Shown here: positions 1 through 37,887 of the stretch, piece by piece | Layout of the letters: every line of letters starts with the position of its first letter | How positions within the stretch are numbered: the first letter of the stretch is position 1 | From: Nitrospirota bacterium | GTDB taxonomy: Bacteria; Nitrospirota; Thermodesulfovibrionia; Thermodesulfovibrionales; UBA1546 | Direction of reading: 5' to 3' | Assembly (NCBI GenBank): GCA_009773185.1 | Contig: WPIF01000026.1 | Location: forward strand, 1 to 37,887 | DNA length: 37,887 bases | Position numbers and translations under genes: made by a program | Notes under the pieces: model-generated | The model's input: only the letters and a program-made list of their open reading frames with translations | The model's database searches: none | What the model was told of the DNA's origin: nothing

Positions 1-58
1 TGATAAACGGTTCTCCACAATGCATCAGTATACCAAAATATCTCCGGACATCATTCAC

Positions 59-76
59 CCACGGGCAAGCCCGTGG
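59..76. repeat. Perfect 18-bp inverted repeat (REP-like hairpin)
   Basis: The sequence ccacgggcaagcccgtgg is its own reverse complement apart from the central aa, giving a 7-bp GC-rich stem with a 4-base loop. It lies downstream of the tauE stop codon at 121. No T-run follows on either strand, so it is not a standard intrinsic terminator. Short palindromes of this kind are typical of REP elements mobilised by RAYT transposases, but no transposase is present and a second copy was not seen in the window. The rest of 1-120 shows no gene. Confidence 0.5.
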
Positions 77-120
77 AACTCTGATAACGTGTTAGATAAG
101 TGGCTTGTTGTCTTGTAAGT

Positions 121-1095
121 CTACAAAAAATACTGAACGATATACCTTACAGCCAGTGAGGCTATAATTATTCCGAGCATTAATTTAATAAACTTCTGAG
201 GGACAAACTTTTGAAACCTTGCACCCAGGTACATGCCGACAAATCCGCCAATACCGAATAAAAAACCGAGCAGCCAGTCAGGGGAGGTTGCAAGTCCATT
301 TTTAGCAGGCATAATACTATAAAATGTAACCCCGGCAATAGATGTTAAGAATGTCCCCATCAAAGCAGCGCCTGCAACTGTATATACAGGAAGATGAAAT
401 ACCGCCACACAGAACGGAGCGATGATTGCCCCGCCTCCGATTCCATAAGTCCCGCCTATAATCCCTACAACAAATGCCAGGATAAACATGCCGATTGTGC
501 TAAAAGAGAATCGCTCTCCCCAGAACTCATATTCCACTTTTGAAAGATTAACCGAGATTGTTTTAATAACTGCCTCTTTCGGCAGTCCTGAGGCAATTCT
601 GGCATTTTGCTGTTTTTTAAGGTCTGCTGCCCTTTGCTTGAATTTTTCTTCAAGCGCCTTCATCTTGACTTTGCTTGCTCCAGCCTTGCCCGTCATCTCA
701 TAAAAAAGACGGCTTCCTATGTAAAGCAGAACACAGCCGACAAAGAGCTTGAATGTCTTCGGGTCCGGCAGATAAATGACCCTCAGGTAATATCCGATAA
801 ATACTCCGGGCAAAGTGCCTACAATTACTACCCAGGTCAGGGGCCATGCCATCCTGCCTTCTTTGATATATCTGTAAACTCCGCTGGGGATTGCAACTAT
901 ATTAAATACAAAATTTGTGGCGCTTACAGAAGGGCTTGTATATCCGAGAACGCTCATCTGAAAGGGCAATAAAAGAAATGCTCCTGAAACTCCACCCATA
1001 GATGTAAAGAAAGATACCACCAAAGCAACAAGTGGCGGAATGAATATATATGTCTTAACCCCGGAGACAGGGAATATCATATATAATAAATCCAT
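121..1095 (-). CDS. TauE/SafE family membrane permease (putative sulfite/organosulfonate exporter)
   Basis: This is a 324-aa hydrophobic protein with roughly eight membrane segments in two halves. Each half has the glycine-rich turn typical of TauE/SafE (SMGGVSGAF near residues 32-40; [11 protein letters not shown] near residue 215). Between the halves is a charged cytoplasmic insert at about residues 137-195, rich in Lys/Glu and probably coiled. The family moves anionic sulfur or carbon compounds such as sulfite, sulfoacetate or thiosulfate across the inner membrane; the substrate here cannot be read from sequence. The gene is divergent from nadE and has no partner genes. The ATG at 1095 lies only 5 bases after a perfect TATAAT on the minus strand (1106-1101), so the transcript may be leaderless. 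The family call is firm, the substrate is not. Confidence 0.85.
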
Positions 1096-1100
1096 GCGAT

Positions 1101-1106
1101 ATTATA
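1101..1106 (-). promoter_or_regulatory. -10 element of the tauE promoter
   Basis: A perfect TATAAT on the minus strand sits five bases before the tauE ATG. No convincing -35 hexamer is present (tttcat at 17 bp spacing). If used, transcription would begin at or next to the start codon, giving a leaderless mRNA; no Shine-Dalgarno is visible. Confidence 0.45.
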
Positions 1107-1116
1107 TGACAAGAGC

Positions 1117-1146
1117 TTTACAAATGAAAGCCCTTCAACTTATTAT
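1117..1146 (+). promoter_or_regulatory. Sigma-70-type promoter of nadE, leaderless geometry
   Basis: TTTACA at 1117-1122 (5/6 match to TTGACA) and TATTAT at 1141-1146 (5/6 match to TATAAT) are separated by 18 bp. The -10 ends six bases before the nadE ATG at 1153, and no Shine-Dalgarno lies between. Transcription would therefore start at or near the first codon. Confidence 0.5.
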
Positions 1147-1152
1147 TTATTA

Positions 1153-2802
1153 ATGAAGATTCTGAGGCTTGCTCTTGCGCAGATTAATCCTACTGTTGGA
1201 GATATTGAGGGGAATGTCCTTAAAATCTGTGACTTCATATCAAAAGCAAAGAAACAAAATGCCGGAATAGTTGTATTCCCGGAGCTTGCCGTAACAGGTT
1301 ATCCGCCTGAAGACCTTCTCCTGAAGCCGCAGTTTATAAGTGACAACCTTGATGCGCTTAAACGGGTTCAGCGGGAAACAAAAGGTATTACGGCAGTAAT
1401 AGGTTTTGTTGACAGGAAAACAGGCGTTAAATCACGGCAGTGTGATATCTATAATGCCGCGGCAATACTCCGTAACGGCAAACTGATTGGTGTATACTAT
1501 AAAAACCACCTTCCGAATTATGGGGTTTTTGACGAATACAGGTACTTCAAGGCAGGAACAGAATCTCCTGTATACGCCATCGGCGATGTAACTGTCGGAG
1601 TCAATATATGTGAAGATATATGGTATCCTGAAGGCCCGGCAAAATCGCAGGCCGTTGCCGGCGCTGAGATTATTTTAAATATAAATGCTTCCCCTTATCA
1701 TCTTGGAAAATTGTCTTTAAGGGAAGAGATGCTTTCTCGAAGAGCTTCAGACAATAATATAGCAGTGGCATATCTTAATACTGTCGGCGGCCAGGATGAG
1801 CTTGTTTTTGACGGAGGAAGCCTTATTATAGACAGGGCAGGCGAGATTATCGTCAGGGGCAGGCAGTTTGAAGAAGAGATTATCATTGCAGACGTTAGGA
1901 TTGACGGCCCATCCCGGCCAGGCAAGAGATATCTTGCGCCAGCGGCCAGTTCATTAGGGGAGGAGGTTTATAAGGCGCTTGTTTTAGGAACCAGGGACTA
2001 TGTCAATAAAAATGATTTCAGCAAGGTTGTTATAGGATTAAGCGGAGGGGTTGATTCTTCACTGGTAGCTGCAATTGCAGTTGATGCAATAAGCAAGGAA
2101 AATGTAAAGGGCGTGTTTATGCCGTCTCCATTTACGTCAAAAGAAAGCAGGGAAGATTCCTCTGCGCTGGCTAAAAATCTTGGGATCAGGATAATTGACG
2201 TTCCGATTAATGAAATATTTGAAAGCTATCGTAAGAATTTAAAGAGAGAATTTAAGGGGATCCATGAAGATATAACTGAAGAGAACCTTCAGGCACGAAT
2301 CAGGGGCAATATCCTTATGTCATTTTCTAATAAATTCGGATGGCTTGTTTTGACAACCGGGAATAAATCCGAGATGAGCGTCGGATATGCTACTCTTTAT
2401 GGGGACATGGCAGGAGGATTCGCTGTTATAAAGGACGTGCCCAAGACACTTGTATATGAACTCTGCAAATGGAAGAATTCGAGAGAGGGCAGGGCAGTGA
2501 TACCGGAAAGGGTATTATGGAAAGAACCTTCGGCAGAGCTTAAACCTGACCAGAAAGACACTGATACGCTGCCTCCTTATCCTGTGCTTGACCCGATACT
2601 GAAGGCTTACATAGAAGATGACAAGAGCTTTGAAGATATATTGTCTTCAGGCTGTGAAAAAGAATGCGTGCAGAAGGTTATAAAAATGGTTGATAAGAGC
2701 GAATATAAGAGAAGACAATCTCCGCCTGGCATAAAGATAACACCAAGGGCCTTTGGTAAGGACAGGAGATTCCCGATAACAAATAAATACAGGAGTTATT
2801 GA
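1153..2802 (+). CDS. nadE: Glutamine-dependent NAD+ synthetase
   Basis: This 549-aa cytosolic enzyme makes NAD+ from nicotinate adenine dinucleotide using ATP and ammonia released from glutamine, the last step of NAD biosynthesis. The N-terminal half is a nitrilase-fold glutaminase: Glu in [13 protein letters not shown] near residue 45, Lys in [13 protein letters not shown] near 115, and the nucleophile Cys in NICEDIWYP near 152. The C-terminal half is the ATP-pyrophosphatase synthetase with the PP-loop GLSGGVDSS near 296 and [12 protein letters not shown] near 412. Length matches bacterial two-domain NadE. The start is the first ATG, placed right after a promoter-like -10. The stop is 5 bases before the ATG of the downstream regulator, so the two are probably co-transcribed. 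Confidence 0.95.
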
Positions 2803-2807
2803 GGACG

Positions 2808-4136
2808 ATGCAAATACTTATTATTGAAGATGACTCTGCCATACAGCTTGCCCTCAAGGTTTTTTTTGAGAAAAAAAACTATGAGGTCCTGCTTGCTGAT
2901 ACAGGGGCTAAAGGGTTGGATATCGCCAGGAAGAACCTGCCGGATATAGTCCTCCTGGACCTTCGGCTGCCTGATATTTATGGCCTGGAACTTCTAAGGA
3001 AAATTAAAGCTGACCGTCCTGACTCAATGGTTTATATAATGACTGCCTTTGGTGAGGTTAAGGATGTAATAGAAGCTATAAACCTCGGCGCAGAAAATTA
3101 TTTCCAGAAACCTGTAGACCTCGAAGAACTGGGAGCAATAATTGACAGGAGCTCTGAAAAAATAAAATTAAGACAAGAGTTAATGTTATGCAAAAGAGGG
3201 TTGTATCCCATTATAGGAAGAAGCAAGGCTGTGCAGGGGCTCATTCATATAATTAATCTTATGGCTGAAAACCATTCCACTACATTGCTGATACAGGGCG
3301 AAACAGGAACAGGCAAAGAACTTGTTGCAAGAAACATCCATTCATTAAGCATGAGGGGAGAAAACCCGTTTGTAGATATAAACTGTGCCTCTATCCCGCA
3401 TAATATCCTTGAAAGCGAGATTTTTGGATATGAGGCCGGGGCTTTTACAGATGCAAGGTCAGCCAAAAAAGGACTTCTTGAGATTGCTGATAAGGGCACA
3501 TTGTTTCTTGACGAAATTGCAGAAATGCCGCTTGCCACTCAGGCAAAGTTTTTAAGAGTTATAGAGACAAAAACGTTCAGGAGGCTGGGCGGCACAAAAG
3601 ACATAAAAGTTGACATGCGTATTATTGCTGCAACGAATAAAGATATTGCAAATGCTGTGTATAATAATTCTTTCAGGGAAGACCTTTATTACAGACTTAA
3701 TGTTATGCCTATAACAATCCCGCCCTTAAGGGAACGTATTGAAGATATCCCCTTGCTGGCAGAGTTCTTCATAGCAGAGATTGCAGAGAATATGGCCAAA
3801 AAAATAAAGCTGCTTGAGAGGGAAGCTGTGGAAGCTCTCTGTTCTTACAGGTGGCCGGGCAATATAAGAGAGTTGCGCAATGTGCTGGAGAGGGCCATGA
3901 TTCTTTGCCAGGGGGAAGTACTGACAGTCCAGAACCTGGTATTATCTGCCGGCTCAACCGAAGAAAATGCTGCCGCACTTACACTTAAAGATATTGAGCG
4001 CAGACATATCGAGGCAATCCTTTCATTGGCTGCCAACAACCGCACAAAGGCTGCAAATATGCTCGGAATTGCACGTTCAACTCTTAACGAAAAAATTAAA
4101 AGTTACAATATTTCCAAGTACGATCCTGAAATTTGA
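2808..4136 (+). CDS. NtrC-family sigma-54-dependent response regulator
   Basis: This 442-aa protein has a receiver domain (DD at 8-9, phosphoacceptor Asp51 in LLDLRLPD), a central AAA+ domain and a C-terminal Fis-type helix-turn-helix (RTKAANMLGIARSTL). The AAA+ part has Walker A GETGTGKE and Walker B LFLDEI. Proteins of this class drive RNA polymerase-sigma-54 open-complex formation when phosphorylated. The sigma-54 contact loop reads GAFTDA instead of GAFTGA (Asp codon 3450-3452). The ATG at 2808 is preferred over an in-frame TTG at 2799 because GAGG precedes it by 3 bases and the protein then begins directly with the receiver. The gene follows nadE closely. A likely target is the -24/-12 promoter at 4840 ahead of the chemosensory operon; that link is inferred. 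Confidence 0.92.
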   Translation: MQILIIEDDSAIQLALKVFFEKKNYEVLLADTGAKGLDIARKNLPDIVLLDLRLPDIYGLELLRKIKADRPDSMVYIMTAFGEVKDVIEAINLGAENYFQKPVDLEELGAIIDRSSEKIKLRQELMLCKRGLYPIIGRSKAVQGLIHIINLMAENHSTTLLIQGETGTGKELVARNIHSLSMRGENPFVDINCASIPHNILESEIFGYEAGAFTDARSAKKGLLEIADKGTLFLDEIAEMPLATQAKFLRVIETKTFRRLGGTKDIKVDMRIIAATNKDIANAVYNNSFREDLYYRLNVMPITIPPLRERIEDIPLLAEFFIAEIAENMAKKIKLLEREAVEALCSYRWPGNIRELRNVLERAMILCQGEVLTVQNLVLSAGSTEENAAALTLKDIERRHIEAILSLAANNRTKAANMLGIARSTLNEKIKSYNISKYDPEI

Positions 4137-4169
4137 AATTCCCCGGCATTCTTGCCCTATAACTTTTTA

Positions 4170-4199
4170 TTGACTTTTTCTTTTGGTATTCTTTATGAT
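4170..4199 (+). promoter_or_regulatory. Sigma-70-type promoter for the orphan cheY
   Basis: TTGACT at 4170-4175 and TATGAT at 4194-4199 are spaced by 18 bp and lie about 50 bases before the ATG at 4251. Just downstream, an inverted repeat (aattaca 4203-4209, tgtaatt 4219-4225, 9-base loop) overlaps the expected start of transcription and could be an operator. Confidence 0.55.
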
Positions 4200-4250
4200 T
4201 ACAATTACAATATAACTATGTAATTATAAATTGGGGCTTAGAAAAAAATA

Positions 4251-4655
4251 ATGCTCAGCTCGAAAAAGATTTTGATAGCGGACGATTCTGAATTTGTTCA
4301 TCACATCTGCAAGGCTAGGCTTGCGAGATGCAGGGATTGTGTCTTCCTGAGCGCAAAGAACGGCCATGATGCATATACCATTTTATCGGGAGAAGATAAG
4401 ATTGACCTCATAGTTCTAGACCTGAATATGCCTTTAATGAACGGCATAGAGTTTATGGAAAAAATGAGAAGAAATCCTTTATACAAACAGATTCCTGTAA
4501 TCGTATTAAGCACAGACGAAAATGAAGATAAGCTGAAAATGCTGCGTTCTCTCGGAGCATGGGCCTTTGTTAAAAAATCCCAAGCAGACAGTTTTATTAA
4601 TATGATCGAGGACGCCCTTGCTAAAAAGCCTTCGCCCTTATTGGAATTTCATTAG
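4251..4655 (+). CDS. Stand-alone CheY-like receiver protein, divergent
   Basis: This 134-aa single receiver domain has the acidic pair Asp11-Asp12, phosphoacceptor Asp57 (LDLNMP), Ser in VLST and a Lys in AFVKKS. It is clearly paralogous to the CheY at 5330 (shared LMNGIEFMEK-type segment, spacing and C-terminal tail). The canonical Lys-Pro after beta-5 is Lys-Lys here, so the output face may differ. There is no DNA-binding domain, so it would act by protein contact. It has its own promoter-like sequence and is separated from the main operon by 278 bases. It may be an accessory or phosphate-sink CheY; that is inference. Confidence 0.88.
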   Translation: MLSSKKILIADDSEFVHHICKARLARCRDCVFLSAKNGHDAYTILSGEDKIDLIVLDLNMPLMNGIEFMEKMRRNPLYKQIPVIVLSTDENEDKLKMLRSLGAWAFVKKSQADSFINMIEDALAKKPSPLLEFH

Positions 4656-4701
4656 CCCTGATGCATTTTTATCTTTAACAGCCTGTTAGAAATCCGGCTA
4701 C

Positions 4702-4718
4702 TGACCGGATATCGGTCA
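4702..4718. repeat. Inverted repeat in the cheY-operon intergenic region
   Basis: tgaccg and cggtca form a perfect 6-bp stem around gatat. It lies about 45 bases after the orphan cheY stop. No T-run follows, so terminator function is doubtful; it could be a protein-binding dyad. Confidence 0.35.
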
Positions 4719-4765
4719 CGCCATCCTATTTTCATACGCTAGAGACTGAGGTTAAGATTTGGGTT

Positions 4766-4782
4766 AAGGTCAAGATAACCTT
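4766..4782. promoter_or_regulatory. Candidate upstream activator site for the sigma-54 promoter
   Basis: AAGGT-N7-ACCTT forms a 17-bp dyad centred about 90 bases before the predicted transcription start, the usual distance for NtrC-type enhancer sites. A related inverted sequence (accttgatctt) lies at about 4827-4837, nearer the promoter. Assignment to the regulator at 2808 is inference. Confidence 0.35.
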
Positions 4783-4839
4783 TTAGAAACAAAGGATTTA
4801 TATTCTTAACTTCAATCTTAATCGTAACCTTGATCTTAC

Positions 4840-4855
4840 TGGCACTGCTCTTGCA
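4840..4855 (+). promoter_or_regulatory. Sigma-54 (-24/-12) promoter of the chemosensory operon
   Basis: TGGCAC at 4840-4845, five bases, then TTGCA at 4851-4855 match the sigma-54 consensus, with the invariant GG (4841-4842) and GC (4853-4854) exactly 12 bases apart. Transcription would start near 4866, giving a leader of about 68 bases before the GTG at 4934. A sigma-54 activator gene lies immediately upstream. Confidence 0.7.
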
Positions 4856-4880
4856 ATAACTTGGGCAACTTAAAACTTTA

Positions 4881-4929
4881 CCCCGTTAGAAAGACGAAGG
4901 TCTTATAACAGGGTTTACCTGGAGGTAAA
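4881..4929 (+). promoter_or_regulatory. Structured 5' leader with sequestered Shine-Dalgarno
   Basis: Two hairpins occupy the leader. The first pairs ccccgtta (4881-4888) with taacaggg (4906-4913) with one mismatch, and continues as aagac/gtctt around gaag. The second is a perfect 6-bp stem, tttacc (4914-4919) and ggtaaa (4924-4929), with loop tgga. The second hairpin contains the ggagg ribosome-binding site of the GTG at 4934, so it would hide it. No known riboswitch family was recognised. Confidence 0.45.
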
Positions 4930-4933
4930 TTTT

Positions 4934-5317
4934 GTGAAAAGTATTTTAATAGTTGATGATGAGCCGGCAATATTAATGGCTTTGTCCCATCTTTTAAGCA
5001 ATGAAAACACGCTGGTATTAACAAGCAGCAGAATCGAGGAGGCGGAAGAGGCTCTGGACCGTTACAAGTTTGATCTGGTTATTGCAGACATAAGATTAAG
5101 CGGAATAGAAGGGATGGAGGGGCTTGAGCTTCTGAGTTATGTGAAGGGCATAAGCCCTGAAACAAAGGTAATCATTATGACTGCCTATGGTTCTGATGAG
5201 ATAAAAGATTCAGCCTACAAAAGAGGGGCTTACCATTATTATGAAAAACCAATTGACATGGATGCCCTGATAAAAAAAGTTGAGGATTGCGGCATTCCTG
5301 TAATGGTTCAAAAATAA
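4934..5317 (+). CDS. Single-domain response regulator (receiver only)
   Basis: This 127-aa receiver has the acidic pair Asp8-Asp9, phosphoacceptor Asp52 (IADIRL), Thr in IMTAYG and Lys in YYEKPID. It resembles the N-terminal receivers of NtrC-type regulators more than CheY, but has no output domain. The start is GTG, chosen because GGAGG lies 8 bases upstream, inside a small hairpin. It is the first gene of the operon that continues into CheY and CheA, 12 bases ahead of the next start. It probably receives phosphate from CheA or another kinase and acts through a partner protein. Confidence 0.9.
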   Translation: MKSILIVDDEPAILMALSHLLSNENTLVLTSSRIEEAEEALDRYKFDLVIADIRLSGIEGMEGLELLSYVKGISPETKVIIMTAYGSDEIKDSAYKRGAYHYYEKPIDMDALIKKVEDCGIPVMVQK

Positions 5318-5329
5318 AAAGGAGGAGAA

Positions 5330-5752
5330 ATGTCCACCTTAAATTTAAATAAAGTCCTGATTGTAGACGATTCCAAGTTAATACATCAGATGTACAAGCT
5401 TGTCTTGATGAGATATAAGAACTGTACGCTTATGGATGCAATGAACGGCCTGGAGGCGCTTGATGTTTTGTCGAGGGAAAACGGGATTGACCTTATACTC
5501 CTTGACATAAATATGCCGGTAATGAATGGCGTGCAACTTATGGAAAAACTCAAAAAAGACGGCCTTTACAGGCATATTCCGATAATAGTTATAAGCACAG
5601 AAGGCAAGGAAGAAGATACCATAAGGGCCATGAAACTAGGGGCCTGGGGCTATATAGTGAAGCCCTTTAAGTCCGAGGCTCTTTATGAGCTTATTGAGAA
5701 GGTGATTACTAAAAAATCATCGGCGCTGATGGAAACAGGAACCAGGCGTTAG
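5330..5752 (+). CDS. cheY: CheY-type chemotaxis response regulator
   Basis: This 140-aa receiver has Asp13-Asp14, phosphoacceptor Asp59 (LLDINMP), Ser in VISTEG and Lys in YIVKPF, so it is complete for phosphorylation. A strong Shine-Dalgarno (aaggaggag) precedes the ATG. It sits 9 bases before cheA, so it is the likely main phosphate acceptor of that kinase. The target (motor, pilus machinery or another process) is not encoded nearby. It is a paralogue of the receiver at 4251. Confidence 0.92.
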   Translation: MSTLNLNKVLIVDDSKLIHQMYKLVLMRYKNCTLMDAMNGLEALDVLSRENGIDLILLDINMPVMNGVQLMEKLKKDGLYRHIPIIVISTEGKEEDTIRAMKLGAWGYIVKPFKSEALYELIEKVITKKSSALMETGTRR

Positions 5753-5761
5753 GTTTAAGCC

Positions 5762-7375
5762 ATGGATTACTCTGCACTTATAAGGGATTACCTTGATGAC
5801 GCGAACGGCCACCTGAATACCTTTGACAGTGCGTTGTTGTCTTTGGAAAAGGGCGGATATAAAAAAGATACACTTATAAATATCCTGGGCGCCCTGCATA
5901 CACTTAAAGGTAATTCCGGCATGATGGGGTTTGAATCTTTAAAGACATACATACATCATGTGGAAGAGATTCTTAAAAAGGTTGACGATAACAGTATAGA
6001 GCTTGGACAGGTACTGGACACTCTGTTAGACAGCGCAAATGTGCTCAGGAGTGCGTTGCAGTGGATAGGAAAAAACCCAACCTTTACCCCTGACCTTATG
6101 GAAAATATCCTTGCTCTTCAGAAAAAACTGGAGGGTTCCGGCGATGATTCTGAAAAACAACAAGTAGACCTTGCATCATACCTGGGCACAAAGACAGATA
6201 CCATTAAGGTGGATTTTAAGCGGCTTGACAGCCTGCTTAATCTTGTTGGAGAACTTGTAATATTCAAAACAAGACTTAATCAGATAGAGACACAGATAAA
6301 GGGCGTAATAAATGACAAGTCTTTCACCAAGGAATTAAACGAAGGCCTCGAACTTATGGGCAAAACCGTAGCAGAGCTCCAGGAAGGCATAATGAAGGTA
6401 AGGATGCTGCCTGTAAGTTATGTCTTTAACAAATTTCCAAGAATGATTAGGGACCTCGCAAAGTCACAGGGCAAGGAGGTTCAGCTGATACTTGAAGGTG
6501 AAGACACAGAGCTTGACAAGACCGTGATAGACGAACTCGAAGAGCCGCTCCTGCATATAATCAGAAATGCCATTGACCATGGTATAGAACCTGCCGAAGA
6601 AAGGATTAAAAAAGGGAAAAACCACAAGGGAAGAATCACCCTTTCAGCGGGGCAGGAATCCAACTATGTAATCATAAAAGTAAAAGACGATGGCAGGGGA
6701 ATTGATTTTGACACGGTGAGAAGGGCAGGCCTTGATAAAGGGTTAATAAAAGCTGAGGACTCCCTTGACAAAGACAATGTGCTTTCCCTGATTTTTTCTG
6801 CCGGGTTCACAACAAAACAGGAGGCCACAGATGTTTCCGGAAGAGGCATAGGCCTTGACGTTGTGAGCAAGAATATTTCCAAACTAAACGGACATGTTAT
6901 TGTGGACAGCATTCATGAAAAAGGCACAACCTTTATGATAAAACTTCCCTTGAATCTTGCGATAATCCCTGCCTTGATGGCTGAGACAGGAGGGGAGGTT
7001 TATGCCATACCAATGAGCGCTGTTGACGAAAGCATTAAGGCAAGGGAAGAAGATATTCACATTATAAACAATCACGAAGTAATAAGATTCAGGGAAAGGG
7101 TGCTGCCGGTTATCAGGCTAAATGAATTTTTTGGCCTTAACAGTGAGAGGCGGAAGAAATTTTATCTGGTTATAGTTGGCAAGGCGGAAAAACGGATAGC
7201 AATTGCTGTTGACAGGCTCAGGGGACAGCAGGAGATCGTGATTAAACCGCTTGATGATACATTTGGAAAGTCTTATGGCATAGCAGGCGCTTCCATACTC
7301 GGTGATGGAAGGATAGTGCTTATAATTGACGTTATGTCTTTTTATGAGAAAAAGGAGGTGTTGGCAGGTGTCTAA
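5762..7375 (+). CDS. cheA: Chemotaxis histidine kinase CheA
   Basis: This 537-aa cytosolic kinase couples chemoreceptors to CheY and CheB. Domains in order are: P1/HPt with His46 in ALHTLKGNSG; a short linker with no room for a P2 docking domain; P3 dimerisation (LLNLVGELVI); a P4 ATPase with HIIRNAIDHG, DDGRGID and GRGIGLDVV; and a CheW-like P5. It is shorter than E. coli CheA (about 650 aa) because P2 is missing, as in several compact systems. The ATG has only a weak ribosome-binding site. The end overlaps cheW by 8 bases, so the two are translationally coupled. Confidence 0.95.
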   Translation: MDYSALIRDYLDDANGHLNTFDSALLSLEKGGYKKDTLINILGALHTLKGNSGMMGFESLKTYIHHVEEILKKVDDNSIELGQVLDTLLDSANVLRSALQWIGKNPTFTPDLMENILALQKKLEGSGDDSEKQQVDLASYLGTKTDTIKVDFKRLDSLLNLVGELVIFKTRLNQIETQIKGVINDKSFTKELNEGLELMGKTVAELQEGIMKVRMLPVSYVFNKFPRMIRDLAKSQGKEVQLILEGEDTELDKTVIDELEEPLLHIIRNAIDHGIEPAEERIKKGKNHKGRITLSAGQESNYVIIKVKDDGRGIDFDTVRRAGLDKGLIKAEDSLDKDNVLSLIFSAGFTTKQEATDVSGRGIGLDVVSKNISKLNGHVIVDSIHEKGTTFMIKLPLNLAIIPALMAETGGEVYAIPMSAVDESIKAREEDIHIINNHEVIRFRERVLPVIRLNEFFGLNSERRKKFYLVIVGKAEKRIAIAVDRLRGQQEIVIKPLDDTFGKSYGIAGASILGDGRIVLIIDVMSFYEKKEVLAGV

Positions 7376-7934
7376 GATATCTTTACCGCCTTCGGGCCTT
7401 GCAGAAGATTTTATAAGTGAGATAAGGGATGAACAGGCTGAGGTACAGCTTGTCACCTTTGCCCTTGGGGAACAATACGGCGTTCCCATAAGCCAGATAC
7501 AGGAAATAATAAGGGTTGGGAATATCACAATGGTTCCAAACTCGCCTTCGTATATGGAAGGGGTTATAAACCTGAGAGGAAGAGTGCTGCCTGTTTTGAA
7601 CCTGAGAAAAAGGTTGCGGCTATCGGCAAAGGACACCGGCAAGATGTCGAGAATTATTGTTACAGAGGTTAACAATAAGACAATAGGATTGCTTGTGGAT
7701 TCAGTCTCGCATGTCATCAAGGTGGCATCGGATTCAGTGGAAGCTGCTCCTGAAGAAGTTCTTGAGATTGACACTGATTATATAACAGGCGTGTGCAAGA
7801 TTCAAAATAGCCTTGTAATATTAATTGATCTGGAAAAACTTTTAAAAAGAGAAAAGATTGAGCTTAAAGAGGTCGGGATGGATTTGTCTACGGCCCATGA
7901 ACAACGAGGAGGAAGCGATGGAAAAGAAAATTAA
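7368..7934 (+). CDS. cheW: Chemotaxis coupling protein CheW
   Basis: This 188-aa protein has a single CheW domain (LVTFALGEQYGVPI, GVINLRGRVLPVLNL, ITGVCKI) that bridges CheA P5 to receptors. An upstream in-frame ATG (7326) lies inside cheA. The GTG at 7368 is preferred because AAAGGAGG ends 9 bases before it. An N-terminal extension of about 25 residues precedes the domain. The 3' end overlaps the small two-CW gene by 17 bases. Confidence 0.93.
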   Translation: MSKISLPPSGLAEDFISEIRDEQAEVQLVTFALGEQYGVPISQIQEIIRVGNITMVPNSPSYMEGVINLRGRVLPVLNLRKRLRLSAKDTGKMSRIIVTEVNNKTIGLLVDSVSHVIKVASDSVEAAPEEVLEIDTDYITGVCKIQNSLVILIDLEKLLKREKIELKEVGMDLSTAHEQRGGSDGKEN

Positions 7935-8127
7935 CTGCTGGGAATTTAAAAAATGCGGGAGGGATAAAACAAGCGACTGTCCGGCATATCCGAAAGGCGG
8001 GCGGGTATGTTATTTGGTAGCAGGCACCATGTGCGGAGGAAAAGTGCAGGGCGCGTATGCCCTTAAGATTGATAACTGCAGGGACTGCGATTTTTATAAG
8101 GCAGTGGTCATCGAAAAAAAACTTTGA
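7918..8127 (+). CDS. Small two-CW domain protein (seven cysteines)
   Basis: This 69-aa protein consists almost only of a cysteine-rich module. The order is CW, then Cys after four residues, CPAY, a Cys in RVCYLVAGT, a Cys before GGKVQGA, and a closing CxxC. The same seven-Cys pattern recurs at the C-terminus of the neighbouring receptor and inside the kinase at 13814. Proteins like this are known as two-CW domain proteins; function is unknown, and metal binding or redox sensing is plausible from the cysteines. The ATG is preceded by gaggagga and overlaps cheW, so it is translated as part of the operon. An earlier in-frame ATG at 7858 is rejected because it has no ribosome-binding site. Confidence 0.85.
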   Translation: MEKKINCWEFKKCGRDKTSDCPAYPKGGRVCYLVAGTMCGGKVQGAYALKIDNCRDCDFYKAVVIEKKL

Positions 8128-8193
8128 AAGAAAAGAGACTATGATGTTTAAATGTTTTAACCTCAGTTTTAATCTATGTTTAAGGAGGAAAGC

Positions 8194-10680
8194 GTGAAGA
8201 TAAAAATCAGCACGAAGCTTTTTATTGGTTTAGGGGTTATACTTGCCATTGTAATTGTGATGGCAGGAGGATTTTACTGGTCCATGAAAAATGTGGAAGA
8301 GGCAAAGGCAGAGGTGCTTCGGCTGTCAGAGCTGAACACGTTTTTCTCGGAGAGGGTGGTGGACCATCTTAAATGGATGGACGGGCTTTCTTCGGGCCTC
8401 TTTGTCCAGGGGAAGGAATTCAAGGGAAAACTTGATCCCGCTGAATGTAACCTTGGGAAATGGATGACGTCATTTAAGCCCTATTCAAAGGAGATCGAAG
8501 AGCCTTTTAGGGCATTAGATGCGCCCCACAAAAAACTGCATGAATCGGCAAGCGGAATAATTTCAGAAATCAAGGCCGGACACAAGGACAGGGCCCATGC
8601 AATATTTATATCAGAGACAATTCCTGCAGTTACATCTGTCCAGGAAGGCCTGAATAAGATGAAGGAAATCCTGAAAAAAGACGTGGAGACAAAAGACATA
8701 CAATTGAAGGCTGCCATTAAAAGAGCTAATGCCATTACGTTCGGGCTTGCTGCGTTCGTATTGCTGTTCGGTATTATCGGAGGCACAATTTTTGTGAAAG
8801 GTGTAAGTAACGGAATTACAAGGCCCATCGAAAAGATGATAAATTCAATGAAGAGGATTGCTGAAGGGAACCTTACCGAAGAAATAGTTGTTAAGGGCAG
8901 TGATGAGATAGTGCAGATGTCCGGAGAGTTCAATAAGGTCGTGAAGGGCCTTAAGGATACAATTACACATGCTGTTACATCTGCCCTTAAGGTTTCCCTG
9001 GCTACAAATAATATAGTTTCAAACGCGCAGAAACTTTCCTTATCCTCACAGGAAGAAGCCTCTGCCACAGAAGAGACTACTTCTTCCATGGAGGAGATGG
9101 CAGCATCTATATCACAGGTTGCAAAAAATACAGAGTCGCTTGCAACAAATGTTGATGAAACATCAGCTACAATAAATGAGATGGCTGCCTCGATAGAGCA
9201 GGTAGGAAAAAGCGCAGACAACATGGCAGCTTCGGTTGAAGAGACATCCGCAACAATTGAAGAGATGCTTGCCTCTACCGACCAGACTGCAAAAAATACA
9301 GGCATGATGACCGAGGCAGTAAGCGAGACATCCCTGACTGTTGAAAATCTGCTCTCATCTATCGAGCAGATATCTAAAAATACAGAATCCTTAAAAAATA
9401 TGGTCACGGAGACTTCAAGCACTATTGAAGAAATGACAATGACTGTCAGGGAGGTTGCAGGAAGGATTGACGGCGCCAATAAATTAACCCAGAAGGCCTT
9501 CAGTGAGGCTGAAGACGGTGGAAAGGCCATATACCAGAGCATAGAAAGCCTCCAGAATATCGGCAAGACAACAGAAAAGACCATGGGCATAATACAGAAC
9601 CTGGGCAAACGCTCGGAAGAAATAGGCTCGATTGTTGAAGTTATAGATGAGATTGCAGACCAGACAAACCTTCTGGCGCTTAACGCCGCCATAGAGGCAG
9701 CGCGGGCAGGGGACGCCGGAAGGGGCTTTGCCGTAGTTGCAGAGGAAATACGAAAGCTTGCAGAGCGTTCCATGGAGGCTACAAAAGAGATTGGGGGCGT
9801 TATAAAACAGGTTCAGAGCGAAACTGAAACAGCGATAAAGGCAACAGAAGAAACTTACAGGGAAGGCAAAGGCGGCATTATGCTTGCGGGACAGAGCAGG
9901 GATGCATTCACAGAAATAATAGCCTCGATAAAAGAAAGCTCGGAAGTAACGCATGGAATAGCCAAGTCTGCATCTGAACTGAACAAGGCTATTGAGCAGA
10001 GCATGAAATATGTTGTGGATATGAATGCATCTACTGATGATGTTACAAGCGCTGTAAAAGGGCAGGCAAATGGTGCAGGCAGCATCAGGCTTCTCCTTGA
10101 TAAAATGAACAAGATGGTCCAGGAGGTAAATATAGCAGCCAAAGAACAGGCGATTGGCGGAAAACAGATACGAGAGGTTGTAGAGCGCATGAAGAATATA
10201 GTCCATGAGGTAGGAATTGCCGTTAAAGAACAGGTGAGCGGAACCAAACAAATAGTTCAATCAACTGAGATAATGCATGAAATGGCACAGTCGGTAGCTA
10301 ATGCAACATCGGAACAGAAACTTGGAGGAGAAACGGTTGTGAGAGCTATGGAGGGCATAGGGCATATTGCATCAGAAAATCTTGAGCTGTCGAAGAAAAT
10401 GACCGAGACGTCCGAAGAGACACTTTTTCAGATGGAAAACCTTCAATATGTAATAAGCAACTTCAAGATACATTCAAATGGAAATAAAAAATGCTGGGAT
10501 GTAATGAACTGTCCAACAGGGTCAAGGCTTAAATGCCCTGCATATAATGTTCAGGAAGACCGGTGCTGGCTTATATCGGGGACATGGTGCAAGGGTGCGC
10601 AGCAGGGTGACGCGCGGTCTAAATTGCGTAACTGCATGACCTGTGAGGCATTCAAGGTCATCCAGGGAGTGGAAGTGTAA
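8194..10680 (+). CDS. Methyl-accepting chemotaxis protein with extracytoplasmic CZB-like domain and C-terminal two-CW domain
   Basis: This 828-aa chemoreceptor has TM1 (about residues 10-28), a periplasmic domain, TM2 (about 181-205), HAMP, and a very long signalling coiled coil with the conserved hairpin tip ([18 protein letters not shown]). A seven-Cys two-CW module begins at Cys767. The periplasmic part has the zinc-site pattern of CZB domains: His58 in HLKW, Cys85 in CNLGKW, and His112 and His116 in HKKLH. Both coiled-coil arms contain four tandem 28-residue repeats. GTG at 8194 is chosen over ATG at 8176 because AAGGAGG (8182-8188) sits between them. There is no CheR-binding pentapeptide at the C-terminus. 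It probably senses a redox, metal or oxidant signal. Confidence 0.93.
9076..9450 (+). repeat. 84-bp tandem repeats coding the N-terminal receptor arm
   Basis: Four consecutive 84-bp units (9076, 9160, 9244, 9328) and a partial fifth encode 28-residue repeats of the type [21 protein letters not shown]. Each unit is four heptads, so duplication keeps the coiled-coil register. Confidence 0.7.
10057..10392 (+). repeat. 84-bp tandem repeats coding the C-terminal receptor arm
   Basis: Four 84-bp units starting at 10057, 10141, 10225 and 10309 encode 28-residue repeats that begin K/S-x-Q and contain a variable GG/GT and an M-x-x-x-V core. They match in number and length the repeats of the opposite arm at 9076. 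Confidence 0.65.
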
Positions 10681-10688
10681 TTCAAAAT

Positions 10689-10736
10689 GGTGAATGGGTT
10701 TTTGCGATTTACCGATTCACCGAATAGCAATTCACC
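10689..10736. repeat. Inverted repeat between the receptor and HEAT genes
   Basis: ggtgaat (10689-10695) can pair with attcacc at 10715-10721 or again at 10730-10736. The 73-base gap between receptor and HEAT gene therefore has alternative hairpins. No T-run follows, so it may adjust expression rather than end transcription. Confidence 0.3.
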
Positions 10737-10753
10737 GTGTAAGGTAAAATGAA

Positions 10754-11887
10754 ATGCAGGAAATTCAGGAGATATTAAATAAGCTAAAGGACAATAACTG
10801 GTGGGTAAGGAAAAGCACCATTGAAAATCTTCTTGCCTATCCCGAAGATTCGTACCTTTCTGTCCTGGAGGAATGGCTGAGAAATGGTGACGACGCCCTC
10901 TTGAGAAATGCTGCCATGGAGGCCTTCAGGTCTCTTGGAGGAAGGGCTGTCGGGTCCCTTATTTCATTGCTTAAAGACAAGGATCCGGATGTCAGGATTT
11001 TTGCCGCAAATGTGCTTGGAGATATAGGAGACGCAGAAGCATTATCAGCGCTCATACCGGCCCTTGATGACCCTGATGTTAATGTTAAAATAGCATCAGC
11101 TGAAGCGCTTGGCAAAATAGGCAGCGAAAAGGCGGTAATGGCATTGGCAAAACTCATAGGCAGCACAACATGGGTCACAATGGCAGCTATTGAGGCTATT
11201 GGTGAGATAGGCGGCGATAAAGCCTTAACTGTGCTTCATAAGTGCCTTGAAAAAGAAGAATATCACGGCATGGCATTTGCTGCAATTGAAAGGGCAGGGA
11301 ACCAGCATTTCATAAGACATTTAACGCCATTTGTTGATAAGGAAACCGGCCTCAGGGAACTGGCGCTGAAGGCAATAGTTACTATTGCCGACAGAGAGGG
11401 AACAAAGCCAATGCCTTCATATTTCACAAGCCTTATTCCCCTGCTTATAGATCTGCAGCATTCGGCCCAGCCTGAATTCAAAAAGGCCGCCTTTATAGCA
11501 TTGTGCTGGTCGGAAGACATGAGTGGTTTTGAATATTTCATTGATGCCCTGAACGATGAAGAGCTTCAGGAATATGCCATAAACGGATTGTTTTCGCTCG
11601 GGAAAAGGGCAGTTCCCGGCATAATTGACGCTCTTAAAAAACAGGGCGCCAACAGGGTTATTCTAGCAAAGGTTCTCTCCATGCTTGGAGAAAATACCGC
11701 CCTGCTGCGGTTTGCGGATGATGATGATGCAGAGGTCCGCACAGAGGTTGCTCTTGCCATTGGCAACTTGAAAACGCAGAAAGCCATTGAAACGCTGCTG
11801 ATGCTTGAACAGGATGCCATAGACGAGGTTAGGGCAGCAGCTCAGCTTTCGTTAAAGAATAAAAAGGACGCCGGTAATCTAACATGA
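10754..11887 (+). CDS. HEAT-repeat protein of the chemosensory operon
   Basis: This 377-aa soluble protein is built of HEAT/PBS-lyase-type helical repeats of about 31 residues (for example PDVRIFAANVLGDIGDAEAL, then VNVKIASAEALGKIGSEKAV), running from near the N-terminus to the end. No signal peptide or catalytic motif is visible. HEAT solenoids act as protein-binding scaffolds. Its position between receptor and cheR, with a 4-base ATGA overlap to cheR, suggests it is a structural or adaptor part of the array. A role in receptor adaptation is inference. Confidence 0.85.
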   Translation: MQEIQEILNKLKDNNWWVRKSTIENLLAYPEDSYLSVLEEWLRNGDDALLRNAAMEAFRSLGGRAVGSLISLLKDKDPDVRIFAANVLGDIGDAEALSALIPALDDPDVNVKIASAEALGKIGSEKAVMALAKLIGSTTWVTMAAIEAIGEIGGDKALTVLHKCLEKEEYHGMAFAAIERAGNQHFIRHLTPFVDKETGLRELALKAIVTIADREGTKPMPSYFTSLIPLLIDLQHSAQPEFKKAAFIALCWSEDMSGFEYFIDALNDEELQEYAINGLFSLGKRAVPGIIDALKKQGANRVILAKVLSMLGENTALLRFADDDDAEVRTEVALAIGNLKTQKAIETLLMLEQDAIDEVRAAAQLSLKNKKDAGNLT

Positions 11888-12732
11888 CATTGTCTAAAAA
11901 AGATCTGATGTCAGAAGAGGAATTTGCTCTTCTGAAAGATCTGATAAATAGAGAGTTTGGGATACAATTAAGAGGTGACAAGAGGCTGACTTTTCATACA
12001 AAAGTATCTCACAGGCTGAATATCCTTGGCCTCAAATCCTACAGGGATTACTATGAGTTTATTATTTCAGATTCTTCAAGAGAAGAATTGTTTAGGCTGG
12101 CCTCTCACATAACAAATAACGAAACCTATTTTTTCAGGGAAAAAATGCAGCTTGATGTATTTTCTAATCTGCTTAAGGAGATTAAAAAAGAGAGACAGAA
12201 AAAGAACCAGAATATTTTAAAAATCCTGTCTCTTGCCTGTTCAAGCGGAGAAGAGGCATATACCCTGAATATCCTGGTCCAGGAAAGCGGGCTTTTTATC
12301 TGGGACTGGGACATCAGGATTATAGGCGTTGATATAGACAAAAATGCGCTTAAAAAGGCAAAAGGGGCTTCCTATACAAAAAACTCATTCAGGCTGAACG
12401 GGAATATAGACATTGTTAATAAATATTTTACGGCCGAAGGAGACCGTTACAGCTTAAGAAAAATTTTTACAAAAAATGTTGATTTCAGGCATGGGAACCT
12501 GCTGGACATCAATTCTTTCACTGACATCAATGATATAGATATTGTCTTTTGCAGGAACGTGCTGATATACATGAATGACAGCGCTATCAGCAGGATTACA
12601 ACAAATCTTTATAACAGCATGACAGATTCAGGGTATCTTTTTATAGGTTCGGCAGAGAGCCTTATTCAACGCACGGGCCTTTTTTCCCCGGAATACAATA
12701 ATGGAATAATTGTTTACAGAAAGAATGCCTGA
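11884..12732 (+). CDS. cheR: Chemoreceptor glutamate methyltransferase CheR
   Basis: This 282-aa SAM-dependent enzyme methylates glutamates of receptors for adaptation. The N-terminal helical domain (residues about 5-75) leads into the conserved ITNNETYFFRE. The Rossmann-type domain has the SAM motif LSLACSSGEEAYTLN and VFCRNVLIYM. Length and motifs match the family. The start overlaps the HEAT gene by ATGA and the end overlaps cheB by 8 bases, so the three are coupled. Confidence 0.95.
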   Translation: MTLSKKDLMSEEEFALLKDLINREFGIQLRGDKRLTFHTKVSHRLNILGLKSYRDYYEFIISDSSREELFRLASHITNNETYFFREKMQLDVFSNLLKEIKKERQKKNQNILKILSLACSSGEEAYTLNILVQESGLFIWDWDIRIIGVDIDKNALKKAKGASYTKNSFRLNGNIDIVNKYFTAEGDRYSLRKIFTKNVDFRHGNLLDINSFTDINDIDIVFCRNVLIYMNDSAISRITTNLYNSMTDSGYLFIGSAESLIQRTGLFSPEYNNGIIVYRKNA

Positions 12733-13738
12733 AATCCGGGTCCTCATAGTAGACGACTCTCCGTTTATCCGAAAAGCGCTTCTCAGGATTTTTGAATCTG
12801 AACCTTCTATCACGGTAGTGGGTGTTGCCAGAAATGGGAAAGAGGCCATAGAAAAGGTTATAGAGTTAGAGCCTGATGTTATAACCCTCGATATAATGAT
12901 GCCCGAGATGGATGGCATTGAGACCCTTAAAATTATAATGGGAACAAAACCTACCCCTGTGCTGATGCTTTCCCAGTATACACATGAAGGCACAGAACTT
13001 ACTTTGAATGCCCTTGAATTTGGGGCCATGGATTTTGTCGATAAATCAACAACCGGATTGATGGATTTTTTTGGCCTTGCTAAAGAAATAATATCAAAAG
13101 TTAAGGCCATAACAGGCCAAAGACCATTAAGGATTGCTTCTTCATCAATGGCGCTTCAGGACTATAAAGGCAGGGGCATTATAGATGCAGTTGCAATTGG
13201 AACTTCAACAGGAGGGCCGCCTGCGCTCCAGGTGCTTCTGCCAAAATTTCCCAAGGATATAAGCTTCGGAGTTCTTATAGTCCAGCATATGCCGCATGGC
13301 TTTACCGGGCCGCTCGCTAAAAGGCTCGATACTATGTGTCAAATCCACATTAAGGAGGCAGAGGAGGGGGACAAGATTGAACCCGGGATTGCCCTTATTG
13401 CGCCTTCAGGCCTTCACATGAAGGTCAGGAAAAATCAAAAACTTATAAGACTCGATATGGAACCTCTAAATACAGCCCACAGGCCATCTGTGGATGTGCT
13501 TTTTCAGGCAGTGGCAGACAATTATGGTAATCGTTCAATCGGTGTAATTCTCACGGGCATGGGCTCCGACGGGGCAAAAGGCATAAGGCTGATGAAAGAG
13601 CAGGGCGCTGTTACCCTTGCTCAGGATGAGGAAACATCAACGATATTCGGGATGCCAAAGGTTGCGATAGAAAGCGGGGTTATTGATAAGGTAGTGCCCA
13701 TAACCTCAATGGCAGAAGAGATTCTTAAAAGAACATAG
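12725..13738 (+). CDS. cheB: Chemotaxis methylesterase/deamidase CheB
   Basis: This 337-aa protein has a receiver domain (Asp10-Asp11, phosphoacceptor Asp56 in LDIMMPEMDG) and a C-terminal methylesterase. The catalytic triad is Ser in GTSTGGP, His in QHMPHGFT and Asp in LTGMGSDGA. It removes receptor methyl groups when phosphorylated by CheA. The ATG at 12725 gives a normal N-terminus directly at the receiver; a TTG at 12710 is in frame but unlikely. It is the last gene of the operon; no clear terminator follows. Confidence 0.95.
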   Translation: MPEIRVLIVDDSPFIRKALLRIFESEPSITVVGVARNGKEAIEKVIELEPDVITLDIMMPEMDGIETLKIIMGTKPTPVLMLSQYTHEGTELTLNALEFGAMDFVDKSTTGLMDFFGLAKEIISKVKAITGQRPLRIASSSMALQDYKGRGIIDAVAIGTSTGGPPALQVLLPKFPKDISFGVLIVQHMPHGFTGPLAKRLDTMCQIHIKEAEEGDKIEPGIALIAPSGLHMKVRKNQKLIRLDMEPLNTAHRPSVDVLFQAVADNYGNRSIGVILTGMGSDGAKGIRLMKEQGAVTLAQDEETSTIFGMPKVAIESGVIDKVVPITSMAEEILKRT

Positions 13739-13757
13739 CTCTCCCCGCCTATTTTTT

Positions 13758-13790
13758 CTCCTCGGCGAATCCGCCTGAGTGCGGAAGGAG
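13758..13790. repeat. Nested inverted repeat between convergent cheB and kinase genes
   Basis: ctcct (13758-13762) pairs with aggag (13786-13790), and tccgc (13770-13774) pairs with gcgga (13781-13785) around ctgagt. It lies in the 75-base gap between two convergent genes. Neither strand has a T-run after the stem, so an intrinsic terminator is not supported; it may be an interspersed intergenic repeat. Confidence 0.4.
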
Positions 13791-13813
13791 GGGATGAAGG
13801 GGTGGTAATTACC

Positions 13814-16657
13814 TCAGAGACTAATTATTACTGATGTCCCTGAACCTTCGGTGCTCTGTATCTCCATACTGCCGTCATGGTCTTCGATTATTTTTTTGCA
13901 TATTGAAAGGCCAAGCCCTGTGCCTTCTTTTCTTGTTGTAAAAAACGGATCCCATATCTTGTCTATTATGCCTTTTCTGATCCCAATGCCATTGTCCTTT
14001 GTTGTTATTACCACCCTGCCTTTTTTCTGCTCAGCAGTTATATCTACGTTCCTGCTCCCTGCATTCAGGGCGTTATCTATAAGGTTCAGAAAAACCTGGG
14101 TCAGTTTATCTGTATCTGCCATGATTGTAACTGAAGGGTTAATTATTAAATTCACGGCTACATCCTCTTTCTTGGCCTTAACATAATGCTTTATCTTTTC
14201 CATAAGGACATTTAAATCCACTTCTCTGATATCCAATTTTGACGGCCTGCTGTACAGAAGAAGTTCCTCAATCAGGTTCTTCAGTCTGTATATCTCCTTA
14301 AGCATTGCCTGCAGAAGGGCACGGTGTTGTTCGGATTTAATTTCCCTCTCTAATATCTGCACTATGGAGGATATGCCAAAAAGCGGATTCCTTATTTCGT
14401 GGGCAACCCCGGCAACAACCTTTCCTATTGCCTCAAGATGCTGTTTCTTCTTTGCTTCTGCCTGAAGTTTCTTTATCTCGGTAAGATCACGGAATACCAC
14501 AACAGTTCCTGCCTGTTTATCATCCGTGCGGCTCAACGGAGAATTGTTGAAACCTACAGGAATGACATCTGTACCGTCTGATATCTCTATCTCCCTGTTG
14601 AAATTAGAATTAATTATGAGAAAATCGGATGCCTGCGGCAAGACGTCTGTAAGTTTTTTACCGATAACATAGTCTTTGATTTTCAATATCCCGAAACCGA
14701 TAGGGTTTAACTTTATGATATGGTTTTCCGAATCAAGAACCATTATTCCCGTGGCCATGTTGGTGAGAACCACCCCTGAAAAATCCCTTTCGGTTAGGAG
14801 ATCATTGTATAGCTGTGCTGTATTAATGGCAGCGGCAGCCTGGCTTGCAAAGAGCCGAATAACAGCCTTTTCAGCATCTGTCATAAAGAAATCTTTTTTC
14901 TTGAAAAGTGTCAGGCAACCGAATATTGAATTTTTCAGCTTCAACGGGACTGAGGCCATGTACAAAAAACCATAGCTTTGGATTAAACCGCTGAGACATT
15001 CAACATCCTGAATTCTGATTGTTTCTAAGGGGCGTTCCTCCTCAATGGATCTTCCGATAAAAGATTCTTCAACGGGAAGAGAATCAGGGATGATAGCTTT
15101 TTCAATATTAGAGACGGTTTCGAGGTGCAATCTTCCGTCTTTTTTTTCCATTAGCCACAGTATTGCGGCGTCCATATTTGCAAAAACCGTAGCAGATGAG
15201 ACAATGGATTGCGTAAGTTTATTCAGGTTCAGGTCCCGAATCGTTTCAACTGATATATCCTGAAGCCTGATAAGGCTGGCTATGTCTTCTTCTTTGCCCT
15301 CAATCAGCCTTTGGTTTTCAATGGCAGATGCAATTTCAGAGCCAAGAATTTCAATGGAATGAAGTGAAGTCTTTGCTATATCTTCTGTTTTGCCGGCTAT
15401 TAAAACTCCTAAAACAGGGAAGACATTACAGTGAAGACACCCGTAGATTTTTTCTTTGCCTGCCACTGCCTGAGGGCTTCTGCAGAGCGTACCGTTTATC
15501 AGCCAGCACCTCTCGTCAGGGTTGTTGAACGCAGGACAGTTTTCGTATGTACAGAGATTGATTTCCCAGCATCTCTTCCTTTGGTGAGAAAGGATAGGAA
15601 TTATAACAACATTGCCAAATGTATCCGGCGCCCCGATATCCTGCGCCTTTTTTATCACAGGCCTTGCTTCCCTTATGGTTTTTATAAAGGGGTGTTCGCT
15701 GGCAAGTGATATTTCAATAGAGCAGACATCATCATCAATGCCTTTTTTGAACTCCTGCAAAAGAAGCCCTGTTTCCTTGTCTATAAGGCATAGGGCCGAA
15801 TATCCATAGCCCATCTCGTCTGTTATGGCATCCAAAAACTGCTCTATAATCTCTTTCAGTGTTAGATCGCCTTTAAATACCTCAGATGAAAGTTCAGCAA
15901 TTGCCCTTAGCTCTTTAGTTCTTTGCCTTACGGCGTTCTCAAGGCCTATATGTGATTTCTCTATGCTGTCTGCCATTTCATTAAAGCGGGAAGCGACCAT
16001 GCCAATCTCGTCGTCCCTCTTTAAGTCTATTCTGTAATTAAGCTTTCCGGTCCTCAGTATCTCGGTTCCCTGATGGAGGGTATCCAGGGGATTCAGAATC
16101 ATCTTTCTTATAACAATGATTAAAAATATTTCACTGATTAAACCTATGATAACGGCAAAAAATATCAGGCGCTTGGCTGTTTCATTAATCTCTGCGTGTG
16201 CTTTTTTAAGTGAGGTCTTTATAACAATCATCCCCCTTGTCTTATCCCCAGAGGAATGACAAGCATGGCACCTGCGCTCATTTTTAAGAGGCTTATAGAA
16301 AAAGAGGGCCTCGTCGGATTTTATATGGGCTTCCTTCCGGGCAGCGAATATTTCTTCAGGCACCGCAATATCAGTGTTAAATGCAAACTGCCTATTTATA
16401 CCTACGACCCCTATTTGCATTTCTTCGGGCTGGTTGAACTCTTGGATATGCTGCGCAACTATCAGAGGATCTTTTTCTATCATTGCAGACGTGAGATGCT
16501 TTGTAAGCACTTCTGCAGTCTGTAAAGATTTCTCCGAATATATGCCGATTATTATGGTTTTTTCCCGTTCGAGTATCAGGTATGTGAGAAGTCCAAAAAA
16601 GAAGATTACGCCGGCCAGGAGTATCCAGAAAGATTTTTCACTAAGACTTTTTTTGAT
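13814..16657 (-). CDS. Sensor histidine kinase with periplasmic CxxCH motif and internal two-CW domain
   Basis: This 947-aa inner-membrane kinase has TM1 (about 15-35), a periplasmic region with CHACH (Cys130, Cys133, His134, a heme-c attachment motif), and TM2 (about 163-183). These are followed by HAMP, a GAF-like region holding a seven-Cys two-CW module, a second GAF, PAS, HisKA (VVAGVAHEIRNPLFG) and HATPase (NLIDNALNAG, DNGIGI, GTGLGLS). The first conventional start, GTG at 16510, would remove TM1. The open frame continues upstream, and AUC at 16657 is proposed because AAGGGG lies 8 bases before it and the reading gives a normal KKSLSEKS-TM1 N-terminus. No response regulator is adjacent except the chemosensory receivers. 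Heme binding is inferred from the motif. Confidence 0.88.
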   Translation of the reverse strand: MKKSLSEKSFWILLAGVIFFFGLLTYLILEREKTIIIGIYSEKSLQTAEVLTKHLTSAMIEKDPLIVAQHIQEFNQPEEMQIGVVGINRQFAFNTDIAVPEEIFAARKEAHIKSDEALFFYKPLKNERRCHACHSSGDKTRGMIVIKTSLKKAHAEINETAKRLIFFAVIIGLISEIFLIIVIRKMILNPLDTLHQGTEILRTGKLNYRIDLKRDDEIGMVASRFNEMADSIEKSHIGLENAVRQRTKELRAIAELSSEVFKGDLTLKEIIEQFLDAITDEMGYGYSALCLIDKETGLLLQEFKKGIDDDVCSIEISLASEHPFIKTIREARPVIKKAQDIGAPDTFGNVVIIPILSHQRKRCWEINLCTYENCPAFNNPDERCWLINGTLCRSPQAVAGKEKIYGCLHCNVFPVLGVLIAGKTEDIAKTSLHSIEILGSEIASAIENQRLIEGKEEDIASLIRLQDISVETIRDLNLNKLTQSIVSSATVFANMDAAILWLMEKKDGRLHLETVSNIEKAIIPDSLPVEESFIGRSIEEERPLETIRIQDVECLSGLIQSYGFLYMASVPLKLKNSIFGCLTLFKKKDFFMTDAEKAVIRLFASQAAAAINTAQLYNDLLTERDFSGVVLTNMATGIMVLDSENHIIKLNPIGFGILKIKDYVIGKKLTDVLPQASDFLIINSNFNREIEISDGTDVIPVGFNNSPLSRTDDKQAGTVVVFRDLTEIKKLQAEAKKKQHLEAIGKVVAGVAHEIRNPLFGISSIVQILEREIKSEQHRALLQAMLKEIYRLKNLIEELLLYSRPSKLDIREVDLNVLMEKIKHYVKAKKEDVAVNLIINPSVTIMADTDKLTQVFLNLIDNALNAGSRNVDITAEQKKGRVVITTKDNGIGIRKGIIDKIWDPFFTTRKEGTGLGLSICKKIIEDHDGSMEIQSTEGSGTSVIISL

Positions 16658-16819
16658 GTTCCCTTCCCCTTATAAAACAATAAAATAACTTTTTAGATTT
16701 ATAATAAAACTTTATTGCCGGAAAACTCAACAAAGGACTTTTATGTTTCATGATAAAATTGTAATAATACACAAGGGATAGGATGGATTTATAATAAAAT
16801 AACAAAATGAGAGGTGACA
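16658..16819. promoter_or_regulatory. Divergent promoter region of the kinase and DUF362 genes
   Basis: This AT-rich 162-base spacer has a perfect 14-bp direct repeat, gatttataataaaa, at 16696-16709 and 16786-16799, exactly 90 bp apart. On the plus strand TATAAT at 16790-16795 can serve DUF362. On the minus strand TTGAGT followed at 18 bp by TATTAT can serve the kinase. Assignments are tentative. Confidence 0.4.
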
Positions 16820-17944
16820 ATGTCCAAGGTCTATTTTGCTCCGGCAAGAATAAAAAAATGGAGATATACAGACAGCATGCCAGGCAAGCTCGAAAAGTTG
16901 CTGAATGAGATAAATCTCCTGAGCTTTTTTGAAAAAAATGAATGGACAGCCGTAAAGACACACTTTGGCTCTGAGGGCGCTCACAGGATTGTGAGGCCTA
17001 TATTCTTAAGAAAGGTTGTTGATGCCTTAAAAGGTGTAAGCGCCAAGCCTTTTGTTACAGATACTGTCCGCATAAAAGGGCTTGATTATCTCGAAGTTGC
17101 AAATCAAAACGGGATAAATCATCTTTCCGTTGGAGCGCCCGTTGTTCTGGCTGACGGGCTTTATGGGAATGACAATATAATGGTAAGGGCTGGCGATATC
17201 CTTGGTGAAATTGCAATCGCAAGTGTAATACATGATGTGCCTGCCATGGTTGTGTGTTCACATGTTAAAGGGCATATTCAGGCAGGTTATGGCGGTGCAA
17301 TTAAAAATGTCGCGATGGGAGGGATCAGCTCAAGCCACAGAAAATGCGGTTGGAAATGCGGCAGGGGTGCCTTACATACAATAGGCGAGGGCAAGTTAAT
17401 ATGGGATGAGGCAAAGTGTGAGCTCTGTTATCAATGTGAAGAGATTTGCCCGCTTGAGTGTATAAAATTTGAAAATGAACTTTTTGTCTACAGCGAAGAT
17501 AAATGCTGGAGGTGTGGAAGATGCACAAGGGTCTGTCCGGCAGGCGCGCTTGCAATGCCAGGTGATGACGAGAGGTTTATGCATGCCCTGGCAGAGGCTG
17601 CGAAGGCAGTTATTGGCACATTTCAGCCAGGCAAAATTATGTATATAAATTTTCTTACTGAGATACAGCCCGAGTGCGACTGTATGCCGTCTGCTGATGT
17701 GCCGGTTATGCAGGATCAAGGGATACTTGTCTCCGATGATATTGTTTCAATAGAGCAGGCTACAATCGATATGCTTTCAAATAAAAAACCCCTTCCTCAA
17801 TCTGCCATGGACGAATATCAATCTGAGCCAGACGATATACTTTTTTGCCTTTCCAGAAAGCCCTACAAATTACAGATAGATGCAGCTGAAAGCCTTGGAT
17901 TAGGCAGTAAACAATATAAACTTGTCGAGATACAGGAATTTTAA
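16820..17944 (+). CDS. DUF362 protein with two 4Fe-4S clusters
   Basis: This 374-aa protein has an N-terminal DUF362 domain (about 1-195; KTHFGSEGAHRIVRP, HVKGHIQAGYGGAIKN). A dicluster ferredoxin region follows (CELCYQCEEICPLECI and CWRCGRCTRVCPAGAL, about 205-255), and then a C-terminal tail of about 120 residues. DUF362 proteins of this size are common in anaerobes; their reaction is unknown. The clusters indicate electron transfer in the cytoplasm, as no signal peptide is seen. ATG at 16820 is preferred over GTG at 16814 because agaggtg precedes it by about 5 bases. The gene stands alone; its stop is next to the T-tract of the convergent small RNA. Confidence 0.88.
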   Translation: MSKVYFAPARIKKWRYTDSMPGKLEKLLNEINLLSFFEKNEWTAVKTHFGSEGAHRIVRPIFLRKVVDALKGVSAKPFVTDTVRIKGLDYLEVANQNGINHLSVGAPVVLADGLYGNDNIMVRAGDILGEIAIASVIHDVPAMVVCSHVKGHIQAGYGGAIKNVAMGGISSSHRKCGWKCGRGALHTIGEGKLIWDEAKCELCYQCEEICPLECIKFENELFVYSEDKCWRCGRCTRVCPAGALAMPGDDERFMHALAEAAKAVIGTFQPGKIMYINFLTEIQPECDCMPSADVPVMQDQGILVSDDIVSIEQATIDMLSNKKPLPQSAMDEYQSEPDDILFCLSRKPYKLQIDAAESLGLGSKQYKLVEIQEF

Positions 17945-17980
17945 AAAAAAACACTGCTGTCCGTGGGATGTGGACAGCAG
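17943..17980 (-). terminator. Intrinsic terminator of the small RNA
   Basis: ctgctgtcc and ggacagcag form a perfect 9-bp stem (17980-17972 with 17962-17954 on the minus strand) around a 9-base loop. Three bases and then eight Ts (17950-17943) follow on the minus strand. On the plus strand no T-run follows the hairpin. Confidence 0.8.
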
Positions 17981-18009
17981 CGTAGGGGAGGTAACGAGGC
18001 GCTTAATTG
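17943..18009 (-). ncRNA. Putative anti-Shine-Dalgarno small RNA
   Basis: On the minus strand a consensus promoter (18043-18015) is followed about 25 bases later by a pyrimidine-rich segment with ACCUCCCC (complement of 17985-17992). A strong hairpin and eight Us come next. The predicted RNA is about 65 nt and has no plausible ORF. The CCUCCCC stretch is complementary to Shine-Dalgarno sequences, the seed type used by several known C-rich small RNAs. It is convergent with the DUF362 gene. Promoter, body and terminator are seen; expression and targets are inferred. Confidence 0.6.
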
Positions 18010-18014
18010 TTATA

Positions 18015-18043
18015 TTTATAACAGACCTTATACGCTTTGTCAA
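18015..18043 (-). promoter_or_regulatory. Consensus sigma-70 promoter of the small RNA
   Basis: On the minus strand TTGACA (18043-18038), a 17-bp spacer and TATAAA (18020-18015) give an almost perfect promoter facing away from any ORF. Start of transcription is expected near 18008. Confidence 0.7.
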
Positions 18044-18306
18044 GAAAAATATTTAGATTATATATAAATTATAGCTTTAGGGAAAATACTTTCCTGCCTA
18101 TTATGCTGCCTATGCCAGGGTGTTGTGTTCATATTGAGCCTATTTACTATATTTTACATAATATATCTTATCGGACATACCGTATAAACAAGCATTGTCA
18201 GTAAGTTGTTATCAACCTCTCTTCTGTCTTATGCGGACTTATGGCAGGACTTGCTTTTAGCGGTTCTGAACGACTTTTAGGCAGATTAAAAAATATTTAA
18301 AATCAC
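18044..18306. other. AT-rich spacer downstream of mtaB, no gene seen
   Basis: These 263 bases lie between the mtaB stop and the small-RNA promoter. I see no ORF with a ribosome-binding site, no tRNA fold and no clear terminator for the mtaB transcript. Confidence 0.5.
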
Positions 18307-19554
18307 TCAGTTATGTGATATGAATGGGATGCCGACAAGCTGCCCTTCTTGTAACCCCTCTATCTGCACACAAACAAGGGATCCGCGGGAGTAAGCTTTT
18401 GATGGTATCAGAATTTTAAGGTAATTACCGGATGTCCCATAACATGCGCCATCACTGCGGCTTTCTTCAATAAGGACATCAAGGGTTTTGCCTGTCTGCT
18501 TAGTCATATACTCGATTTTTTTTCTCTCATTAAGAGCCTCCAGGGCGCGGGCCCGTTTCTTCTTTACTGGAAGTGGCGTATTATCATGCATTTTTAAGGC
18601 CTTGGTATTTGTCCTGGGTGAAAAAGGGAAGATATGCATAAACGTTATTGGAAGGGATTCAAGCAGATTATATGTGTTCTGAAACTCCGGCTCGCCTTCT
18701 CCCGGAAAGCCAACAATTATGTCCGTACCTACTGCAATATTCGGAATTCTTCTGCAAATGTCCTCGATTTTAAAGGAAAATTGCTGAGAACTATATAGCC
18801 TGTTCATTGATTTCAATATATTATCATCTCCGCTCTGGAGAGGAATATGCAAGTGATTACACAGCCGTTTGTCAGTAAATATCTCAATAAGTTCATCATC
18901 AACCTCCCGCACTTCTAAAGAACTAAGGCGAATTCTGTTTATTTTTGTTTTTTTAAGAAGAGTTACAATTAAGTTTGAAAGCGTTACTTTAGGTTTTAAG
19001 TCGTGGCCGTAAGTTCCCAAATGAATGCCTGTTAGCACTATTTCCCTATATCCAAATTCTACTGCTTTATTGACACGCTCCACAACAACCTCAGCATCTT
19101 CACTTCTTGAAGTGCCTCTGGCCTTTTGTATAGCACAGTAGCTGCAGGAATAATTGCAGCCATCCTGTATCTTGATGAAGAGCCTGCTTCTTGTCTGCGC
19201 CGGAAAATATGAAGAACTGTCTATGCGGCAGCCTGTGAGCTTATATACAATATCCAGCTTATTGTTGTTAACAATAATATCTTCTACCCCTTCCATGGCG
19301 CTAACGCTTTCCCTGTTAAGTTCAGAATAACACCCGGTTACAAAGACGCGCGCCCCTGCCCTGTGAGCCCTTCTTATTAGCTGTCTTGACTGGTAATCGC
19401 TTTTTGATGTTACTGTGCAGGTGTTTATAATGCACAGTTCGGGCTTTTCTGTGAGCTCGACAATTTTATGGCCGAAATTCTTCAGCGCCCCTTCAATTGA
19501 AGAGCTTTCAGCCTGGTTTACCTTACATCCCAGCGTTAAAACAGAAATTCTCAT
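18307..19554 (-). CDS. mtaB: tRNA t6A37 methylthiotransferase MtaB
   Basis: This 415-aa radical-SAM enzyme converts t6A to ms2t6A at position 37 of ANN-decoding tRNAs. The N-terminal UPF0004 domain has three cluster cysteines (LGCKVNQ, NTCTVTS, TGCYSE). The radical-SAM core has CNYSCSYC near residue 140, and the C-terminal part fits a TRAM domain. The LGCKVNQAES signature separates it from MiaB (FGCQMN) and RimO. Its ATG overlaps the miaB stop by one base (TAATG), so translation is coupled. Confidence 0.92.
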   Translation of the reverse strand: MRISVLTLGCKVNQAESSSIEGALKNFGHKIVELTEKPELCIINTCTVTSKSDYQSRQLIRRAHRAGARVFVTGCYSELNRESVSAMEGVEDIIVNNNKLDIVYKLTGCRIDSSSYFPAQTRSRLFIKIQDGCNYSCSYCAIQKARGTSRSEDAEVVVERVNKAVEFGYREIVLTGIHLGTYGHDLKPKVTLSNLIVTLLKKTKINRIRLSSLEVREVDDELIEIFTDKRLCNHLHIPLQSGDDNILKSMNRLYSSQQFSFKIEDICRRIPNIAVGTDIIVGFPGEGEPEFQNTYNLLESLPITFMHIFPFSPRTNTKALKMHDNTPLPVKKKRARALEALNERKKIEYMTKQTGKTLDVLIEESRSDGACYGTSGNYLKILIPSKAYSRGSLVCVQIEGLQEGQLVGIPFISHN

Positions 19555-20924
19555 TAGCGAAAGTCCTTGTCCTTAAATATGATATCTTCTTCTCGCTGCG
19601 AGTCGATTCCGACAAGCGAGTGCCGCATTGCCTTTACGATACTTACATCCGCTATCTGGCCCGGAGACACCTTGTTCCCGCTGAAGTTAACTATCTTGTT
19701 TGTTCTTGTTCTTCCTGTAATTTTTCCTTTATCTGTCTTGCTTGCCCCTTCAATAAGCACTTCCTGCATTGTTCCTTCAAGCGCCTTGTTCTTTTTTAGG
19801 GTAATCTCATCCTGAAGTTCAAGTATTTCGGCCAGCCTTTGCGATTTGACCGAATCAGGGACCTTTTCATCCATTACAGCAGCCTTTGTCCCGGGCCTAG
19901 AAGAAAACTTAAAGGCAAAAATTCCATCGAATTCTACGGCCCTGAGCGCCATCATGGTTGAGACATGATCATCAACAGTCTCAGAAGGGAAACCAGTGAT
20001 TATATCTGTTGTTATTGCTATGCCTGGTATTTTTTTTATCAGCTTATCTGCTTTTCTCATGTAATCTTCATAAGTATATCCTCTATTCATACCCTTAAGT
20101 ATTCTGCTTGAACCTGATTGTAAAGGCAGATGAATATGTTCACAGACCTTGGGCAGTTCTTTTATGCATTCTATGAGATCTTCCGAGAGATCCCTGGGAT
20201 GAGATGTGACAAATCTTATTCTCTCTATGCCTTCTATGGCATCTATCTGCCTTAAAAGCCCTCCAAAGCCTATCTCGCTTTTGTATGAGTTCACGTTCTG
20301 GCCCAAAAGCGTAACCTCCTTAAAACCTGCTGATGCTAGTTTACGTATTTCCTCGTATATGCTTCCGGCAGGCCTGCTTTTTTCCCTGCCCCTTGTATAT
20401 GGAACCACGCAATAACTGCAAAAGTTATTGCACCCATACATTATTGACACCCATGCCCTGATAGCGTCCTTCCTCAACACAGGCAGGTCAGAGTCGCTGA
20501 TTTCTCGTAGAGCCGAGTCTCCGACAGGATTATCTCCGGTTAAGACTACGGACCCGTCTGTTCGTATCATGTCACCCAGCTTCTGGAGATTTTGAGGGCC
20601 AAATACATAATCGACCTGAGGATTATTTTTTATTATCCCCCTGCCCTGCTGCTGCGCAATGCATCCAGCAACTGCTATCCTGAGAAAAGGTTTTTCTTTT
20701 TTCAACGATTTTGTCCTGCCAAGTTCGCTCCTGAATTTTTGTTCAGCCTTTTGCCTTATGCTGCAGGTATTAAAGACTATAATGTCTGCATCCTGCGGGG
20801 CATCTGTCAGCGTATACCCCTCATTTAAAAGTATGCCGGCCATTTTTTCGGAATCATGCATATTCATCTGACAACCAAATGTATGAATATAAGCTTTTTT
20901 AGGAGTCATTTTAAAATTTAACAT
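19554..20924 (-). CDS. miaB: tRNA i6A37 methylthiotransferase MiaB
   Basis: This 456-aa radical-SAM enzyme makes ms2i6A37 in UNN-decoding tRNAs. It shows FGCQMNMHDSE, NTCSIRQKAE and GCIAQ for the auxiliary cluster, CNNFCSYCVVPYTRG for the SAM cluster, and a C-terminal TRAM domain. Length is typical. Two in-frame ATGs (20924 and five codons later) both lack a clear Shine-Dalgarno; the first is annotated. It is followed immediately by mtaB, so two position-37 modifiers share one transcript. The companion miaA is not in the window. Confidence 0.94.
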   Translation of the reverse strand: MLNFKMTPKKAYIHTFGCQMNMHDSEKMAGILLNEGYTLTDAPQDADIIVFNTCSIRQKAEQKFRSELGRTKSLKKEKPFLRIAVAGCIAQQQGRGIIKNNPQVDYVFGPQNLQKLGDMIRTDGSVVLTGDNPVGDSALREISDSDLPVLRKDAIRAWVSIMYGCNNFCSYCVVPYTRGREKSRPAGSIYEEIRKLASAGFKEVTLLGQNVNSYKSEIGFGGLLRQIDAIEGIERIRFVTSHPRDLSEDLIECIKELPKVCEHIHLPLQSGSSRILKGMNRGYTYEDYMRKADKLIKKIPGIAITTDIITGFPSETVDDHVSTMMALRAVEFDGIFAFKFSSRPGTKAAVMDEKVPDSVKSQRLAEILELQDEITLKKNKALEGTMQEVLIEGASKTDKGKITGRTRTNKIVNFSGNKVSPGQIADVSIVKAMRHSLVGIDSQREEDIIFKDKDFR

Positions 20925-20987
20925 GCATTATGTGCTCATAGCAAGGAAGATTGTATGTATGTCTTCTGGCAGGACAGTTCTAAATTC

Positions 20988-21015
20988 TTGACATAAGGCT
21001 CGAATTTATTAGAAA
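20988..21015 (+). promoter_or_regulatory. Candidate promoter of the binding-protein/kinase operon
   Basis: TTGACA (20988-20993) is followed after 16 bp by TAGAAA (21010-21015), a 4/6 match to the -10. It lies 42 bases before the ATG at 21057. The -35 is perfect, the -10 weak. Confidence 0.4.
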
Positions 21016-21056
21016 CTACATAGAATAATGTTTACGCTTTCAGGTAAATTACAATA

Positions 21057-22004
21057 ATGGCATCATCAAGAATCCAAAGACAATTAAGCATATGCTTTAT
21101 AACAATAAGCATTTGCCTGCTTTTTCCCTTTCATGTTTTGGCTGCCGAGAAAAAAACCATCGGCGTGATCATGACAGGGGACATTCCTTATTACTCAAAA
21201 ATGCATAAGGCATTTACAGCAAGGCTTTCAAGAGAAGGATACGGGGATGCGCAGGTAGTGCTTCAAAGGCCATACCCTGATCAGGTATCATGGAGCAATG
21301 CCGCGAGGAAGCTTATTGCCGTAGATGTTGACATTATTGTAACGTACGGCGCATCCGTAACCCTGGCAGCAATCAATGAAAGAACCAGCATCCCAATCGT
21401 GTATGCCGGAGTGTACAATCCGGACGCAATTGGCATTACAGGCAAGAACACAACGGGTTCTATTTCAAAGGTGCCGACTTCAAGCCTTATCAGATACCTC
21501 AAAGGGATAACTGCCATAACAAGCATTGGGGTCTTGTATTCTGACATAGAGAAAGAGAGCATAAAACAGGCGGAGGAAATTGAGAGCATCTCAAGGGACT
21601 TAGGTTTTAAGGCTGTAAGGATAAATATTAGAAGACCTGAAGATGTCAGAAAGATTAAGGCCTCTGGCAAGCTGGACGCACTATTCCTGACATGCAGTGC
21701 ATCAGTGAATATGTCCCTGGATGCCATCCTGGAAATTGCAAGAACCAATAAGCTGCCAACCGCATCAACTCTTAAAAATGAAAATAATCCTGGAGTGGTA
21801 ATAACTCTTTCGGCAAGCCCCGAAGAACAGGGCGAGATGGCGGCAGAAAAGGTCATAAAGATATTACATGGTGCGCGTCCGAACTCGCTATCTCCTACTA
21901 ACAGCAAAAACATCGAACTCATCTTCAATCTCAAAGAAAATATGGCAATGGGATTTAAGATACCGATGGGCCTTGTAACAGAGGCCACAAAGATAATTCA
22001 ATAG
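21057..22004 (+). CDS. ABC-type substrate-binding protein (PF04392-like)
   Basis: This 315-aa periplasmic protein has a signal peptide (hydrophobic to about residue 28, ending in VLAAEK). The binding fold (KKTIGVIMTGDIPYY, IVTYGASVTLAAI, IPIVYAGVYNPDAIGI) fits the ABC_sub_bind/YtrF-TrpX-like family. Such proteins bind small ligands and either deliver them to a permease or present them to a sensor. No permease or ATPase gene is next to it. The stop shares one base with an early in-frame codon of the next gene, and a kinase follows two genes on. A role as an external sensor subunit is inferred. Confidence 0.85.
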   Translation: MASSRIQRQLSICFITISICLLFPFHVLAAEKKTIGVIMTGDIPYYSKMHKAFTARLSREGYGDAQVVLQRPYPDQVSWSNAARKLIAVDVDIIVTYGASVTLAAINERTSIPIVYAGVYNPDAIGITGKNTTGSISKVPTSSLIRYLKGITAITSIGVLYSDIEKESIKQAEEIESISRDLGFKAVRINIRRPEDVRKIKASGKLDALFLTCSASVNMSLDAILEIARTNKLPTASTLKNENNPGVVITLSASPEEQGEMAAEKVIKILHGARPNSLSPTNSKNIELIFNLKENMAMGFKIPMGLVTEATKIIQ

Positions 22005-22018
22005 TGAAAGGGGCAAGA

Positions 22019-22909
22019 GTGTTCAATAAGATGAAATTTCTTTTTAATTTTATCTTATTATTTTTTGTTATCTCCATGCCTTTTAAGGTTTTTGCTCAAG
22101 AGGAGATATTGATCGGCCTTATACCAGAACAAAATATTTTTAGACAGATGGAGCGATACAGGCCTCTTGCATCTTATCTTTCAGAAAAAGCCGGGGTAAA
22201 GATAAAGCTGACTATCCTGAGCAGGTATGGAGATATAGTGGAAAGGTTTGTTTCGCGGAGCCTGGACGGCGCATTCTTTGATTCGCTTACAGGTGCAATG
22301 GCAATAACAAGGATGGGAGTAGAGCCGATGGCAAGGCCTGTAAACCTGGACGGAAAATCAACTGTCCGCAGTTATATATTTGTGCGTACAGACAGCAAAA
22401 TAAATTCAGTTACGGACATGAAAGGCAAAAAGGTTGTTTTTGTTGACAGGGCCACAGCAACAGGATACCTGTTTGCAGTTGCCTTTTTGCATGAAAATAG
22501 CATCAGGGATATTAACAGGTATTTCAACGAATATTTTTTTACAGGGAGTCATGATTCAGCGATATACTCTGTCCTTGATAACAGGGCAGATATAGGTTCT
22601 GCCCAGGATACAATCTTTAATATATTGGCATCAAAGGATCCAACCATTAAAAGAGAGCTTCGCATAATTGCACAATCGGAAGAACTTCCCGAAACCACGC
22701 TTTGCCTGAGAAAGAGCATCTCTCCTAAAATAAAAACCAGCATAACAGACATTCTCCTGCACATGAATGAAGACCCGGCAGGCAAGGAAATATTAAAAAA
22801 ATTCGGGGCAGTGAAGTTTATAAGGGCTGAGGCAGGAGATTTCAATTCTGTATTTAACCTTGCAAGGCGTGCACAGATAAATATAAAAGAATATAAAGGG
22901 ACAAGATGA
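22019..22909 (+). CDS. PhnD-like periplasmic binding protein
   Basis: This protein of about 296 aa has a signal peptide ending FKVFAQEE. The PhnD/SsuA/THI5-like fold shows IGLIPEQNIFRQMERYRPL, SLDGAFFDSLTGAMA and MKGKKVVFVDRATATGY. PhnD-type domains bind phosphonate or other oxyanions, and also occur as sensory subunits of kinases. GTG at 22019 is chosen because AAGGGG ends five bases upstream; an earlier in-frame GTG at 22004 overlaps the preceding stop. Its end overlaps the kinase start by ATGA, so kinase and binding protein are made together. No phnC or phnE homologue is present. Confidence 0.85.
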   Translation: MFNKMKFLFNFILLFFVISMPFKVFAQEEILIGLIPEQNIFRQMERYRPLASYLSEKAGVKIKLTILSRYGDIVERFVSRSLDGAFFDSLTGAMAITRMGVEPMARPVNLDGKSTVRSYIFVRTDSKINSVTDMKGKKVVFVDRATATGYLFAVAFLHENSIRDINRYFNEYFFTGSHDSAIYSVLDNRADIGSAQDTIFNILASKDPTIKRELRIIAQSEELPETTLCLRKSISPKIKTSITDILLHMNEDPAGKEILKKFGAVKFIRAEAGDFNSVFNLARRAQINIKEYKGTR

Positions 22910-24879
22910 GGAAAAAGATAATCCTTTCTTTATTCTTTTTATTCCTGCTTTTTACCCTTGGCGCCGTAATGACGATGTTCTACATACTCAGGGTAACCAC
23001 TAGGCTGGATACATTGATAACCCTGCACCAGGTAGAGATACTCAGGCAGGACCTTGTTATAAATGTCCAGACCGTTCAGTCGCATCTTTACACGCTGGGA
23101 ACTTCATTCGGCAAAGAGCTGGATGTTATTGTAGAGAATGTAGCAACGCTTGATAACGCTGTACAAAAATGCAGCGGATGCCACCATAGCCCGGAAATCA
23201 CTTTAAAAATCAAAATAATTCAAGACCTGACAGAGCAGTACAAAGAGGCGCTAAGCACCTTTATCACTACCACGGCAGGAAGAGAAAGGGTTGAGAGGCT
23301 TCAGATTGTTGCGGCGAATATAGGAAGTATGATTCTCACAAAGACACAGGAGATGGCCTTTATCGCCAATCAGAGACTTAATGACAAAACCATAGCCGCC
23401 ATAAAAGATGTTTCAAGCTCGAGAATAATTCTTATAGTAACCCTCCTCTTATGTTTCTTTATAGCGCTCGCTATTGCTGCCTCATTGACAAGGGAGGTAA
23501 CCGAGCCGGTCTCCGAGCTTCTTAAGGCAACCAGAAAGATAAAAACCGGCGAACTCGGGTACACAACCTCTTATGCAGGGAAGGATGAGTTTAAAGAATT
23601 GCTGGAGTCATTCAACGATATGAGCATTACTCTTAATGAAAACAACAAAAAGATTATTCAGCATCTTGTCAGGCTATCCGGGCTGTACAGGATTACCCTG
23701 TCGTTTCATGCCATAACAAATGTTGAGGATATTTACAAAGAGGTTTCATACGGAATAGCCGAACTCGTTGAGATTGAACAGTGCGGAGTTATACTCCTTG
23801 ATAAGGATAAAGATCTCTTTATACATAGATTTCCTGCATTCGGACTTAACCAGGAACAGATAGCGAACATAAGAATATCCAAAGAAAACTTTATTGATAT
23901 CTATCGCTCAAGCAACCGAAGACCATTAACGCTGAATGACAATACTTCTGCATTGCCCTTTGGTGAAATAGACAAAAACCTGAATGTAAAAAACTTAATG
24001 CTTATCTGGATCAGGCAAAAAGGCGAACTTCTTGGCGCTATCAGGGTAGCAAACAAAAAATCAGGAGACTTTTCTGAAGAAGACTCAAGAATACTCGGAA
24101 TACTTGCCAATAATGTTTCTGTTGCCCTTGAAAATGCAAAGCTCTATGAAAACTTAAGAAAGCAGATGGCTGAACTCAAGGAAGCGCAGGAACAGCTTGT
24201 GCAGGCAGCAAAACTTGCAGCAATAGGAGAGCTTGCCTCAAATATTGCCCATGAGATAAACAATCCGCTTACCAGCATACTGGGCTATTCAGAACTCATA
24301 AAGGAAGAAGTTGACATTAACAATATAATGAGGGACATCGAAGTGATAGAGAAAGAGTCGTTGAGGGCAAGAGACATTGTCCATCAACTCCTCGAGTTTT
24401 CGAGGAAAAGGCCGCTTGAAATTAAGGAGATACAAATAAATGACATAATGTCCGAGGTGCTCGCACTTGCCGCTGTCCCGCTTAAGGATTCAAATATAAA
24501 ACTATCCAAATTCTACGGGGACATCCCCCTGATAGAAGGAGATGCAAATCAGCTCAAGCAGGTTTTTCTTAATGTTATAAATAATGCTATCTTTGCCATG
24601 CAGGGCGGTGGCAGTCTCGGGGTTACCACTACTATGATGGCCAATGACAATGTTCATATTGAGATCCATGATACAGGCAAGGGCATTCCGAAAGAGATAT
24701 TACAAAGGATATTCGAACCGTTCTTTACGACCAAACAGGAAAAAGGCACTGGATTGGGCTTATCTGTAAGCTACAAAATAATACAGAGCCACAATGGAAG
24801 GATTGACGTCGAGAGCGAGGAAGGCAGGGGAACTAAATTCACTATTGTCCTTCCGGTCAGCGTTAAACAGCCTTTTTGA
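22906..24879 (+). CDS. Sensor histidine kinase with periplasmic CxxCH motif
   Basis: This 657-aa inner-membrane kinase has TM1 (about 5-28), a periplasmic four-helix-type region with KCSGCHH (Cys89, Cys92, His93), TM2 (about 170-190), HAMP and a GAF domain (about 265-420). A short coiled coil, HisKA (ELASNIAHEINNPLTS) and HATPase (NVINNAIFAM, DTGKGIP, GTGLGLSVS) follow. A single CxxCH in a sensor loop suggests covalent heme c, hence a redox or gas signal. It is coupled to two binding proteins upstream, which probably report a ligand to it. No response regulator gene is adjacent. The last 17 bases overlap the end of the convergent dtxR-like gene. Confidence 0.92.
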   Translation: MRKKIILSLFFLFLLFTLGAVMTMFYILRVTTRLDTLITLHQVEILRQDLVINVQTVQSHLYTLGTSFGKELDVIVENVATLDNAVQKCSGCHHSPEITLKIKIIQDLTEQYKEALSTFITTTAGRERVERLQIVAANIGSMILTKTQEMAFIANQRLNDKTIAAIKDVSSSRIILIVTLLLCFFIALAIAASLTREVTEPVSELLKATRKIKTGELGYTTSYAGKDEFKELLESFNDMSITLNENNKKIIQHLVRLSGLYRITLSFHAITNVEDIYKEVSYGIAELVEIEQCGVILLDKDKDLFIHRFPAFGLNQEQIANIRISKENFIDIYRSSNRRPLTLNDNTSALPFGEIDKNLNVKNLMLIWIRQKGELLGAIRVANKKSGDFSEEDSRILGILANNVSVALENAKLYENLRKQMAELKEAQEQLVQAAKLAAIGELASNIAHEINNPLTSILGYSELIKEEVDINNIMRDIEVIEKESLRARDIVHQLLEFSRKRPLEIKEIQINDIMSEVLALAAVPLKDSNIKLSKFYGDIPLIEGDANQLKQVFLNVINNAIFAMQGGGSLGVTTTMMANDNVHIEIHDTGKGIPKEILQRIFEPFFTTKQEKGTGLGLSVSYKIIQSHNGRIDVESEEGRGTKFTIVLPVSVKQPF

Positions 24880-25513
24880 CAAATATCTCTTTTGCAATCT
24901 CGGGATCCACTGCGATAGAAGTCTCGTCAATCTGTATAACAAAAGAAGGCTTTTTCTGCAACAGCCGGATAACACTGCCGGCAGTTATTCCCATGGAACC
25001 CAGCTTGTTTAATCTTGATGTTTCGGATGAGACTATAAATACTATCCTGCCTTTTAAGCCAACCTCAAAATCGCTTAACCTCACAACTAACGGCTCTACC
25101 TCTACCGTATATTTTTTACAGCATTCGCCTCTGGGTATTGGCTTGCCATGAGGACACTTTGGCGGGTGTCCCAGAAAAGTACACACGCTTTCTGTTAATT
25201 CTTCGCTCAGGATATGTTCCATCTTGCATGCATCTACATCAACCAGGTCTTCGGTAAGCTTAAAAACCTCGGTAAAAAGCTGTTCAGCAAGACGATGCCT
25301 TCTTATAAGCCCTCTTGCCAGTGCACGGCCCTTCTCTGCAAACATTGCCTGTTCATCTTTAACAATAACAAATTCCTGCCGTGTTAACTCACTTAACAAC
25401 TCATCGAAATTTATGTCATCAGAATTTAATTTAAACCGGTTGAGCTCATGATGCCCTTCTTCTTCCATTAACCACATGAGTTCTAATGCTTCATCTATTC
25501 TTTCCTGATCCAT
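24863..25513 (-). CDS. DtxR/MntR-like metal-responsive regulator with FeoA domain
   Basis: This 216-aa protein has an N-terminal winged-helix-like region. The DtxR metal-binding and dimerisation domain follows (LIRRHRLAEQLFTEV, CKMEHILSEELTESVCTFLGHPPKCPHG), and then a C-terminal FeoA/SH3-like domain (KLGSMGITAGSVI). The family represses iron or manganese uptake genes when loaded with metal. The helix that normally reads DNA is not recognisable: the expected segment is short and acidic (NSDDINFDEL). ATG at 25513 is preferred to GTG at 25531 because GGAGG directly precedes it. It is the last gene of the long minus-strand string and ends inside the kinase gene. Confidence 0.82.
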   Translation of the reverse strand: MDQERIDEALELMWLMEEEGHHELNRFKLNSDDINFDELLSELTRQEFVIVKDEQAMFAEKGRALARGLIRRHRLAEQLFTEVFKLTEDLVDVDACKMEHILSEELTESVCTFLGHPPKCPHGKPIPRGECCKKYTVEVEPLVVRLSDFEVGLKGRIVFIVSSETSRLNKLGSMGITAGSVIRLLQKKPSFVIQIDETSIAVDPEIAKEIFVKKAV

Positions 25514-25560
25514 CAATCCTCCGGCCTGCACTAATATCTTCTCTTGTTTAGGCGCTACAA

Positions 25561-26175
25561 TTATTTCAACGGCAGCATTAAATCCATAACCTTATCAAAG
25601 CTTTTTCTGTGTATAGGGCACGGCCCGTAATTCTGAATATTGTCCATATGTTCTTTTGTGCCGTAACCCTTGTGCTTCTCAAAGCCATATTCAGGATAGG
25701 CCTTATGATATTGCCGCATTAATCTGTCCCTGACGACCTTTGCTATTATTGAGGCTGCAGCTATAGATGCGCTGACAGATTCGCCTTTTATCGGTGAAAC
25801 CTGTTTGATATGCAGAGATGGGAGGCTCACTGCGTCTATAAGCAAAAAATCAGGCTCTGTTGTAAGGTCCTTCACTGCCTTTTCCATTGCACGCCTTGTT
25901 GCTTTCAGGATATTTATCCTGTCTATCTCATCGGCTTCTATAATCCCTACTCCTACATCCAGACAGCAGCTTAATATCTCTAAAAAAAGAAATTCTCTTT
26001 CTTTCTCAGGCACTTTCTTTGAGTCCCTCAATCCCTTGATTCTTTCAACGCCAGACATAACAACTGCAGAAGCTACAACCGGACCTGCAAGCGGACCCCT
26101 CCCTGCCTCATCTATTCCGGCAATCCTTTTGGGCCCTTTTTCACGAAAGGATTCATCGTACCGGTAGATATCCAT
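25561..26175 (-). CDS. rnhB: Ribonuclease HII
   Basis: This 204-aa cytosolic enzyme cleaves RNA in RNA-DNA hybrids and single ribonucleotides in DNA. The metal ligands are seen in GIDEAGRGPLAGP (Asp-Glu near 20-21) and in FLLIDAV; SIIAKVVRDR is the conserved helix. Length is typical. It begins 2 bases after the rplS stop, in the classic trmD-rplS-rnhB order. Confidence 0.95.
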   Translation of the reverse strand: MDIYRYDESFREKGPKRIAGIDEAGRGPLAGPVVASAVVMSGVERIKGLRDSKKVPEKEREFLFLEILSCCLDVGVGIIEADEIDRINILKATRRAMEKAVKDLTTEPDFLLIDAVSLPSLHIKQVSPIKGESVSASIAAASIIAKVVRDRLMRQYHKAYPEYGFEKHKGYGTKEHMDNIQNYGPCPIHRKSFDKVMDLMLPLK

Positions 26176-26177
26176 GC

Positions 26178-26537
26178 CTACCCTTCTTTTACGATTTCTC
26201 TCTCTCTTTCTTTGATTTTTGCAGCCTTGCCTTTTTTGTCCCTCAGGTAGTAGAGTTTTGCCTTCTTGATAGAGCCTTTTTTTATAACCTCTATCCTGTC
26301 TATAACTGGTGAATATAACGGGAATATCCTTTCAACCCCAACTCCAAATGATATCTTTCTTACCATGAAGGTTTCTCTCGTGCCGCTGCCGTGCCTTGCA
26401 ATGACATTGCCCTCAAACTGCTGGAGCCGTTCCTTGTCACCTTCTACGACCTTTACAAATACCCTTACTGTGTCACCAACATTAAATGCCGAAACTTCTT
26501 TCATATACCCCTGTTCAACTGCGTTTATCAGATTCAT
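26178..26537 (-). CDS. rplS: 50S ribosomal protein L19
   Basis: This 119-aa protein sits at the 30S-50S interface. The conserved [32 protein letters not shown] and [10 protein letters not shown] segments are present and the length is normal. Its start overlaps the trmD stop by 4 bases and rnhB follows after 2 bases, so the three are cotranslated. Confidence 0.97.
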
Positions 26538-27271
26538 CCTTCCTCCTCCTTTATTTCTGAGACCAATTTATGATCTTTATCTGTTAATAAAGCCCTCCCA
26601 ATAAGATCAGGCCGCTTAAGTATTGTCCGCCGCAAGGCTTCCTTCCTTCTCCAATTTGATATATCCTTATGATTTCCGGAAAGCAGTACCTCCGGTACCA
26701 TAAGCCCCCTGAATTCAGGCGGCCTGGTGTATTGCGGATAATCAAGTATCCCCCAGGTAAATGACTCCTCTTCGTTGGAGCGTTCATCACCCAATACGCC
26801 AGGGATAAGCCTTGCAACGGTATCTATTATAACCAAAGCCGGCAGTTCTCCGCCAGTCAATATATAGTCGCCGATAGAAATTTCTTCATCAACAAGGTTT
26901 TCTCTCACCCTTTCATCAACAGCCTCATATCTGCCGCATATAAGAATCATATCTTGAGTTTCTTTTGACATAGATAATGCCATGCCCTGATTAAATACCT
27001 TGCCCTGAGGGCTCAGCATTATAGTGCGCCTCGGAATCCCGTCAGACTTTATCGTCTCTACGGCATTAAAAAAAGGTTCTGGTTTCATGACCATCCCCGG
27101 CCCTCCCCCATAAGGATAATCATCAACGGTCCTGTGCCTGTCTGCTGTAAAATCTCTCAGATTGTGGACCTTTGCTTCAATTATCTTTTTGTTAATGGCC
27201 CTTTTTATTATGCTCTCGTTGAGGTAGGCATTAAAGATTTCAGGAAAGATTGTAATAATATCGAATTTCAT
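26534..27271 (-). CDS. trmD: tRNA (guanine37-N1) methyltransferase TrmD
   Basis: This 245-aa SPOUT enzyme makes m1G37 in tRNA using SAM and prevents frameshifting. It shows [11 protein letters not shown] at the start, [26 protein letters not shown] and the knot segment [16 protein letters not shown]. Length is typical. The usual upstream neighbours rpsP and rimM are absent; a TPR lipoprotein gene ends 7 bases before its ATG instead. Confidence 0.96.
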
Positions 27272-27278
27272 CTTGCAT

Positions 27279-28241
27279 CTATTTCTTTTTATCTAAGGGC
27301 ATATTTGTTTTTAATATTTCTTCTGCCTTTTTATCATCGCCTGATTTTCTGTATGCATCAGCCAGAGACACGGCAGCCTTTAATGCTCCTTCCATATCGC
27401 CGGCAGTCCTGCTGACAGTATAGGCCCTTATATAAAAAGTAACTGCATCCTGAAGCCGGCCGTATTTTAAGGAAAGATCCCCAAGGCCTTTGAGGTCCGA
27501 GGCTATTTTTTTGCTGTCCCCTGATTCCTTATCTATATCGAGAGCCTTCATGTAAGCCTCTCTGGATTCTTCAAGCTTATCTGTCAGGGCTTTTATTTCA
27601 GCTATGAGCCGCATGGAATTTGCTTCTTCTACCCTCTGCTTATTGCCTGAATTGAGCTTTAGCGCAGTATTTGCCGCTGTCAGGGCCTCTGCGTAATTGT
27701 CTTCCATAAGGGCTATCCTTCCCAGAAGATTCCACCTGCTGCCCTCTCTAATCCCTTTATTCAGGGCCATAGATTTATTGACCCATTCCTTTGCCTTTGA
27801 AAGCTCCTTTTCTTTTAATAAAAGCCTTGCCTTTTCAAATGCTGCCTCTGCCTTTATGTCTTCGCTGATATCAGGGATAAGAAAAACCATATCAATTAAT
27901 TTCTGAGCTTCGGATATATTCCCCTGCTTCTGATAGATGACCGCCAGGTTTATAAGGCCTATAGCTGTTCCTTCTGTATTTTCCACTGACTGATTTATCC
28001 TCAGGGCTTCCATATAATAATCCAGGGCTTTCTCGTAATCGCCTTTTTCTGCAGCCTTTGTTGCATTCTGGTTATACTCAATTGCCCTGGCATGGATTGA
28101 TGAAAGAGTCGGGGCTGAAGGACCACCGCAGCCGATACAGAGAGCAAAGAGCAAAGAGCAGAGAGCAAAAAGAAATAAAATATTGGTTCTGTGACTATCT
28201 GCTAGCCGATAGCTGATAGCTGATAGCTTTTTTTTACTCAT
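27279..28241 (-). CDS. TPR-repeat lipoprotein
   Basis: This protein of about 320 aa has a lipoprotein-type signal (LFALCIGC, Cys near residue 38) followed by tandem tetratricopeptide repeats. Recognisable units start near [38 protein letters not shown] and [17 protein letters not shown]. It is probably periplasmic or outer-membrane anchored and acts as a scaffold. The start region is made of 7-bp tandem repeats, and the signal-peptide core is encoded by one of them. ATG at 28241 overlaps the mlaD stop by 8 bases; a GTG four codons earlier is possible. Its place after mlaD suggests a link to lipid transport, but that is inference. Confidence 0.82.
28141..28168. repeat. Four tandem 7-bp repeats (agagcaa)
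   Basis: Four 7-bp units (agagcaa, agagcaa, agagcag, agagcaa) lie inside the 5' part of the TPR lipoprotein gene and encode the hydrophobic core of its signal peptide. Seven is not a multiple of three, so gain or loss of a unit shifts the frame. Confidence 0.8.
28204..28228. repeat. Tandem 7-bp repeats (agctgat)
   Basis: Three and a half units (agccgat, agctgat, agctgat, agct) lie just after the start codon of the TPR lipoprotein gene, followed by a run of Ts. They encode the LSAISYRLA stretch. Confidence 0.75.
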
Positions 28242-29169
28242 AGCTATCACCACGCAGAAGGCTGTCTTTGGGCTCTTCTATATACGAACTGATAGGCCAT
28301 ACCTGCTTTAAAGACCTTATGACCCCACTTGTTTCATTCAGGGTATCCTCACCCATGTTTAATAGCCGGGGCAGCCTGGGGGCAGATTTTTCAATGGCAT
28401 CCTTAAGGCTTGATGTTGCTTCTTCTGCATTGCCCATTGTTTTATTCAGTTTATCCATAGCCGGGCTTACCTTGCCCTCTATGTTCAGGATTGTTTTATC
28501 TATATCAGTTACTGTGGAATCAATATTTTTAACAGCCTTTGAAACAGAAGATGCAACCTCTGTAATGTTAACGTCGGTGTTTTTCAGCAGCTTATCAATA
28601 TTCTCCTTTGTTATAAGAAGTTCAATAGACAATATCTTAAGATTGGCAAGGGTTTGTTTTATATCAGCATCAGGGTCATTTATATAGCTTATTATATCTT
28701 TTATTTCGCCTATTACCGGCCTTGCCTCCTCTACAAGTTCATCAAGCCCCCTTGACTTCTCATACGGTATTACAGCGCCATCCTCTATAACAGGCTTGCC
28801 TTGGGTACCTACAGTGACGTCTATGACATCCTCGCCTATCAACCCTTCTTTTGTAAGCATTGCCCTGGAATCCTGCCTTATCCACTTCTGATATTTTTTA
28901 TCCAGGAGAAGGAGCATCTTAACCCTTGCATTTTCATCAAGGGAAAGGGTTTGTATCTTTCCTATCTTGAAACCTGACAGCTTTACAGGCATACCCTCAA
29001 AAAATCCGGTGCCTTTCTCAACTGTAAAATGGATTCGGTACTTAGGGGTAAAAGCGCCGCGTTCGACCCCGAGAAAAATCAGGGTTCCGATAATGCCTAT
29101 AACTGCTACTGCAAAAAACAGTATTACCTTTTTTTGCAGGCTGACAAATCTCGGATCAGTTTCTTTCAT
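28234..29169 (-). CDS. MCE-domain lipid-transport protein (MlaD-like)
   Basis: This 311-aa protein has one N-terminal membrane helix (about 14-34), an MCE domain (YRIHFTVEKGTGFFEGMPV through TKEGLIGEDVIDVT, about 44-125), and a long C-terminal coiled coil. MCE proteins form a ring at the inner membrane that shuttles phospholipid or other hydrophobic molecules to or from the outer membrane. AAAGGGA precedes the ATG. The gene overlaps the ABC gene before it by 14 bases and the TPR gene after it by 8. The order permease, ABC, MCE is the standard Mla layout. Confidence 0.93.
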   Translation of the reverse strand: MKETDPRFVSLQKKVILFFAVAVIGIIGTLIFLGVERGAFTPKYRIHFTVEKGTGFFEGMPVKLSGFKIGKIQTLSLDENARVKMLLLLDKKYQKWIRQDSRAMLTKEGLIGEDVIDVTVGTQGKPVIEDGAVIPYEKSRGLDELVEEARPVIGEIKDIISYINDPDADIKQTLANLKILSIELLITKENIDKLLKNTDVNITEVASSVSKAVKNIDSTVTDIDKTILNIEGKVSPAMDKLNKTMGNAEEATSSLKDAIEKSAPRLPRLLNMGEDTLNETSGVIRSLKQVWPISSYIEEPKDSLLRGDSYE

Positions 29170-29812
29170 GGAAACTCCCTTTCTTTAACACATAAACGCT
29201 ATCAGCCTTAATGTCTTTAACAGACCCTTCGCTCGTGGCAAGGAAAAGGGATACCCTCCCCTTCTTTTCCTTATGGAATGCATTGACAGCTTCAAGCGCC
29301 CTGTTCCTGATGTCAGAACTCAGCCCGTCAAAAACTGAGTCATATATAATCAGGTCAGGCTCCATAAGCATTGCCCGCGCAAGCCCCAAAAGCTTTTTTT
29401 TATAGGTCGGCAACGGGCCAGGGAGCATATTCAGGTCATCATTGTATCCCAGATTGTTCAGGACATTCATCATTTTTTCTTCCATGTCCTTATATGACAG
29501 GGACGCGTGATAAGCTAATGGCAGCATCAGGTTTTCCCATACCTTAAGGTTACTCACCAGCCCTCCTCTGCTAAGAACAACACCCATCTTTTTTCTTACC
29601 TCACCAAGTTCAGCATATGTTATTGATGATATTTCCCTGCCAAAGATAAAAACCTTGCCGGAGTCAAGCCCGGTCAATCCGGTAAGCACCCTGAGGAGAA
29701 GATTTTTTTCAAAATCCGTCTCCGCCAAAACCGCACAGCTATTGCCATCGCTTACCGAAAACGAGGCGCATTCCAAAAAACCTTTAAGGCTTGCGCATTC
29801 AAGCTTTATCAT
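29156..29812 (-). CDS. Degenerate MlaF-like ABC ATPase
   Basis: This 218-aa protein sits between mlaE and mlaD and has an ABC-type fold. Every catalytic motif is altered. The Walker A position reads AETDFEKNL, keeping only the Lys; the signature LSGGQ is PLPTYK; Walker B is LIIYDSVFDG with Ser in place of the catalytic Glu; the switch His region reads ATSEG. MlaF normally hydrolyses ATP to drive lipid transport. Here ATP hydrolysis looks unlikely, although the reading frame is intact and overlaps both neighbours (4 and 14 bases). It is also shorter than usual MlaF (about 250-270 aa). It may be structural, or another ATPase may supply energy. Confidence 0.85.
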   Translation of the reverse strand: MIKLECASLKGFLECASFSVSDGNSCAVLAETDFEKNLLLRVLTGLTGLDSGKVFIFGREISSITYAELGEVRKKMGVVLSRGGLVSNLKVWENLMLPLAYHASLSYKDMEEKMMNVLNNLGYNDDLNMLPGPLPTYKKKLLGLARAMLMEPDLIIYDSVFDGLSSDIRNRALEAVNAFHKEKKGRVSLFLATSEGSVKDIKADSVYVLKKGSFHERN

Positions 29813-30582
29813 ACGAAAAATATAAAGGTTATTATACCATCAAAGATGAATACAAGGAACAGGCTTTGTATGGTAGCCCTTGTAGTTGCCTGCGGTATCT
29901 GGGTTATGCTCTTCCTGACCTTAAGCCCCTGGGAGCAGCTTACGGCAGCGATTGCCATACCGAATAGCAGGCTTTTTATGAGCGAAACTGACAATTCCGT
30001 AATGCTCAGAGAAGAGAGCATCCCTTTTGCATATTGTTCGAACGGGACAGCCCAGAAAATTGACGTAACAGTGATGCCGCCGAATATAGCTGCCAGTTCA
30101 AAATAAAAAGTAAGCATAACTGCCGATAATGTAAGCGCAAAGACCCTCGGCATTATCAGATACCGGCTTGGATCTATACCCATCATCTCGATGTTTTCTA
30201 TCTCGTTTTCCACATTCATTGCACCGAGTTCCGCTGATATGGCAGTAACACTCCTTGCAATTATTATTATTGCTGCCAGTAAAGGCCCCAATTCCCTGAC
30301 TACAACCCATATCAGTATCTTGCCTGTGAGAACTGCGCTTCCAAGCCCGACAAGGCTCGTAATCTGGGTTATTATGACAACGCCGATCAACATTCCTATA
30401 ACGACCATCTTGCCGAAGGTCTCAATGCCGGCAAAATATATCTGTCTGAAAAAAACCGTGCGTACAGGATTTATCTTAAGAAAGTGGAGATTTCTGAATG
30501 CGGTAAACAACAGGCTGAAAAGCTCGTAAAGGTATTCGATGGTGCGAAGATATTTATAAGAAGCTTCTTTTGTCCCTGCCAT
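29809..30582 (-). CDS. MlaE-type permease
   Basis: This 257-aa inner-membrane protein of the MlaE/YrbE (DUF140) family has an N-terminal amphipathic helix and about five membrane segments. Family features are visible in VVRELGPLLAAIIIIARS, ELGAMNVENEIENIEMMGID and CSQGL. It forms the membrane dimer that carries the MCE ring and the ATPase. The stop overlaps the ABC gene by 4 bases. No Shine-Dalgarno is visible before the ATG; the gene follows the DUF4384 gene after 34 bases and may be in the same transcript. Confidence 0.93.
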   Translation of the reverse strand: MAGTKEASYKYLRTIEYLYELFSLLFTAFRNLHFLKINPVRTVFFRQIYFAGIETFGKMVVIGMLIGVVIITQITSLVGLGSAVLTGKILIWVVVRELGPLLAAIIIIARSVTAISAELGAMNVENEIENIEMMGIDPSRYLIMPRVFALTLSAVMLTFYFELAAIFGGITVTSIFWAVPFEQYAKGMLSSLSITELSVSLIKSLLFGMAIAAVSCSQGLKVRKSITQIPQATTRATIQSLFLVFIFDGIITFIFFV

Positions 30583-30616
30583 ATGAAATATTTTACTCTA
30601 TTAGAACAGCTTTTAT

Positions 30617-31471
30617 TTATTTTTCTGTTTTCAGGACTATATCAGCCTCAGAGAACTCGGCAGGCATCTTCTGTTCTTTGCCGGTTCCTTTTTCCTTGAG
30701 AGCTACACCGCGGGTCCTGGAACCAATATCTTTTGCCTTTGTCGTTATCTGATAAACACCGCCTTCAGCCTTGAGATTTATATCGCCGACAGGAGATGTG
30801 CTTGAATACACTATTATATTCTCCTTGCCGAAAGGAGGACTGACATCGAGTTCAAACTTGTCATTGCCGGAAGGTATCTCATAGACCACTCCGCCATTGA
30901 AGTAATTATCAGTTTTGTACGGGTTTGGCAGAAGCTGGACAATATTGCTACGCGCATCCTTATAAATAACCCTTGCATAGAAGGGTTTATTCCCTTTTAT
31001 ATAGATCTTTATTTTTTCGCTGCTTTTATATTCCTTCTTATCTGTCCAGAGTTTAACATTTAAAGGGGCTGATGGGTCATCAATAGTTTCCCCAGAGACC
31101 TTTTCTATTGCCTTTTCATCAGGAATTACCTCTGCCTTGATTTTTATTTTATAGCAGTCGCCGGCTGATGAATCCCTATACCAGCCCTTACCTATCTCCT
31201 GAATCACCTTTACCGTTGCATTTGAGTACGCAGACGTTAAATCTTTTTCGAATTCAAAATTCTTGACATGCGTCTCGCTTTTTATGTACGTGGATACCTG
31301 TTCTATCGCCTTTTTCTTTGCATCAGCCAACGCAGCCTGTTCTGTCTGTTTCTTTGACTTGTCCTCTCCCATACATGCATAGCCTTCTGATTCGGTAATG
31401 GTTGACTGAGTTGCATAAAGATTAGAAATAGCTAATAAGCTTAAAACAAGTACAATTAAAAATTTTTTCAT
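30617..31471 (-). CDS. Secreted LPP20/DUF4384-type protein
   Basis: This 284-aa protein has a signal peptide ending NLYATQ. A domain of about 100 residues resembling LPP20/FlgT N-terminal folds (ADAKKKAIEQVSTYI) follows, then a beta-rich DUF4384 domain (VKLWTDKKEYKSSEKIKIYI, ARVIYKDARSNIVQLLPN). It is probably periplasmic. DUF4384 domains are often found with or fused to caspase-like peptidases, and two such peptidases lie nearby. A strong GAGGAGG precedes the ATG, and an extended -10 promoter lies upstream. Its function is unknown. Confidence 0.78.
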   Translation of the reverse strand: MKKFLIVLVLSLLAISNLYATQSTITESEGYACMGEDKSKKQTEQAALADAKKKAIEQVSTYIKSETHVKNFEFEKDLTSAYSNATVKVIQEIGKGWYRDSSAGDCYKIKIKAEVIPDEKAIEKVSGETIDDPSAPLNVKLWTDKKEYKSSEKIKIYIKGNKPFYARVIYKDARSNIVQLLPNPYKTDNYFNGGVVYEIPSGNDKFELDVSPPFGKENIIVYSSTSPVGDINLKAEGGVYQITTKAKDIGSRTRGVALKEKGTGKEQKMPAEFSEADIVLKTEK

Positions 31472-31514
31472 GATTCCTCCTCTTTGAAAAGAGAACTATC
31501 CCTACATATCACAA

Positions 31515-31542
31515 ATTATACCAGTATAATAATTTTTGTTAA
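31515..31542 (-). promoter_or_regulatory. Extended -10 sigma-70 promoter of the minus-strand operon
   Basis: On the minus strand TTAACA (31542-31537) is followed after 16 bp by TATAAT (31520-31515), preceded by TGG, an extended -10. Transcription would begin near 31508, giving a short leader with a good ribosome-binding site for the DUF4384 gene and possibly reading through to the dtxR-like gene. Confidence 0.65.
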
Positions 31543-31581
31543 AGGTAATTTCGCACTCTTAATAATTCAATCTATCTATTG

Positions 31582-31587
31582 TATACT
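31582..31587 (+). promoter_or_regulatory. -10 element for the GspE-type gene
   Basis: TATACT ends seven bases before the ATG at 31595. A 4/6 -35 (ttaata, 31559-31564) lies at 17 bp. There is no Shine-Dalgarno, so the mRNA may be leaderless. Confidence 0.4.
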
Positions 31588-31594
31588 AATACCT

Positions 31595-33376
31595 ATGGTT
31601 CAAAAGAAACTGTTTACAATAGAATTCGTAGCCCAGATACTCTTAAAAAGAGGACTCATATCAAAAGAACAGTACCGTGAAATCATTTTAAAAGGCGATA
31701 TCCAGAAAGCAAAGTTACAGAAATCTCAGGAACCTCTTTCTTCCAGGAGATTTCAGCCATACATAGTCTTGCCGGCAGAAGTTATTTCATCTTTTAATAT
31801 TGAGATACCGGGAAAAGAGAGCGCTATTCTTACTGATGATGCCATAACAGAGGCTATTGCCGCTGAGGTCAAACTGCCCTACGTAAAAATTGACCCGTTA
31901 AAGCTGAAATTGGACGTCGTTACTGGAATACCCCGTCCTTTTGCCTTAAGGCATCTTATCGTTCCCATAGAAGAAAAAGACGGGGTTGTAACAATTGCAG
32001 TGGCCGACCCCTTCAATTTAGATGCGATTGAGAGCCTGAAACATACAAAGGAAATGAAGATAAGGCTTGTTCTTAGCTCAAAAAACGACATATTAAAAAT
32101 TGTAAGGGAGTTTTTTGGTTTTCGGGCATCTGTTGCAGCAGCAGAAGCTGAAATGCCTACTGGTACGGAACTGGGCAATCTCGAACAGTATTTCAAGCTG
32201 AAAGAACACGGAGAGATAGAAGCGACAGACCAGCATATCGTGACTGCGGTAGAGTTCCTCCTTAATTATGCATTTGACCAAAGGGCGAGTGATATACATG
32301 TTGAACCTAAGAGAGAGAAATCGTTTGTAAGATTAAGAATTGATGGTGTTTTGCATTACATACATACAATCCCAAAATCTATACACCCCCCATTGGTGTC
32401 CAGAATAAAGATGCTCTCAAGAATGGACATCGCTGAAAAAAGAAGACCGCAAGACGGCAGAATAAAGACAAACTATAAGGGTAAAGAGATAGAGTTAAGG
32501 GTGTCCTCCATACCAGTAGCCTTTGGTGAAAAGATAGTTATAAGAATATTTGACCCAGAGGTGCTCTTACAGGACCTTGACCAGCTTGGTTTCTACCCAA
32601 GGGAGTATCAGCTTTATAATGCCTTTATCAGAAGACCTAATGGAATTATACTTGTTACAGGGCCGACCGGCAGCGGTAAAACAACAACTCTCTATTCTTC
32701 GCTTAAAACATTGTCTTCTCCTGAAGTGAATATAGTCAGCATAGAGGAGCCGATAGAAATGGTAATAGAGGAGTTTAATCAGATTGGAATTCAACCTGCC
32801 ATAGGAGTGACTTTTGCTACCATTTTAAAGAACATTCTTCGCCAGGACCCTGATATTATAATGGTTGGAGAGATAAGGGACAAAGAGACCGCAGAAAATG
32901 CAGTGCAATCTGCGCTTACCGGTCATCTTGTCCTTTCAACACTTCATACGAATGATGCTCCGTCATCCATAATCAGGCTTCTTGACCTTGGGATACCATC
33001 TTTTCTTATATCATCAACAGTAATCGGCATTATGGCTCAGAGACTAGTAAGAAAGATATGTCCTCATTGCAAGAAAGAGAGGATGCTTTATGATGAAGAG
33101 ATGGAACACCTGCAAATTGTTAAAAAGCCTATCAAGGTAAGCTATGGCGAGGGATGTATTGAATGCAGAGGAACAGGTTACAGAGGCAGGACTGCTATAT
33201 TTGAGGTTATGGAACTTTCAGATAAGGTTCGCCCTGTGCTTTCTGATGAGATAAAATTAAGCACTCTTTATGATATAGCCAAAGCCGATGGCATGATTAA
33301 TCTGAGGCAAGCAGCTATAAGAAAGATGTTGGAAGGAATTACAACCTATGATGAAGTTGTGGCTATGACAGGATAA
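31595..33376 (+). CDS. GspE/PilB-family secretion or pilus assembly ATPase
   Basis: This 593-aa cytosolic ATPase has an N-terminal MshEN-type domain (about 45-165) and a core ATPase with Walker A GPTGSGKTTT near 356. Asp and His boxes are also present (DPDIIMVGEIRD, TGHLVLSTLHTND), as are four zinc cysteines (CPHC near 489 and CIECRG). It would power type IV pilus extension or type II secretion. No pilC/gspF, pilin or secretin genes are near, so it is solitary here. A longer frame from TTG 31484 exists but lacks a ribosome-binding site; ATG 31595 matches usual family starts. Confidence 0.9.
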   Translation: MVQKKLFTIEFVAQILLKRGLISKEQYREIILKGDIQKAKLQKSQEPLSSRRFQPYIVLPAEVISSFNIEIPGKESAILTDDAITEAIAAEVKLPYVKIDPLKLKLDVVTGIPRPFALRHLIVPIEEKDGVVTIAVADPFNLDAIESLKHTKEMKIRLVLSSKNDILKIVREFFGFRASVAAAEAEMPTGTELGNLEQYFKLKEHGEIEATDQHIVTAVEFLLNYAFDQRASDIHVEPKREKSFVRLRIDGVLHYIHTIPKSIHPPLVSRIKMLSRMDIAEKRRPQDGRIKTNYKGKEIELRVSSIPVAFGEKIVIRIFDPEVLLQDLDQLGFYPREYQLYNAFIRRPNGIILVTGPTGSGKTTTLYSSLKTLSSPEVNIVSIEEPIEMVIEEFNQIGIQPAIGVTFATILKNILRQDPDIIMVGEIRDKETAENAVQSALTGHLVLSTLHTNDAPSSIIRLLDLGIPSFLISSTVIGIMAQRLVRKICPHCKKERMLYDEEMEHLQIVKKPIKVSYGEGCIECRGTGYRGRTAIFEVMELSDKVRPVLSDEIKLSTLYDIAKADGMINLRQAAIRKMLEGITTYDEVVAMTG

Positions 33377-33391
33377 AAAACTTTACAGCTC

Positions 33392-35821
33392 TCATCTCAG
33401 ATTATAAACCGCATTATCCTTACCAAAATTAATAATCAATGGCGTCTGTTGATGCCCAATCTTTTTTGATATCTCTGTTGTTGAAGCCTTTGAGTATTCT
33501 CCGAGTTCAGCTAAGCTTACGGCATTGTCTTTGTTTTTATCTGCATTCCTGTTATTGTTCAATCCGTCAAGCAAGGTATAAGTGAAAAGCCCGTTCCCTT
33601 GGTATCCGTCCATTGCAGCTTCTTTTGAGTTTGCTGAGGCATATATGTGCAGCCCCATTTTCTTTGCAAGCACTGACATTCTTGCATCATATAAGCCGCT
33701 TACAATGTAATCCACGCCTCCTGCATGGCATGTGTCGAATATAAATAACTGGGAAAGGGATTTTATCTTCTTGGACATCTCCACAATTTCGTTTGAGCTT
33801 ATGAGGTTATTGTCATTTACCTTCCCGTCATAGTCAGCTGTGAGCATGTAGTATTGGTTCTGAAGTAAAACTCCGTGACCTGCAGCAAAGAGTATGAAGC
33901 TGTCTGTTGGTTTTATCTTTTGTGAGAGTTCATTTATTTTAGTGGTTATCCTTGCCTTTGTCGCATTGTTGTCTGTAATAATTTCGTAGTGGATATTCTG
34001 GAGTTTATATAATGTCTCTGCCTGTTTTATTATTCTTTCTTCGATGTCTTTTGAATCTTTTACTGCATATTTAAGGTTTATTGTACTGTCCTTGTATTGG
34101 TCTATCCCTATTGAGAGGATGTAGAGATGCGGTTCTTCCTGCTTTATTGTTGATGTGAATTTGGCTGTCTGCACATACCCTTGGACTGTGTTGTCTTTAT
34201 TGAAGGCTGTTATGCTTATCTCGTTTTCCCCTGATACTGCATCTATTTCTTTACAGTCATTAAAGACTTCTCCTTTTGATTTGGTTGTGGTTGTACCTGT
34301 CTCAATGCCTTTTTCTTTTATCTTTACGCTTCTCATGTCTTCATATATTGTTTTGCTGTTTAAGGCGATTAATTCGGTTTTGTCTGATGTTGTTTTTGCA
34401 ATGTCTTTGTAGTATCCATCTGATTCTATTAGCTTTCCGTTATGGAAAAGCCTTACTTCTCCAATTCCTCCTCCTGTGCTTTTTACGTTGTAGCAAACCT
34501 TTGTTTTGGGAGATGATGGGGTTGATGCTATAGGGCTTATCTCTACAACAGGCGGAGGGTTTTTGATTGCATCTTTCATTGTTATAGTTATTAAATCCTT
34601 TATGTCATCTCCTCTCAGCTTTGCTGTAACTATATCGGGACGGTAGAAGACGTCATAGAAGCTATCAACACTGTAGGAAGTCGAGGAGTTGTAGTAGCCT
34701 TCGCTTGTAATGGTTAACCATTCGCCATCCTCAAATTCAACCATCATGGCAAGCTCGGCAGCGGTAACTACATCCCAAAGTCTTATTGATGCATCGCCGG
34801 CAGAAATCACATATCTGCCATTAGGGGAAAAATCTACAGATAACACGCCTGGCGGAGTCTCCCAATTTGTAATAGTATATCCCTCCATATGTCCTTTGAA
34901 TGTTCTTATCTCTTTGCCTGTTGATACATCCCAGAGTTTTAATGTTGCATCTCCGCTTCCTGATATGACATATTTACCATCGGGCGAGAAAGCGGCAGAA
35001 CTAATCCACTTTGAATGTCCGCTAAATGTTCTTACCTCTTTACCGGTGGTAACACTCCATAACTTTAATGTGTTATCTCCAGCCACACCTCCGGAAAGGA
35101 TAAAATTACCGTCCGGAGAAAAAACAACGGTGTTTGCAGGACTCCCGAATACTTTAAGCTCCTTTCCCGTTGCCACCTCCCAAAGTCTGATTGTCTTATC
35201 CCAGCTCCCTGAAATTGCATAACTTCCATCTGGAGAAAAATCTACAAATACCGGCATAGCTCCGAAACCTGAATGACCTTTAAATGTCCTTATTTCCTTG
35301 CCGCTATCAGTATCCCAGAGCTTTATGGTCTTATCATAGCTACCGGAAAGGATATAGCGACCATCAGGAGAAAAAGCCGTGGAACTAACAATAAACGAAT
35401 GCCCTTTAAATGTTCTTATCCTGTTCCCTGTGGACAAATCAAAAAGATTAAAGGCATATTTCGAAAATCCCGCTAAGGAAAAGCTGTCATCTCGCAGCAA
35501 GGCAAATCTTCCATCTCGTGATATGGCTGGCAGGCACCTATGAGCTCCTGAATTTATACTTGCAGGTTCTCCCAATTTTAGCATTCTTTTACCACTCAGA
35601 TCCCATAAGGTCGCGGTTCCATTCACACTTCCTGACAGGGCATATTGGCCCTCGGGCGAAAAGACAGCAGAAGTAACAACATAAGCCGGCTGATTAAATT
35701 CCATCGCTATCCCTGCTACGGACAAATTAATCTTTGGGGTTGCTGTTGCGCACGAGGCAAGAAATAGGATTGAAAGAACAAACAGAATTCTCAGCAGGGT
35801 TATTTGTTTGAACATTTTCAT
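33392..35821 (-). CDS. Lipoprotein with seven-bladed WD40 propeller and caspase-like peptidase domain
   Basis: This 809-aa protein has a lipoprotein signal (FLASC, Cys24). Seven WD40 blades (about 45-375; WD-type ends such as TIKLWDT, TIRLWEV, TLKLWSV) come next, then a linker, then a C-terminal caspase (C14) domain. The catalytic pair is His649 in AAGHGV and Cys698 in FDTCHAGG. After the p20-like part a 12-residue loop DKNKDNAVSLAE fits an EF-hand calcium site. It would be anchored outside the cytoplasm, unusual for a caspase homologue. ATG 35821 is set by GGAGGAG upstream; an earlier TTG overlaps that site. It lies 27 bases after the nucleotidyltransferase gene. Confidence 0.9.
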   Translation of the reverse strand: MKMFKQITLLRILFVLSILFLASCATATPKINLSVAGIAMEFNQPAYVVTSAVFSPEGQYALSGSVNGTATLWDLSGKRMLKLGEPASINSGAHRCLPAISRDGRFALLRDDSFSLAGFSKYAFNLFDLSTGNRIRTFKGHSFIVSSTAFSPDGRYILSGSYDKTIKLWDTDSGKEIRTFKGHSGFGAMPVFVDFSPDGSYAISGSWDKTIRLWEVATGKELKVFGSPANTVVFSPDGNFILSGGVAGDNTLKLWSVTTGKEVRTFSGHSKWISSAAFSPDGKYVISGSGDATLKLWDVSTGKEIRTFKGHMEGYTITNWETPPGVLSVDFSPNGRYVISAGDASIRLWDVVTAAELAMMVEFEDGEWLTITSEGYYNSSTSYSVDSFYDVFYRPDIVTAKLRGDDIKDLITITMKDAIKNPPPVVEISPIASTPSSPKTKVCYNVKSTGGGIGEVRLFHNGKLIESDGYYKDIAKTTSDKTELIALNSKTIYEDMRSVKIKEKGIETGTTTTKSKGEVFNDCKEIDAVSGENEISITAFNKDNTVQGYVQTAKFTSTIKQEEPHLYILSIGIDQYKDSTINLKYAVKDSKDIEERIIKQAETLYKLQNIHYEIITDNNATKARITTKINELSQKIKPTDSFILFAAGHGVLLQNQYYMLTADYDGKVNDNNLISSNEIVEMSKKIKSLSQLFIFDTCHAGGVDYIVSGLYDARMSVLAKKMGLHIYASANSKEAAMDGYQGNGLFTYTLLDGLNNNRNADKNKDNAVSLAELGEYSKASTTEISKKIGHQQTPLIINFGKDNAVYNLR

Positions 35822-35848
35822 CGCGCTCTCCTCCAATTCAGAGAAGCC

Positions 35849-36343
35849 TCAACTCTTATTATTCGTTTTTTTCTTTTTTACTTTTTCTTTCAGAAAAGCC
35901 AAGTCTATTTTGTCTTTATCCCTAATTGTATCCTTTAGCGTAATCAAAGTCTCTGCATCCAACACAGGGATTTCATTTCCGAAAATCTCAAAAATAACTA
36001 TATGCTCTCTTACTCTCTTATAGTCTGCAACTTCGCCGATCTTTGCCATCAAGTCTACTGTCACTCCATCTGGAGAAATATATCGTATGACAGAATAATC
36101 AGTAACGTCAGTCAGTCTGATTTCATCAATGGATTTATCATTAAAAACCTTATTCAGCGCGTGTTTTATCTTTGATATATTCTCTTCAGAACTGTCTACC
36201 AGAAAATCAATATCGTTTGTAAGGCGGGGAAATCCATGTATTATTACTGCCCATCCACCGATAAGGACGTATGAAACACCTTCTGAGTTAAACGCTTTGC
36301 AGATATCAAGCAGGGTTCGGTCTATGCCCTTTTCATCAGCCAA
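35849..36343 (-). CDS. Nucleotidyltransferase-fold protein (AbiEii/MNT-like)
   Basis: This 164-aa protein has the nucleotidyltransferase signature IGGWAVIIHGFPR followed by TNDIDF, with the metal-binding Asp-x-Asp. A third acidic residue may lie in VTVDLMAK. Similar proteins are toxins or AMP/NMP transferases in toxin-antitoxin and phage-defence pairs, or unassigned housekeeping proteins. The start is TTG at 36343, with aagga about 9 bases upstream inside the partner gene; no ATG is available before the motif. It overlaps the upstream small gene by 22 bases and leads into the caspase gene after 27 bases. Confidence 0.8.
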   Translation of the reverse strand: MADEKGIDRTLLDICKAFNSEGVSYVLIGGWAVIIHGFPRLTNDIDFLVDSSEENISKIKHALNKVFNDKSIDEIRLTDVTDYSVIRYISPDGVTVDLMAKIGEVADYKRVREHIVIFEIFGNEIPVLDAETLITLKDTIRDKDKIDLAFLKEKVKKKKTNNKS

Positions 36344-36534
36344 TTTTCTATATCCTTTTGGGCGTCACGAAGGGTTTTATATTTGTGAACACCATGAGGA
36401 AAATCTTTGACTATAGCCTTCTTAAAAACCGTACTGTTTAAGGACAGAACCATCTTAAAGTAATTGTCATCCGGCATAAAATTCCAGAGGCTCTTTTCTG
36501 CATCTTCAAATGTCTTATACTTTAAAACAGGCAT
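36322..36534 (-). CDS. Small partner protein of the nucleotidyltransferase
   Basis: This 70-aa charged protein of unknown function has an internal similarity: YKTFEDAEKSLWNF near the start and YKTLRDAQKDIENW near the end. A strong Shine-Dalgarno (aggaggtg) precedes the ATG. The overlap with the nucleotidyltransferase gene is typical of toxin-antitoxin or substrate/enzyme pairs, so it may be the antitoxin or the target; that is inference. Confidence 0.75.
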   Translation of the reverse strand: MPVLKYKTFEDAEKSLWNFMPDDNYFKMVLSLNSTVFKKAIVKDFPHGVHKYKTLRDAQKDIENWLMKRA

Positions 36535-36563
36535 TTATCCACCTCCTGAGCAGCATCTGCTAT

Positions 36564-36569
36564 ATTATA
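36564..36569 (-). promoter_or_regulatory. -10 element for the small-protein/nucleotidyltransferase pair
   Basis: A perfect TATAAT on the minus strand lies 29 bases before the ATG at 36534, in the 65-base gap after the upstream caspase gene. No -35 match was found at 16-18 bp. Confidence 0.45.
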
Positions 36570-36599
36570 CCCATTAGACTGCATAAAATCTCAGAGTAT

Positions 36600-37887
36600 C
36601 TACCTTAAACTATAAACCGCATTATCTTTTCCGAAGTTTATTATCAACGGCGTCTGGCTATGACCGATTTTTTTTGATATTTCTGTTGTTGTCTGTTTTG
36701 TGTATTCTCCGAGTTCAACAAGGCTGATTTTGCTGTCTTTATTCTTGTCTGCCTCTTTTTTGTTATTAAGTCCGTCAAGAAGCGTGTATGTGAAAAGTCC
36801 GTTTCCATTATATCCGTCCATTGCTGCCTCTTTTGAGTTTGCAGATGCATAGATGTGAAGCCCCATCTTTTTGGCAAGCACTGACATCCTTGCATCATAA
36901 AGCCCGCTTACTATGTAGTCAACCCCTCCCGCATGACAGGTATCGAAGATAAAAAGCTGTGAGAGTGATTTTATTTTCTTTGACATCTCAACTATCTCGT
37001 TTGAGCTGATCATTGTACCTTTATTTACTTTTCCGTCATATTCATGTGTAAGCATGTAGTACTGGTTCTGTAATAGCACTCCATGCGCTGCTACAAAAAG
37101 GACAAAGCTGTCTGTTGGTTTGATTATCTTTGAAAGCTCGTTTATCTTATTTGTTATGTTTGCCTTGTTTGCTTCTGTGTTGGTTATGAGCTGATAGTGT
37201 ATGTTGTGGGGTTTATATAATGTCTCTGCCTGTTTAAGAATCTTATCTTCTATGTCTTTTGAGTCTTTTACTGCATATTTGAGGTTGATTGTACTGTCCT
37301 TGTATTGGTCTATCCCTATTGAAAGGATGTAAAGATGGGGTTCTTCCTGTTTTATTGTTGAGTTGAATTTGGCTGTCTGCACATACCCTTGGACTGTGTT
37401 GTCTTTATTGAAGGCTGTTATGCTTATCTCGTTTTCACCTGAGACTGCGCCTATCTCCTTACAGTCATTGAAAGATTCACCTTTTGATTTGGTTGTTATC
37501 TGACTTATCTCAGCCTTTTCTTTTATCTTTACACTTCTCATGTCGTCATATATTGTATTGCTGTTTAAGGCAATCAATCCGGTTTTATCAGATGTTGTCT
37601 TTGCCATATCTTTGTAGTATCCGTCTGATTCTATGAGTTTGCCGTTATGGAACAGCCTTATCTCTCCAATCCCTCCTCCTGTGCTTTTTACGTTGTAGCA
37701 AACCTTTGTTTTGGGAGATGATGGGGTTGATGCTATAGGGCTTATCTCAATAACAGGCGGAGGGCTTTTTATAGCGTCTTTCATTGTAATAGTTATTAAA
37801 TCCTTTATGTCATCTCCTCTCAGCTTTGCTGTAACTATATCGGGACGGTAGAAGACGTCATAGAAGCTATCAACACTGTAGGAAGTC
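36600..37887 (-). CDS. Second caspase-like protein, 5' end beyond the window
   Basis: The visible 428 C-terminal residues are paralogous to the protein at 33392. They begin within the segment after the WD40 propeller (SYSVDSFYDVFYRPD). The frame is open to the window edge, so the ATG at 37784 is internal. The caspase domain has Cys in FDTCHAGG and His in VAAHGV, where the usual Gly before His is Ala. An EF-hand-like loop DKNKDSKISLVE is kept. A propeller and lipoprotein signal are expected upstream but not seen. It ends 65 bases before the small-protein gene. Confidence 0.88.
   Translation of the reverse strand, partial: TSYSVDSFYDVFYRPDIVTAKLRGDDIKDLITITMKDAIKSPPPVIEISPIASTPSSPKTKVCYNVKSTGGGIGEIRLFHNGKLIESDGYYKDMAKTTSDKTGLIALNSNTIYDDMRSVKIKEKAEISQITTKSKGESFNDCKEIGAVSGENEISITAFNKDNTVQGYVQTAKFNSTIKQEEPHLYILSIGIDQYKDSTINLKYAVKDSKDIEDKILKQAETLYKPHNIHYQLITNTEANKANITNKINELSKIIKPTDSFVLFVAAHGVLLQNQYYMLTHEYDGKVNKGTMISSNEIVEMSKKIKSLSQLFIFDTCHAGGVDYIVSGLYDARMSVLAKKMGLHIYASANSKEAAMDGYNGNGLFTYTLLDGLNNKKEADKNKDSKISLVELGEYTKQTTTEISKKIGHSQTPLIINFGKDNAVYSLR
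37250..37887. repeat. Near-identical duplicate of 34042-34682
   Basis: The linker and early caspase-domain coding DNA of the two caspase genes matches closely over about 640 bases, with one 3-base indel. The final 99 bases (37789-37887 against 34584-34682) are identical by eye. The 3' ends of the same genes are much more divergent. Confidence 0.8.

Follow-up and report, generated by a model that had tools for sequence, protein, structure and literature searches.

A deeply conserved candidate small RNA with an anti-Shine-Dalgarno 5' block in the order Thermodesulfovibrionales

Small RNAs (sRNAs) on record for Nitrospirota are few; a census of 2022 counted three for the phylum (PMC9029176). The closest described systems to the RNA predicted here come from other groups. 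The alpha-r14/NfeR1 sRNAs of rhizobia act in trans and carry an ultraconserved, unpaired, C-rich anti-Shine-Dalgarno (anti-SD) motif on stems differing in sequence; NfeR1 is 123 nt long, has three hairpins, each with CCUCCUCCC, and is Hfq-independent (PMC10746234, PMC3927594). In Firmicutes, the Fur-controlled sRNAs of the IsrR, FsrA, and RsaE/RoxS type pair with Shine-Dalgarno (SD) sequences through single-stranded C-rich regions; IsrR has several such regions, a poorly conserved terminator sequence, and no dependence on Hfq (PMC9410917). Origin from 3' UTRs is represented by CpxQ, derived from the cpxP 3' UTR (PMC4817254), and by CcsR1-4 of Rhodobacter, multicopy sRNAs including 3'-UTR-derived members that are processed as a tandem array from one mRNA (3' UTR of ccaF1/RSP_6037; PMC8625941).

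The predicted RNA was found in the window, i.e. the whole analysed stretch of 37,887 nucleotides from a Nitrospirota genome. It resembles alpha-r14/NfeR1 in its unpaired C-rich motif and variable stem, but is ~67 nt long, has a single ACCUCCCC site accompanied by GCGCCUCGUU, and occurs with Hfq; with one hairpin and ACCUCCCC only, it falls outside that family. The terminator sequence is poorly conserved as in IsrR, and no sequence relation to IsrR, FsrA, RsaE, or RoxS was detected (no Rfam match). The RNA would thus act in the manner of the alpha-r14/NfeR1 and IsrR/FsrA types, yet it stands outside those families because of its single short motif, its different structure, and the lack of an Rfam match. 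Two genomes also have the seed behind Spy/ZraP/CpxP-like genes, at a total of three 3'-UTR loci, which recalls CpxQ; however, the source copy is free-standing, with a promoter of its own ~300 nt beyond mtaB, such 3'-UTR copies are rare, and the two seeds are unrelated as far as known. In contrast to the CcsR array, the loci are single free-standing genes with occasional unrelated 3'-UTR carriers.

The RNA lies between mtaB (minus strand, end at 18307) and a DUF362/4Fe-4S gene (plus strand, end at 17944). It contains no open reading frame and no ATG, and insertions and deletions occur in the hairpin across the alignment, in agreement with the earlier note, which had seen no coding explanation. 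The same note had described TTGACA-17-TATAAA, a C-rich segment, and a final hairpin followed by a U run on the minus strand. All of these were confirmed, except that the stem is 12 bp rather than 9 bp long and the run comprises eight to nine U. The coordinates are given in Table 1.

Table 1. Features of the predicted sRNA locus in the window.
Feature	Position	Strand	Basis or detail
Predicted sRNA, ~67 nt	17943..18010	-	Start placed by promoter spacing; covariance model R1 match 17944-18010
AT-rich conserved element CTAAAGCTATAATTTATA	18063..18080	-	Upstream of -35; position-specific conservation, 75 non-redundant promoters
Sigma70-type promoter, TTGACA + 17-nt spacer + extended -10 TGTTATAAA	18015..18043	-	Sequence and 75 non-redundant promoters
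-35 TTGACA	18043-18038	-	
TG of extended -10	18023-18022	-	One base upstream of -10
-10 TATAAA	18020-18015	-	
Ultraconserved 5' block AAGCGCCUCGUUACCUCCCC, predicted single-stranded	17985..18004	-	Alignment A1, 73 sequences
Anti-SD core ACCUCCCC	17992-17985	-	Inside 5' block
Intrinsic terminator: 12-bp stem, 9-nt loop, nine U	17943..17983	-	Fold and pair covariation
Stem arms	17983-17972 with 17962-17951	-	Loop ACAUCCCAC
U run (U8-9)	17951-17943	-	

Two other groups of genes in the window were recorded. A cysteine motif domain (NCWEFKKCGR...C...CDFY) is present in three proteins of a chemotaxis/sensor cluster (7858-8127, the end of 8176-10680, and inside 13814-16510); in relatives (L205, L210, L252) the motif also occurs in free-standing proteins, whose ribosome-binding sites show complementarity to the RNA. 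The genes at 33392-35836 and 36600-37784 (minus strand) have caspase-like C-terminal halves that are nearly alike, and one of the two has WD40-type repeats. A nucleotidyltransferase-like gene lies between them; the pair looks like a partial duplication.

A BLAST search with 151 bp recovered the locus from the majority of 60 relatives, the identity falling from 98% within the genus to ~72% in other families, and reading of these loci showed that promoter, block, and hairpin travel together. A search of ~85,000 species genomes with an exact pattern of 19 bases yielded 64 stretches; 63 of them represent this RNA and come from Nitrospirota or uncultured records. The exact match in Opitutaceae (L079) has neither promoter nor hairpin and was rejected as chance. 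The alignment omits it, together with a stretch truncated by the end of its contig and another containing undetermined bases. A covariance model built from the 73-sequence alignment had hits in 100 of the 396 genomes of Nitrospirota, with E values between 5e-20 and 0.01. All matches but one belong to Thermodesulfovibrionales, the source's own order, where 11 of the 13 families seen are represented; the remaining one is from the same class. The exact pattern favours an intact seed and so biases its own matches; loci recovered by BLAST or by the model are free of this bias, and they have the same block with few changes. The earlier note had made its proposal depend on whether relatives share promoter, seed, and hairpin; by both BLAST and covariance model, all three are conserved over the order. 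None of the 4227 families of Rfam 15 reached the gathering threshold (best, DUF3800-I, 19.7 bits vs. 44.2), and assignment to a known RNA family was rejected, the weak DUF3800-I and PyrR scores being due to chance. The predicted RNA is a deeply conserved, previously uncatalogued sRNA family of a kind already known. Two named Thermodesulfovibrio MAGs contain two free-standing copies each, on different contigs (L076 and L116; L083 and L107).

The -35 hexamer TTGACA was found in all 75 non-redundant promoters and the TG of the extended -10 in 89-91% of them; the sole -35 exception, TTGACT in L045, lies outside this set. The upstream element has the near-palindromic family consensus CTAAAnTTnnAATTWWTA, fixed at -37 to -20 from TTGACA, and is possibly an activator or UP-type site. 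The promoter looks strong. A simple scan that accepted only -10 hexamers with a final T and loops of 3-8 nt missed both promoter and terminator, because the -10 ends in A (TATAAA) and the loop exceeds that range; on that scan alone the features were not above chance. Their conservation, observed by BLAST across the order and by the covariance model, shows that they beat chance.

The RNA folds with -21.5 kcal/mol (z = -6.0 vs. 200 shuffles), the 5' part being left essentially open. Double changes were found in 8 of the 11 modelled terminator pairs, and double-change cells numbered 52 compared to 19.9 in shuffles, with none of 500 shuffles as high; the stem is conserved through compensatory changes. 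The 5' block behaves differently. Its 20 nt are nearly invariant (alignment A1, n = 73) and essentially unstructured, with a local fold of only -0.6 kcal/mol. A small 5' hairpin AGCG-CCU-CGUU was considered and is not claimed: 97.6% of cells pair, but the energy is that of the local fold just given and a single double change was seen. In family f2 (including genus g43, genome G180), GCGCCUCGUU is directly joined to CCUCCCC with loss of AC, and the terminator stem is unrelated; the spacing between these two halves tolerates insertions and deletions. Since the block is kept in f2 despite the unrelated terminator, it is the block rather than the hairpin sequence that forms the functional core. 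The anti-SD core is the reverse complement of an SD-type sequence, and family f10 has a lineage-specific C-to-U change in it (GUUAUCUCCCC), with which G-U pairing would remain possible. The RNA thus has the conserved, unpaired C-rich motif complementary to SD that marks anti-SD sRNAs, and a block kept by sequence next to a stem kept by compensatory change is the pattern expected of a seed.

Hfq is encoded in the source genome (G000:C19:61011-61196), and the RNA ends in a U-rich tail of nine U; such tails are the usual docking site of Hfq. Hfq (PF17209) was found in 45 of 61 relatives. The presence of RNA and Hfq agreed in 53 of these 61, 41 having both and 12 neither (2x2 table 41/4/4/12; Fisher p 1.4e-6, phylogeny ignored). 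Both are missing in two separate lineages, family f9 and the genera g2 (except one genome, which has Hfq) and g4. In the phylum-wide sets, 91 of the 99 RNA-bearing genomes of the order encode Hfq and in eight it was not detected; a further 15 genomes of the order have Hfq with no RNA detected. This co-occurrence suggests, without proving, that the predicted RNA depends on Hfq.

Given these data, the preferred reading, to which we assign a probability of roughly 70%, is a stand-alone trans-acting sRNA of ~67 nt, associated with Hfq, which would mask SD sites with its C-rich 5' seed and repress translation. A short RNA would be made from its own strong promoter, probably aided by a factor at the upstream element, and would expose the C-rich block while the terminator hairpin and U tail serve for Hfq docking. 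The ACCUCCCC core would pair with SD sequences of the GGGGAGGU type, the invariant GCGCCUCGUU beside it may extend or steady the pairing, and ribosomes would be unable to start on target mRNAs with a covered SD site. As the invariance over 20 nt is longer than seed pairing needs, the GCGCCUCGUU part may bind a protein or RNA.

The source genome contains GTTACCTCC 16 times, several being the complement of the ribosome-binding site GGAGGTAACnATG, and has ribosome-binding sites with at least 9 complementary bases, e.g., GGGAGGTAACGTATG of a DsrH-family gene. In 21 RNA-bearing genomes, ~140 sites GGGAGGTAA(1-9)ATG were counted, many followed by redox or sulfur genes (DsrH, DsrE, DsrO-like ferredoxin, TusA, NapC-like cytochrome). 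No excess of complementary ribosome-binding sites was detected: GGGAGGTAA(1-9)ATG makes up about one-third of GGGAGGTNA sites in RNA-bearing genomes and is not less frequent in genomes without the RNA, and the preference for TAA in RNA-bearing genomes is not above that in genomes without it. Permuted seeds keeping CCUCC paired about as well with 639 ribosome-binding regions, the mean energy being as low in 11 of 60. Clustering of the proteins behind 110 hits gave only small clusters (PorD-like, cytochrome-like, DsrE, DsrO-like, YeiH-like), some attributable to coding constraint or found also in genomes without the RNA, and conserved targets were rejected on this ground. Pairing with GGUAACGGAGGCGC, presumably a 23S rRNA hairpin motif, was also discarded, as a search of four relatives, including three single-contig ones, did not yield the motif and the source-genome hits lie outside recognisable rRNA. 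Since almost any C-rich RNA could plausibly pair with SD sites, and complementary sites showed no excess over controls, a specific target is not claimed. The earlier proposal of a C-rich sRNA that pairs with ribosome-binding sites is therefore supported in its first part, by anatomy and conservation; the pairing itself may occur, its complementarity being no better than that of a generic anti-SD.

The missing target enrichment would also fit a 5' block that binds a protein, so that the RNA titrates this protein as CsrB or 6S RNA does, instead of pairing with mRNA; the nearly invariant 20 nt, more than a pairing seed requires, and the insertions and deletions tolerated between GCGCCUCGUU and CCUCCCC point the same way. 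We consider this unlikely: the RNA lacks GGA-in-loop repeats of the CsrB/RsmZ type, a 6S-like bubble, and an Rfam match, and the block is essentially unstructured with an exact anti-SD core, in which the C-to-U change preserves G-U pairing.

A general mimic of the 16S rRNA 3' tail, loading or sequestering SD-bearing mRNAs broadly with no defined targets, would account for the generic nature of the pairing with ribosome-binding sites. Moreover, the core includes ACCUCC, which we take to be the anti-SD of that tail. Such a role seems quite improbable, as conservation reaches GCGCCUCGUU, outside the 16S tail, and a global repressor would be costly unless under tight regulation.

At most loci the RNA is convergent with the DUF362/ferredoxin gene, usually 50-70 nt from the gene end; roughly one in four free-standing loci is flanked by other genes, and only a few have mtaB next to the RNA. 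As adjacency to both genes varies among loci, the RNA is a free-standing gene and a by-product of neither. With its promoter and intrinsic terminator, absence of an open reading frame, and conservation independent of neighbours, it has the traits of an intergenic gene for a trans-acting sRNA. At the source locus the RNA sits 3' to both mtaB and DUF362 and might be nothing more than a terminator, serving the mtaB-miaB transcript alone or, as a bidirectional element, the DUF362 gene as well; this is very improbable given the complete conserved promoter between mtaB and the hairpin, the variable neighbours, the better conservation of the block upstream of the hairpin than of the hairpin, and the lack of a T run after the plus-strand hairpin. 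Antisense regulation of the DUF362/ferredoxin gene, which the position of the RNA end near its stop codon on the opposite strand in most loci could suggest, is likewise very improbable, since the RNA stops at that codon with no overlap of the coding region and about a quarter of loci have other neighbours.

Besides the free-standing sRNA genes, six genomes gave extra weak model matches without a promoter, in which the seed lies just past the stop codon of a protein gene (e.g., CCUCUUGUUACCUCCCC, CCUCGUUACCUCC) and is followed by a different terminator; a seventh (G289) gave one weak, shorter match. The protein genes concerned encode Spy/ZraP-like periplasmic proteins (with a borderline PF13801 match; L155, L156, L163), a small membrane protein that recurs across three genomes of a single genus, and a protein resembling nucleotidyltransferases. 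These copies, rare in a pattern scan of 111 genomes, look like 3'-UTR-derived sRNAs sharing the seed. For the small membrane protein, each genome has two to three gene copies that are almost identical (L149-L151, L152-L154, L159, L160; genomes G328, G240, G380). Every copy lies at or near a contig end, the downstream flanks differ, and the gene is probably a repeated or mobile unit. One may speculate, with considerable doubt, that one ultraconserved anti-SD seed underlies a post-transcriptional regulon common to the whole order, in which the free-standing RNA and the 3'-UTR copies on envelope-stress genes (Spy/ZraP-like and others) would all act via Hfq and direct several signals to the same messages. 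The recurrence of the seed in 3' UTRs would clearly illustrate seed-sharing evolution.

The strict conservation across the order, together with the joint absence of RNA and Hfq in two lineages, makes the predicted RNA a strong candidate for a core regulator, and it offers a handle on the role of Hfq in Nitrospirota.
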